Shown here piece after piece: positions 1 through 64,000 of a stretch of DNA of 64,000 nt. The DNA is taken from NCBI GenBank assembly GCA_009823395.1, contig CM020506.1, positions 23,360,501 through 23,424,500 on the forward strand, written 5' to 3'. The notes below the pieces were generated by a model. That model saw only the letters and a list, made by a program, of their open reading frames with translations, had not been told where the DNA came from and made no database searches. This DNA comes from Thamnaconus septentrionalis (lineage: Eukaryota > Chordata > Actinopteri > Tetraodontiformes > Monacanthidae). The stretch's first letter is position 1. The number at the start of each line of letters is the position of its first letter. A program made the position numbers and the translations under genes.

Positions 1-705
1 AGTAAAGGAAGGTTGTGGAATGTTTTTGGGTATGCGGTGCGGTTGAGATGTCTTTGAGCCGGTTCCCATGTCTCATGTTGTGGTGTCCAAAATAAAGAAG
101 CTTGTGAACAGTGCACTACCGATTCCGACATTTCAGTGAAGTGTTACAATATATACAACATGAGTGGTCGCGCATGTGATAATGCTTCTAATCGAATTTT
201 CTTTCCGGAAAGAGGATGTCTGAAGTACGTTGTTTAAAAGTGTTGTTGCATTGAGCGCAATTCCCACATCTACAGTTACCGTTCGGGAGAGGGCTTAAAA
301 GGGTTTGTGATAGACGCTTGTCCTTTTTTGTGTTAGAAAAATTCGAATGGACTAAGCGATCTTTTAAGTTTTGTCCTCTTTTGTAAACGAATAACGGTGG
401 ATGTTGAAAAATAGAGCTAAGTTCTGGATCGGATTGCTGAGTAGATCAGAGCGTGGTTTTTCTAGAGCAGAGTTGTAGGCTTGTTCTATCCAATCAACAG
501 GATACCCCCATGAAAGGAACAAGGATTTCATTTCCGTTGATTTATCTATGAAGTCTTCTGTGGTGTGACAAACTCTCCTAAATCGATAAAACTGGCTTTT
601 GGGCAAGCCCTTTTTAAGTGGGGTGGGATGTGCGCTGCTCACCAGTAGTAATGTGTTTCGCTCTGTTTCCTTTCTATACAGCGTAGTCACCAGTCTCGCG
701 TCCTT
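1..705 (-). mobile_element. Penelope-like retroelement fragment (RT C-terminus, linker, start of GIY-YIG)
   Basis: On the minus strand a frame open from about 705 to 364 reads ERNTLLLVSSAHP, then LPKSQFYRFRRVC and FLSWGYP. This is the signature of the end of a Penelope-like reverse transcriptase, where a H-P..L...P.SQF.R.RR.C block precedes the thumb. After a frame break, minus-strand codons near 285-250 give a Cys cluster (CRCGNCAQC). Near 190-150 they give a T-T-H-V-V-Y-I stretch like the start of the GIY-YIG endonuclease. The RT core is absent and the copy runs off the left edge of the window. Stops between blocks show it is dead. Family by eye; clade not resolved. Confidence 0.65.
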
Positions 706-958
706 AATAAGCCTCCACGAGGATTTCCGCCTCGGACGGGAAAAGGACGGCGCTCTCGTTGTCATGGCGATTTCTTGATTCTGAGGTCGATAATGGGGGT
801 CTAGCTACGGATGCCGCGTTTGATGAATCCGTATGTGCTCATCCTGGATGTGTTTTTGTGTAACAGATTAAGCCTGGACACACGTGCTGTGGATTGGTTG
901 CATGCGGCTTAGTTCCTGATCGTGGATGACAGAATCCTACTTTTGTGCAATGGGGCCC
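706..958 (-). mobile_element. 5' end of a PIF/Harbinger-type transposon
   Basis: Read on the minus strand from 958, this begins GGGCCCCATTGCACAAAAG and matches the + strand copy starting at 33,174 for about 250 bp, through the initiator region MTTRA and the codons that follow. Homology stops at about 706, where the Penelope fragment begins, so the first coding exon is cut after about 20 codons. The open frame runs straight across the junction and gives a chimeric, non-functional ORF (364-765). Confidence 0.6.
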
Positions 959-1400
959 TGGTGTCGCTGGTTTTGACGTAATGTTTATTTTAAGTTGTGT
1001 TTGGCTATATATGACCTGCGAAGTGTTTTATTTTTGAAAGGGACAGAAATATATGATGTTGATTTTGTTTGGGATTTCTTGTCTGGTGCGATCTGCTCTG
1101 TTGAGCTTGACGGGATTTAGCAACGGCTCCGTCAAAAATAAAGCTGATACGGGTTGACAGCGCTGCGGTGTGGAGAGACGCTGTTGAGATGTGAGAGTGG
1201 CAGCGATCAGCGCTGATGACCGTGTTGCTTGTAAATAAGGCAAATGCGCCATCTAGTGGGATGCAAGGCAATACAGGACAAGTTCAAATGGATGCAGTCA
1301 TAATTATATGATTTGCGCAATACTGTCAATCTTCGGTGGGCCAGATTAAGAAGACCAACGGGCTGGCTGTGGCCCGCGGGCCGTAGTTTGCCCACCTCTG
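959..1400 (-). mobile_element. Non-autonomous hAT element, copy 1 (partial)
   Basis: The minus strand starts at 1400 with CAGAGGTGGGCAAACTACGG, the same terminal sequence as the complete copy at 27,324-28,031, and stays similar down to about 960. A shared short frame beginning MPCIPLDGAFALFTS is present in both copies but has no recognised domain. The far end is missing, replaced by the Harbinger end. Copy 1 sits inside a BED-type hAT whose sequence resumes at 1401. Confidence 0.65.
1246..1259 (-). promoter_or_regulatory. CTCF core-like motif in hAT copy 1
   Basis: The minus strand reads CCACTAGATGGCGC, which fits the vertebrate CTCF core CCASYAGRKGGCRS at every position. The same 14-mer is in the other copy of this hAT at 27,411-27,424. 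Binding is not shown. Confidence 0.35.
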
Positions 1401-2297
1401 AACTAGATCTACTGTTCCACACAGAAGAAAAATAAAACTGTGTTGAACAGGTTACTGTTAGTGGAGGAGAGATGTTGATGGGAGATGGAGGTGGCAATGA
1501 GAAGGAGGAATATTTTACCATTAAATTTGAATTATTTGCACACCCAGAATTTTAGGGTTTTTCTTTTATGAAGAAACAGGACAAATAAAGGACTTTAAAA
1601 AAAATGACATGAAGTCATGTGTGGTGGCACAAGCAGCATCACTTTTTTATTTGTATTGGCTTTATTTATTTAATTCCTTTGTAAAGGTCATCCATCCTGC
1701 ACTGTAAAAACATGTTAAAGATGTTCAATTAAAATATTTTAATACAATTTAAACATTCATTCAGCTAATTTCTAATGTTTATTAGTAGTAAAACAGTTCA
1801 AACTTTTTGAACTATATACTTTTTTGAAACCCAATTTTAAGTTATGATTGACCACTGCTGGCGAGCCACTGGCCTGTGATGGTCACGGCCCCAAGCACTG
1901 CAGGAGGGAGGCCTCCTTTATTTTTCTGAATGAAAGTTGGCAACACTGGCTTCCGCAAATGCTTCATCAAGTTCATGGTGATGAAGTTTCCAAGTGCTGC
2001 TGCCACCCCTTGAGACGTGTTTGCTGCACAAATTGCACTCTGCTGTATGTTTTTGGCTTTGTTAAGCTTGAAGTAAATCCACACCGTGTACATTACCACC
2101 GCTCTGCTGACTTGTTTACTCTGGCTGCTGCTCACGTGACACGTGCATTATATGATATGGTTATCTTGAACAAATGTATCCATGCAAATAAGGTATTTCC
2201 GAAGAAGTTTAGGAGGTAAGATTGTATCGGTATCAGTATCGGCAGATATTCAAGCTAAAGTATTCAAGGTGTGTATAAATATATACATATATATATA
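1401..2297 (-). mobile_element. hAT transposon 5' part with BED zinc finger, copy 1
   Basis: This segment is collinear with 55,409-56,530 from the ACTAGATCTACTG start through the BED finger region to the GTATCAGTATCGGCAGATA terminal-type repeats. Both copies end in a (TA)n tract. No catalytic domain is present. In copy 1 the (TA)n tract has been hit by the MITE at 2,298-2,663. Confidence 0.6.
1842..2135 (-). pseudogene. BED-type zinc finger N-terminus of hAT transposase
   Basis: The 97-codon frame contains the BED-finger pattern: VWIYFKLNKAKN, then SAICAANTSQG, then NLMKHLRK. Residues after the finger (LPTFIQKN, TGQWLASSGQS) resemble the linker of ZBED-like hAT proteins. Compared with the usual CxxC of the finger, the second Cys is replaced (CAAN), so zinc binding is probably lost. 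The catalytic RNase-H-like domain does not follow, and the frame ends at a stop. The second copy at 55.9-56.3 kb is more decayed. It is a transposon relic, not a host ZBED gene. Confidence 0.55.
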
Positions 2298-2663
2298 CAG
2301 TACTACCCAGAAAATTAGAATATCCTGAAAGGGTTGTTGTATTTCCCCATGTCTGAACTCTTCTGAGCCAACCCAAGACAGACTTTTTAAAGGCTCAGGA
2401 CCCTTTTGCAGGTGTTTTGGATTCTTTGGACTCTTTGAACCTACAAAACTGAAGCTTTTCACAGTATTCTAATTTTCTGAGTTTGTGGGTTTGTGGTTTT
2501 AATAAGCTGAAAATCTTAATCAGCAAAGTTACAACAAGGAACTGCTTGAGATATGTCAATTTGCGTGTAATGGCTCAATAAAATTTGTTGGTTTCATCTT
2601 TTATGCTAAATTGCCAAAATAAAACAACTTTTACTTGACATTCTAATTTTTCGGGTAGTACTG
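2298..2663. mobile_element. 366 bp Tc1/mariner-type MITE with TA duplication
   Basis: The left end reads CAGTACTACCCAGAAAATTA and the reverse complement of the right end reads CAGTACTACCCGAAAAATTA. Over 27 bp, 24 positions agree. A TA dinucleotide flanks both sides (2,296-2,297 and 2,664-2,665), as expected for Tc1/mariner insertion into a (TA)n tract. No ORF of note is inside. Confidence 0.8.
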
Positions 2664-2962
2664 TATATACATAGGATGCCTTGGAGCTCTTCCCAGCCAT
2701 GGGGGCCAGCCTGCAGCCCCCCGATCCTCCCCCGATTCCCTGAGGACAAGTGCGCTCTGATATAAAAAAATAATCGGTATCGTATCGGTGTTGACGATAC
2801 TGGCTCTATATGTGTTTATTTGGTATTGGATGGATAACAAATCTTGCAGTATCGCCAACATCGAACCCAAACGATCGCTTTTAAAAGTACATGGGTGGCA
2901 CCGAAAAAAAAGAAATTACAACAGAAATCTCTCCTCTGTTTTTCGGGGGGGGCGAGGGAGTC

Positions 2963-3133
2963 CTACCTCGGCTTCGCCCTCGAACTGGGCTGAGTCCAGC
3001 AGCGTCACCTTGAACAGCGCCATCTTCAGCCGCTTGTTGGAACCTGTCTGTGGGGACTTGAGATTCTCGTTTGTCTTCTCAGACTCGTGGTCCGGGTCCT
3101 GCCGTTCATCCGGCTGCTTGAAGTTCTGCTCCT
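2963..3133 (-). CDS. Possible exon of a FERM/protein 4.1-like host gene
   Basis: The minus strand has an acceptor (TCTCTTCTAG) at about 3,134, an open stretch and a donor (GAG|GTAGGA) at 2,962. The translation is a hydrophilic linker (PDERQDPDHESEKTNENLKS) followed by a segment ending MALFKVTLLDSAQFEGEAE. That ending resembles the first beta strand of FERM domains of protein 4.1 family members (KVTLLD..xxxCEVE), and an exon boundary at this point is plausible in that family. No adjoining exons were recognised within the window. An exon-like stretch at 3,280-3,440 was considered but not supported. GC content is above its surroundings. It is either a real exon of a gene extending left of the window or a chance frame. 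Confidence 0.33.
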
Positions 3134-4414
3134 AGAAGAGAGAGAGGGGTGACTTTTTTTTATTCCCACTGCTTCCCTGGGAAAAACAGGGAATGAGTCA
3201 AAAAATGAATGTCTGTGATTTCATCCAGAACATTTTTATTTTATTTTTTTTGCCAGATTCCAGAACATTTGATGAGGGTTGCCGACGATGATCGGCTCTG
3301 CTGGGACGACAGCGCCCCCACCTGTTTGGCCGCCTTGCCATCCACAGCGAAGTCCTGCATGCCTGCTGCTTCCCCCTACTGTGTGGGAGGAATCCCTGAG
3401 GATTCCCTTCGCTCTCTTCACCTGCGACTCTCTGTGGTTCTTCCAGCCTGAAAGGAGATGAGGGAAGCAGAATGAAGATTGATCCTACTCGAGCAGAGCT
3501 TCGGCTCCAAACTGACGGCTACTGATCTTTCGTAGGGACTCATTCTAAAAACGGGAAAGATGGAAGTACTCCTCAGAAGTACGTGGATCCATGTGCGCCG
3601 CAGCAGCAGCACTGCGGCCACAGGGGGAGGGGGCACCACAATCGACTAGATCAACGTGCAGAATTTTGTGTTTGTGTGTCTGTGTGTTTCGACCTCAGAT
3701 CTTACTTGGCTCTGGGAGTCATGAACCGAGGCATTCAGAATTAAATAGAGCCGTAGCAGCGCTGAGCAGCTAGTTTGGAACTTTGTTTGCGTGTCATGGT
3801 CATGTGTTTAGTTAGTACAAACACTGAGAGTCTGCAGCATTCAGTGTTTTTTTAGGCCTTAGCGGATAAATAGTAAAAAAAGGTGTTAACAAATGAATTC
3901 TTCCTGCATTTCAATCATATAAACCGGAGATGTTTCAAAGCTCTCTTGGTCTATTTAAATCACCCATATTTGTTTTGACGTTCCTCAGAGCTGAGGCCGA
4001 TCTCCAGCATTTATGCTGACCTAGGCTAAGTGCGTCATCCTACATTCAGCGGCTGTGTCGCTGCATGTCGCTGTGTCTCCCTTTTTTAAAGCTGAGTGTC
4101 AGAGGAAAAGAATATAAATTTAGTAAGAAGATGTGAAACAATGGCGCCGCTCAACACCTTCGCAGCTTCGTTCAGCGGCGAAAATGCTGGTATTGTGTGC
4201 AGTTGAGGTTTGTGCAATGATTCATCATAATCCTCGTCATAGGAGGAAAAAAAAAATCTCTGCAGCCTCGAGAGCAAATCAAGTTTGTCGTGGCACCAGC
4301 ACAGCGTTCCCGCTGTCGGCGTTCCGAGAGTCGGTGGGAATCACAAGAGAAGGAAATTTGAGGCCGTCTGTGACTGTGTGCATCCTGGCAGAATGTGACC
4401 CCAAACCCTCTCCG

Positions 4415-4428
4415 CTGCCCCCTGGTGG
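4415..4428 (-). promoter_or_regulatory. CTCF core-like motif
   Basis: The minus strand reads CCACCAGGGGGCAG, a close match to the canonical CTCF core. It lies in apparently single-copy sequence, unlike the repeat-borne motifs elsewhere in the window. Confidence 0.4.
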
Positions 4429-4784
4429 CCTCTCTCTCCCAGCGCACAGCCCAAACGTTTTTTCCCCACAAATCGATATGATTGGCTCCGGCGCTGTGGG
4501 GGGTGCTAGAGTTGCACGCCCACAGCCACCTCCATCACTCTCCATCACTGAGGCTCATGGGACTCATATTAATTGCCAGTTTCAGAGCAGATTGATGCGT
4601 CAGATCTGTTCTGTGCTTTCACTTCCTGGAGGAGAAACAAGTGAAACAAATGGTTCAGCCTCCATCTGAGGGAAGCAGAGCAATGAAAAGAAGAGCAGCG
4701 GTCGCCATGGCAACAGCAGAAAGTTCTCTTCCCCTCCGCCCCCGTTTCCTATGGTCCTCTGCCTCTCTGGCCAGAGAGGAAGCA

Positions 4785-4850
4785 GACAGACAGACAGATG
4801 GAGGGATGGAGGGACAAACAGACGGAAGGACAGACAGGCAGGGGACGCTG
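4785..4850. repeat. Imperfect (CAGA)n/(GGAC)n microsatellite
   Basis: Degenerate tetranucleotide repetition of CAGA and GGACAGA/GGAGGGA units. Confidence 0.7.
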
Positions 4851-6199
4851 ACAGGAGCACAATAGCACAGAGGAAGTGGAACACAGGGTTTGAATGATAG
4901 CAACTGGATACCAGACTGGCAGCATGGCAGCAAAGTGATTTTCAACCCCCAGTGCCCACTCAAAGTGCTGTAGCCAAAAAAAACCCATAGGGCCGAAAAA
5001 GCATTTTTCCCCATTAGGCCACAATACAAAAAAAGAAACTCCTGTCAGGACAACCTTTGACCTGAAACGCAGTTCATAATAAATCTTTCGCTTGCAGTTT
5101 TTTAAGTCATAGTTTTTTAGTCTTTCAAAAAATATGATAAAGGCCAGAAAATCACCAGAGAAGAGTTTTTATATCCCCAGTGTGACGTCACGGTGTCATA
5201 CGTTGCTGCTGTGTCTCGGCTCTTTCTGATTGGCTGATGCGCCTTGATGTATTGTGTGTGTTCCAGAGGCATTATGGGAAGTGACACCACTGCTACGTGT
5301 TCCATGAGGGGGCCGTATAATGCGGAAGCAACACAAAAGGCCAAAATTTTGGCTCTATCTAGCTTGCTAGCTAGCTTTCCAGTGTGTCTTTGTCTCTCCT
5401 CTTCCTCCTCCTCCTCCCTCCCCTCCTACAATCTAAAGAGCTTCCAATCCCTGTTTTTTTTTTGTTTTTTTTCCAGAGGAAGATGTTTCCCTGCAAACGT
5501 TAGCACAGCCGACACCAACCCCCCCACTCCACCCACCCTTCCACTTCCCCTCCTCCGCTCCCCCCCACAGCTACTTCTCACTGCCCACTTCATGCTGAAA
5601 TGATTAATATTTCATGGTCGGGGCTCAAGTCCGCCTTGGAAAATTGAGATAATATGAGTTCCCATGCTTGAAAGAAAACAAAACGTCTGTTTTGTTATGC
5701 CCCCTCACCATGTTGCATCCGAGCGACTAGAGAGCGAAAGTAAAAAATAAAAACTAATGACAGAAAATAAAAAAAAACTATAGAACGATAACAAAAATTA
5801 AACAGCAAAAAATAAAAAAATAAAAAAATGAAGAGCAAAAATTAAAAAATTTAATTATAGGGTGAAACTTAAAACTGTATAGCGAAAATCCTGTCCCCTT
5901 CAAGAGGCTGTGGCGTCCCCAACAGGCTCCTCATGCTGTCGTCTCCCCTGCCAGCACCACCACATCCAAAGTCTTTTAAGTCTTTTAAAAAAAAAAAAAA
6001 AAAAACATTGCAGATGAGGAACCAAAAAACAAAACAAAGCAGGAAAACAGGACAACAGGTCAGTGTGGTTGCTCTCACTCGGCTGGTTTTTAACCCCAGG
6101 GAACAAAACTGAGTGCAAACATTACAGCTGTTATTTACTCCCATTCAGACAACTCCCTCTACTTCTCACACCATACAGCCATCATTTTGCTGCCTGGTC

Positions 6200-6401
6200 A
6201 ATTTTGTGTGCGACCTGCGAGCGATCTGCGTCAAGCTGGACAGGAAGTCACTCAAAAAAACAAGAGAGAATCCAATTAATTTTCAAAAGAAAAGCAATTC
6301 TCAAAATAAAATACCGCAATTGACAAATGCAATAATTTGATAATTTGTTAGTATGTAGTAGCATCAGAGTGAGAGATGAAACAAACAAACATACGAACAC
6401 A

Positions 6402-6432
<31 letters not shown>

Positions 6433-6672
6433 AACACAAGTGATGAAGGGGCACACAGTGAAATGGTCAATCTCGCGGGCAAGTACTTGGCAACACCTGC
6501 CACATCTTTACCATGTGAGAGGTTATTCTCACTGTCTGGACATATTGTCCAGAGGAAGTGAGCTGCCCTGTTGTCAGAAAATGTCAAAAGATTTGTCTGT
6601 TTGAGCAGCTGGCCCAGTGCAAAATAAATATCTAAAATAAATATCTTGTTAAGTTACATATAGAGCAGGGTA
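6200..6672 (+). mobile_element. hAT remnant with (CA)n and transposase C-terminus
   Basis: Sequence from about 6,200 to 6,480 matches 15,000-15,275, both containing a (CA)n tract followed by GATGAAGGGGCACACAGTG or similar. Both copies also share the AAATATCTTGTTAAGTTACAT segment (6,630 and 15,472). Between these shared blocks, only this copy keeps a hAT dimerisation domain. Confidence 0.55.
6455..6625 (+). pseudogene. hAT transposase dimerisation (hATC) domain fragment
   Basis: The plus frame reads KYLATPATSLPCERLFSLSG then HIVQRK. This is the hallmark of the C-terminal dimerisation region of ZBED-type hAT transposases (PATSxPCERxFSxxG). The expected continuation (xRxxLLSENVxxxVCL) is present but in a different frame after about 6,560, so one indel broke it. 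Everything upstream of the domain is missing. It is a relic. Confidence 0.7.
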
Positions 6673-6681
6673 AAAAAAAAA

Positions 6682-7615
<934 letters not shown>

Positions 7616-8085
7616 GTTTGTGCTTATTCATGACTAGCTGATGATTTGCATGATGTGTTGCAGTAAAGCATCATGCGGGTTTTTCTCATTGTAACACAAA
7701 CACCCGTCAGGATGGTGGAGAAACATCAAGAAAGAGTTGTTTCTTCTCAAAGGCTCGAGGCTTCGACTCATAGCTCGTCACTATGTCATTTTGTTACATG
7801 AATATCAATAAACATCTGAGCTGCTGATGAGCTCAAACCCGGAGTGACCCAGAGTCTAACAGCACCCCTGGGCCTAAGGAGGAGGAAGTGCAGCTGAGGA
7901 CTTGTGAGCAGCTTTTTAAGACTGGACTCACAACAACAACAACAAGTCACATAATTCAGACGAACAACCAACACAAAAGCAAAAAACAAGACATGCAAAG
8001 ACTCAATCAGCGACTTAATAAGTCAACAAGTCAAGCTCACAAACACAAACACAACAGCTTTCATCATCTGTTGACCCTTTCAGCA

Positions 8086-8087
<2 letters not shown>

Positions 8088-8127
<40 letters not shown>
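8088..8127. repeat. (CA)n microsatellite
   Basis: Uninterrupted CA dinucleotides, about 20 units. Confidence 0.95.
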
Positions 8128-8131
<4 letters not shown>

Positions 8132-8233
8132 ATCTTTCCCTTTGATTTTGCTTTGAGACTTTTTGAGCGTTCTCTCCCCTTCTTTTGAATAAATAATTTC
8201 TTTTGTTGTTTTTTTTTGCAGTTTTTCTGCGGA

Positions 8234-8269
8234 AAAACCTCCACGTGTTCACAGACCGTGGAGGTTTTT
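8234..8269. repeat. 13 bp perfect inverted repeat
   Basis: Arms AAAAACCTCCACG and CGTGGAGGTTTTT are separated by 11 nt. It looks like a bacterial terminator, but there is no such context here. Confidence 0.6.
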
Positions 8270-8478
8270 TTCCTCTCACTCCAATTCAATCAATGCACTG
8301 AAGAGAGACAACAGTTCCTGACCACTTCCTGAGCAGTCAAACAGGTTAACTTGATCTCAACAGCAGCTGATTCCCGACGACGACGACAACAACAACAACA
8401 ACAACAAGAGCAACAAAATTTGTGTATCATTTGTTCATTCGTTTTTCCAAACAAAACCAATGCCAAAAAAATTAACTG

Positions 8479-8763
8479 GTGTGTCCACATTACCAGCAGG
8501 TGGCGCTGTTCCGACCTTGAGGTGAGGTGATGTTGTTGTTGCTGTTATTGTTGCAGTTGTTGTTTTTGTTGTCGTGCTAGTAGTAGTAGTAGTTGTTGTT
8601 GTTGCTGCTGTAGTAGTTGTTGTTAAATCCATGAAGCATTTCTTCATTCGTTTTCAAAGTAAAACCAAAGCCAAAAAAATTAAATAACGGCTCATTTTTC
8701 CAATATCTGTTTCGACAACCGAAATGGATCAATGGATAACAAGTTGTTTTTCCGATTCCCGGT
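8479..8763 (+). repeat. TTG-rich dispersed repeat, copy 1
   Basis: Collinear with 12,298-12,606. The shared order is TGTCCACATTACCAGCAGG, a (TTG)n/(TAG)n triplet tract, AAACCAAAGCCAAAAAAATT and TTTTTCCGATTCCCG. A partial extra copy of the CATTTGTTCATT...CCAAAAAAATTAA block lies just upstream at 8,426-8,475, so there was also a local duplication. No ORF-based identity. Confidence 0.75.
8493..8506 (+). promoter_or_regulatory. CTCF core-like motif in dispersed repeat, copy 1
   Basis: CCAGCAGGTGGCGC fits the CTCF core consensus fully. The identical 14-mer is at 12,312-12,325 in copy 2. Confidence 0.4.
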
Positions 8764-8769
8764 TATTAT

Positions 8770-9567
8770 TAGAAACGTCTGAAGACAATGTAGTACCTTT
8801 GGCCGGCCTGGTGTTGTGCCGCAAGTTTACTCCCTGAAGGTGGAGGAAGAAGAACACCTGAAGCACGCCGTGTTTAAAGAAGCAGTAGCTCGCTAACAAC
8901 ATGACCACCTCTGAGAATAGAAAGAACGATCTCTCGTGAAAACACGGTGTGGATAAAGGACAGAGTTGAATTTCTGCTTTGAGTAATTTTAGAACACAAT
9001 GCCTTAAAAGGTCCATGTTAAGGTTGACTGGGAGTCATGCCAGTATAAGTTTGCCAACTTTTTTTTTTCATTTAGGTTTCCTGCCTCAATATCCCAGTCC
9101 CCCGACCCAAAATAAAACCAATAAAAAGTAAAACAGGACGTTTGTAAATCGCTTATGTTGTGTTTATTTTCACTTTGCACACAATCCACGATCGGTCCAC
9201 AAGCACTGTGTGTTATTGTTCACTGTTGTTTGTGGTTTGTTATAGTGGAGGGTTAATGGAAAGGCTGCAGGCAAATCCGTTGCCCGATGCTGTTTCTGTG
9301 AGTGGTTGTTTGCACCTCACGGCCGCTCAGATTGCAAGGGGTGGGGTGGGGTTTAGAGCTGTGATGTCAGCGTTTCCAAAAATGATCGGTTTTGGCATTT
9401 ACACAAAGTCGTGCAAGGAAGCGTTCCGCTGGAGAGACCGAGATGTGTTTATGTCCCACGGAGGGCACATCGCTGGCTGTGTTTGATCGGGATCGCGTAA
9501 CGTGTTAGCGGTAGTTATCGAGACGATTTCACAAAAGTAATTGCAAAACACAGACCCACAGGGATTA
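8770..9567. other. No gene recognised
   Basis: Only short frames with no recognisable domain. Ends at the left TA of the IS630/Tc1-type transposon. Confidence 0.4.
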
Positions 9568-12067
9568 CAGTTTTTTACAATCGTCTGAACACAATGACCA
9601 ATCCTTCTCACACGTTTCCAAAACTGCTAACACACCAACACACCTACAACACACAACTGACAAAACAGCTACCGGTAACTTCATGCTCAAATCTCACATT
9701 TTAAACCAAACACTGACACTAGTTTTCAAAATGCAAGAATACACTAACACTATACACCAGTTCAACCAAACACCAACACCTTCTTTCTTCCATCAGAAAC
9801 CTTCAATCAGTCACATAACACTGTCATAAAAAACACTAACACCAGTTGGATTTACAGAAACTGCATTTTGTTTCAGGTACAGTATATTGTTTTTTTTTGT
9901 CATCTCTTTTTCTCCTACAAGTATGTCAGGTTCTTTTTGCATGTGGTAGGCCTAGATGCATACTATGTTTCTTTAGAGCAAGCAAACATTTAGTGGAAAT
10001 TAGTTTTCTGGAAAAAAGACAATCAAAACTAATGGAATTTTTGCAAAGGCTTTATTTGTAAAGAAAATGCGACAAAGCTGCAAGAATAAAAAACATTGCC
10101 ATTCAACATGTGGATACACAGGAAAAAAATACTTCTACGTCTTCTGCTTTGGGCCACATGACCTCATCAAGATCACACAGGATGTCTTTCCTGCCAAGGC
10201 ACCTGGGGAAGAATCTATTTGCATGTCTGATCCATCCCTGACAGTGTTCAGGTGTGATCTCCTGGCAAGCAGCATTCATGGCAACCAAAAGGGCCACCTG
10301 GGCATGTGGCTGGTGGTCACAGACCCTCCATCTCCATGCTGAAAAGAACTCCTCAATGGGGTTGAGGAAGGAGAATAAGGAGGAAAAAACAGATACACCA
10401 TTCTGGGATGGGCATCAAACCATGCTGCCACTTCATGCGACCGGTGGAATGCCACGTTGTCCCTGACCACTTCACAAGTTGGAAGGCCCCTGTCTGCTTC
10501 CGGCACAAGTCTTTCATGTAGCTCCTCCAAGAACAGTAAGAGCCGGTTAGTATTGAAGGGGTCAATCTCACATTTGTGCAAGACTACCCCATTGTTGGAT
10601 ATAGCAGCACAGATCGTGATGTTGACCCCTCTCTGGCCGGGCACGGTGATTGTGGCCCATTTCCCTATCACATGTCTGCCTCGCCAACACTTTTTGGCTA
10701 AGTTGAAGCTGGCCTCATCAATGTAAATCATCTCATGCGGGGCTTGATTGCCTTCCAACTCTATGACTCTCTGAAAGTAAAGACAGTATGAGTAAATGCT
10801 TTGCTTTATACTGATTGTACTGTAACCCAGGTTTCTAGAATAGTTTACTGCAAAATACACACTGTAATGCTTCAACTACTAAATAACCTTACCTGGACAT
10901 ACTGGTGACGGAGTTCTTTTATCCACTCACTGTTCCTTGAACGGAACCTTGTACAGCTGTTTCATGTAGATTTGATGTTTCGACAGTCGAACCAGAGTTG
11001 GTTGTCACGCTGATTGCGTTGATGGTTCCAAAGACTTCATCGTCTTCCAGAACTCTCACCTGAATTTCCTTGAGTTTTATTTCATTATTATTTCATTGTT
11101 GGCCACCACCATGGCCACAATGGACAGCTCCTGTTGTTCAGTTAGGAGCCTACCCCTGCCCCCTGAGTGAGGCAGATATTGGCTCCTTACAGAGAAGAGG
11201 AACAAAGTAACATATTAGCGATCGGAGGCACACAATTACAGAGTACAATACATGTTACTGCAAAATTCTATACTGTAAACTGATGTATAGGAGACACCTT
11301 TATGATATATCTTACCGGTTGGTTTCTCGAAAAATCCAGATCATATATGCCACAGTATCCCGGCTGAGGTGGGGCTGGACTCATTCTCCAGCTTCTCTGT
11401 ATGATAGGCCATGATTGATGACGTGGTCAATTATGGTTGCCCTAATTTCATAAGGAACACAAGTCCTGGGCCTTTGTTGAACACCACCACGCATTCTCAC
11501 TCCTCTCCCTCCAGGAATTCCTCGCCTTTGTCCTTGATCAACTCCTCTCCCTTGACCAACTCCTCTTCGCTCTGCCATTCTCTCATATCGTCTTGTTTCT
11601 TCAGACCCAAAACTGACACACCACACCAAACTTTTTGTGTTTGCTGTGATTTCTTTCAGCTGTGACTTCAATTAGTTGACTAATTTACATAACTTCTATC
11701 TGCTGCTTTTCAATGACAATTAGAAAAGACAAGAGATAATTTATTTGAATCTATAAAGTATAACTGCTGCTCACTTCAACTTTATCCTATTGGTTACATT
11801 TAGAACATGAGGTTATCTGTTCTGACATACTGAGAGAAAGCATTTGTAAATTTGTGAGTTAAAGTCAATTGTTTTGGCCTTGGTAGAGCTTGTCTGTAAA
11901 AGAAGTTAAAACATTTTTTAAATGTGTCCACTGTATGCACTTTGTGTCAAACAAACAAGAAATGTTTTAATTGTAAAAGTTACACAGGCTGATGTTCAAA
12001 CTGTGTGAAGGGTTTTGGAAATGTTGTGAAGTAATGGAATTTGTGTTCCGATGATTTTAAAAAACTG
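9568..12067 (-). mobile_element. Complete 2.5 kb IS630/Tc1-mariner-type DNA transposon
   Basis: The left terminus CAGTTTTTTACAATCGTCTG and the right terminus, read inward on the minus strand as CAGTTTTTTAAAATCATCGG, form terminal inverted repeats matching at 24 of 27 positions. TA dinucleotides flank both ends (9,566-9,567 and 12,068-12,069). The single transposase gene inside runs on the minus strand. The copy is full length but inactive, since its gene has a stop and frameshifts. The IS630-related sub-branch is suggested by the PGQRGVNIT and FPRCL motifs. Confidence 0.88.
10120..11590 (-). pseudogene. IS630/Tc1-type DDE transposase, three exons, broken
   Basis: Exon 1 (about 11,579-11,315) encodes an Arg/Gly-rich start (RRGIPGGRGVRMRGG) and a helix-turn-helix region (YEIRATIIDHVINHGLSYRE...RDTVAYMIWIFRETNR), with a donor GTAAGA. 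Exon 2 (about 11,188-10,893) carries the second helix-turn-helix and linker (GRGRLLTEQQELSIVAMVVANN), and ends at a donor GTAAGG. Exon 3 (about 10,774-10,120) carries the DDE domain: MIYIDEASFNLAK with the first Asp, PGQRGVNITICAAIS, then VVRDNVAFHRS with the second Asp. The PPYSP block and the C-terminus (CQGWIRHANRFFPRCLGR) follow. Defects are one TGA in exon 1 where relatives have CGA (a CpG transition), a frameshift in exon 2, and a frameshift near 10,370 between PPYSP and the third acidic residue. It belongs to the surrounding TIR element. Confidence 0.82.
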
Positions 12068-12297
12068 TAATGTGAATTAGATTTTTTACTTGTTTTTTTA
12101 AGGGCATTATTTTCTACTGGCCCCACCAGGTCAGTGGTTGGAACGCTCCAACCAGGTCTGGTGGCCCTGACAGTTTTTAAAGTACGCCCAGGTCACCGGG
12201 CCAGTTATATCGTCGACCCCAGCCTGAATTAGAAGGTTCAGGATTTTTTTGTTTGTTTTTGCATTCTCAACTACTAGCATATACATTTTTATTCCTG

Positions 12298-12606
12298 TTG
12301 TGTCCACATTACCAGCAGGTGGCGCTGTTCCAACCTTGAGGTGATGTTTTTGTTGCTGTTATTGTTGCAGTTGTTGTTGTTGCCATTATAGTTGTTGTTA
12401 TTGTTTTTGTTGTCGTGGTAGTAGTAGTAGTAGTAGTGAGTAGTAGTTGTTGTTGATGAATCCATGTATCATTTGTTCATTTGTTTTTCAAAATAAAACC
12501 AAAGCCAAAAAAATTAAATGACCGCTCATTTGTCCAATATCTATTTCAGCAAACAAAATGAATGAATGGAAAAGAAGTTTGTTTTTTGTTTTTCCGATTC
12601 CCGATT
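12298..12606 (+). repeat. TTG-rich dispersed repeat, copy 2
   Basis: Second copy of the repeat at 8,479-8,763, same orientation, with expanded (TTG)n and (TAG)n triplets. Confidence 0.75.
12312..12325 (+). promoter_or_regulatory. CTCF core-like motif in dispersed repeat, copy 2
   Basis: Same CCAGCAGGTGGCGC 14-mer and orientation as 8,493-8,506. Confidence 0.4.
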
Positions 12607-12631
12607 ATGCACTCAATTGGAAAATGAGTGC

Positions 12632-12669
12632 GGCCCGGTACCGGTCCGTGGGTCATGTGGTACCGGGCC
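12632..12669. repeat. GC-rich 11 bp inverted repeat
   Basis: Arms GGCCCGGTACC and GGTACCGGGCC flank 16 nt. Palindromes of this type occur at ends of some hAT-like elements. No partner end was found. Confidence 0.5.
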
Positions 12670-12671
12670 GG

Positions 12672-13436
12672 GGGACTTTAGCGCGATCTCCACCCCCACT
12701 TTGACATTTATTCCGCAGGACTTTAGCCTAATCTCATCACATCTGCATACTGTAACTGTCGATTTAGTCTACATGTTTTCTATTACAGGACAGCAGTTGC
12801 CAACAATGGCACGTGGGACCAACTCAGAGTTGATCATGGCAGGGAGTTTTACATGACCCTGTACCCATTTACATGCAAGAAAAGTTGTCTCAACACAGAC
12901 ATAACACCACCAGGCTTCAAAGGTGAATTTTGATCTACAAAATTGTGTGTGTGCGTGCGCGCGTGTGTAAATATATATTTATTATCCCAAATCAGAAAAT
13001 GTATTTGGAAACTGACAGCATAGATTGGTAAATTTATTGGCCCTTTATTATGATAAGCATTAGGTGGGTGATGTGATAGTGTAATTTTTTCAAGCATACA
13101 AGACTAAATCATGGCTGTCTATTCTTACCTTTAGTACCAGCTCTTTCTGATTCAGGGTTGTAGAAAATCTTTTCTAATGTGATGAGGTTTTTCCATTCAG
13201 TGAGTAATGTATTGTGTTTGTTTGTGCTCGTGTTTGAACAGAACCTTCATGTGGAGAGAATTTGGCCAGAGGTTAACATTCGGGTTAATGTCCCCCTAAA
13301 AAAGGCTCTGGTTCACCTGCTTGCTCAGGGATTACTTGATATGCAAGATAATATCACCAAATTTTGCATCTCCAACTTGGCGTGTCAAGTGAGTTGGATT
13401 AGACTTGGCAGAGTTGGCAAAGTAAAGAATACAAAG
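12672..13436. other. No gene recognised
   Basis: AT-rich with short uninformative frames. Includes a short alternating purine-pyrimidine tract (12,944-12,968). Confidence 0.4.
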
Positions 13437-13535
13437 ATAGCGGTGGTTACTAACCGTTTATCGACATGATTCAGCGGTTGTACTTTGTTATTTTGTAAAT
13501 AGCCATAAAACTAAATTTGCTTGAAAGCGTGAACA
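13437..13535 (+). repeat. Fragment of the TTAA-type repeat also at 41.9 and 60.5 kb
   Basis: The block around CGATTCAGCGGTTGTAC followed by AAATAGCC matches 41,862-41,935 and 60,450-60,525. Confidence 0.5.
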
Positions 13536-13539
13536 CGCT

Positions 13540-14160
13540 ATCAAGCTAGACCCCACAGAAGACAAGAAAAAGAAACTGAAAGCCCTGTTCATACAAATAT
13601 CTAGTACGTCCAGCATCGCAAACTGAATATATGGCACACCAAAATACACAAGAAAGGAACCCCACTCCGCCCCATGGTGGACAGCATAGGATCCGTAACA
13701 AATAAACGGTCAAATGCCCTAGTGGAGATTGTCAAACCACTGCAAAAACTCTAAGCAACTGGCCGACAAATTAAGCACTATCAAGGTAGAATCAGATGAG
13801 TTATTCATATCCCACAACGTAGTATCATTGTTTACAAAAACCCCAGTCGACGTCACTCTTAGTATAGCACAGAAGCGCCTCAAGGAGGGCAGGACACTAC
13901 ACAAACGTACAAAACTTACAGAAGACGACATACACCAGTTGCTAACCTTTGTAGCAAAGTAAACATATTTCCAATTCAAGAACACCATCTACAGGCAGAA
14001 ACAGGGATTTTCTAGGGGGACCCGCTCTCGGCCATCATGAGTGGTTTCTTCATGGAAGATGTGGAGAAGAAAGCCACAGTCACTTCCCCTGAGGACTACA
14101 GGCTGTCTCTTTGGAAGAGATATGTTGACGATATCTTAGAAAAAGTCAAAATCGGACATT
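13540..14160 (+). pseudogene. Penelope-like reverse transcriptase core, broken
   Basis: Fragments in changing frames follow the order of a Penelope-like RT. A leader (EDKKKKLKALF) comes first, then GTPK.TRKEPHSAPW, the counterpart of the G-x-PK-H-K...LRPIV block. A 77-codon frame (13,729-13,962) follows with SDELFISHNVVSLFTKTPVD, where family members have xFDVxSLFTxIP, and then HKRTKLTEDDI. Next is FQFKNTIYRQKQGF, then a frame (14,037-14,264) with SGFFMEDVEKK and KRYVDDI. The YVDD catalytic motif is preserved (14,121-14,132), but the first Asp of motif A reads as Asn in SHNVVSLF. Frameshifts and stops separate the blocks. Thumb and GIY-YIG are absent here. Confidence 0.75.
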
Positions 14161-14206
14161 ATGTTTTTTCATTAGACAAACTGTATTTTTACACTGACTT
14201 ATTCTT

Positions 14207-14246
14207 ATTCTTGTGTGTTTCCCTAATTAGGGAAACACACAAGAAT
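14207..14246. repeat. 40 bp perfect palindrome
   Basis: The left 20-mer ATTCTTGTGTGTTTCCCTAA is followed without spacer by its exact reverse complement. It sits just 3' of the Penelope RT relic and ahead of an AATAAA (14,292). Confidence 0.9.
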
Positions 14247-14511
14247 TACAATGTACCTGTTTAAACCTGTTTTTAATTTGTACTAATGGCAATAAACCTC
14301 TAATCTAACTCACTGTCAAAGATGCTAAAGGCCTAGCAGGACCTGCACAACCCCAGCAGATCTGATTGGACCGTGAGTGGAAAGTGGAGGAGCCAGAATT
14401 AAGAAAAAAACTGAGCGACGGCCGAACGTCTGGAGGAACTGAATCAAACTGGAATTTCCAGGAATTCAGTCGAAACCTCTGCAATTGGTCAACAAGGTTA
14501 CAAAACTTGCG

Positions 14512-14513
<2 letters not shown>

Positions 14514-14547
<34 letters not shown>
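14514..14547. repeat. (CA)n microsatellite
   Basis: About 17 CA units. Confidence 0.95.
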
Positions 14548-14549
<2 letters not shown>

Positions 14550-14899
14550 GGTTCATACACAATAGCACCGGCTATTGTCCAGTCACAACTGTCCTGGCAA
14601 CGAAGGACGAAGGACACTGCGGCATCAGCATGTGCGCACACCCACACACACACAGACACCTGCACACACATCAAGGTCCAGGCGTGAAGCAGTTTCCTCA
14701 ACAAGTCACATGACTTTTCCATGGAGGAGGTTTCAACAGGTCAGAGGTCGCCATTCACTCACAAACCATTTTTCGGTCACAGTGGCATCGTAAAACTAAA
14801 GTCATCGTAAAACTGCAGCTCTCCTGTTCACGCCAGGTTCACAACGGTGGCAGAAGCGCCGCGAATAGCCGCACAACAGAGACTGTTTCCTTTCGGCGC

Positions 14900-15182
14900 C
14901 CTTATTAACCAATGGTGTCGTTCACACCAGACTCAAAGCGGTGCACAACTCCGCAGCGGGCTCACGCTGTGCAGCATTCGTTTCGGTGTCTGGTCTATTT
15001 ATGCGCGAGCCGAGAGCGATCCGCGTCAAACTGGAAAGGAAGTCACTCAAAGAAACACGAGAGAATCCGCTTAATTTTCAAAATAAAAGCAATTTTCAAA
15101 ATAAAGTACTGTGATTGACAAATGATCATATTTGTGTACGTCATTTGTCAGTTTCTAGTATCACAGTGCAAGAGAGATGAAA

Positions 15183-15232
<50 letters not shown>

Positions 15233-15515
15233 GAAGGGGCACACAGTGAAATGGCCAATCACGCGAGTAAAAAGGAATGGTTTTATTTATTAATGGTTAG
15301 GAGCATTGGCTTGAGAATACCTCAAGGTTTGAGGTTGTTTTTGGAGAGTATCTGGACAGTTTAAGTATGTAATTGTTTTGGAATGTTCCAATGAGCATAA
15401 AAATAAAATATTTCCATAAAGGAATTATTACTGTCCTCTCCAATTTTTTCTAGAGTATAAGAAACACAATAAATATCTTGTTAAGTTACATACAGAGTAG
15501 GGTAGAAAAAATTTG
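14900..15515 (+). mobile_element. hAT-type repeat, copy 2, without the coding part
   Basis: Collinear with 6,160-6,672: the GAGCGATCCGCGTCAAACTGG block, the GGAAGTCACTCAAAGAAACA block, a (CA)n tract (15,186-15,231), AATGAAGGGGCACACAGTG, then AAATATCTTGTTAAGTTACAT. The dimerisation domain present in copy 1 is not found here. Confidence 0.55.
15186..15231. repeat. (CA)n microsatellite
   Basis: About 23 CA units at the same relative position as the (CA)n in the related repeat at 6.4 kb. Confidence 0.95.
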
Positions 15516-17302
15516 AACTTAATTTAACACAATAAAAATCAAAGCGTGTGCTCTTGTGTGGCAGCAGCAGAGTTATGAAAATGAAAATGCATTATTTATT
15601 TATTTATTGAGACCAAATGCATTATTATTATTATTATTATTTTACCATTTTAACATCCATTAAAATAAAAAAAAATAAAAAAAATTAAGAAATCTGGGTT
15701 AAAAGTGGAGCAGAAGTTTGACCTGCAGTCGCTTCTGTGGAGCCATTACTGCTCTTTTTTGTTTTGTTTGCCGTTTAGCGTTGTGTTAGCATACATGCCA
15801 AAAGCAGCAACACCAAAAACAGCCTGTTTAGGCAAAAAGGAATCTAACCATTCCGGGAAGAAAGGTTGTTTTTTTTTTTTTTTTGTTTTTTTAATTGAAA
15901 TTCCATAGGAATTCCATAGGATGGGGAGGGTTTACAGCTGGTTGGACAGGATTCTGATGCTTGCGCTCAGATGTCGTCAGGTTGGTTGAGCTTAAGTTGA
16001 AAAATAAAAACATCCGTGTTTACCCAGAATTCCCTTTAAGACACACTGTTTCCTGTTTTGTCAGCACCGTTTGTTATTGTTGTTGTTGTTGGTGGTGGAG
16101 GAGGTAAGTTGAATCATTTCAACTGTGAAGGATTTCTTCATTAACAGCCAAATCTTTCCTCGTGGAGCAGGATGGGATAATTTTTCCAGAAGTTGGTCCA
16201 TGTTGACCACCAATGCAGACTAAAACTGAACAATGTTTTGCCGTTTGTCTGGGTTGAATTTGTGACGTACAAATCTGACCATCATGACTCAGATGTATGT
16301 AGCCCGTCACTGCAGTCCGTTCACTCCAATGGAGCATTGAACAAAAAGATAGCCAGTACCTTGGTGTAGCGTGTTTGCCCAGTAGGTGGCAGGGCTGTAG
16401 CAGTGGCAGCGGAGCGCGAGGAGGTTATCGCTTGCTTGCGGCTCAGCACTGAGCGCTCTCCGGTGGTTGAGGGGGCAGCTGGTTTAGCTGCCACCGTTGC
16501 TTTCTCCACTCACTTGTCCAATGAGTGGACGGACCCTTGGAGATGTGACCACCAGACCTCGGGTGGACATCGTAGTCAACAACTCAACTCCGCTGGAAAA
16601 TTCTTGCTGTAATCCCACATAAGGCTCAGTGGCTGTTCTTCTGGCTCCCGTCGGCATCCACCTGGCCCCTGCTACACCGCATTCGCCCACCTGCGTTCAA
16701 TCAGTCTCTCCCTGCTGCTTCCTCTTCCCTCCTTTATAAGGGTCACGGGCCCAACCATTGTCCATGTCCTAGACAACAACTTTTAACCATGAACAAACTC
16801 AAAAAATAAAACAGACAGTTTTAGCATTCGTAGTGACTTTAATCTTCTTTTTATTTAGCATTCATAATGACTTCACACTTCTTTTTACAATCACAAATTT
16901 GCACTAATGATAATAATAAGAATAAGAATATCCTTAGGACCTGAATTATGTATTTAATTAGTTTATGTATGTATGTATGTATTGCTACATATGCTACATG
17001 TAAATAAAACCTTGACGTGACAGAGACTCCTTTAAGTTCTGGAATCCTCGGCTTCTTCCTGCAGCGAATTAGCTTTGGGGTTTTTTTTTAACCACAACCC
17101 TACCATTGGCAATTTTAAGTCAACATTACAAGAGTTTGAAATCAGAATCAAAAGACAAAATTCTTTCAGAATAGGTCAACAACAGTCATCAGGAGCACAA
17201 AGAGGAAGTAGTGTCAAGGCTCCACCAACCCTGTTTGACTGACAGACACTCAACAACACACATGAAGACAGAATAAGAATCAAGTCTCTCAGACGACTTC
17301 AG
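15516..17302. other. Region downstream of the TRIM gene; no other gene recognised
   Basis: Low-complexity A/T tracts, an (ATT)n run at 15,620-15,643 and a GC-richer stretch (16,370-16,740) with a short open frame lacking any known domain. A TTTATT at 16,850-16,855 is an AATAAA on the minus strand and could end the TRIM transcript. Confidence 0.4.
16379..16392 (+). promoter_or_regulatory. CTCF core-like motif
   Basis: CCAGTAGGTGGCAG fits the CTCF core consensus at every position. It lies about 0.9 kb from the 3' end of the TRIM ORF. Confidence 0.35.
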
Positions 17303-18673
17303 TCACAGGTTCATCAACTCTACTGAAGAATTGAATGAACCAACCCAAAGTCCAACGTGTAGCGGCTGAATAAAGGTGGCCCGAGCTCTGTAGAAGAGGT
17401 CCATGGTTCCAAGGACTCTGTAGAAGGACAGAAGACCTGCTGTGTGGTCCAGGTATATTCCCACTCTGGAGCATTCAGGACTTGAGATAATTGTCTTGAT
17501 GCTGTCGTGTCTAAAATTTGAACAAGATAAAATCCAGGATTTCTTATTTAATCCAAATGCACATTCAAAAGACTTTCCTGCTCTTCTGATGTTCTTGTAG
17601 GTCACTCCTATACCATATCCTAGCCCTCGGATCTCCACCTCCCAGTAACATCGTCCAGTCAGACTCTCTTTACTCAGGACCTGATAATAATCAGTGAATC
17701 TGTCTGGATGATCACTATAAGACTGAACTTTTGCAGTGTATCTTGCTTTTCTGTTCTCTTTGGATAATAACAGATGTTTGTTCACTGTGTTTGGGTCCAG
17801 AGTGATTTGACGTGAATATCTGAGGAATTCCCATCGGCTGAAGGGTTCTGGTTCTGGTTCTGGTTCTGGCAGTAAAACATCAACATTTGTCACTGTCTGT
17901 GAGTTGTTTGCTGATGTCCTCATCAGAACTCGCAGGATTTCATCTCTGTGCTGGGACACAGCTGCTGTCACGTCCTCAAAGTATCTCAGAGGACGGATCT
18001 CCATGCTGGTGGAGTCAGGCAATGGACTAAGTGCTGACAGTAAGAAGAACTTGTGGAGAAACTGACTGTGGTCCAGTGTGTGTGAGATCTTCTCCAGCTC
18101 AGCATCTCTCCTCTTCAGCTCGGTCATCTCCTGCTCCAGCTTCTTTTGAAGCTCTTTCACTCGATTCACTTCTGCTTCCTGCGTGGATCTGACCTGCTGC
18201 TGCACCTCAGCGAGTCTTTTCTCCAGCAGACAAATCATCTGGGTGAAGATGTCCTTGCTGTCCTTCACTGCTTTATCAGCAGAGCTTTTGATGGACTCCA
18301 CCTTCGTCTGAAGCATATTCAGGTCTTTTTCTCTGTGCTGGATGCTCTGCTGGATCTTCTGCCTGGTCTCCTCCAGCTCTCTCTGCCTCACAGTCGTCTC
18401 TTCAGCTTGGCGTCCAGTCTTCTCCAGGGTCTCCATTAAAGCCGCTAACATGGTGTTTTTCTCCAGGACTGGCCTCCATCTGAAGGTCCTCCTACACTGA
18501 GGGCAGCTGTAGACTCTCTTCTCCTCCTCTACATCCCAGTGATGTTGGAGACACTCCCTGCAGTAGCTGTGACCACAGGACGTAGTCACCGGATCCTTTA
18601 GAAGATCCAGACAGAAGGCACAAGAGAAGGTTTCCTGCACCAACTCAATTTTCTGAACTTGTGACTGCGCCAT
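17303..18673 (-). CDS. TRIM16-like E3 ubiquitin ligase, single exon, lacking B-boxes
   Basis: 456 residues in one uninterrupted frame. Residues 18-60 form a C3HC4 RING with C18, C21, C33, H35, C38, C41, C57 and C60, all in place, which should recruit an E2 and transfer ubiquitin. Residues about 90-205 are heptad-rich coiled coil (RQRELEETRQKIQQS, then KELQKKLEQEMTELKRRDAE) for dimerisation. An EPEPEPEP spacer (270-277) leads to PRY (ITLDPNT, 290-296) and SPRY (TGRCYWEVEIRG at 339-350, GIYLDH at 405-410). Fish TRIM16-like relatives normally have one or two B-boxes between RING and coiled coil. Here LEKTGRQ is followed directly by the coiled coil, so about 100 residues appear deleted in frame. 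MAQSQ is the first Met in frame and is chosen as start. Family members are cytoplasmic and often antiviral; that role is inferred. A related coiled-coil relic lies at 63.2 kb. Confidence 0.88.
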   Translation of the reverse strand: MAQSQVQKIELVQETFSCAFCLDLLKDPVTTSCGHSYCRECLQHHWDVEEEKRVYSCPQCRRTFRWRPVLEKNTMLAALMETLEKTGRQAEETTVRQRELEETRQKIQQSIQHREKDLNMLQTKVESIKSSADKAVKDSKDIFTQMICLLEKRLAEVQQQVRSTQEAEVNRVKELQKKLEQEMTELKRRDAELEKISHTLDHSQFLHKFFLLSALSPLPDSTSMEIRPLRYFEDVTAAVSQHRDEILRVLMRTSANNSQTVTNVDVLLPEPEPEPEPFSRWEFLRYSRQITLDPNTVNKHLLLSKENRKARYTAKVQSYSDHPDRFTDYYQVLSKESLTGRCYWEVEIRGLGYGIGVTYKNIRRAGKSFECAFGLNKKSWILSCSNFRHDSIKTIISSPECSRVGIYLDHTAGLLSFYRVLGTMDLFYRARATFIQPLHVGLWVGSFNSSVELMNL

Positions 18674-18900
18674 TTCCCCTCTGTAAGCGACTGGCTGAGT
18701 TCAAGTTTCTCAGAAGTAAAATCAAGTTCAGTTGAATGGAATGGAGTAAGGAAACACTGAGACAGCGTTGTGATTGGCTGGAAGGAGCATGGCGGGAGGG
18801 GCTTTTGTTGCTGGCCTTCATTCCGGGAAGAGGAGTGACAGGATGGATGTGCACTTTGTTTCCTTTTTGTTGCTGAGAAGCAGATAAACCGGCTCTTCTA
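18674..18900 (-). promoter_or_regulatory. 5' flank of the TRIM gene
   Basis: The minus strand upstream of the start has a CCAATCACAACGC element about 110 nt before the ATG and a purine-rich AAAGGAAACAAAG about 175 nt before it. No TATA box was seen, and no full interferon-response element (GAAANNGAAA) was found. A promoter is expected here, but its start site cannot be placed. Confidence 0.3.
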
Positions 18901-19387
18901 AAAGTTCCTTGTAGCTGTCAAGGCAAGTGCGTGAGCCAATCATCTAACCAGGTGGGGCACAGGAGCCCGAGCACTGGGGGAACACAGGCTGCCCTCTGGT
19001 ACAGCACCGGGCATGTCTATCAGTCCCTGGTGTAGTCCTCCATAACACTTTATAATAATTACCCATTACAAGTTGTCAATAGATAATTTATAGATGTTAA
19101 ATAAGGAGATATTAATGACTTGTTTAGTATTTGCTAACAGTTAAGGGTTTATAACTGTGTGTTATGGATAGTTAATAGATTATTAATAAACTGTTAGTTA
19201 ATGAGTCATAAATTACTTGTTGAATATTTGCTTACAGTTTGTTTAGAACTTATAACTGTGTCTTATAGATAGTCAATAGATAACATACAAGCTGTCAGTT
19301 AATTTGTCAATTACTTGTTAACCCTATGTTAATCATTTCTAACTATGCCTTATAAATTAGTAATAGATTATTGATCTTGCTAATAAC

Positions 19388-20920
19388 TTACAAAGCTCTT
19401 CACAAGGGTCCTTCCTACATTGAAGAACTTATTGAACCATATCATGGTTTCAGGAGGATTCAGGACTTTTGGTAGTTCGTAAAGTCTCTAAAATTAGATC
19501 GGGGGTAGGAGTTTTAGCTTTTTGGCTCCTTTACTTTGGAATCATCTTCCGACCTCGGTGCGGGGGGCAGACACCGTTAGTTTATTTAAAGGTAGACTTA
19601 AGACCTTCCTCTTCCATAAAGCTTACAGTTAGTATCCACCCACTGTCAGTTATGCTGCTAGAGGCCTAGCCTGCGGAGGGAGATCTTTCTCTCCCATTAA
19701 AGGGATTGTCACTCTGTGCAGGTGGAGCTTCTATCGCTTTTTCCAAACCACCTGTAGTACCGATCATTTGCATGATACTGCTGCAGTCTGTGTGTGTCTC
19801 CAGCAGGTGATGACCACGACGCCCGGAGCTGGAGAGACTGGGACTCTTGGTGCCATCGCTTCAACTTTGCCACCAGGATCAGGACGGGGACTGGATTTCA
19901 TGGCAGATCATGGACCATTATGGACTCTTGCCCTCCCAAACATAAATAAGCGCATTCTCCATGGACAGCAAACACAGACTAACACACTCTATGTCACGGT
20001 CTCCGCAGCACCTCTCATGTGCTCCCCTCCAATTCCCAGTGTTTTGGTTTCTTCCAGTTGGTGGCCGCCCAGCACTGATCTGTGCACTCCTGTGTTCCTT
20101 CGTTGCAAAATTATCCGCTCCTCGTTTTCCTGTTGACCTCCGACCGCACGACCCTGCCTTCCCACCTCAGCCTCCGCCACACCTTTGTTTGGATTTCGAC
20201 TCGGACCATCTTCGACCCTGCCTTCGCCTCGCCTTCTGACTGACTCCAGGGTAACGACCCTGCTTGGCTCTGACTACGTCCCCTGTCTGACCCGTCTGGA
20301 TCCTATCGCTCGTATCGACCCTCGCACGTCCCCGATCCTGCCTGCCTCCGTCACCGCTTGCACTGGCTCTCGACCTTGGACTGTCCGACTTTCCCGCGTT
20401 AATAAACATCTTAAACTGCAGCAGTGTTTGTCGTGCATTTGAGTCCACCGATACCTGACACTCTACATGGACAGCGGCTGTACCACCACACCACTCAACA
20501 TTTGGGCCTATCTAGAATCTAGAATGTTTTGATGTATATGATACAAAAACATCCACTTATATACATATTTTAATTATTCATTCTTATATATCTGCATCTA
20601 TTGTTTATTGTGAGAGCTTTAACCCTGCAACTCACTCTGGCCTGTCTACCACTCTGGCTACTTCTATCTCTTTCTCTGTCTCTCTCTCTCTACAATTTTG
20701 GTATTTCCTTCTCACCCCAACTGGTCATAGGCAGATGATGGCCCTCTGGAGTCTGGATCTGCTCTAGGTTTCTTCCTATAGGGGAGTTTCCTGGCCACTG
20801 TCGCACTTGCTTGCTCTGGGGGCCCAGTTGGTTACCTTTTCTCTGATTGTACAAAGCGCTTTGAGACGTCTTTGGATGTGATTTAGCGCTGTACAAAAAA
20901 AAGTTGATTGATTGATATGT
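19388..20920 (+). mobile_element. L2-type LINE, 3' part (ORF2 end plus 3' UTR)
   Basis: The 5'-truncated copy starts in the last codons of ORF2. Motifs such as LVVRKVSK, WNHLP-like and LKTFLFHKAYS-like are readable across three frames. A long GC-rich 3' UTR follows, ending ATTTAGCGCTGTACAAA, then a (TTGA)n tail (TTGATTGATTGA) at 20,905-20,918. That ending is characteristic of fish L2-clade elements. It is split by the LTR at 19,992-20,460. Confidence 0.7.
19992..20460 (+). mobile_element. 469 bp solo LTR (Gypsy-like) with perfect 5 bp duplication
   Basis: It starts TGTCACGGTC and ends CCTGACA, with CTCTA immediately on both sides (19,987-19,991 and 20,461-20,465). An AATAAA (20,400-20,405) precedes the GTCGTGCATTTGAGTCC R/U5-like end, a form seen in fish Gypsy LTRs. 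No internal retroelement sequence follows, so this is a solo LTR left by recombination. Frames inside are incidental. Confidence 0.85.
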
Positions 20921-20968
20921 TATTAGTAAACTACTTACTAATTACTAATCAGTTAATAGTTTTTATGC

Positions 20969-21075
20969 GTTATTGGGATGTTATTCTAAAGTTGCAACTT
21001 TTCCTCATTTACTAACTGCTAGTAAATGGGGAATAGCAATGGGGAATAACAACTTTAGAATAACGTCCCAATAAC
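20969..21075. repeat. 26 bp inverted repeat (25/26) around a 55 nt loop
   Basis: The left arm 20,969-20,994 (GTTATTGGGATGTTATTCTA...) pairs with 21,050-21,075. The right arm overlaps the outer edge of the long TIR element that begins here. Confidence 0.75.
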
Positions 21076-21214
21076 ATATATAAGCTAATAACTAATATTG
21101 AACTAGTATATTAACTCACATTTTACAAATCAGTTGTTAATAGTTTGTTAACCATCTGCTAATAACAGTGAAGCTTGGAGAACAGCAAATGGGTGGAACA
21201 AGTTCAAGGTACAG
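21070..21214 (+). repeat. Left long terminal inverted repeat
   Basis: Contains CTGCTAATAACAGTGAAGC and AGCAAATGGGTGGAACAAG. About four mismatches to the right arm over ~143 bp. Confidence 0.8.
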
Positions 21215-21421
21215 AAGTGTTTGATTGGGGTATTGGCGACAATGGTGTTTCGATCGACACCAACTTTTCGATATGCTGCACTCAACTTTCTTTCTTTCTT
21301 GTACAGCTTAAGGACTTTCCTGTATCTGTTGATGACCTCCTTAGGATGACGAGCTGACACATTTTTCAGAAATGTAGTTAAGTATAACAAACATAAAAGT
21401 AGTGTATCAACACAGGGATAC

Positions 21422-21499
21422 GCACACAGATGCAAATTCGTTGAAAAATGTAACAAAGTAATCTTTGTTACTTTTTTCAACGAATTTGCATCTGTGTGC
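21422..21499. repeat. 78 nt near-perfect hairpin (37 bp stem, 4 nt loop)
   Basis: Left arm 21,422-21,458 begins GCACACAGATGCAAATTCG. Right arm 21,463-21,499 is its reverse complement with one mismatch. The loop is TAAT. It lies in what would be the last intron of the minus-strand gene. Confidence 0.9.
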
Positions 21500-22065
21500 A
21501 ACATGGACATAGAGCAATTGGAGGGTCCATGATAATATACCCACCAGGAGGTACATTTTGGAAAATACATTTTTTAATGTTAATTTCTTGTGATGGAAAC
21601 CCTCAAAAAGGTAAGTTGGCAGTGAAACAACTTAGTCTGGGCTTCTTTCTTTTTTTTTTGCCGTCGTATGTGAATAGTGTGCACACACAAACACACACAC
21701 ACACGTGTTATGTTGATGCGTGACACACGAGGAGAGCAACTTAATTGCCTTCTTCTCTTTACATTTACCTCTCTGTTTGCCATACTTCTCATTTTTCTTC
21801 TCTTTTTTTCATCCCCTTATCCTTTCTCTTGTGACTCCTGTGGTGGTGCTTCTTTTTCTTATTGCGTCTTTTCTTTGATTTCTTGTCTGAATCGGAGGAA
21901 TGAGTTGATAAGGCTGAGGAGTGAAGAGGATGAAGAGGAATCGGATGGGCTGGATGGTGAAGAGAGAGAAGATGCATCAGAAGACGAGTTGGCCGAGGAA
22001 GATGTGTCAATTGTCCCGCCGTCATCTGCATCTTGGTCTCAATAGCATAATAGAAAATACAACAC

Positions 22066-22216
22066 CAAATTCAAACACTGATGGCACAGCAGCAGGAGCG
22101 ATTTGGGGTTAAGTGTCTTGCCCAAGGACACATTGACATGTGGACTGGAGGAGTTTAGAATCCAAATGCCAATTTTCCAACTGGAAGACTGCTCCACCTC
22201 CTGAACCACAGCCACC
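22066..22216 (-). mobile_element. tRNA-derived SINE
   Basis: The minus strand reads GTGGCTGTGGTTCAGGAGGT (A-box-like), then the body CTCCTCCAGTCCACATGTCA, GTCCTTGGGCAAGACACTTA and ACCCCAAATCGCTCC. This is a widespread fish tRNA-head SINE. The B-box (GGTTCGATCCC in relatives) has decayed to a TTTGGATTC form. Confidence 0.8.
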
Positions 22217-22388
22217 TACATTAAGACTATCCGTTTCACTGATTTATCAAATCTTGATCTCATCAGTTGGACAGATGTATCTGCTGTCTATCAATGTAAC
22301 AGATTATCTTCCAGGTATTAATTGTACATGTGTATTGTTTGGGTAATGACACACTCAATCTCAGATGAAGTTCTTGACACTGTGAAAT

Positions 22389-22408
22389 CCTAACCCTAAC
22401 CCTAACCA
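22389..22408. repeat. Short telomere-like (CCCTAA) run
   Basis: About three CTAACC units, too short to imply a telomere fusion. Confidence 0.6.
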
Positions 22409-22855
22409 ATCCTTCCACGCAATTGTGTATATATTTTACAAAACACCCAAAGCATAATTGTCAGGTGTGCAAACATGTTTTCCCAAGAAAGTGTTCGGCC
22501 CACCTACTTTGACCAACTTGTTGGATAAGGGAGTATCTCTCCTTGGTCTGGTCAATTTATTTTTTTTCTGTGACTGTGCTGCTTCTTCTTGGCCTCAAGG
22601 AACTGGTTCTTCTTTACATTTAAAAATGCTGTTGGAGCTACAGTTGCTTCAGTATCTGGAATGATAGGATAGCGAATTAAAAAAAGCTCTGATCATAAGC
22701 CAGGTGAAGGCAAAACAAAAATAATAAGCAGCTGGCTCTAAATATATCTAAATGAATGAACAATAATATATAAAAACAATCATCCATCATCAGCGAATAT
22801 ATGAATGGACATGTACAGACTATAATCTTATACATGTCATACCCACATACATATA

Positions 22856-23236
22856 CAGTGCCTTGCGAAAGTATTCATACCTCTTAAACTTTTTCATAAT
22901 TTATCATGTTACAACAACAAACTTAAATATTTTTATTGAGGTTTAAAGTGATGGACAAACACAAGATAACACTCACTTGTGAAGTGAAATGAAAATGATA
23001 AATGGTGTTTACAATTTTTTTTATATAAATAAAAATGTGAAAAGTGTGGCATGCATAAGTATCCAGCTCCCCCTGCGTCAGGGTAGCTGAATACATTGTT
23101 GAACCACTTTTCACATGCAGTTACAGCTAAAAGTCTTCTGGGGTGTGTCTCTACCAGCTTTGTACATCTAAACACTATAATCTTTTGTCAATTATTTGCA
23201 AAACAGCTCCAGTTGAGTAAGATTGGATGAAAGAGC
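22856..23236 (+). mobile_element. Tc1-type element terminal fragment
   Basis: Starts after TA with CAGTGCCTTGCGAAAGTATTC (the terminal repeat familiar from fish Tc1 elements), continues through TGTTACAACAACAAAC-type subterminal sequence and TCTTCTGGGGTGTGTCTCTA. It stops at the (GT)n tract. No transposase codons and no second end. Confidence 0.75.
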
Positions 23237-23237
23237 A

Positions 23238-23238
<1 letters not shown>

Positions 23239-23313
<75 letters not shown>
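23239..23313. repeat. (TG)n microsatellite, ~37 units
   Basis: Perfect TG repeat of 75 bp. Confidence 0.97.
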
Positions 23314-23314
<1 letters not shown>

Positions 23315-23718
23315 GCTGTCCGAAAACAATTCTACTAATTGTAGGCAACTCATGTAAATCTTCTATTTTCGGCGAGCGAACAAACATGCACACGCGCACA
23401 CACATACACAAATTACACATCACTGGACACTTCACTGAACTGGTTGAATTATGTAGTACAATTATCAACCCGTGTTATCCTATTCAGACAACACCATTTT
23501 ATGAAAAGATAACACGCAATCTTGCTTACCTTCGAAGTCGTTGAGGTCCATGTGCGCAGCATGGTCCACAGAGGTGTGGCTTTCTTTTTACTGGAAGAAC
23601 CTGCTGTTGACTTGTTTTTCTTTCCCCTGGAAGTAAATGGATTTATCTCGGTATTTTGCACAGCGTCGCTGCTGCTGGGAACACTGACGCCTGATGTTTT
23701 ACAAGACCTTGTATTCAT

Positions 23719-24020
23719 TCTGTGAAATCAATGCTAACGCATGCGCCGGTAACGATTAGCATCTGGCTAATATCCATCCAAAAACAAACTTGCTGAGTGA
23801 GTAAATACAATTGTAATTGGTTTGTTTCAGCTCGTCGCCCCCGACCGATAATACAATTCAAACATGTAATCTGGCGGCAGCCAGTCCCAGAAACTCGAGA
23901 AGTTTGTGTGACGTGATTGGAAAGAAAGAACAGAGGATTTGAAAAAAGGTAGGCCCTAATCAAACATCAAATTGTAACGTTGCCAAATAATGCCTGGTTT
24001 AGCCACTGAGCAAAGAGAGC
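23719..24020. promoter_or_regulatory. Shared intergenic region between divergent genes of the long-TIR element
   Basis: About 0.3 kb separates the minus-strand start (23,718) from the first transposase codons on the plus strand (about 24,026). It has ATTGG (inverted CCAAT) near 23,815 and 23,917 and a CG-bearing stretch (CTCGTCGCCCCCGACCG). No TATA box was seen. A bidirectional promoter is inferred from gene layout only. Confidence 0.4.
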
Positions 24021-24499
24021 TTATTGAAAGCAGAAAGAAAAATCTAAAAGAAGAGACAGAGAAATTATCAAATGGCTGCAGAAGAAAAGGCTTCTAAGAA
24101 GATGGATGAGATGCCAAAAATGCAAACACAAGATGAAATTAAAGGAATCAGTTTGTGTGAACAACTATGCATGGTAAGTTTATTTTTATTGCATGAAATG
24201 ACAACATACACAGATATTTTGGTCCAGAATTCAAATGAAAATTAAACCTATTTAATTGTAAAGAGTGTCCAATTATTCACGTTGCCATTCATTTCTAGAA
24301 ATACACTCCACTACACTACATATTGAAACGCTGTGAGCTTAAAGATCTGCTATTTAATTTATTTTGCTATTTACAACATATTTGACACATTTTATGGGAG
24401 TTGATGGCATAAAATATTTTCAGATGGGGTCCACGGCCAAATACACATTAATTTGGGGGCCCTTGACATGATGTGTGCGAATCATTGCTCTAGTCACTC

Positions 24500-24768
24500 C
24501 TCTGGCCTTCATTCATTCCTTCCTTCAGTCCCTCCTTTCTTCCCTATTAGCTTCTTTTCTCCTTCCTACCTTTGTTTCACATTCTTTCCCTCTCTGTGAA
24601 CTTTCTTATTTCCTCCACTCCCCCTTCCTTCCCTCTTTCCTTGCATGCCTCCTTTCTCCCTACCTCATTACCTTCTTTCTCCCCCTCCTTTCTTGCTTCT
24701 TTACTGCCTTCCTTCCTTCTTCCACCCTCGTTCCTTCCGTCCTTCCCTCCTTCCTGTCCTTTTTAACA
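24500..24768. repeat. (CCTT)n-like polypyrimidine tract
   Basis: Imperfect CCTTCCTT/CTTTC repetition. The Ser/Phe/Leu frames through it are artefacts. Confidence 0.85.
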
Positions 24769-25374
24769 AACAGACTTCACAGAGTCAGTAATAGTGTCCT
24801 CTATTGTGGACAGAATGAATATCTGGCTCTAAGGAGCTTTTATGATTTTATTCCGTCTCTGATGTATAGTGGTTATTTCAATAGAAATACTGTCTAACAA
24901 TGTTGTCATAAAAAATAACTGGAGACTTTGTAAAGTGTGATATTATGGAACATCTGTAGACGCATGATGATAACAGGTGCTTAGGGTTATTTCGCTTTTG
25001 TGATTTATTTTTGCTAAAAGGTGTAATTTTCAGTTTGAATTCTTAACAGGACGCTGCATGGTTCAACATTAGGTCTAGTGGATCAACATGAATGTCTCAC
25101 CCTACCTTTTGAAGCTCAATGGTTATTGGCTCTTTCAATCTATAGGGTCTGGCAATTAATATTACAAATAGGATTTTACAAATATCCTACAGTATTACTA
25201 GTCCCAAATGCATTGACACTGCTCTGTAGAGAATCCCACAAAGAACATTTTATATCATCATTGTTTTTGTATACACGGTAGTGGACAACTTTCATATCTT
25301 GGGGTGCAGTAGATTGATTTGATAAACTGTGTGCATCAAACCAAAAAGATCAAAATAACTGTGGTATAATAATT

Positions 25375-26212
25375 ATTTGTCCACCATCGATTTCAAGATT
25401 CTTTTATTAGTTTTTAAATGTCTTAATGGTCTTGGGCCATCTTATCTATCTGACCTGCTTTTATCAGATCAACCCTTGCAGACCCTGAGGTCCTTTGGCA
25501 CTGGCCTTTTAACTGTGCCACGAATCAAAACAAAAACACACGGCAAGGCTGCATTCAGCCATTATGGTTCGTATCAATAGAACAACCTGTCAGAGAACCT
25601 CAGGGCTGCAGAGACTGTTGATATTTTTAAAAGGAAGCTCAAGACACCTTTTTAATTTGGCTTTTAACTGATTTTTTCACTCTCTTATTTTTCCTATTTT
25701 ATATTCTTATGCCTTTTATTCTCTTTGATGATTTTTAGACATTTTAATATTTAATCTGGCTTTTAACTGATTTCTCTTACTCCTTTATTTCTCTTATTTT
25801 AATATTCTTATGCCTCTTACTGTTATTAATGATTTTTAGACATTTTATGGTTACTGACTGTTTTTATGCCCTGCGATGAACTGGCGACTTGTCCAGGGTG
25901 TTACCCTGCCTTCGCCCTAAGACAGCTGTGACGACGCTCTATGGCCACCCATTGGTGGCCTTTCCTCACCCGTATCTTTAGTGCCATGCTATTTTATCCG
26001 TGTGTGTACGAGTGTGGACGTATGTGTGCACGTGTCTGTCTGGAGGGGCAGGTCCATTTGAGGGGGTGGGAGGGATGAGCTTTTATTTGCTCATTTTGTT
26101 GCATGTTTCGGCATTTTATTTTTGTTTTAATCTGTGAAGCACTTTGGTTTGCATTTTTCGTGCATGATAAGTACTATATAAATAAAGTTTGAATTGAATT
26201 GAATTGAATAAT
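25375..26212 (+). mobile_element. L2-type LINE, 3' end
   Basis: Begins inside ORF2: DFKILLLVFKCLNGLGPSYL, LRSFGTGLLTVPRIKTKTHG and AAFSHYG in one frame, then NLRAAETVDIFKRKLK in another. A 3' UTR ends ATAAATAAAGTTTGAATTG and a (GAATT)n tail at 26,187-26,210. It interrupts the Merlin-type transposase. Confidence 0.85.
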
Positions 26213-27208
26213 TTTCCCTATTCTATCAGGTTTGCACAAGGCCTGCATCTGCGTCAAGTGGACCTGATCAATAATGACATTTCTGGAAGCTCAGCAACCC
26301 TGTCAAAGATGGTCCAAAAGCTGCGAGATGTGTGTACTACTGCGATGGACAGATATCAGCAAGCAAGAGGCCAGTACATTGGGGGACGGCAGCAGTTTGT
26401 GACTGTTGATGAGAGCTACTTCAGATACAAAAGAAAGGCAAGCAGCAAGCACTTTTATCGAAAAGACAATGCAAATGACCATTGAATGACAGCTTATTCA
26501 TTCTCTTTAAAAAAAGAACATTTACAAATATTTTATGTTTTCAACAGTACGGACGGAACGAAAGGCTGGTGGGTGGAAGAGGAAGAAGAGGGTGTTTGGG
26601 ATGCTAGGAGTGAACAAGAGAGGAAGAAGACATGCAAAGCCCGTTCTTCGCTTAGTCGGGAGAAGCAGAAGGAGAGATCCGGTGCCGCTTATAGCTCATC
26701 GTGTTAAAGTGGGATCTACAATAATAAGTGATGAGTTGCGGTCTTATAGAAATGCTCTACCTCAGCTTGGTTACACTCATTTCACTGTCAACCACAGTGT
26801 GTCATATGTCGATGCCCAGACAGGCGCACATACCCAGCATATAGAGAGGGCCTGGAGAACGGTCAAGGAAAATGTGTGGAGACTCGGGGAATCGTACAGA
26901 GGAGTTACTGGTAGACCATCTCAGTTATTGAATGGAATAAGTGTCTTGCCCACAAGCATCGCAAAGGGCCATTAGGACGGATAATTCATGATGATCCATG
27001 ACGTGATGTATGGACATTAAATGCCTCCCAAAATTCAGTTTTTCCAGTGTTTAGCACAGAAAGTGCCCAAATCTCGAGGGTCTGTATATTGTTATGTACT
27101 GCTGTTCTGCCATGTGATGGTTTAGTATTTGTGTTTCTGTACATTAAACACAATGTAATTTATAACTATTTCACATGTGGGTGGAACAAGGCTGAGGTAC
27201 AACACATT

Positions 27209-27323
27209 TTTTTACCTTGAACTTGTTCCACCCATTTGCTGTTCTCCAAGTTTCACTGTTATTAGCAGATGGTTCACAAACTATTAACAAGTGATTTGTA
27301 AAATGTGAGTTAATATACTGGTT
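27209..27323 (-). repeat. Right long terminal inverted repeat, inner part
   Basis: Reverse complement of 21,098-21,214 with a handful of mismatches. Its outer part continues at 28,032-28,062 beyond the hAT insertion. Confidence 0.8.
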
Positions 27324-28031
27324 CAGAGGTGGGCAAACTACGGCGCGCGGGCCACATCCGGCCCATTGTAGATTGATTCCATTTGAACTTGTCCTGTATT
27401 GCCTTGCATCCCACTAGATGGCGCATTTGCCTTATTTACAAGCACCACGGTCATCGGAGCTGATCGCTGCCACTCTCCCGTCTCAGCAGCGTCTCTCCGC
27501 ACCGTAGCGCTGTCAACCCCTAGCAGCTTTATTTTTGACGGAGCTGTTGCTAAATCCCATCAAGCTCAACAGAGCAGATCGCACCAGACAGGAAATCTGA
27601 CACAAAATCAATATAATATATTTCCGTCCCTTTCAAAAATAAAACACTACGCAGGTCATATATAGCCGATCACAACTTAAAATAAACATTACGTCATAAC
27701 CGGCGCCACCAGGTCAACAGGCAATTGATTGACTGTTCCCACTAAAAGTGAATGGAAGCACTAACACTGTCCTTTTTTTTTATATTTGAAAAATCAATGT
27801 TACAAAAGAATCTTTTGAATTTTTGTTTTTTATTGTTCAAAGTATTCTACAATTTTTCCAACATATTAATTTTTTTTTAGAGAAACAATGCTGGAGCTGG
27901 AATAAGAGCTGAGGATGTTTATGTTAATTTTTGTTAATTATGTTCGATATGTATGCATTGGGTGCTGGCCCGGCTTGTCAGTCAATGTTTAAAGGTCAAT
28001 GTGGCCCCTGAGCCAAAATGTTTGCCCCCTG
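27324..28031 (+). mobile_element. Complete 708 bp non-autonomous hAT element, copy 2
   Basis: Ends are CAGAGGTGGGCAAACTACGG and, inward from the right, CAGGGGGCAAACATTTTGGC. The 8 bp flanks are TACTGGTT (27,316-27,323) and TACTAGTT (28,032-28,039), one mismatch apart, fitting hAT target duplication. Carries the same short MPCIPLDGAFALFTS frame and CTCF-like motif as the copy at 959-1,400. Confidence 0.8.
27411..27424 (+). promoter_or_regulatory. CTCF core-like motif in hAT copy 2
   Basis: CCACTAGATGGCGC, identical to the motif at 1,246-1,259. Confidence 0.35.
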
Positions 28032-28061
28032 TACTAGTTAAATATTAGTTATTAGCTTATA

Positions 28062-28490
28062 TATGTTATTGAACATTGTGAAGGGTTGCTTCTTCCATCT
28101 GCGCAATATCGCTAAGTTTACGTCATTTCTGTCATTTAGTAACCTTAAAACCGTCATTTACGCCCTCATCTCTTCCCGGCTGGATTACTGCAATGCCCTG
28201 TACTATGGTCTTAGCCAGTCTACACTGTCCTGCCTGCAGCTGGTGCAGAATGCCGCCGCCAGGGTTGTATCCAACAGTAAAATAAGGGACAGCATCCTGT
28301 CCTGGCATCTCTGCACTGGCTTCCCATCAGGTATAGGGTTGAGTTTAAAGTCCTCCTGTTTACCTAAAATGCCCTTCATAGCCTAGCTCCACTGTATCTC
28401 ACAGACCTCCGCTGCCCTCTTCCTAACCCCAGGCCCCTCGGGTCTTCCTCCCAGCAGCTCCTGGTAGTCCCACGTTCTAGGCTAAAGGGC
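28062..28490 (+). mobile_element. L2-type LINE ORF2 fragment
   Basis: FFHLRNIAKF, ALISSRLDYCNALYYGLSQS, CLQLVQNAAARVV and later frames with APLYLTDL and SSQQLLVVPRSR are in the order of the RT thumb and C-terminal part of L2-clade ORF2. Frameshifts are present after about 28,330. It truncates the right TIR of the preceding element. Confidence 0.85.
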
Positions 28491-28764
28491 TCACTGATTT
28501 TGAGATATTCAAATTCTATTTTTGGAGTAAAAGTTGCCCAATACGAGAGACAGAGAAGTAGACAGAGCAATATGCATTTTCAGCAGTGCACATTCAAATT
28601 TAAGTTATGATTGCAGAAAAACGTATAAGGGGATTTTTTTTGAGTCCGTGAGCATAAGTACTAAAAGTGGAAAAATTTGTTCTACATTGATACTGGATGA
28701 ACAGCACAACACAGTATCAGCTCTCTGCTTGGCACTCAGTATTCGGGGTTGGAATTTGGGGGGT

Positions 28765-28902
28765 TAGATCACCCAATGATTCCCGGGCGCGGCACTGCTG
28801 CTGCCCACCACTCTCCCTCAGGGGATGATGGGTCAAATGCGGTGGACTAATTTCGCATCCTTCGGGATGTGACAATCACTGGGAATTTAACTTTAACTTT
28901 TG
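28765..28902 (+). repeat. SINE-like conserved block
   Basis: CGGGCGCGGCACTGCTGCTG, TCCCTCAGGGGATGATGGGT and CAAATGCGGTGGACTAATTTC are recognisable as a common fish SINE internal domain. Borders uncertain. Confidence 0.5.
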
Positions 28903-29992
28903 TCATAGATGCATTGGGATCCAACAAGTGGCGATTGGTGATTCAATTCATAAATGTTCAAAATCAATCGCTTTTCATTGTTACTACAAAAAATACACAG
29001 CCACAGAAACACAGTGCCCAGACAGTTTACGGGGATGGAACGTAAGCCAAGATGGCGGCAGCTAACCCTCTGGCTACAGTCACTACAGTGGTTAGTGGTT
29101 CACGTGGTTTACAGTAGCAACCTTCATTGTGGAGTGAATGCACGATCTCGCCGTGTCTGCGAGGGTTTTCTCCGGCCTCCTCAATGAACTCAGCCAGTCG
29201 TTGCCAGTGTAAATGGTTGATTGTCTTTCTATGTGGTAAACTGCGATAATTGATGATACAAGGGCGATTTTTACACTCGGCATTCTCCCAGAGACTGCTG
29301 GGATGGGCTCAAGCTGCCCCCCTCACCACCCTGCCTGCAGGATAGGCTATTACAGCAAATGAAGAGATTAGAAAATAAATATGTGGGAAAAAAAAATATT
29401 TGAAAGCAGCTGAGGATCCTGTTATTTATTTCTAAAGGCACTTTATGTAACACACCTGTTTTTGAATATGAGCGGTATCTTCAAAAATGTTTTTTTTGTT
29501 TACTTTTTAAACCACAAAGCCACAGAGTGAGAAAAAAAAGAAATCCTGTATGAGGAAAAAAACATGCATCAATAATCGGCATTATCGATGCATGTTTATT
29601 ATTGCAATAATCGGCAGAATAATCAAATTGTAACAGCCCTGAATCGTAATCCAATCCAGTGGTGAGATGCCCTAGTTGTTACTGACTTCCACCGCCACAC
29701 GACCCCCAGAGGTCACAGGAACAACGGAGGAGGCCCATTTCTCTTTCTATTGGCTATTTCCACCAGGACAAGAGGAAGTTTCTTCAAAATAAGGCAGGTG
29801 GTTGGACAAAACTTCCCCTTTGACACCAAGTCGTCTTCCTGAGCGGTGGCTGGTAACAGTGCTAGGCTTACAGTATTTGTTCAGGAGAGCCAAAAAGGAT
29901 GAGTGTCACCACGCTGTGTCAAGTCACGGTATTTCACTAAACGTGTGTCCACATCACTTTGGTTCCGTTCTTTGGGACTGCTAACCATGCGA

Positions 29993-29993
<1 letters not shown>

Positions 29994-30027
<34 letters not shown>
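29994..30027. repeat. (CA)n microsatellite
   Basis: About 17 CA units. Confidence 0.95.
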
Positions 30028-30028
<1 letters not shown>

Positions 30029-30964
30029 CCCCCAGCCCCCCACCCCACCCACCCACTGCTACCCCCCAAACTGTAGGTCCCGCCTCTTTCTCCTCGGGGG
30101 ATGCTGATTGGTCATTTTCCAAAAGAGATAGAAAAGAATTTCAATCTCTGATAATTCAGCTGCTTTGCGAGATCATCGGAACAGGTGGAAAACCACCATA
30201 CTTTCCAGACGAGAAATAAGCAAAAACAAAACAAAATCAAGTCAAACAAGGAGAGCATTAGCTTGAGAACAGCTACTAGACGCTGCTGACCTCATGTGAC
30301 CTTTCTGAAAGTCTCAATCAATCAAGCCGAACGAGGTTCAACAAATATCTGCAAAATAATGTATCTGCCTTCAAAAGGGTTAATGAGAAACCTGACCTCA
30401 ACGCAGCCTTGTGCAAATATGAAGGCACAACCTTAGAAACACTGGAGGATCCTGAACACCCTAGCCTGGGTGGAGGGGAGGGGCTGGAGCTTAGGCTGCT
30501 ATTTTATACTTGGTTTTCCCAAAGAGAGATGCTTGGGTTAATGTGATAAATATGTCATGTTACCATATTCTGTTTATTGTTGTTCCATACACTGGGTGCT
30601 TTGACATTAGCCTATTGAGGCTGTTTGCAACCACCTTTTTGACGGAATACAAAAGCTGTGTTCAAAGACATATTGGTCTATTTAATGTCACTGGGTTGCA
30701 GGCTGAGTCAGGTTGTGATAGTTGATGCAGTTGTTTGGAGTGGACTAAGACAAGTCAAATTCTTGATAACTGCGGGACCCGCGGGTCGTCAAAAAGCTGT
30801 GCACCATTAGTCTCGGCTCTTGCGTGGATCTACTTGCACGACATGCGCATTTTGATACTTTTGTGACTGGCCGAAATGTCCTGAAATACCGTCGTTTGCC
30901 AATGTGTACCGAACCCAAAGGGTGTACCGAACAGTTCAGTAAAATACAGAATATTATTGAATCC

Positions 30965-30967
<3 letters not shown>

Positions 30968-31013
<46 letters not shown>
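30968..31013. repeat. (TG)n microsatellite
   Basis: About 23 TG units. Confidence 0.95.
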
Positions 31014-31015
<2 letters not shown>

Positions 31016-31776
31016 GCGAACTGTTTAGCATTACAGTTTATCTCTGGCAAACTCATTGGCGGTCCAACACACTCTTATACACACTCAGAGACATGTGTCA
31101 TGTGGGTCCTGTTTTTTTTCACAGCTGTCCAGTCAAGACCGTGCTAATGAACCGCAGCCAAACCGCGTCGCTGCGTGTTGCCCAGGCGGCCCCATGCAGC
31201 AACTCCTTACACACTGGTGGTGCAGCTCGAGAGACGCACACACACAGACACACACGCACACGTTTTGTTACACTTGGAAAGTGATGGGGGAAAAAACTGT
31301 CCTTATAGCTGAGAAAAGTGGCCAAACAGAGCTCCACCACTAAGACGGACACGGAGGATCGAGGCTGGCTGAGGGATTTGGGAGGTGGGGGAGAGGGGCG
31401 GGGTTGTTATTTTCAAATCAAATGCAAAATGTAACAGCAGGATGCAATACAATTAAGAAATATCCAGCAAAGAGCCACACCATTAATCATAAAAACAATT
31501 GTTATCTTGATTCATACTTGATCTCACTTCCAGATAGCGACTGCAACATTTTTTTTCTTACAGGACATTCATGACTGCACAAAAAACAAGTGCTCCTGCT
31601 TTCTCACTTAACATATGACAAGGCAACAATGTACCACGTGATGCAGAACAGCCAATCCGGTGGCAGGTGGGGAAAACACCTACTGCATGAGAAGCTCTGT
31701 CTCACCAACAATGTGAAGGTGTGCAATCCTTTGAAAGGACGACTGGACCAGACAATGAAATTAATTTAGAAGAAAA

Positions 31777-31916
31777 CCCATCACTCTGGAACAGGGTAAG
31801 TCTGGGGGAAAAAAAGGCTTCAATTTGGTAGGGAGCAGAAAGATTGGACTCTGGAGCAATGGAAGAAGGTCATGTGGTCTGATGAGTCCAGATTTACCCT
31901 GTTCCAGAGTGATGGG
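31777..31916. repeat. 23 bp perfect inverted repeat inside a Tc1 relic
   Basis: CCCATCACTCTGGAACAGGG plus three more bases (31,777-31,799) is exactly inverted at 31,894-31,916. The right arm belongs to transposase codons, so the left arm is an inverted partial duplication. Confidence 0.85.
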
Positions 31917-32165
31917 CGCATCAGGGTAAGAAGAGAGGCAGATCAAGTGATGCACCCATCATGCCTAGGGCCTACTGTACAAGCCTGTGCAGTAGGCAAA
32001 ATTAATGCAACACTGGACGGAAATCAATCTTGTGACATTGCAGAAGCTTATCGAAACAATGGCACAGCGAATGCGTGCCGTAATCAAAGCTAAAGGCGGT
32101 CCAATGAAATATTAGAGTGTGGGACCTGTATTTTTGGTGGCAACTTTTTTTTTGGCCAGGGAGTG
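31800..32165 (+). pseudogene. Tc1-type transposase relic with internal deletion and right TIR
   Basis: DWTLEQWKKVMWSDESRFTL, then FQSDGRIRVRREADQVMHPS, carries the first catalytic Asp (WSDES). After LGPTVQAC the middle of the protein, with the second Asp and third acid, is missing. Codons resume for the last ~30 residues (LVTLQKLIETMAQRM, AVIKAKGGP in another frame). The right terminal repeat follows as TTTTTTTTTGGCCAGGGAGT near 32,140-32,160. The left terminus was not found. Confidence 0.8.
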
Positions 32166-33033
32166 TATCTATCCTCGAACTCCTCTCCGCGATACGTGAT
32201 AATACAGCAACTTTGGGGTGTCAGCATTGAAGGTGTTCGCTTATCACCGCAGTGCTACAATGGAATGCCAGGTGAACTTCACAGAGTTTGCATCTAACGT
32301 GTTTCGCTGCTTGTTTTTCTATTAAATATTCCTAAACTTTCAAAACTTTCGCTCAGTGTTTTCGAGCCTTTCCAGAGAAGAAGCCGTTCTTCTTCTGTTT
32401 TTTGCAGGATGTAAACAATGAGCAACACCACCCTTAGCGCTCAGTACAGCACTGCAGGAACAAACGAGCATGTAGCGGCAAGAGTGTGATTTTATCATTC
32501 AGCAATTTATAATAACAATTGCACGACGTGTCAACGCTTAAATTTTCACATCAACGAATAATTTATGTTGTTGACGTGATCGATTGACGTGACTGCTCCA
32601 GTAAGTAAATATTTGTTTTGAAAATAAAAAGAAATGGTGAGAAAATTGTGATCTCAATTCCAAAACCAAAAAATTGTGATTCTCATTTTTGCAGCCCCTC
32701 AATACTGGTATCTCAGTATTGAGATACCCCTCCCTCCAAGAGACCCAAGAGAGAGCGACGGCCACCAACAGGAAGTGTTCTAGCGATGGCGTCCTGCGTA
32801 AAAAAAGCAGCAGCAGCAGCAAGTGAAAGCCTGTTGCTGCAACGTTAAGCTCTGCTAATCCTCTTTTCAGGTCCAGTTTTAATGAATTTCCTGTAGTTTA
32901 GAGCCAGATTGACCCCCAGCAGGAGCACTATCAGCCCCAACATTACAACAGTGATGAGGAATATTTATGGGGTGGGGTTGGGGGCAAATCAACAGTTGGA
33001 TTAGTATTCCACAACAGAGCACCGCAAAGAGGA

Positions 33034-33069
<36 letters not shown>

Positions 33070-33173
33070 AGAAGAAGAGGAAGTAGAAACTGCTGAACTT
33101 TCTCTGTGCATGAAGTGATTCTTGATTCTTTGACAACAACAACAACAACAACAGGAGAGATTTGTTCACCTTG
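32166..33173. other. No gene recognised
   Basis: hAT-like terminal phrases (AATTGTGATTCTCATTTTTGC near 32,672), a small inverted repeat (CAATACTG/CAGTATTG, 32,700-32,725), (GAAA)n at 33,032-33,070 and (ACA)n at 33,134-33,152. Confidence 0.45.
33032..33070. repeat. (GAAA)n microsatellite
   Basis: About nine GAAA units. Confidence 0.95.
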
Positions 33174-34345
33174 GGCCCGTTGCACGAAAGTAGAATTCAG
33201 GATTAGTTAATAAGCCGCGTTCAACCAATCCACAACATGTGTGTCCAGGCTTAATCGGTTGCACAAAAACACGTCCAGGATGAGCAGACACAGATTCATT
33301 AAGCCAGGTGAAACCTATCCTGGATAAGTGCGCGCACGCGGCTTCCTCAGATAGACCCCCGTTATCGAGCTCAGAATCAAGGATTCGCCATGACAACAAG
33401 AGCTGTGTACTTTTCCCCGTCTGCGCCAGAAATCCTCATGGAGGCTTACGAAGAGGTAAAAGAAGAAATACACCACCACCACACCACCACAGTTATAAAA
33501 CAGAAAGAAAAGCATGGCAAAGTATCGCAGACCGTCTGAATGCGCAAGTACTGCACAAATACGAACTCTCTGCTCCGCTGAAACAATCGCAATTCCAATC
33601 AAAACAGTTAATAATAATCATATCAAAAAACGCAGTCGTACTCTGATTATGAACCAGTTGAAATTGTACGTGGAACAGATTGCAGATATGAGCAAAATTG
33701 TGTAAATGTAACACGAACAAACCATAACAATTTTAATAAATAGAAACTCACTGACTTCAATGAATTTCTGTTTGAGCTTAAAAAAAAGTAAAAAGTAAAA
33801 AAAAAAAAAGTGCCCTAACTCTAGTCTACTCGCTTCAATATTCATCTTATTAAATGTGAAAGGGTGAAGGCACCAGTGCAGCAGCAGCCACAGCAGCATT
33901 TGGTTTTGATGATAACGAGACCATCTCCGTGGGTTCCAGAAGGAATGAGGTATCATGTCAAGCTTTTGGAAGTTCTTTTCAGTCAATAATAGTGAGAAGT
34001 CATCGTTTGGTGCCCACACAAAATTTCATTTGAGCCATAGTACACAGATGCTGTGCATGGAGAGAGCCATCCTGGCAACATAGTGAGTATTAATGGAAGG
34101 ACATTACAATTATTCAAAATTCCCCTTGTGCTAATGGTCATGGGTTTACAGAACTCACAAGTCATCAGACAATTGTATGCCCAGCATCTACAATGGCAAA
34201 TACAACTGGCTGATTTGGGCATACAATACAAGAGGAGAAAGATTGAAGACCTTTTATTAGAGTCAGAAATAAAAAGGAAAGCAATAAGAAAACGTGACCT
34301 TGAGATAATAATTAAAAAAAATAAAATAAAATAAAAAGACTTGAA
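33174..34345 (+). mobile_element. PIF/Harbinger-type element, 5' part with Myb/SANT-like gene
   Basis: Starts GGGCCCGTTGCACGAAAGTA and matches the minus-strand end at 706-958. The nuclease gene and right terminus were not found downstream, so it is a 3'-truncated or decayed copy. Confidence 0.6.
33390..34336 (+). pseudogene. Harbinger-associated Myb/SANT-like DNA-binding protein, broken
   Basis: The start MTTRAVYFSP is followed, with a frame change, by EILMEAYEEVKEE and REKAWQSIADRLNAQVL. These match the SANT/Myb-like helix pattern of the accessory protein that many fish Harbinger elements encode. The C-terminal part (34,053-34,334) reads SQVIRQLYAQHLQWQIQLAD, then LGIQYKRRKIEDLLLESEIK and RKRDLEIII, a charged coiled-coil tail usual for this family. 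The middle is scrambled by indels and stops. In related elements the protein binds the transposon ends and assists the nuclease; here it is dead. Confidence 0.65.
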
Positions 34346-35313
34346 GGGAGGTGAGTCATGCTATCAATGCACACTGTAAGTTGACTGGAACACAAATGTA
34401 ATAAATATTCTCTATATTATTAACTCCAAGAACATGACACATCTTAAAATAAATGAAGGTCAATTGAATTATGATGGTGTCTGTTTGCTTCACCTTTTTG
34501 CCTACAAACAGATGACACTAGGCACTCAAATTGTGACAGTTTTTGTTTGTAATAGTGCTATGATTGGTTGGAAGTTGAAACACTGGCATCATTCATAAGG
34601 TTAGAAGAAAAGTGCTTAATGTACCCTGAAATGCAATTTCCCAGAAATATTAAAACACTTTATAGTAATAAAAAGTGAGTAGAGCGAACAGTTGAATTAT
34701 CTATTCTTTAAGGTAGTAGGTATCACAATTACCTTGAATTGAAAAACAGGTACCACGATAACAAACTAACCGTTTGTACCTTGTGAGGCGTGAGTGTGTA
34801 AATAAAAACTTCAATAAAAGACTAAAGTTACTCTTAGAGGTGTATCCATGTTTATATGGGAGGTGTATTTTTACATATGATGGGAAAGAATGTTATGTTA
34901 TAAATTATGAAATGATTGCAACATTATCTAAACTAATTTATCTATAATGATTGAAATTAAACAATTCCAAATATTAAAATAATGACAATGGGTCTAATTG
35001 AATGTGATGAAAATATGTGTAGTGTTCAGTGGAATAACTAGTGGTTTCCGTTGGTGGTGACTGTTTACTGAGATAATGAGTGAAATTAAATACATCCTGG
35101 AACTTAGCCTGGTCTGGAGCAGGCTCACCCCACAGAATAAATCTCCATGGTAACTTATACCATAACATCCCACTTCCACCTCTCCCACTTTTGGATACTT
35201 GTGGAGTTATGCAAAGCCAGGGTTCGGGAGAAGGGGGGTAAGAGAGGAGGGAGGCAAACAGGAAGCTGCTGACTCACTGCTGTCACCAGGGTGCTGCTGC
35301 TGCTGCTGCTACC
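34346..35313. other. No gene recognised
   Basis: AT-rich sequence with no domain-bearing frame. A (GCT)n run ends it at 35,292-35,310. Confidence 0.4.
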
Positions 35314-35922
35314 CCCAATTTACACCCAAAAAAGTCTGCGGCACGTTGGCGGTGCGTGCACGGAGCTGCGTGGAAACTGCTAAGTACCCTCTCACACCAA
35401 ACGCATTTCCGAGCAGGGCTGGATCGGTTCACGCGAGGATTGTAAGATCACGCAACAACTTAGGGTAGTTTTGCGTGTGTGTAAAAAAAAGAAAAATAAT
35501 AAACCAAACTGCTGGTATCACACAAAATGGAGGTATTTAAAGTATACCTTCATTTTGTTCATCATAGTTTCAGATTTAAAGTGAAATATGCTTTATTATT
35601 TGACAGCCGAACTGAACAGTGTTGAAGCTGATACGTCACGTTGACATTTCACAGTAAAATACAGCACATATAAAAACATAATCCAGGTGAAAATGAACTG
35701 GATCCACCATTCTCCAATCATTGACGTCCTTCCTGAGCAATTCTACCTGCTGCGCTTGACGCAGTGGCTACGGCCGCGTTCTTTACCAGAGCAGTGCGGT
35801 TTCACGCTTCTGGGATGCTTCTGAAACGCGCCTACGTCACACCTGGTGTGAACTTGCACACTGACTTTAATGGCGGCGGTCTGCTGCTGACCACGCCGCG
35901 GATGCTTTTGGTGTAAATTGGG
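35314..35922. mobile_element. Putative ~0.6 kb MITE
   Basis: Left end CCCAATTTACACC and right end GGTGTAAATTGGG are exact inverted repeats. Subterminal similarity continues through the AAAA...GCGGC sequence on both sides. Triplet repeats flank both sides, so the target duplication cannot be told. Superfamily not assigned. Confidence 0.5.
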
Positions 35923-36143
35923 ATTTACTGTTGCTGTTACTGTTAATGCTGTTACTGTTAATGCTGTTACTGCCGTTACTGCTGCTGCGGCTGTTGCTGC
36001 GGTTGATCTCCACCAACTTGAGGTTGGGTAGGTTCGACGACATGCAGCAGTTAATAAAACACAGGGGAGACAGGTCAGAGGGATTTTGGGGGGGAAGTAT
36101 GGAGGGCTACGCTAACACTGCTAATCGTGGAGGTAAACATTAA

Positions 36144-37209
36144 AGCAGCTTTAGGTAACTTGGACTCATTACTACTCCCTGCTGGTTGAGAACCGCAAAT
36201 ACTCTTTCCCATTCTATTTTTATATTTAATATTTTGTGTTTTTATACTACTCTTAATACTATTTTTCTTTGTTTTTATTACTGGTACTTTGAGTGGACAA
36301 CAAAGTAAGAATTTCATTGTACAGGGAAACGTGTTTCTTTACTGTGCATATGACAATAAATATACTTATTATTATTATTATTATTATACTTATATACTAA
36401 AGAGGAAAAATACCAGTCCTTCACGTGGGTCTGTTGACACAGCCGGCATACTGAAGAATCGCTTGGAAATATGTCCACCGACAAGGTAAAGTCACATGCG
36501 TTACATGTTTGTTTGTTTGAAATATTGTTATGTTGTTCTTTTGAACGTGACAGACAACTACAATTACACAAACAAGGATGGTGTATTGCTTGGACAGACG
36601 GCAGTGTTTTGCGCTTGGTTCGCATCATTCTCATTATGAAAATTGCTTGGAAATGATGTGGTGTATAATGGCTATTATATTACAACAGGTTATAAACTCG
36701 TGTAGCTGTAATGCCTACCACAACTTTTCAGAATTCGCAATGTCACATTGATTCGGTGGAAGTGGCGAAGTGACGAAGTAAACACGCTGCGTTTATTGAT
36801 GTGGGAAAATACAAATAGTGGCCTAGCTGGAGCGCTCGTATGTGTTGAGGAAAAACACCAATATGAAATGCAAAACAGACATTGACAATAACGTCGTAGC
36901 AAACGTTCAACACTTTTATTACCTCGTCTTTCATCGAGGTTACTTATTGGGTTCCATTCCGTCATTTTACAATCTTTTGTATTTGCAATAGTAGTATGTA
37001 AGACTGCCTCTAAATAAACGTGTGTCGTTGCCGTAAAGTGGTTCGTCCGGCGTGTCGGGTCGCGCTTGAAAGTTACGCAGTGCAGTTACAGGCGGCCCAA
37101 CCCCCCTCTCGCTGCTGAGGCGGCACCATTGATCCTATTAATCGTTTATCTACCGCTTTACTGAGTTTGGAATCACAATTTTATGGTCGAAAAGTTACCT
37201 AGAGTTGCT
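36144..37209 (-). mobile_element. TTAA-flanked element, copy A (inverted relative to copy B)
   Basis: Left end AGCAGCTTTAGGTAACTTGG. Right end, read inward, AGCAACTCTAGGTAACTTTT. TTAA sits at 36,140-36,143 and 37,210-37,213. It matches 49,691-50,463 in opposite orientation throughout, except for an insertion at about 36,208-36,398. TTAA duplication suggests piggyBac-type (or Kolobok-type) mobilisation. It carries the minus-strand frame starting MTEWNPISNLDERRG that is also in copy B. No transposase. Confidence 0.75.
36208..36398 (+). mobile_element. Retroelement 3' tail inserted in copy A
   Basis: Absent from copy B. Reads AAGAATTTCATTGTACAGGG, ATGACAATAAATATAC and then (TTA)n, a typical non-LTR 3' end with microsatellite tail. 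Copy B serves as the empty site. Confidence 0.7.
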
Positions 37210-37603
37210 TTAAGTATTGTAGAAGGGTTGAGTGGTGACAGCTGAACTTTGACGGATTCCTCCACTCATTCCTTGGACATTATGATGACATGAAGGAAAC
37301 ATGAAGTTTGCTGCAAAAATTTAACACAGAACCGCACGATTATTTGTGAAAAAAGAAAATCACAATTTCAATTCATTACTTGCAGTAATCTCAGCGCTTC
37401 CTTTAATGCTGCGTTCCTATTGGTCCATTGACATTCACATGGTCAAATCACATCGTTAAAGATGAACACAGGGCGCACTGACTGTTGTCACCAGTCACCA
37501 CAGTCACTCACTGCTAGATATCCTCTGCATTAAAAAAAAACACCAAACACAAGAAAAACCCCAGAAGCAGTGAAGTCGTCTCGTCCCGTCCAGATAGTGA
37601 ATC

Positions 37604-37715
37604 AGCCCTGAAGAATCCAACCTGAAGAACCCAACCTGAAGAACCCAACCTTGAAAATTCAACCTAAAGAAACCAACCTGGAGAATCCAACCTGAAAAAC
37701 CCAACCTGACGGACC
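37604..37715. repeat. ~15 bp minisatellite, about eight units
   Basis: Units of the form AACCTGAAGAACCC with drift (ATTCAACCTAAAGAA and similar). Confidence 0.85.
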
Positions 37716-37778
37716 CACAAGTTCTGCACCTCACAGAACCCAGAGAACCCCAACTTCAGAAGGGAGAAGAATGATGTC

Positions 37779-37802
37779 GACAGATAGATAGATAGATAGA
37801 TA
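37779..37802. repeat. (GATA)n microsatellite
   Basis: Five to six GATA units next to a retroelement-tail-like sequence. Confidence 0.85.
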
Positions 37803-38942
37803 ATTTATTGATCTCCAGGAGAATTTCAAGTTACAGCATCTTGAAGGGAAGAAGTGGCATAAAAGGCAATGTTCGAAACTATGGTATGAAGAGAGATAAA
37901 AGTGGGCGGAGCCAAAGATCAATACAAAGTGTCTGCTGTGTGCTGGTTGATCACATGATCTTTCCCCCTGCTTTTCAAGCTGTGTTTCTATTGGTTTTCT
38001 GGCTCATGGGAGGCCGCTCGTGGGACAATTTACCTCAAATTTCTGACGGTAGCAAAATAAATTTCAAAGATTATTTAAAATTTTCGAATTCCTCCTAATC
38101 CACCCCCCAGTCCCCCCCACCGACTCCCCTCCTTCAACCCCCCGACTCCCTACCCCTACTCCTACCAAGACCGAAAGGACTTATTCGGCAGGAGACTATG
38201 CAGGCCAGCATCATCTTGATCATCACCACCATCATAGGGGTGCTCGGCAGCAAGGACGCGACACAACTACACAACAACACGAAACAACAAAACGACTCGA
38301 CATCGACACAATGCAACGACACAATGATACAACAACACATCGACGTGACGACACAACAACACGTGCCTGCAAGTTCGCACAAGGCAGCAACAAACATCCT
38401 GGGAGACAAAAAAAACAGCTTGGCACCCATCCCTCAACGCAGCACTGCGGTGGTGGAATTCTGTAGACGCCCCTTGGAAAGCGACACACCGCGGTGCCAA
38501 GCTTCCGGGTTGAAACAATAACAAAAAAAACGTGCTGATGGTGACAGTGTAATCACACACAAACAGAGCAGGAGGAGGCAACTCTTCTTCTTCGTCATCA
38601 TCATCATCATCATAACACTCACACCGTGTGAGCGTTTTATGATGATGTGAATCACACTGCACTTAAAAGAAACGACATTCCTGAACAGGAAGTCCCGCCT
38701 CCAACCGTTTGCACTTCCTCAACACACAGCCGGTGGAAACCGGGAGCCGGGAGGTAGTCTCACCGCCTTCCCGCCCGCCTACTGGCGGATCTGCCCAAAC
38801 AAGCCGCTGCAGGAGGAAAATAAGAAAGAAAAAAAGAAAAGAAGAAGAAAACGACAGACGCAGAACAACTGCTTTCCACTGTGTTTGACAGTCACCTATT
38901 ATAATTACACAGCCAGTGCCTAAACACACTTCACAGGTGTGT

Positions 38943-39035
38943 GAGGGTGTGTGTGCGCGCATGCGCGCGCATATGTCGCAGCTGTCAGTGTGGCTGTTGC
39001 ACAACTAGCGATGGGTGTGTTGGACAACAGTCATC

Positions 39036-39113
<78 letters not shown>
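38943..39113. repeat. Alternating purine-pyrimidine tracts, with (TG)n of ~36 units
   Basis: 38,948-38,975 is strictly alternating GTGTGTGCGCGCATGCGCGC-type sequence, and 39,040-39,113 is (GT)n. Both are Z-DNA-prone. Confidence 0.8.
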
Positions 39114-39149
39114 GGGGATGGGAATGGGGTCCAATCCCATGGTGCACCG

Positions 39150-39258
39150 CTGCGGGTGAAGAGCACCGTGACCGGCCGCGGCTGAAGCTCTGCGGGTCCG
39201 TGACGTCGCTGCGAACCGTCCATCGCCATGCACCGCACCGCATCGCGCCGCACCGCAC

Positions 39259-39297
<39 letters not shown>

Positions 39298-39850
39298 ATA
39301 TTCAACCCCCGCACGTTGAGGAGTGCACCGCAGCGGCGCAACGAAAAAAAAAGAAAGAAAGAAAAAATTGAAAAGGTTGAAACTGCCGCAAGGTCGACTT
39401 CAGGCGTGAGACCGACCGGAAGGAGCGCGGACAGAGAAAAAAACGCCGAATAAATAAATAAATAATGATGAATAATGATAATTATGATCATGACGCCGCG
39501 CGCCGAACAGCAACACCTTGTTCAGTGCGCAAGGCAGGAGAACCTCCGGCCGCGAGAGGAGAGAGACGAGTAAATCAAACATACCGTCCAGTCAGACGGA
39601 CGTCTGGAGGAGAAGCATGGACGGAGCTGCGGAGAGGAGGAGGAGCAGGAGGAGCAGGAGGAGCAGGAGGAGGTCGCTGCTGCTGCCGCTCCGCGTCTAT
39701 GCCTATGTCCGGATCCAGGCAGCGACTGTGTGTGTGTGACTGGGGGGGAATAGAGAGGGGGGGAGGGGTTCGCACAAGAGCGCGCGCTTAATGTGGCGAG
39801 CAGAACGGCGCGTGCGTGTTTGCGCGTGTCCCGCAAATAACTAACAAAAC
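39150..39850. promoter_or_regulatory. CpG-rich region, possible CpG-island promoter
   Basis: CG dinucleotides are much denser here than elsewhere in the window (GACCGGCCGCGG, CGCACCGCATCGCGCCGC, GACGCCGCGCGCCG, GCGCGCGC). It includes TGACGTC near 39,201, a (CA)n tract (39,263-39,295) and a (GGAGGAGCA)n run (39,634-39,673). No exon could be assigned on either strand. A 5' exon of a gene outside the window is possible. Confidence 0.4.
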
Positions 39851-39937
39851 GAGCTCCTCCCTCCCTTCTCTCTCCTCCGACTCGTCAACAAGTCGTCAGG
39901 TGAACGAACAGGCGGAAACTCGTCTGCAAGATGACAG

Positions 39938-40075
39938 CCTGACTGACTGATTCACTGATTGACTGGTTGACTAACTGGTTATCTGATTCACTGACTGACT
40001 GACTGATTGACAGACTGACTGGTTGACTGACTGGCTGGCTGGCTGGTTGACTGATTCACTGACTGACTGATTCGC
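39938..40075. repeat. Degenerate (GACT)n tetranucleotide repeat
   Basis: Repeated CTGACTGACTGATT/GGTTGACT units. Confidence 0.85.
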
Positions 40076-40168
40076 TCGTTTGCTCGCCCTCCACCCGAGG
40101 TGCCGCACATATTCCCGCGTGCCCAAGAAGGTGCTGCTGCAGTTTCCGGCCGTTTCGTCATCCTCTCT

Positions 40169-40173
40169 GCGCG

Positions 40174-40206
<33 letters not shown>

Positions 40207-40223
40207 GCACGCACACACACACA
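40169..40223. repeat. (GC)n-(AC)n alternating tract
   Basis: GC dinucleotides pass directly into AC dinucleotides. Strongly Z-DNA-prone. Confidence 0.9.
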
Positions 40224-41004
40224 GAGACAGGGCCTGTGTGTGTGTTTTTATTTTGAAAAGGCAAGCCTGGTGAGATGAATCAGTAATTATTCTGGTTGAC
40301 CTACTGGTTGATTGATTCAAAATAAAAGGCCGGGTGGTTTTCAAATAAAAGATAGGAAAAGAGAGAGAGAGCGTGCGTGCGCGTGCACGCGCTCGTGCTT
40401 TCATTTTGAAAAGGCAGGCCGGTGATTAATCAGTGATTAATCTCTCTTCTCTCCGCACCACCTGACCTCCTCCAGGTTTCCCAGTAGCTGTTTGGCTCAC
40501 ATTTAATTTTGCAGGCAGCCAAAGCTGGATCAGCTGCGAGGGGTCAAAGTGTAGCAGCTTTAGCAGCGTGAGCCAGCTTTTTATTTACCGTTGCTTCGGT
40601 GTGCAGCATTCAACATCTTATTTTTGGACTTTCATACATTTGAAAAACAAATATACTTTGTTTCGAAAAGGGAGGCATTTCTGGCTTTAAAGCCACACAG
40701 TGTGTAATGGAGCTTTTTAGAAAAAACAGCGACATCAAGAGGTCTCATTTCAGATCACAAATGTGACCACTTGATGTCGCTGTTTCTTCTTAGAATCTTA
40801 CATTTGAGTGCACATGAGATCCCCCTCCCTCTCTACGATATTGTCATTGAACTACGGTGGCCTGCGCACCCAAACCTGGACACCTCGTCCACCTTCTTCT
40901 TCTGCATTGTTTTTTTTGAGGAGTTTCCTTCGAAATATGGCAAGATGGCAGCTAAGTGGGAGCAAGACCCTTATTGATCAATGGATATTCTTATGTATAA
41001 ATAA
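40224..41004. other. No gene recognised
   Basis: Contains the hairpin at 40,724-40,785. A GC-alternating stretch lies at 40,367-40,392. Confidence 0.4.
40724..40785. repeat. 21 bp inverted repeat (20/21), 20 nt loop
   Basis: Left arm AAACAGCGACATCAAGAGGTC (40,724-40,744) pairs with 40,765-40,785. It follows a TTTAAAGCCACACAGTGTG sequence, so it may be the fold-back end of a MITE. Confidence 0.75.
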
Positions 41005-41473
41005 TAGGGATGTAACAATACTCTTTACTGAACCGTTCAGTACAACTAGTTCAGAAAGAGCCAAGACTAGTGGTAAGCAGCTTTTTAACAACCCGCGGGT
41101 TCTGCAATTATCAATAATTTGACTAATTCCGGCACAACCACGTAAATTATCACAACCTGCCTCAACCCCCAACCCGCTGTCATCAAATAGACCAGGGGTG
41201 CCCAATACGTCAATTGCGAGCTACCGGTCGATCGCAAATGGGTAGTGTGGGTAGATCGCATGGCATTATAAAAAAAATAATAATAAAAAAAATAGACACC
41301 AGCTAATCATTCATCCTTACCATGAAATGTGTCACTTGATTGGCATACAGGGCAGCCAGTTTGACCAATCTCACCTTTTGACACGTGGGTCACTGCTCAT
41401 GTGCATACAACAGCGTTAAGTGCTGCAAAACTCTAGCAAGCTAGTGGGTTAGCCTCCAATTTATTTCACTTAA

Positions 41474-42370
41474 AGGGCACCTATGATGCTTTTCCACTTT
41501 TCTGAGCTCTAAATACTGCTACAATGTTGAATACTAGTGTGAAACGATGCAAAATTGTCAAATGATGAGGTTTGTGCGTTTGGATGTGAGCCCTGCAAGT
41601 TGTTGGGCATGGTTCTGAACGCACTGTTTCAGAGGTTTTTTTTAACATTGTTTATTATTAGACAAGAATATCCGCACAACTTAAGTCCACACAAAGCATA
41701 AAACAGCAACAGCTCTATTCGACCAGTGTTAACAAGCTAGCAGCGTTAAAATCGCTATAAGGAGTGAAACTTACGAAACTTGCGAGTCAGAATCGCCGCC
41801 TCTTAAGTTTCGCTGCCAGTGAACACAACACACAAGCAGAGCACGGAGTTCGCGGTGGTGGCTAGTGGTTTATCGACACGATTCAGTGGCCGCACCTAGT
41901 AAATAGCCTTCAAACTAAAGTTGCTTGAGGTTACGAAACACATTTACAGTCCTCATGCATGTTTTCAAATAGTGTCGTGGCCGACTATTCTCTCGTCGTC
42001 CACCGGCCGAGTCGAGCCCGTCTCACTCCCGTTGCCGACCGCACCGGTGTTCCATCGCATCTGCATTAGGCTGAACAAACCTCCAACATTTTCTCTATTC
42101 GTTCCACTCGACCGTTGTAGTCCTTGGTGCTTCGGTAGTTGCTCGGCATTGTTTTTATTTCTCCGGACACTGTTTCGCTGTACAGCGACGGCCACCGGCT
42201 GCGAAACCATGAAGGCTTTTCATTGCGTGTCGCTCTTTCCGTCCAGCTCTCTCTTTGAGCCTTTTCTTCAGCCACAGAGAACAGAAACGTCTGTAGTTGT
42301 ACGTTCGCCCATGGTACAGTTTCATAAGCTTTTCAGTTTTTAATACGTGAAAATGTAAAAATCCACACGT
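41474..42370. mobile_element. TTAA-type repeat, family 2, copy 1
   Basis: Begins after TTAA (41,470-41,473) with AGGGCACCTATGATGC. The inverted form of this end closes the copy at 60.2-61.1 kb (GCATCACAGGTGCCCT|TTAA). The body 41,650-42,175 matches 60,245-60,735. A right TTAA end was not found. A minus-strand frame with GTNRENVG, MRWNTGAVGNG and VDDERIV is open in both copies, with no known domain. Confidence 0.55.
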
Positions 42371-42689
42371 GGGGCATTTAAAAATGGCGGTTTTGGTCTT
42401 TCGTGAAAGACCGCCTTTGGCTTTCGTCAAAACTCTTACCCAATCAGTGCCCTGCACGTTGCTACGTCACCCTTATGATCTCAGCTCTGCTCGCTTCGAC
42501 CCCAACGAGGCAGGTACCAAAATCGTAACCCCCGGGGAACTTGCTGGGGCTCGTGGAAATGCCTGATTACCGACCCGTACCGTACCAAGATGTTACCTAG
42601 GGCGCCTAAGGAAAAACGCCTCAAGATAAGCTCAGTTGCTTTCAAACAAAACATGCAACATCCAGTGCCATGATTTGGCAAACTTTCAG

Positions 42690-43215
42690 AACCTTGCGTC
42701 AGAGCTGAAGACGCAAGGTTAGTCATGTGGACAGTGTGACAGTGCACATTACACAAAGCAGATTGACAATTGTCTGACAGAGTTTGACAAACGCTTTCAA
42801 GACTTTGCTTTACTCGAGATAACCGCTGCATTCATGTGCTACCCTTTTAGGGAAGACACTGAGGTTTTTTCACTTTCATCAAAATTGGCAACACTCTTTC
42901 ACCTGAACTCTTCTTTTGGGTAGGATGAGATTTTGAATGTTCAAACCGATATTGAACTGAAGTCCAGAGCTCTTTTGAGTGTTCTGGAACTTACTCATAG
43001 AGGAATGGTACCCCAACATGGGGAAATGTGCTACCTCCTTGAATGCATTACTCAGCTCCACTTATTTACTGTATGTGAGTCAGCCTTTTCCCGCATAAAG
43101 ACCATGAAGTCCAAGTACCGTTCCACTATGACTGATGATCATTTGGAAGTGTGCTTGAGGCTGGCTATTAGCAAATATTGTCCGGACAATGCATCCCTGG
43201 CTGCTTATACAATTT
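42690..43215 (+). pseudogene. hAT transposase C-terminus (GTF2IRD2/ZMYM6-like branch)
   Basis: YTKQIDNCLTEFDKRFQDF, then LKSRALLSVLELTH, then FTVCESAFSRIKTMKSKYRS and TMTDDHLEVCLRLA. This is the order of the C-terminal region of the hAT branch whose domesticated relatives include GTF2IRD2, where CEQxFSxMxxxKSKxRxxLTDxHL is the dimerisation signature. Two stops and an indel separate the first block from the rest. The N-terminal zinc finger and catalytic domain are missing, replaced partly by the TTAA-type insertion. It belongs to the hAT element at 41,005-44,994. Confidence 0.72.
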
Positions 43216-43839
43216 ACAGTTGTATTGTGCAATATGGGTTCATAAATTTGTGCAAGGTACACCAACATAGATTGTATATATAAAAAAAAAAAAATTGTCA
43301 ATATGTTTATTAATAAATATATGTTTTGCAATTTTATAGTAGGTGGATCATTTTTGATTTGGTCATTTTATAAGTAGCTCGTATGCTGAAAATGTGTGTG
43401 CACCCCTGAAATAGACCAATAAGTTTTTGAACACAGCTTTCTTATTCCGTCAAAAGGTGGTTGTAAACAGCCTCAATGGGCTAACGTCACTTCCAAGTGT
43501 CAAGTGCATGAAAAAACAACAAACAGAATATAATAACATAACCCATTTAGCACATTAACCTGAGTGTCTGTCTTTGGGAATACTAAGTAGAACATAGCCT
43601 AAGATAATAACTATCTGTCCAAACATCCTCCTAAAACTCGCTAATCTTTCTCCTCCCTGTTTGTTGTTGTTGTGGCCCCGATCGACGCTTTCGTGATGTC
43701 TGTGTCAGGGTTGAGGGTATTATTATTTGTAGTTTAGATGTTTTTTTTATAATAATATGATTGCTAATATAGAACTGTTTAAATCATTTGGCTGTCCTAC
43801 TCATAGAGAAAAGGCATTGTGGCAGGAGTCATACAAAGA

Positions 43840-44470
43840 GCTCAAGGAAGAACAAAAGGAAGCACATCCCTCACAGACTGGTGACCCTGGGTGACCAGAG
43901 GGTGACCCTGGGGAACCAGAGGATGGACATCAGCGCTAACTGACTCTGCGACCACCAAAAACCTTTACAACCCGTTCATTTACAGGGTGGGGAACTTATG
44001 ATCCATCGGAGGCACGGGGGAGAGGAACCTGTGACCTCAGGCATGTCTGGCACCATATTGTTTCAACAGGTCACACTGGAACAAAGGATGGATCGTTTGG
44101 CTCCCTGCCAAACAAGGACTTGTTTCGTTTCACAAATAGTAATCAGAGACTTGGAACAAAGGCTGCCTCAATATCCAATGAGGCTGGGGTCCGGAGACCA
44201 GGCAGCCAGTCAGAGGAGGACAACACCGGAGAGCATTTGCATGTTTTCTTTTGGATAAAAGGACTGGGTCAAGGGACAGATAGCAGTCAGACTTCATGCC
44301 CTGACAATACTTTGTTGTTGCTAGGGTTTTGAACTTGGCCAAGAGCTCTGTATGTTTGTATCCTGAATTGATTTATTACTAAAGACTTATTTAAATTGGC
44401 ATTCTTCTCCTGAGACTCTTCATTCAACGAACACGTGGATCAGCAGCACGACACAAGAAAATTCTCTGAT
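43840..44470 (+). mobile_element. LTR-like segment
   Basis: A TATA-like GGATAAAAGGACTGGG (about 44,253) lies about 130 nt ahead of TTTATTACTAAAGACTT, then CTTCATTCAACGAACACGTG and CACGACA. This resembles the promoter, R and U5 layout of fish retrovirus-like LTRs. Clear TG...CA termini and target duplication were not found, so the call is tentative. Confidence 0.3.
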
Positions 44471-45002
44471 CCAACAAGGTGCAGGCAGGTTATGCAACAT
44501 ATGCCTCTACCTAACAAATAAGGATTAGATTGCTGAGACCATTTTCTAAAATTAACAAGTATATCCATATAAACAGATTTGTTTTTCAGCCTGCTAAAAA
44601 TAAATATTCAAATAATATGATTTAAAAAAATCCATTATACATTACTAGACCTGCCCAGTCCAATAAAGTGAAAATGTCTTGACTGAGCTGTGAGTGGGAT
44701 AAAATTGTGTTCATTTTTATTCAATAGTCAAAAACTTTATCTAATGTGAGTGGTTTTATGTTTGTTTAATTTGATCTGATAGTCTAACATTTATTTTAAA
44801 TAAAGTTTGTGATTTGATTATGTCTGTGCTTTTAATTATTTTTACAGTACAATATTGTCTTTGCTAGTCAGAGTAGTTTTATATAGATGTATAGGATAGA
44901 TAAGATAGATAAGATATCAAAACTGTACCTTGACCTTGGCCCAAAAACTGTGATGCATACTGAACCGCGGGAAAACTGTACCATTGCATCCCTAATAAAT
45001 AA

Positions 45003-46019
45003 GAAGAATTCTAAGTGTTGGAAAACCAAATTTGTTTTATTGTATTGCAGGCAAACATGTTATTATTAATGTATTTATGGGCAATACAATAAGCTTTTCC
45101 GAATCACATCTTTTATTGTTTGACTCCAGACGTCCCATCACACGAAGGTCCATCTAATCTCTCTCTCCAAAACCAAAATTCCCTGGTCCAGATTGGCCGC
45201 TGCGGCTGAGTCACCCACGCACATCGGAGAGACGCACAAAAAATAAAAAACCCACGCACAAAATGTGGCCTGACTCGAATTTCTCAAGACTCGATGACAC
45301 ACAGCAGGGTCCGCTATTCACATCCATGAGATTACTGAACAACAAGTTAACCTGAGATATTTCAGGGATGTTGTTTAAAAGATTCGCCGTCCGCAATAAT
45401 GTGACCGTCGAGTTCAGTTGCTGTTTGCTCGCGTAACAAGTACAAACACAAATGGAAAAAAAAAAATTTGGTAATTGACTTTATTCATCTCATTACCTCT
45501 GAGGCTGACGCATTGACTGTATAAATTCAAATTTATTTTCAAGAGGGAGGCCAATGCACAAGTACTGAAAACCTGCATTTTATCATTTGGCCAGTAGGGG
45601 CCGCCAAAGTTGCTTACAAAAAGAATAAAGATGGCTAGCTGTTTGCTATACAAAGGGGCCCTAAATTCACACCATTACAAACTGATTCAAACTGGTTCCA
45701 CTTATTTTATTGGTCAGAAGTTGCCAGAAAAAAAAAATCATCTGTCATGTGACTTTTGTCCAATTTGGTCTAATTATGTCTAAAAGAGGCCCTAACATTG
45801 TGGTCGGGACTACAGTTTAGTAGCTAACTGCAGTCAGCTTACTGGTGGGTTGACGTGGTTGGTGGGGTCGGGGTCACGCTCCAATGGCTGCTCACCTCCA
45901 GTTCCACCTACAAGTGGAGCCCAACAGTCACACGCTCCAGGCTTCCTATTGGTGCATTTGTGGCGGAGTCTAACCACACCCGTCCAGCCAGTCGGCAGCA
46001 GAGAAGAACCTCCAGTGAC
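45003..46019. other. No gene recognised
   Basis: Mostly AT-rich. A GGCCAGTAGGGGCC sequence at 45,591-45,604 is CTCF-like but off by one core base. Confidence 0.4.
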
Positions 46020-46329
46020 CTTCAGGGGCCTCATGGACAAAAGATTCTCACGCACGAAAATCCGAAGTACGCACGTTTCCACGTTCACGTTCAGATGTAC
46101 AAAACATTTTTTGACCGTGGAAATGTGCGGTGCTTCACGTCAAGTCTTTACCTTGCACACGTATATTTCTAACCTCGGCCCATCGGCGATACTTACTGGT
46201 TATGTTGTGAAAGGATTTCTGAAGCGGTTTCCAATAGGCTTTGATGAACAACACATTTATATCGATCGGTACCAAAGCATGCATGCACAGAGGTGTAGAA
46301 AATAAAGCTATGAACAGCAGCATGGGCAC

Positions 46330-46596
46330 TATGGAGGACGAGGTGAATAGAGCAGTTTGCTGCCAAAGAATTTTAGGAGACCATCCGGGCTTCATGAGCC
46401 GTGTCAAGTTCTGAAGGGCGGTTCTTTTGAACTCTGCTCTGAGCCGCAGCCCTGTGTGTCACGGAATCATCCTTGTGTCAACCAGGTAGATCAAATTCCT
46501 GGCAGTTAATATGGCCGACATTAAAGCACAATTTGCAGGGAGAGGCTGATTTCCAAACGTAATCGGAGCTATCGACTGCACAGACGTTGCCATTAA
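46330..46596 (+). pseudogene. PIF/Harbinger DDE nuclease, part 1 of 3
   Basis: The frame around 46,510-46,596 reads NMADIKAQFAG, then (after a TGA) FPNVIGAIDCTDVAIK. The GAIDCTHVAIK block carries the first catalytic Asp of Harbinger nucleases. A possible terminal stretch of the element begins near 46,020 (CCTCATGGACAAAAGATTCTC, CGTACGCACG-type sequence). The frame is cut exactly at the ATTAA codon context by the TTAA element at 46,597 and resumes at 49,606. Confidence 0.65.
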
Positions 46597-46779
46597 AGGT
46601 CCCATATTATGCCACTTTTCCACTTGTTAAAATAGTTCTCAAATGTGTAAAAGACCTGTCTGTGACCTGCATTAGTCAAAATTGACTTTGGATCTAATAT
46701 TTGCTGTCCCTAAATCAGCAAAAAACCGCTCTGTTCAGAACAGCCCGTTTTAGGGCCTGTCACCTTTATGTTAATGAGC

Positions 46780-46870
46780 TGCACCTGGCCACGCCCTTCT
46801 CTCTCGAACGGGCTGTGGCTTCGGCTCCGGTAGCCATGCGCTAATGTTGTGAATGCGAAGCGACTCGGTC
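46780..46870 (+). promoter_or_regulatory. Probable 5' region of the P2X7-domain gene
   Basis: GC-richer than its surroundings (CTGGCCACGCCC, CTCCGGTAGCCATGCGC), directly before the start codon, which sits in an acceptable context (GGTCATGG). No TATA box was seen. Confidence 0.3.
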
Positions 46871-47871
46871 ATGGCTAGCAGAAGCAGTGTGGTGCAACCG
46901 TACCAGTTTGAGCCAGAGTCTGACCCAGAGGGAGAGGCTTCGGCAGAAATACGGACTCAACGACTGCAGCAGGACATTTCAGAGTGGTAAGATACAAATA
47001 CTGTGCGTCTTTCTATTTTAAAGTTTTTACTTTGTGCGTTGTTACACTGTTACTTACACGTTAGCTCATGCTAACGGCTTCGTCGCCCGGTTCTCGTCAT
47101 TACTTCGAGCTCTTCTGGTGAAAGAGTATTTTTCTAAACAGTGCAGTGACGTTATACTCATCTCTCCTCCGTATATTCTTCAAGTCTACCTATAAAAAAA
47201 AAGAAAGTTGTCGTCACGGAGCTGTTAGTAACCCCAGCAAATACTCAGACTGCTACCAGCATAATGCTAAAACTAAAAGGGTACTTAACTATCAAACTAT
47301 GTAACTAGGCAAAAACTATATATATAAAGTCTTGCAACGTTTTCAGCAGAGCTGTCTTAACATAGAAACGAACAGCCTTTTTTTTCCCCTAGGTATTTTT
47401 AATGTACCTTTTTTTTTTGTTTAACTTAAGCTTAAATATGTCTTTATCCACAATATGTCATAGTCAAAATTAGAGGCAGTGCCATGTTGCTTAAATGCCA
47501 CTGTTCTCCATCTCAACGTAAGACAAATGTCACAAGTCTTATCCAACTCTGCTTGTGTTGGCAACTTTCATTCAGGTGAAATTATAACTTTTTTCTTTTG
47601 ACAGGTGCTCCTGTGGAAACTGTAACACCATGCCCACGGAAAAGGAAAATGTATGCTGCTTGGAGATACCACAGGTAAGAGTCAAGATATCAAAAATGAA
47701 ATCTAATTTGTCTTGATTATGGTTTATTGCATACATCTTTGAGACACAATGGCATTTATACTTTGTACTATCTTGTAGGTTAGCAGATGCCTGCAGGAGG
47801 TTGAAGGGGACCTCAAATGCATGGTGGACCATCCAGGATTGGAGCCAGTATGCCTGAATAGGTTCATTTAA
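46871..47871 (+). CDS. Small three-exon protein with P2X7 intracellular-domain-like Cys cluster
   Basis: Exons 46,871-46,986, 47,605-47,674 and 47,779-47,871 join in frame (116, 70 and 93 nt) to 92 residues. The splice sites are GTAAGA...TTTTGACAG and GTAAGA...ATCTTGTAG. Exon 1 reads MASRSSVVQPYQFEPESDPE then an acidic stretch. Exon 2 gives WCSCGNCNTMPTEKENVCC, matching the WCxCGxC...CC zinc-binding start of the P2X7 intracellular (ballast) domain. Exon 3 gives CLQEVEGDLKCMVDHPGLEP then VCLN before a stop. Fish genomes contain many proteins labelled P2X7-like with this domain but no channel, from memory. Those usually continue well past VCLN, so this is a short form. An AATAAA at 47,934-47,939 lies 62 nt past the stop. 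No channel segments are present. Function unknown; zinc or nucleic-acid binding is a guess. Confidence 0.62.
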
Positions 47872-49609
47872 AATTAAAATCAAAGATTTTATGGATTACT
47901 TCTTTGCTTCAGTAGGTATAAAAATGTAACTGTAATAAAGTGTGACAAACAGGATATCTGTGTGTTTTTTTCATAAGCAAGCAATGTGTATGTAACCTAA
48001 TAATTGACAGGAGTCATTTCAGTATACACACTCAAACATTTATTGCCATTGAATTATTTACAGATAAGTTATAAATGTGATATTTGCAACACAGTATCCT
48101 TAGACCATCACATCAACTGAGGAAACAACATACAAGAAAACTATTTACAACTACACATAAAAAAGTGAACTTGGAGCCAACGATGACAGCTTCTGGTGGG
48201 AGTAGAGCCAGGGGGAACATGTCTGAAACAGATATTATTGGCAATGTTAATTATACTTTAGTATTAGAATTGCAAGAGAGTAGAGGGGAGCAAAGAAAGG
48301 GGAGTATTAGCCATATGTTATAGCAGGCAAAACAACAAAAATAAATTGTTATATAAATAAAAGTTATGTAACCACTGCACTAAGTATCTTGTCCAATGTC
48401 TTGTAGTCACATGGGGATTAGAACACATGTCATCACCCCCCACTATGTAGGTGAGCTGGTGTTTCGCTTGCAATTAACATTTGAATGAGGAAAAGCTGGA
48501 CGTAGGCTGAGTATCAACGATGAGTCAAAACAAGGCTGACGTTATAGGTATGTGAGAGGGGGAAGGGAGCTTTGAGACAAATCAAAGCCAATCTTTTAGA
48601 AGCCCAAAAACTACGCTAATTTATGAAAAGCCTTTTGGTGTCTAAAAGTAGGCTGTCACCCTGATTTTGCAGAGACACACACCTCTCAGGTTAGCTTCAA
48701 CTGCCTGCGGCTAACCTGCCATGAAGTTACTGAAATCGAATTGAGTTTGATAATCACCAGGCCGAAAACGAAGGTTATTTCTTAGAACACATTTTCACAC
48801 AGCTTTCTACTAACGTCCCCGTTTATTTTACATTACATTTGCGTTTAAACGTAACGTTAACGTTACTGCAGAGACTATGTTGTAGCGTTAGTTTACAACA
48901 GTAACGTTGACTTACGTTAGCTGCAATGCTAAAAACACATTGAAAGGATAGGAAGGGAACGAAGGCTTAACAGTACATCAAAATAAAATGTTAAAAACTT
49001 ACATCTTCCACGTTTGTAGTGGTGTCACGAACCGTTGGGACTGATCCATTCTTTGTGTTTAAACGAAGTGCAAATCCAGCTTTGAACTGCCTTTCAAACA
49101 GTCCTTCGTGAGATGGTTAGCACACACATACAACAGTTTTGGAACTGCTGTCGGTACACGTCCTTAAAAAATAAAAATAATCCACCGTCTTCCCAAAGAC
49201 TCGGACGACGGAGTTAGAAAAAGACTGGGATGCTCATTTGTGCAGCCAGAACCAGAGCAACCCCTTCTTCCTGATCGTAGTTTCGCCATTGTTCTCACCG
49301 GAGCGTTTGCGAGCAGAAGAAAATGGCACAGCTTCTGGACTTTCCGGGGGTTGTGACAAACCTTTCCCAGAGGCGGTGCCACTAACCTGAGGGGGCGGGG
49401 TCGAGTGCACTTCTGTGTCTTGGTGACATCACCATGTCACGGAAGTACGATCTGCCCGTTTGAAGCACAAATGTTCGCAAGTAGGAAAAACTAAAGACGG
49501 TCAAGGACGGACTTTTTTCATACCAGGGGGGATCGTAGACTTGCCGGGGATGCATATTATTGATAGAAAACCGCACTAAAGTGCATTTTGCATACTATGG
49601 GACCTTTAA

Positions 49610-49690
49610 GGCGCAATCACACGATAAAAAAAATACGTAATTTCATTCCATCAATGCAGATCATCAGTGGTGCACGCATGTAGGTATTAA
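49610..49690 (+). pseudogene. PIF/Harbinger DDE nuclease, part 2 of 3
   Basis: Directly after TTAA the frame continues AIKAQSHDKKN, a stop, then FHSINADHQW and HVGI, matching the Harbinger block KAPSxxxxxxxxRKxFHSINVQIICD that follows the first Asp. It is cut again at TTAA by copy B (49,691). Confidence 0.65.
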
Positions 49691-50463
49691 AGCAACTCTA
49701 GGTAACTTTTCGACCATAAAATTATGATTCCAAACTCAGTAAAGCCGTAGATAAACGATTAATAGGATCAATGGTGCCGCCTCGGCAGCGAGAGGGGGGT
49801 TGGGCCAGCTGTAACTGCACTGTGTAACTGTCTTACGTACTACTATTACAAAAATACATAAGATTGTAAAATGACGGAATGGAACCCAATAAGTAACCTC
49901 GATGAAAGACGAGGTAATAAAAGTGTTGAGCGTTTGCTACGACATTATTGTCAATGTCTGTTTTGCATTTCATATTGTGGTTTTTCCTCAACACACACGA
50001 GCACTCCAGCTAGGCCACTATTTGTATTTTCCCACATCAATAAACTAGCGCTGCAGCGTGTTTACTTCGTCACTTCGCCACTTCCACCGAATCAATGCGA
50101 CGTTGCGTCGTCCCAACAGTTGTTGTAGGCATTACAGCTACACGAGTTTATAACCTGATGAGAATGATGCGAACCAAGCGCAAAACACTGCCGCCTGTCT
50201 AATCAATACACTATCCTTGTTTGTGTAATTGTAGTTGTCTGTCACCTTCAAAAGAACAACATAACAATATTTCAAACAAACAAACATGTAACGCATGTTA
50301 CTTTACCTTGTTGGTGGACATATTTCCAAGCAATTCTTCAGGATGCCGGCTGTGTCAACAAACCCATGTGAAGGTATTTTTCCTCTTTACGACACCGGCA
50401 AAGAGTATTTGCGGTTCTCAACCAGCAGGGAGTAGTAATGAGTCCAAGTTACCTAGAGCTGCT
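49691..50463 (+). mobile_element. 773 bp TTAA-flanked element, copy B
   Basis: Ends AGCAACTCTAGGTAACTTTT and (inward from the right) AGCAGCTCTAGGTAACTTGG. TTAA lies at 49,687-49,690 and 50,464-50,467. Same family as copy A in opposite orientation, without the retroelement tail insertion. The frame from 49,871 (MTEWNPISNLDERRG) is shared with copy A up to FSHINK and then shifts. Confidence 0.8.
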
Positions 50464-50545
50464 TTAATATTGCGGCGCAGGCTGCTTCAACAAATGATTG
50501 AGTGAAGCTGGTCTCCAGCTGGCATGGTGCTCGATGGTTGACTCT
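50464..50545 (+). pseudogene. PIF/Harbinger DDE nuclease, part 3 of 3
   Basis: Reading across the TTAA gives GINIAAQAASTND, aligned with the Harbinger NVVARWPGSTND block, then a stop, KLVSSWHGARWLTL. The second catalytic Asp region is expected here; it is followed by no recognisable third acid. Homology fades by about 50,550. Confidence 0.55.
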
Positions 50546-52631
50546 GGTGACTAAAAAGTGAATTAATTGTCTCAATGAATCCCCTGACAAAACGTATTTT
50601 TGATTTTTTGTTTTACCTTTTATTTGTATTTGTTTTTATATTACTGCCTGGAATTTGGTAACACAAATTCCTGTGGTTTTCTGCCAATATTTTGTCTCCG
50701 AACAAAAAAAGAGATGCTTGTAGCTTTTTATGATAAAAAAAAAAAAGTTGCCAGTAATTCATATCAAGGAAGCTGTTAGCTTTATTTGAAACATCTTCAC
50801 AATGTTATTTTTCCTTTAAAAATAAATAAATAAATCACAACTTGCTGGACGCGCACTGACATGTCCCTTCAGACTGTCATTCATTCATTGCCTGCAATTT
50901 TAAATAAGACAATAGCTGTTCTCTGTTGGGTCAAACTACAAATTCAGTTTGGGTTTTTTTCCTAAAAGAGGCCCCGAATTTCTTTGTGTGTTAAGCAGCT
51001 CCAAGTACGTCAATTAAAGACGTGCGTAATGTTTAGTGACTTAATTTTCACTGGCGCACTGTGCCATTTATAGTACGATCCACGTTGGTGACGTGTAAAA
51101 TGACTCAATGGAAGCCAATAGTACATTTTGCACATAGTGTAGATTCTAATACGCTTTTGTTTAATCGACCTGGGTGACCATGGTTTCCTTTGGAAGACGT
51201 GGCTGATGACGCTGCGGAATGACGGAGCGCAGCGAAGAACAGAGACAGAAAGAAGCCCATTAATTAACTCTGTCTGCGGGGATATTTACATATTTTGCCA
51301 AATTTCTACTTAGTTTCGAAGTGTTTCCAGCTTATAGTTTTGGCGAGTGAAGCGACAGTAAGGTCAGAAAGTTGGTATATATAGACGAGCCAGACAACGC
51401 CACCCTGGGAGTTTCACCCAGTGAATTAAAATGAACCGTTACACATATGTTAAAGGCACTCAGGTTCGTTAACCTCCCAAGCAAAGAATCAGTGGTTCGA
51501 GGTACAAAAATAGTATTTTATTTAACAGAATTTGCAATGTTAAGACATCGATTAAAATATACAAAATAATGGGATGAACAGGCTGACTCAGAGCAGAGGC
51601 TTACCAGGGGAGACTGGGCCGTGTAGGCAGCCAGGAACCCTAAGAAAAATCACCCCATTCACACGTGACACAAGAGCGCACACAAACAAAAACACACACA
51701 CAGACGCACACTCGCACTTGGGTGTGCAAAGGAAAACTAGGTGGGGTGAACAACGCAGCACAGCACACAGGAAGGGGTTCCCACCACCGACGCCACAAGT
51801 TCCACCACCTTAGGCCTGCAGCCGCTGAGACAAAGAAAAAAAGGAAAATTAGGGAAGGGCGAATTCCCAGGGCAAAGGAAAAAAAAAAACAGCAATCTCC
51901 ACTTACTAAAAGAAGCAAAAGTAAACCAGAAAGAAAAGAAAAGAATTAGTTAACACCTTAATTAAACCATATCAATTTGTCCAATATAATCACAAAAGAC
52001 AAAATAACCTTAACAGAAGAGTAAACTAATTAAACAATAGAAACAAAAACACACAATCAATTAAGCTGCTATATAATAAAACAAAATAAGTAATTAATCG
52101 GTTAATCAAACATACTGGAGCAAATTACTGGAATAGTTGACACAAACAAGAAAAATAGCCAGTAACTAAATTTAAAAAAAAAATGAAAACGCAAATATTC
52201 AATCAATAGAAAAGAAACAAATCAAACAAGAAGAAGGTAATTGATTGACCTAAACAAAACGCAAAAGGACAAAGAAATAAACTTGAATCAGACAAAAGAA
52301 CCAAATAAAGAAAACATTGCGCCAAACATCTACACACATATGAATGTGGCAAGGCGCTGAGGGCCCCCACCCCTTTTTTGTTTTCATTAAACTGTGCTTC
52401 CTCCCCTTTCGTTTTGTGTTCATTGTTGGCTGTATTAATCCCTGCAAGGGTTTAGCACCGCCTCTTTCCGGTAGCTGGTGCGCATTTCCGTCAGTTGGCT
52501 AGACGCCATAGGCAGGCACGTGTGGGTTTTTCTAGCTGTGTCCTAATTTGCTAGTGCTAATACCAACTGCTATGTGCTGCTAGGTACTCCATCCTCTTAC
52601 TTTACAGTGGAGGGTCCCGGGAAATCTCCTT
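50546..52631. other. No gene recognised
   Basis: 51,665-51,735 is CA-rich. 51,820-52,330 is strikingly A-rich and G-poor on the plus strand (long runs of AAAC/AAAT words), of the type seen in old retroelement untranslated parts. No supported exon. Confidence 0.4.
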
Positions 52632-53760
52632 TCAGAATAAGGCCCTGTCCACACGGGAACATTGCCGTTTTCCACGCGCGGGCAAATGGGAACGGAACGG
52701 TGGGTGAAAACGATGTAATGCGTATGCCACACCGAAACGTGGCGCTGTTAACAGACACTGACACAGCCACCGGACCCAAGATATAGACAGAGGGCATTTC
52801 CGTTACCAAACACATAGAAAACAAAAATGGCGAGTGGCGGGAAAAAAGCCGAGTGTCTTGTGTGGACCGACGACGAGGTGGAGTTACTCCTCCGAGTCAC
52901 ATTGGACTACAAAGTGGAGAAATATCAACAGAATGTTGACTGGGAGCCCTACAGCAGCAAGTACAGCGATATTACGTTGGCTTTTCGCCAGCAGTATCCT
53001 TCCGGAGACATGGCTGCAGGGAAGGATTTCTCTAACGACACATAACTAAAGTGCAAGTGACCGCGAAGCTGAAAGGAGTCCGAAATAAGTAAAGACACGC
53101 TGTTGACTCAGGGCGTCGGAGTGGCCACGGATGCGTGGTCCTAATATTTTTCGAGCTCTGTCAAGACATCTGGGGTGGATCGCCAGCAACCACCACCATC
53201 CCGTCGGGCATAGAAAGCTCGGACATGATGGAGGATTCCTCGTCTGCCAGTCGGCCTACCTCGCCTGATGCCGACCTCAAATCCACACAAAGCAGCGATA
53301 GTCAGCCCCCTGGGGTGGTATGCCATCGGAGAAATTTGCTTCAGGTAGGTTTAACCATGGTTTCAATCTTGAGATAGCTATTTATTATGAGCTACATGTT
53401 ATGCTTCGAGCTATATATGTTACAGATAGCTAGTTCGTTAACTCGGTTACAACCGTTGCAACGATCCATAACAGCTCCACATCCGTACGGACAAGATGGA
53501 GGAAGCAGTCGTCACCCATCACCAGCACCATCTTACCTGCACACACCACAGCAGCCTGCAGACTCGCGTTTCACATACACGCCATTACATGACACCCCAC
53601 ATGCTTCAAATTACTCCTACAGAAGATCTCTGATGCAGAATGATAATTTTGAGTCACTCTGAACAATTGTAGGCTTCACCTGGGTTTACTAGTGTGACTT
53701 GCGAGTGTGACTTGTGTTCACTTTAGCTGTGTGTGTTTGTTATTATTTTTCAATAAAAAA
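52632..53760 (+). mobile_element. DNA transposon fragment carrying a SANT-like accessory gene
   Basis: Begins with GGCCCTGTCCACACGGGAAC and GTTTTCCACGCGCGGGC, a terminal phrase of fish DNA transposons, and ends past the AATAAA at 53,750. The catalytic gene is not seen. Superfamily not assigned. Confidence 0.45.
52827..53662 (+). pseudogene. Transposon-associated Myb/SANT (trihelix)-like protein, broken
   Basis: Exon 1 starts MASGGKKAECLVWTDDEVEL, with the tryptophan-rich start of a SANT/trihelix fold, then KVEKYQQNVDWEPYSSKYSD. A stop at 53,042 breaks it, followed in other frames by VTAKLKGVRNK and FFELCQDIWGGSPATTTIPS, GIESSDMMED and HRRNLLQ, with a donor GTAGGT at 53,345. A second exon (about 53,426-53,662) reads SSLTRLQPLQRSI and YTPLHDTPHASN, Pro/Ser/Tyr-rich, ending FESL, with AATAAA about 90 nt on. 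The motif order fits a large fish family of transposon-linked DNA-binding proteins (FELCExIWGGSPAT, RRDLLQ), recalled from memory. At least two disruptions. Confidence 0.6.
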
Positions 53761-53815
53761 AAAAGGCAAGAAATGGTTGGAGTTGTGTTTATTCACAGCA
53801 CATTTTCAAACATAC

Positions 53816-54540
53816 TGTCACACGCGCCTGTCAGTCATGCCTGCTGCCATCAGTATGCCCTCGGCTGTCACTCAGCTGAGGCACGTCTCCACCTAATCAG
53901 ACACACCTGCATTCACTCACCCATTGCTGTGGTATATAAGCCCTGGTCCCACACTCACTCGTTGCCAGATTGTCCGCTAACTTTGTTATGACCTTCCAGC
54001 GGTGCCCGCCCGCCCGCCGGCCTAATCTCGACCTGCTTTCCTCCCCTGTCCTGCGTTCCTGTCCTGGTAAACCGACCTTGCTTCTGTGTCCGACCACGAG
54101 CTTGCTTCTCCTGCCCTGTTATTACTGACCTGGAAAGCCTTGGACACAAGCTTTCAACCTCAGGCCCAGACATCCGACCAGCCCTTTGCCCCCGACCAGC
54201 CTGCCCTGCCGCCGTCCCAGAGAACTGACCTGCCTTCCGTCCCTGACCACGAGCTTTTGCCAGCGCTTCCTGAACTACAGGCTCGGAGGTCTAGCAGCTA
54301 GCCACCAGGCTGCTTGGTTGCCACTCTCCGGCTCTAGCCGCTTCTTTGACAGAAGCCTCCTCTCTTTTGACGGTCTGTCTGTCCAGGTCTGCACCACGCC
54401 GGGAGGTTCCTGCACCAGGTCCAGATCCAGGTCACCACCTGGCGCAACCACCGTTAGCCAGCCATTGCTAATCCACGCTAATAAACTCTCTTTCCTTACC
54501 CACCTTGTGTTGCACTTGGATCCTTTTCAGACACGTTGCA
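53816..54540 (+). mobile_element. 725 bp solo LTR (Gypsy-like) with perfect 5 bp duplication
   Basis: Starts TGTCACACGCGCC and ends GACACGTTGCA, with CATAC on both sides (53,811-53,815 and 54,541-54,545). A TATA box (GGTATATAAGCCC, about 53,931) and AATAAA (54,480-54,485) have LTR spacing. The ending GTTGCACTTGGATCC is Gypsy-like. No internal sequence follows. Frames inside are incidental. Confidence 0.87.
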
Positions 54541-54566
54541 CATACATAATGCACTGAATCCAATCG

Positions 54567-54591
54567 ATACGGGACAGGCTTTGTCCCGTAT
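54567..54591. repeat. 10 bp perfect hairpin, 5 nt loop
   Basis: ATACGGGACA and TGTCCCGTAT flank GGCTT. Confidence 0.7.
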
Positions 54592-54639
54592 TTCTGAGTT
54601 GTCTTGAATGTAAATTTATTTTTAATATGTAGTATCTGA

Positions 54640-55075
54640 ACTTATGTGCATGAGCCCATTGTATATGAACTTAGGTTCATGAACTCATTACCAAGAAGGA
54701 CCCGAGTTGAACCTCTCCATATAAGGCAGTAATCGATTCCATATGGTGCCTTGGCGAAGGGGTCTGGTCTGGTCAATGGGCCTCTTGTTATTCAGCCCTG
54801 CCAGCAAAATCCTTCTTCCGGTAGACACTTGGGGTACGGCCAAGAAACGAGATTCTCCCCCACTCCTAGTATCTTCATCTCAGGCTACAGGGGGTATAAG
54901 AGGAGATGTGAACAAAGGATCCTTGGGAGTTGCTCACATCAGGCCAAAGAGAACCCCCCAGGCGACCCGGGTGCCTGTTTGACTTCTGACTTCTTTGCAA
55001 TAAACCAGTTTTTATACAACCAAGTCAGTGTCAGTGAAGACTCCTTCAACATCTACATCCCTCGAAGCCACCTGA
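54640..55075 (+). mobile_element. Retrovirus-like LTR fragment
   Basis: GGGGTATAAGAGGAGATG (TATA-like, about 54,891), AATAAA at 54,999-55,004, then GTCAGTGTCAGTGAAGACTC and CCACCTGACGA. This order fits an endogenous-retrovirus-type LTR. Termini and duplications were not identified. No coding region of a retrovirus is present. Confidence 0.4.
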
Positions 55076-55408
55076 CGAATTCACCACAGATGCAAACTCA
55101 AATTCATTCACATAGAGTTTGCATTCAAAACCATAATCTACGTAGCTGCAGGCCATTGCGCAACCCATTCACAACAACCACGGACTGGCTGCATAGAGTA
55201 GTAGGCTATGAAATCAGGATTGCTTGTTCTTTTCAGCAGCAAACAAATATGGCTGAGGCTCCTCCCAACTCCTCTTCAACTTTGAGCAGTCCTGTTCAGA
55301 GATTTACTGCAATCTTTTGAATGACCAACAGCTACTCAGTGCTACAAGAAGTGAGAAGAAATACATCTGAAAAGGTAAGTTACACAGTGAAAAAAGAGAG
55401 CTGTTAAC

Positions 55409-56534
55409 CTAGATCTACTGTTCCACACAGAAGAAGAAAAAAAAACTGTGTTGAACACATGACTGTTCATTGACGGGAGATGTTAATTGAAGATGGATGT
55501 GACAATGAGAAGGAGAAATGTTTTAGAGTTAAATGTAAATTATTTGCAGACCCGGAATTTTGAGGTTTTTCTTTTTACACGTTACACATTTCGATTCCTG
55601 AAGCCCTTAGCTAAAGGATGATACCAATATCTTTCATGTAGATGCAGAAATGGGAGCTAACGTTAGCCTCTGCTCTCGCTAGTCAGCAGCCTAACGCCTT
55701 TCTCTTCTCCCTCTTTTTCAACACACACATAAATGGCTGCAGTTTCCTTTAGGAAAGTGCTACAGACGTCATTCAAACACCCACATGTTTGTTTCATCAA
55801 GGCCTACATATACATTTGACAGCCTCTTCCAAAAGAAAAAAAAACTGGAGGTGAAAAATCTGTCTGTCTTGCACTTTATTTATTGTTGTGTAATTATGTT
55901 AAATTAAAAGATTTTAATACAATTTAAACATTCATTAAGCTTATTTCTAATATATATCGGTAACAAAGCAGTTCAAACTATGTAAACCATATACTTTTTT
56001 GAAACCCTATTTTAAGTTGTGATTGACCACTGCTGACGAGCCACTGGCCTGTGATGGTCATGGCCCCAAGCACTGCGGGAGGCCTCCTTTATTTTTCTGA
56101 AGGAAAGTTGGCAACACTAGCTTCCTCAAATGCTTTATTAGTTGAAGTTTCCAGTGCTGCTGCCACCCTTTGAGACGTGTTTGTTTGCACAAATTGTTTT
56201 ATACTGCCTACATTACCACCATCTGCTGACTCATATAATCTGGCTGCTGCTCACGTGACACATTAAGCAGCCGCTCACAGCTCTCTTTACAGCATGTCAC
56301 AAAGAGAGCCATATGTATATATAGCATTTGCTATCTATATATATCAAACTAGTTTTATTAGTATTTTGCTTTTGATATGGTTATCTTGAACAAATGTATC
56401 CATGCAAATAAGGTATTTCCAAAGAAGTTTAGGAACTAGGATGGTATCGGTATTGGTATCAGTATCGGCAGATATTCAAGGTAAAGTATCGGTGTCAGTA
56501 TCGGAAATCAAAAAGAGGTATCAATCCATCCCTA

Positions 56535-56536
<2 letters not shown>
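55409..56536 (-). mobile_element. BED-type hAT transposon 5' part, copy 2
   Basis: Collinear with 1,401-2,297. The minus-strand terminus at 56,536 reads TAGGGATGGATTGATACC, a hAT-type end. The BED finger region (about 55,990-56,200) is more decayed than in copy 1, with a deletion and stops. Ends in (TA)n (56,537-56,590). Confidence 0.6.

Positions 56537-56590
<54 letters not shown>
56537..56590. repeat. (TA)n microsatellite
   Basis: About 26 TA units directly at the hAT terminus. Confidence 0.9.
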
Positions 56591-56592
<2 letters not shown>

Positions 56593-57864
56593 TGTATATG
56601 TATTAAAATAAATCTGGCACAGCCCTGTCGCTACCTGCGCCTCTGCGTATTTTCCACCACTTTTGCATATGCTCTCTGAAGAGGACGCCGTGTTTTTGGT
56701 ACTATTTGCACGGATTTCCTGGCACAAAAAAATTGCTTTGTGTATCTGGCCCTGAATGTATTTGATAAAGATCATTTGAATTCCTGACAGTTTGGCTCTT
56801 TCTTTCCCAATGAGTTTCATTTGCTGGCCTGATTAGTAGATAAGTTGCGTCACAGAAGATGCTGAGCGACACTTGCTGCACACGAGTCTCACTCAGCAAG
56901 GTTTAGATGTTTAGATGTTTTTTGTTTTTTTTTACCCCCTGGACCATTGTGGGTAGAAAACTGCGGTGGATGGACGAGAGCCCGGCTGCCACAGCTGCAC
57001 AGTGCCGGACCACAGTCAGCCCTTCATCCCAGCACATTACTCTTTTATGGCCTGGCACACTGCAGCATTGATGCGACTCTCTCTCTCTCCCTCTCTCTCT
57101 CACACACACACACACACTCACACTCACACTCTCACACACGCCCATGTTGTATGAAATTCTGATCCACTGGACCTCATCCGAGTTTCAGGTTCTCTGGCTC
57201 CCCCCACAGGCCAAAGACGTGCAACGTCAGGTTGAGAGCCTCTTGAGCACCTTTTTCTAGCGTGCTGCACCTTTAAAGGGGCCATACTCGGTTTTAATCA
57301 TTGTCAGATAGAAGGTGATCATAATAATTTTAAGAAATGTGAAAGTGATGCTTTTACAGCGCTAGCCTGTTGGTAGCGCTCTCATTCTGCATCTGACACA
57401 GGAGCCGAATGAAATTCTGTCAGCAGTTTAGTTTTATTTTATTTTTTTATTATTGTGCAATATGACGTTACAGTGACAATACTGGACAGACAAACAAGGT
57501 GTGAACGACAAAAAGAAAAACAACAACAACTAATTACAAAAAACAATAACATCATTTGTGGTTTTGCATGTATGTGCGTGTGTGTGTGTATGTGTATCCT
57601 TGTGCGTGTGTGTGTGTGTGTATGTGTATGTGTGAAAAAACATTGCAAACTTATATTTGTATAATAATAACAATAACAACAATATTAAATATTATTAATG
57701 ATGTTGAGTAATAATAATAATATGGAGGGAGGGTGGGGGGGATCTTTACATTTATGGAGTGCATCGGGTCTCTACGGTTCAGACCTCCAGACTGTGCAGC
57801 AGGAGCAGCAACAGAAATGTCCTGGTGGTGGGGATGTTACGTGAGCGAGGAGCATCCGATAACA
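56591..57864. other. No gene recognised
   Basis: Contains (CT)n/(CA)n at 57,078-57,138 and (GT)n-rich sequence at 57,571-57,634, plus ATT-rich sequence at 57,660-57,722. A T-rich stretch near 57,430-57,450 could be the decayed poly(A) side of the downstream retrocopy. Confidence 0.4.
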
Positions 57865-59363
57865 TCACAGCCGCAGCATCTCGCCCTCCTTGGCCCACAG
57901 CAGATTGAGGGCCTTGCCTTGCCACTGCTCCCGCCGGTGGATCCTCCGCAGGCGCAGGATATAGAACAGGATGGCAAACAGCACCACCAGGATGCAGCGC
58001 GACAGTAGGTGGTGGGTGGGCAGGAAGGAGAGGTGCAGCCAGCTGGCGGGAATCGACCAAGGGAGATTCTCCGCCTGCAGGTCCCTGAGCGGCAGAAAGC
58101 GGGTCCTGCAGAGGATGGCCCACAGTTTCCACTGCACCTCCCCATCGCAGACCAACCAGTCCGCCCTCTGGTCAGGACAGTCGGCAGAGAAGTGGAGTCC
58201 CAAGAGAAGAACCCCAAACATCCGGGCCGACTCGAAGCACTGATACTTGACAACTGGTTGATGTCGGCAATCTACGAACAGATCTTTTTGTCCAGACACC
58301 ACTTCAGCGTCAGCCACTTGGCTGCACAGTAGTCTGTGATTACTTCGGAGCCCCGTGGCCATCACACGGCCCACCGAGACATAGAACATCATCGGTGCAG
58401 TGGAAGGGCACAGAGAAGCTGCAAAAACTTGCTGCTGGTAAAGCAGACGGGAGCCGGGCAGACGCCCCCCGGGGACACGGCCATGTCAGGCAGGGGTCTA
58501 AATTGGGCTTGTCCTCACTCAGCCCCACTTAAGCCGTCAGGAGCCTGTTCTTGGCCAGTGTATCGTTGAGCAACTGGCACCCACCTGCTGATTGGCCACT
58601 GGCCTTGGGAGCCCGTGGTCACCTCCATCATGGAGGCCTCCCTGTCCGGGTGGTTGAAGCGACACAAAGGAAAGTTGATAACGATCCAGGCATAGACACG
58701 TGCCTGCTTCCAGGAGATGATCTTGATATGCGAACAGGAGAACAGGAAGTCAAACTCTCAGGAGATGTTGGCGGCCGAGCCGTCAGGATGGCCTCCCACT
58801 GCCTCTCAGGCAGCAGCCTCATGTCTGCTGTGTTCAGGATGTACCGCGGCATCTCCTTGTGTTTGTTCTTATTAGCGACGTGGGCAGCGGCAAACCTCAG
58901 CAGCAGGCTGAAGTGGTCGCTGGCTTGGGAGGGAAAGCTGGCCAGGGTGGAGATACCCAGTTTGATCTTTTTGACTACGGGTTTGTGGTCTTGGACCTTC
59001 ATCTGCCAGATGACCAGTAGCATGTGGGGGGGGGTTCTCGTTGTGCGGCAGCCAGTAGTAGCTGAAGAACCACGAGCCACTACTGCCACAGTCCACCATG
59101 ATGCTGTAGCTGAGCGCCTGGATTGAGGACATCCGTGGCTTCCATGGACTCTGCAATGGACTCGGCCATGGACAGGTAGAAGTTGACCGAAGGCCCTCGC
59201 CACCGCTGCCCCACCCGTAGCTGCCTCCAGTAGGTCCCCGGCAGGAGGACAGTTGGGTGAAGAGGAGCAGCAGTACCAGCAGCCTATGACGGGGGGAACA
59301 GCCCAGCGGCGAGATGCCGCAGCAGCAGGGGGTCAGCAGGCAGGAGAAGGCGATCCCAGCCAT
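57865..59363 (-). pseudogene. Processed (intronless) ENTPD7-like nucleoside diphosphatase pseudogene
   Basis: The minus strand starts MAGIAFSCLLTP, then a hydrophobic segment (RLLVLLLLFTQLS) equivalent to the N-terminal membrane anchor. SIMVDCGSSGS follows, which is apyrase conserved region 1 (VDCGSSGSR in active enzymes). KPVVKKIKLGISTL and RFAAAHV, MRLLPERQ follow. After frameshifts come phrases equivalent to the ISGKQEGVYAWIGINF block. The middle is largely deleted. A last 176-codon frame (58,392-57,865) has YQCFESARMF, LCRTRFLPLRDLQ and the C-terminal anchor CILVVLFAILFYILRLRRIH, ending NLLWAKEGEMLRL. Two terminal membrane segments are typical of ENTPD4/7; RFAAAHV, LLPERQ and NLLW favour ENTPD7 over ENTPD4. 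No introns interrupt it although family genes are multi-exon, so it is a retrocopy. It is inactive, with several frameshifts and stops. Confidence 0.78.
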
Positions 59364-59814
59364 GGGTAAAAGTTTATGTCCACAGATTAAAGAAAGGAGA
59401 AAAAAAACACACACACAGACGGAGTTGTCACAACAGGGTGTCTGTAACCGAAAGTAATCAGTATCTGACCGTAACTTTTAAACCTAGAACCGTCTCGTCG
59501 TTGCCGCAATGGGACGAGCCGGACCGGCTGGTTAACAGTATTTCCTGTAGGCTGACACAGCCACCGAGAGTCCTTGGCTACAAGGTCTGTGAGACAACAC
59601 TGGAGACCAAGTTCTCCTGGCGGTTAACGGCGGCATCACCGGCCCACACACACCTGCCCACCCACCCCCCAACCCTGCCCCACCCCCGGCCTTTTTTTTT
59701 TAAACCCCTTTTTCCCCTTCTTCTGAGACACATCCAATGAAACTACAGGTCAATATAAACTGACAATAACCCAAGAGCTCAACGCGTAGGGATAGGGAGT
59801 ACAGTATGCAAAGT

Positions 59815-59817
59815 GTG

Positions 59818-59855
<38 letters not shown>

Positions 59856-59893
59856 CGTGCTTGCATGTTTGCCTGTGTGTGTGTGTGTGTGTG
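59815..59893. repeat. (GT)n microsatellite, interrupted
   Basis: Two GT blocks separated by GCGTGCGTGCTTGCATG. Confidence 0.9.
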
Positions 59894-60010
59894 AGTGCGT
59901 TCGCACATAATGATGAGGGGAGAGGAGACCAACCAAAATGAATAAAATAAATACACAAAAATAAGCAAACTAACCCTACTACTACATATAATAAAGGGAT
60001 AACAAAAATG

Positions 60011-60016
<6 letters not shown>

Positions 60017-60052
<36 letters not shown>
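60017..60052. repeat. (TA)n microsatellite
   Basis: About 17 TA units. Confidence 0.9.
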
Positions 60053-60057
<5 letters not shown>

Positions 60058-60244
60058 TATGTTCTATCAGATGATTCTGCCATTGTTTTTGTACTGACCG
60101 TGTTTTTGTTTTGTATTTTTGTGACACATTTTAATAGGGCTTAGAATGAAAAAGAAATTTTTTTAGAATGAAAAAAATAATTTTGTTTCATACTGTTGAC
60201 TTGTATCAAAACACAGAAAATATGGACGCTGAAACGATCACTTG

Positions 60245-61079
60245 AGTCATAGAGTCGTTTATTATTAGACAGGAATATCGGCACAACTTAAGTCCACATA
60301 AAGCACAAAGCAGGAAGAGCTCTATACAACCGATGTTAACATGCTGGCAGCGATAAAATCGCTATAAGGAGCGAAACTTGCTAATCAGAATCGCTGCCTC
60401 TTCAGTTTCGCTGCCAGCGAACACAACACACAAGCAGAGCACCGAGTTAGCAGTGGTGGCTAACAGTTCATCAACACGATTCAGCGGTTGTACGTTGCAA
60501 ATAGTCTTAATACTAAGCTTGAGGTCATAATACACTCACAGTCCTCATACATGTTTTTAAATATTGACATGGCTAACTATTCTCTCGTCATCCACCGACT
60601 GAGTCGAGCCCGTCGCACTCCCGTTGCCCACTGGGCCGGTGTTCCATCGCATCCGCATTAGGCGGAACAAAGCTCCAACATTTTCTCTGTTCGTTCCACT
60701 CCGACGGTTGTGGTCCTTGGTGCTTCGGTAGTCGCTCTGTATTTTTTTTTTAAATTCCATCACACCGAAAAAACATTTTCTTGGAGCGGCGCACTGCGAC
60801 ATCACTTCCGGGGCAGAGCGGGGGAGGGCAGAACCAGTCCGAGAGTATGCCTGAGCTTGGCCATGAAAGGAAATCCGGAACGCATTGACGTCAATGCGTT
60901 CCCAGTGTTAAAAAAAACTCAGTGAACAGAGCGTTCAGAACCACGCCCAACAACTTGCAGGGCTCACGTCCAAACGCACGAACCTCATCATTTGATTAAT
61001 TTGCATCGTTTGACACTAGGATTCAACATTGTAACAGTATTTAGAGCTCAGAAAAGTGGAAAAGCATCACAGGTGCCCT
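60245..61079. mobile_element. TTAA-type repeat, family 2, copy 2
   Basis: The body matches 41,650-42,175 directly. The right end GCATCACAGGTGCCCT then TTAA (61,080-61,083) is the inverted form of the left end of copy 1. The left end is missing. Contains the shared open minus-strand frame (60,557-60,805: GTNRENVGALF, MRWNTGPVGNG, VDDERIV). Confidence 0.55.
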
Positions 61080-61428
61080 TTAATGAATCCCCATCTCAGC
61101 TCAGTGATTGCAGATATAGACTAAAATTATTCAGTGACCTTCTTAACATAGAAGAACAGCCCTAGATATCTAGGTTGAGTTATTCAGAGGTTATAAAACA
61201 TAACTTAGTAGTTAAAGAACATGATACTCAATCTTTTCTATTCAACTCAGCGGTAGAGACAACAAGTGTTACTCAGCTAAAATTACCAGACAAACTCCAG
61301 TCCCGCCCTTCTGGCGCCACAGCGGTGATTCCCAGAAGATCTATTAGGCCTTATTCCTCCCACCCAGCATCCCTCTCTCTACTTCCTGGTTTCTTTTCTC
61401 GCCGCAGTTGACCATCAACTCCACCATC

Positions 61429-61430
<2 letters not shown>

Positions 61431-61459
<29 letters not shown>

Positions 61460-61500
61460 TCACGCACGCACGCACACACACACACACACACACACACGCA
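61431..61500. repeat. (CA)n microsatellite with CG interruptions
   Basis: CA blocks interrupted by CGCACGCACGCACG. Confidence 0.9.
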
Positions 61501-62520
61501 CTTGCCTGAATGATTGATATTCACTTTCCTATGGAGCATGCAATTATTTACTGTAAAGTGCGCCACTTTGACTTAAAGGGGTAGTACCTGATTCTCATCG
61601 TACATAAACAATGGTAATGATAAACTGGTGAGTCAAGCTCTTGGGGTGTTATTCACACATCACATGACCTCTCTCCCTGTTGACCGCTGACCCATTCTGT
61701 CCTTTTGTTTACAAAGCCGGAGAAGCCGCGCCTACTTTATTGAGAGGAAACGTACCACAACTTCAGAAAACACAAGCAACCAGTGTGAAATGAGCTACAA
61801 ATGAATAATCACAATAGCTACAATTATGCTGATAGGACCCTGATTCTCTACAGATTCAGCGCAGCTCAGTAAGCCTGCTCCACTGCCACCAAATGCTGAT
61901 TAATAGCGGGACTACACTGTTTTTGCCCAGTGGAGAGGGGATCCAAGAAGGGTCATTCTCCTGGCTGCTATCCTCTCGCTATTCCCTCATACAGGGTCTT
62001 GTTGGTCACATGTGCATTCTTGCTGATGTTAAGCACATGTCGTGGAACGTTTTTGCGTCTCTGCAGTGTAAGTGAAAGGATGGCTCTGAACTCTGGCTGA
62101 TGAAAAAAGCAAGTGTTTAATCTCGTGAGAGGAACAAGGGTGTCCAAGACAAATGGCCGATGCGTGTGTCTGACACAGTTGTTCCCTGAGCATCAGGAGT
62201 GCAAGTCTTTTATACAATGGAATAAACATGAGTATGAGACGAGTAAACATGACCATATAATAAGCAGATACATATGTAATCTGTTGAGCACCTCCCCAAC
62301 AGTATCTGGATTCGCTTAGAGACAAAGGTCAAATATACAAACCCTATCAGAGCTACTCGACGCCTTCCCCAATCTGTTTTGATTAGCCTGACCCCAATTT
62401 ACAAAGCATATCACTCAGTCTAACCTAATTTTGGTGGTGATCGCCACGTAGCCTGCACACACAGAGGCAAAAGGCCCTGTTTAAGTCTCGCATGAGAGGC
62501 CGCATATACTGAAGGTTTGC
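61501..62520. other. No gene recognised
   Basis: No exon-like frame or repeat identity could be supported. Confidence 0.35.
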
Positions 62521-63035
62521 TCATCCCCAGGAAATGTCACTAAAAGTCCAGTTTTCATCACATGGTTCAACAACAATTTTTCCACCACACACAACACGCA
62601 ACATTCTGATGTAGCACCCATCTAGAGACTTGTGCAAAGTTGGCTTTAGGGTCCAGCATTCACTGAATAGAAGAAGCGGAGTTTGAGTTTTATCGGCTGA
62701 GTTTGGAGTTTTAAACACTGGCCGAGCCAATCAGGGCCCTCCAACAAGTGCCTTCCTCTCCTTACTCAGTTGAGTTGACCCATGAGTGCAGGTACTTGAA
62801 GTCCCTGACTTCCTTCAGCACAGTACCTCCCATCGCTGTCACAAGTGAATGATGTGGAACGATGTTAGATGTGATGAACTCGGTTTTCTTGGCGTTAAGC
62901 CTATAATGCCAACCTTGGCACACTCCATCTCCAGTCTGTTCAGGAGTTCCCGTGCTTGTTCCACGTTGTCGAAGAGCAGGCTGATGTTTTCTGAATAGTC
63001 CATATCTGTCAAGACTACTGGGGGTTTCATCTCGA
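62521..63035 (-). pseudogene. Non-LTR retrotransposon reverse transcriptase fragment
   Basis: The minus strand reads LTDMDYSENISLLFDNVEQA, RELLNRLEMECAKVG, then AMGGTVLKEVRDFKYLHSWV in another frame, then LLFSECWTLKPTLHKSLDGC and YIRMLRVV. This is the order of motif C through the thumb of non-LTR reverse transcriptases of the type where YADDIALL...LL..VE.E...VGL and LLYGSECWTL...LDGCYTRMLR occur. The YADD catalytic motif reads YSEN, so both catalytic acids of that motif are lost. Upstream RT motifs are absent. Confidence 0.75.
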
Positions 63036-63189
63036 CCTCCTTGTTATCAGTGTGACGCCAAGATCCTGCTCATGTCCGCTGATTGGCTTTCCTGAGCACA
63101 TAATCCAGGACTATGACACATCCACCTCGTGCTCCCAGCAGCCAATCACGGCACTCTGTGGAGGGACATAAAGGTCACCATACAATGTC

Positions 63190-63555
63190 AATAGCAGCAG
63201 AGAGGACTGAGAGGCAGAGAGAGCTGAAGAAGACCAGGGAAAAGATCTAGCAGAGCATCCAGCACAGAGAAAAAGACCTGAAGGTGCTTCAGACGAAGGT
63301 TTCTCAGATGGGTGTGCTGATAAAGCAGTGAAGGACAGGGAGGAAATCTTCACCCAGTTGATTTCTGCTGGAGAAAAGACGCTCTGAGGTGCATCAGCAG
63401 GTCAGGTCCACACAGAAAGCAGAAGTGAGTCGATGTCAAAGAGCTTCAGAAGAAGCTGGAGCAGGAGATCACTGACCTGAAGAAGAGAGACGCTGAGCTG
63501 GAGAAGATCTCACACACACTGGAACACAGCCAATTTCTCCACAAGTTCTCCTCAC
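63190..63555 (+). pseudogene. TRIM coiled-coil relic
   Basis: Plus-strand frames give RTERQRELKKTREKI, a stop, HREKDLKVLQTKV, then ADKAVKDREEIFTQL-like, RSEVHQQVRSTQKAEVSR-like and RRDAELEKISHTLEHSQFLH-like phrases after shifts. They match the coiled-coil part of the TRIM at 17,303-18,673, in opposite orientation. The RING, any B-box and PRY-SPRY are absent. At least four disruptions. Confidence 0.75.
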
Positions 63556-64000
63556 TGCCAGTGCAATGCGAACAGTGTACATTGCCATGGTCGTTTCGGA
63601 GATGTCTGCCTTGGCCTCATTGCATTCAATGTCCTGAAAGATGGAGATAACGGAACAATAAGCTGTGTCACCCTAACCTTGACTACCAAAATCTAAGCAG
63701 CTCATCGTTGAGGCAAAGTGCATATTAAATTTAAAATTTAAAAATTTAATTATTTTTAAATAAATTGACTTAAGACACTGTAGACATAACATTCATGAGA
63801 ATGAAATGGACGAGTTCAAGTTCACAATGACCTCAAGACCTTTGACCCTTTGGCCTGAAAAACAAAAAGTCAAAAAGTTAGATTATGTACAAATGGAGTT
63901 AGTACATTCATCAATTTTGATATGATAAAAAAGTAATGTTTGAGAACAGCGTTGTTCTAGAGGTGAATTGAATGAGGTGCATGTCATGTCTCATCGCTTA
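63556..64000. other. No gene recognised
   Basis: AT-rich, with short ATTTAAAATTTAAAAATTTA repetition at 63,726-63,760. Confidence 0.4.

What the first reader, a model, noticed from the sequence alone, without database searches (positions are those of the whole stretch)
46597..49605. Apparently intact three-exon gene with a P2X7 intracellular-domain Cys cluster carried inside a TTAA-flanked transposon
Seen: three exons with consensus splice sites join to an uninterrupted 92-codon frame with WCSCGNC...CC, a start in reasonable context and an AATAAA 62 nt after the stop. All of this lies within TIRs flanked by TTAA. It is one of very few undamaged frames in a window of wrecks. Known: the P2X7 ballast domain binds zinc and guanine nucleotides, and channel-free P2X7-like proteins are numerous in fish gene sets. 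Inference: their copy number may come from transposition of this element type, and an intact frame suggests recent movement or selection.
Basis: partly seen in the sequence, partly recalled or inferred. Interest (0 to 1): 0.75.

Follow-up and report, generated by a model that had tools for sequence, protein, structure and literature searches.

The report
Broken Kolobok transposon carrying truncated KolX
This stretch of what looks like fish DNA is an internally deleted copy of a known type of jumping gene (Kolobok) whose small accessory gene is related to the tail of the P2X7 receptor; it is real but essentially ordinary.

Summary
The sequence facts hold: TTAA-flanked ends form a 20-nt inverted repeat (19/20), and three exons join into an open 92-codon frame with the P2X7 ballast cysteine cluster. 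But the frame is not intact. The closest relative (Nelusetta ayraudi, 156 aa, 91% identical) and 78 of 78 relatives returned by a search with it continue past the window's stop; the missing half, with the last zinc-motif cysteine, was not found elsewhere in the window. So this is a non-autonomous deletion derivative of a Kol0-type Kolobok element. That KolX of Kolobok is the channel-free ballast protein, and the source of the P2X7 ballast, is already in print (Kojima and Bao 2022, PMC9587614). Copy number by transposition is right in kind but known; 'intact, recent or selected' is not supported. The host genome could not be searched.

The parts
46593..46596 (.). TTAA target-site duplication, left
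46597..46612 (+). left terminal inverted repeat, starts 5'-AGGTCCCATA
46871..46986 (+). KolX exon 1 (in-frame upstream ATG at 46853)
   Evidence: 46853-46987 is 93% identical to P0001 residues 1-45
47605..47674 (+). KolX exon 2, WCSCGNC...CC cysteine cluster
   Evidence: profile match
47779..47871 (+). KolX exon 3, truncated: homology to P0001 ends at 47865 (CLNRF), stop codon ends at 47871
47934..47939 (+). AATAAA, possible polyadenylation signal of KolX
49003..49289 (-). THAP-domain exon 1 of the transposase, with an in-frame stop and a frame change; followed on the minus strand by GTAAGT (49002-48997)
   Evidence: sequence, donor counted by eye; THAP E=0.0084, below cut-off; E=2.5e-23 to P0006
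48000..49002 (.). remainder with no credible match to P0006 residues 101-692 or to the KolX C-terminal half; taken as non-coding remnant of the deleted interior (inference)
49590..49605 (-). right terminal inverted repeat
49606..49609 (.). TTAA target-site duplication, right

Best explanation
A 3.0-kb non-autonomous, internally deleted derivative of a Kol0-type Kolobok element. The parent carried two convergent genes: KolX (plus strand, three exons, beginning near the left end) and a THAP-type transposase (minus strand, beginning near the right end). In this copy the C-terminal half of KolX and everything of the transposase after its first exon are gone, and the THAP exon has lost its frame. 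It can have moved only by transposase supplied from full-length relatives acting on its ends; it now makes no transposase and at best a half KolX without the seventh zinc-motif cysteine and the nucleotide-binding side of the ballast fold. Shown: ends, exon model, truncation, THAP exon, absence of the rest. Inferred: convergent parent layout, mobilisation in trans, lack of function.
For: TTAA plus RR/YY ends match the Kolobok definition in PMC9587614 and the AG ends and TTAA of Xenopus Kolobok. KolX relatives 91% and 69% identical; a profile of 35 of the 78 relatives hits P2X7 residues 469-594 at E=1.2e-12. The AlphaFold model of P0001 is of middling quality (pLDDT 72.9, pTM 0.57); P2X7 gives its only two matches with probability 1.00, at E 0.0067 and 0.03. 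THAP exon 77% identical over 65 aa to a 692-aa THAP protein, E=2.5e-23, the only hit among 16 candidates. Truncation: 78 of 78 relatives go on; a C-half profile finds nothing credible in element or window. P0005, from an unnamed 1.5-kb contig, matches 47624-47926 at 94% aa across the truncation point, so the truncated form exists in at least one other sequence.
Against: No full-length element linking KolX and this THAP transposase was retrieved; the link rests on co-residence here and on the published statement that Kol0 encodes a transposase and KolX (that paper does not use the word THAP). P0006 has no Pfam DDE hit and no C/DxxH at the expected place (only at 56 and 611), so it may itself be decayed and its being a Kolobok transposase rests on THAP plus an H2CH-like string. 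A Pfam scan of the six unspliced frames of the element found no family above chance, but it did not recover KolX or THAP either, so it is weak. P0005 might be the same locus in the same or a near species. The genome search did not complete.
Confidence: 0.9

Rival explanations
1. The element captured a P2X7 exon from the host (a Pack-type transposon), rather than carrying its own gene.
For: Clear homology to the P2X7 ballast domain.
Against: The ballast of P2X7 is coded by one exon, exon 13 (passages of PMC7016195), while here the homologous stretch is split by two introns. The window protein scores 183 bits against the channel-free P0001 and 134 against P0002 but 15 bits against solved P2X7. 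A published source places KolX in Kolobok elements of diverse animals.
Confidence: 0.03
2. A host-domesticated short KolX (nanor-like) gene kept under selection inside old transposon ends.
For: Open frame, good splice sites, AATAAA; nanor is proposed as a domesticated KolX in PMC9587614.
Against: Ends still match 19/20; the frame lacks many positions that are invariant or at least 90% conserved in 35 relatives; the sibling P0005 reads as frame-shifted near the start of exon 2 and changed at the exon-2 donor (inferred). No transcript or dN/dS data were available.
Confidence: 0.05
3. A piggyBac element, which also uses TTAA and of which a few encode a KolX-like protein.
For: TTAA target; [quoted passage not shown]
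Against: Ends are AG...CT, the RR/YY by which that paper sets Kolobok apart from piggyBac; it says those piggyBac proteins lack most of the cysteines and resemble the C-terminal part, whereas here the cysteine half is what remains; the transposase relic is THAP-type.
Confidence: 0.02

Closest known systems
Kolobok superfamily, Kol0 lineage (transposase + KolX; PMC9587614: abstract, sections 3 and 10 and passages seen)
   Same: TTAA duplications, RR/YY ends, KolX with ballast cysteines, a transposase gene relic
   Different: this copy lacks all of the transposase after its THAP exon and half of KolX
Channel-free 'P2X purinoceptor 7-like' proteins of teleosts (P0001 Nelusetta, P0007 Sparus and others)
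   Same: same protein family; P0001 reads across the same two exon junctions
   Different: P0001 is 156 aa and goes on into the C-terminal half, as do 78 of 78 relatives
P2X7 receptor ballast domain (PDB 6u9v, 9e3m)
   Same: homologous cysteine-rich domain
   Different: no P2X channel part in the 92-aa frame; 6 of 7 motif cysteines
T2-MITE and XKol elements of Xenopus (PMC6004289, passages seen)
   Same: TTAA and AG-type ends; T2-MITE is a presumed non-autonomous Kolobok
   Different: other terminal sequences beyond AG; the word KolX does not occur in that paper

Membership tests
Kolobok superfamily (non-autonomous derivative) | TTAA target-site duplication | tested here: met
Kolobok superfamily (non-autonomous derivative) | 5'-RR ... 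YY-3' termini | tested here: met
   AG...CT; definition
Kolobok superfamily (non-autonomous derivative) | THAP DNA-binding domain of the transposase (a usual feature) | tested here: met
   broken exon only: C2CH pattern, THAP E=0.0084, below cut-off, E=2.5e-23 to a 692-aa THAP protein
Kolobok superfamily (as an autonomous element) | DDD/E catalytic part and H2CH finger | tested here: not met
   absent from this copy, so it is not filed as an autonomous Kolobok; the relative P0006 has an H2CH-like string at 507-519 but no confirmed DDE
Kol0 lineage | second gene KolX with ballast cysteines | tested here: met
   present but truncated; 6 of the 7 cysteines of the P2X7 motifs by motif matching; in the profile alignment the CC pair is not placed on the CC of P2X7, the others are
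Kol0 lineage | place in the Kol0 clade of the transposase tree | not testable with these tools
   the catalytic region is absent from this copy
P2X7 receptor | P2X channel domain fused to the ballast | tested here: not met
   only P2RX7_C in the 92-aa frame and in P0001; no P2X family in the six unspliced frames (a weak test)
piggyBac | ends other than RR/YY | tested here: not met
   ends are AG...CT; contrast drawn
piggyBac | piggyBac transposase | tested here: inconclusive
   no such family in the six unspliced frames, but that scan also missed KolX and THAP

The most novel reading that the evidence does not exclude
The half-length KolX is not just debris: a deletion derivative that keeps the zinc-cysteine half of KolX, and the THAP exon on the other strand, has been multiplied as a parasite of full-length elements, with the short KolX competing with the full protein.
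Probability: 0.05. Interest if true: 0.5.

Novelty: new member of a known kind. Interest (0 to 1): 0.2.

Why it matters
It is a concrete example, with parts of both genes in one element, of how channel-free P2X7-like entries in fish gene sets can come from Kolobok transposons rather than from the receptor. The practical point is that such gene models should be suspected of being transposon proteins. The evolutionary point (origin of the P2X7 ballast) is already published.

Tried and rejected
Own-genome search for other copies with these ends: the genome search did not answer in six tries, so there is no copy number, flank comparison or dN/dS. Viral contigs: 0 matches to the 20-nt left end and none to P0001; plasmids: none to P0001. 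Both are poor places to look for fish DNA. Other copies in the window: none; five matches of 20-29 nt elsewhere at E 0.013 or worse, and one of 16 nt inside the element itself.

Insertion site: the flanks joined at one TTAA read VIGAIDCTDVAI|KAQSHDKKNT*FHSIN, which I recall as resembling a PIF/Harbinger transposase motif and which would mean insertion into a Harbinger relic. Pfam and PDB sequences gave no hit, so this stays an unproven recollection.

Rejected: captured P2X7 exon, piggyBac, and a further exon that supplies the C-terminus (C-half profile best E 0.31 in the whole window, tblastn of P0001 98-156 best E 0.20). Pfam on the six unspliced frames of the element with stops read through gave only chance-level hits (best E 0.1) and missed KolX and THAP too. 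A bacterial-type promoter scan of the left end found nothing and is not meant for vertebrates.

Full report
Observation. The segment 46597-49605 is bounded by TTAA on both sides and by a 20-nt inverted repeat, TTAA included, with 19 of 20 positions complementary. The ends read AG...CT. The protein matches Pfam P2RX7_C (PF20478) at E=1.3e-4, one bit under that family's cut-off.

The frame is truncated. A search of 5.8 billion proteins gave five matches at E<=10. P0001 and the anchovy proteins P0002 and P0003 run on after ...EPVCLN for about 60 residues, while the window stops at CLNRFI. P0004 is a 75-aa piece that matches exon 1 and then departs, so it says nothing on this. A search with P0001 gave 78 proteins at E<=0.001 among 98 candidates. 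By my count of the printed names, 67 of 78 have a named source, 66 of these teleosts and one a crinoid, and 48 of 78 are called P2X purinoceptor 7 or 7-like. All 78 continue at least 20 residues past that point (P0004 and P0005, which only one search returned, were left out). The search was made with a full-length query, so it may favour full-length relatives. The lost half holds residues conserved in at least 90% of the relatives that fill those columns, among them the WCW and IPAC cysteines. A profile of that half finds nothing credible in the element or the whole window, while the N-half profile finds all three exons at 9e-15 to 7e-11 in the element. Of the seven cysteines of the three P2X7 motifs described by Rump and others (WCxCx2C; CC...C; PSC), six remain by motif matching; in the profile alignment to P2X7 the CC pair is not placed on the CC of P2X7, so that pairing is my reading. 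The window also has a cysteine where 66 of 69 relatives have arginine.

A second gene. On the minus strand from 49289 the frame MAKLRSGRRGCSGSGCTNEH... was used as a query with only residues 1-65 scored; of 16 candidates one protein passed E<=1, P0006 from the pipefish Vanacampus margaritifer (lineage), 692 aa, 77% identical, E=2.5e-23. Pfam finds THAP in P0006 at 9e-11 and in the window piece at 0.0084, below the cut-off; pieces cut at the stops gave nothing. tblastn of P0006 at E<=0.01 matches the window in two frames, residues 1-75 (one stop) and 68-100, running into a GTAAGT donor, and nowhere else; residues 101-692 have no credible match (best E 0.80). The exon is thus broken and the rest of the transposase is gone. 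Kolobok transposases usually carry THAP, DDE and H2CH parts (PMC6004289, passage). P0006 has THAP and an H2CH-like string, but Pfam shows no DDE family and the C/DxxH pattern is not found where expected, so P0006 may itself be decayed. A Pfam scan of all six unspliced frames of the element, stops read through, gave only chance-level hits, and missed KolX and THAP as well.

What it is. Kol0 Kolobok elements encode a transposase and KolX; TTAA duplications and RR/YY ends mark the superfamily (PMC9587614 section 3). What is visible here fits, so I read the element as a deletion derivative that needs transposase from elsewhere. P0005, a translation from an unnamed 1.5-kb contig, matches 47624-47926 at 94% aa, in a frame other than that of exon 3, and crosses the truncation point. 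Hence the truncated form exists in another sequence, either a second copy or the same locus in the same or a related species.

KolX and P2X7. A profile of 35 of the 78 relatives matches P2X7 residues 469-594 at E=1.2e-12. The AlphaFold model of P0001 (mean pLDDT 72.9, pTM 0.57) has rat and human P2X7 as its top two PDB matches with probability 1.00, but at E 0.0067 and 0.03, TM 0.47 and 0.45, and none at E<=0.001, so the fold match is supportive rather than strong. In a tree of 37 of the 78 relatives plus the window, six Misgurnus sequences fall in several separate groups: one with Gadus and Odontesthes (94/60, weak), one with Leuciscus (100/99), one with Alosa (98/88), the rest elsewhere; the window pairs with Nelusetta (100/99). 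Ten of 35 inner branches are open, but the scatter is what transposon families show.

What is known. Kojima and Bao 2022 (PMC9587614: abstract, sections 3 and 10 and passages seen) state that KolX is homologous to the P2X7 tail, that the channel-free relatives are parts of Kolobok elements, that P2X7 arose by fusion with KolX, and that nanor is a likely domesticated KolX. Rump and others 2020 (PMC7016195: passages, abstract among them) described the channel-free proteins without mention of transposons (0 occurrences of 'transpos'). A library search for 'KolX' gives one paper.

Limits. The species is unknown; the relatives suggest a teleost. The host genome could not be searched, so neither copy number nor dN/dS was measured, and lack of function is inferred.

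Noticed in passing
49685-50469, and 36483-37213 on the other strand: A second inverted-repeat element (24-nt arms, 96% complementary, TATTAAAGCAACTCTAGGTAACTT) just right of the Kolobok copy, with a relative at 36483-37213 matching in two pieces at 84% and 95%.
   Followed up: partly
46550-46596 joined to 49610-49667: Flanks joined at one TTAA give VIGAIDCTDVAIKAQSH...FHSIN, recalled as Harbinger-like; Pfam and PDB searches gave no hit.
   Followed up: partly
6683-7611: 929-bp AT-rich tandem array (ATAT unit, 84-86% matches); 6001-8000 is the most AT-rich 2-kb step of the window, GC 0.256.
   Followed up: no
25651-25847: Two head-to-tail copies of a 101-bp unit, 84% matches.
   Followed up: no
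47934-48044: AATAAA on the plus strand at 47934 and TTTATT (AATAAA on the minus strand) about 100 bp on, as expected for two convergent genes ending side by side (sequence).
   Followed up: partly
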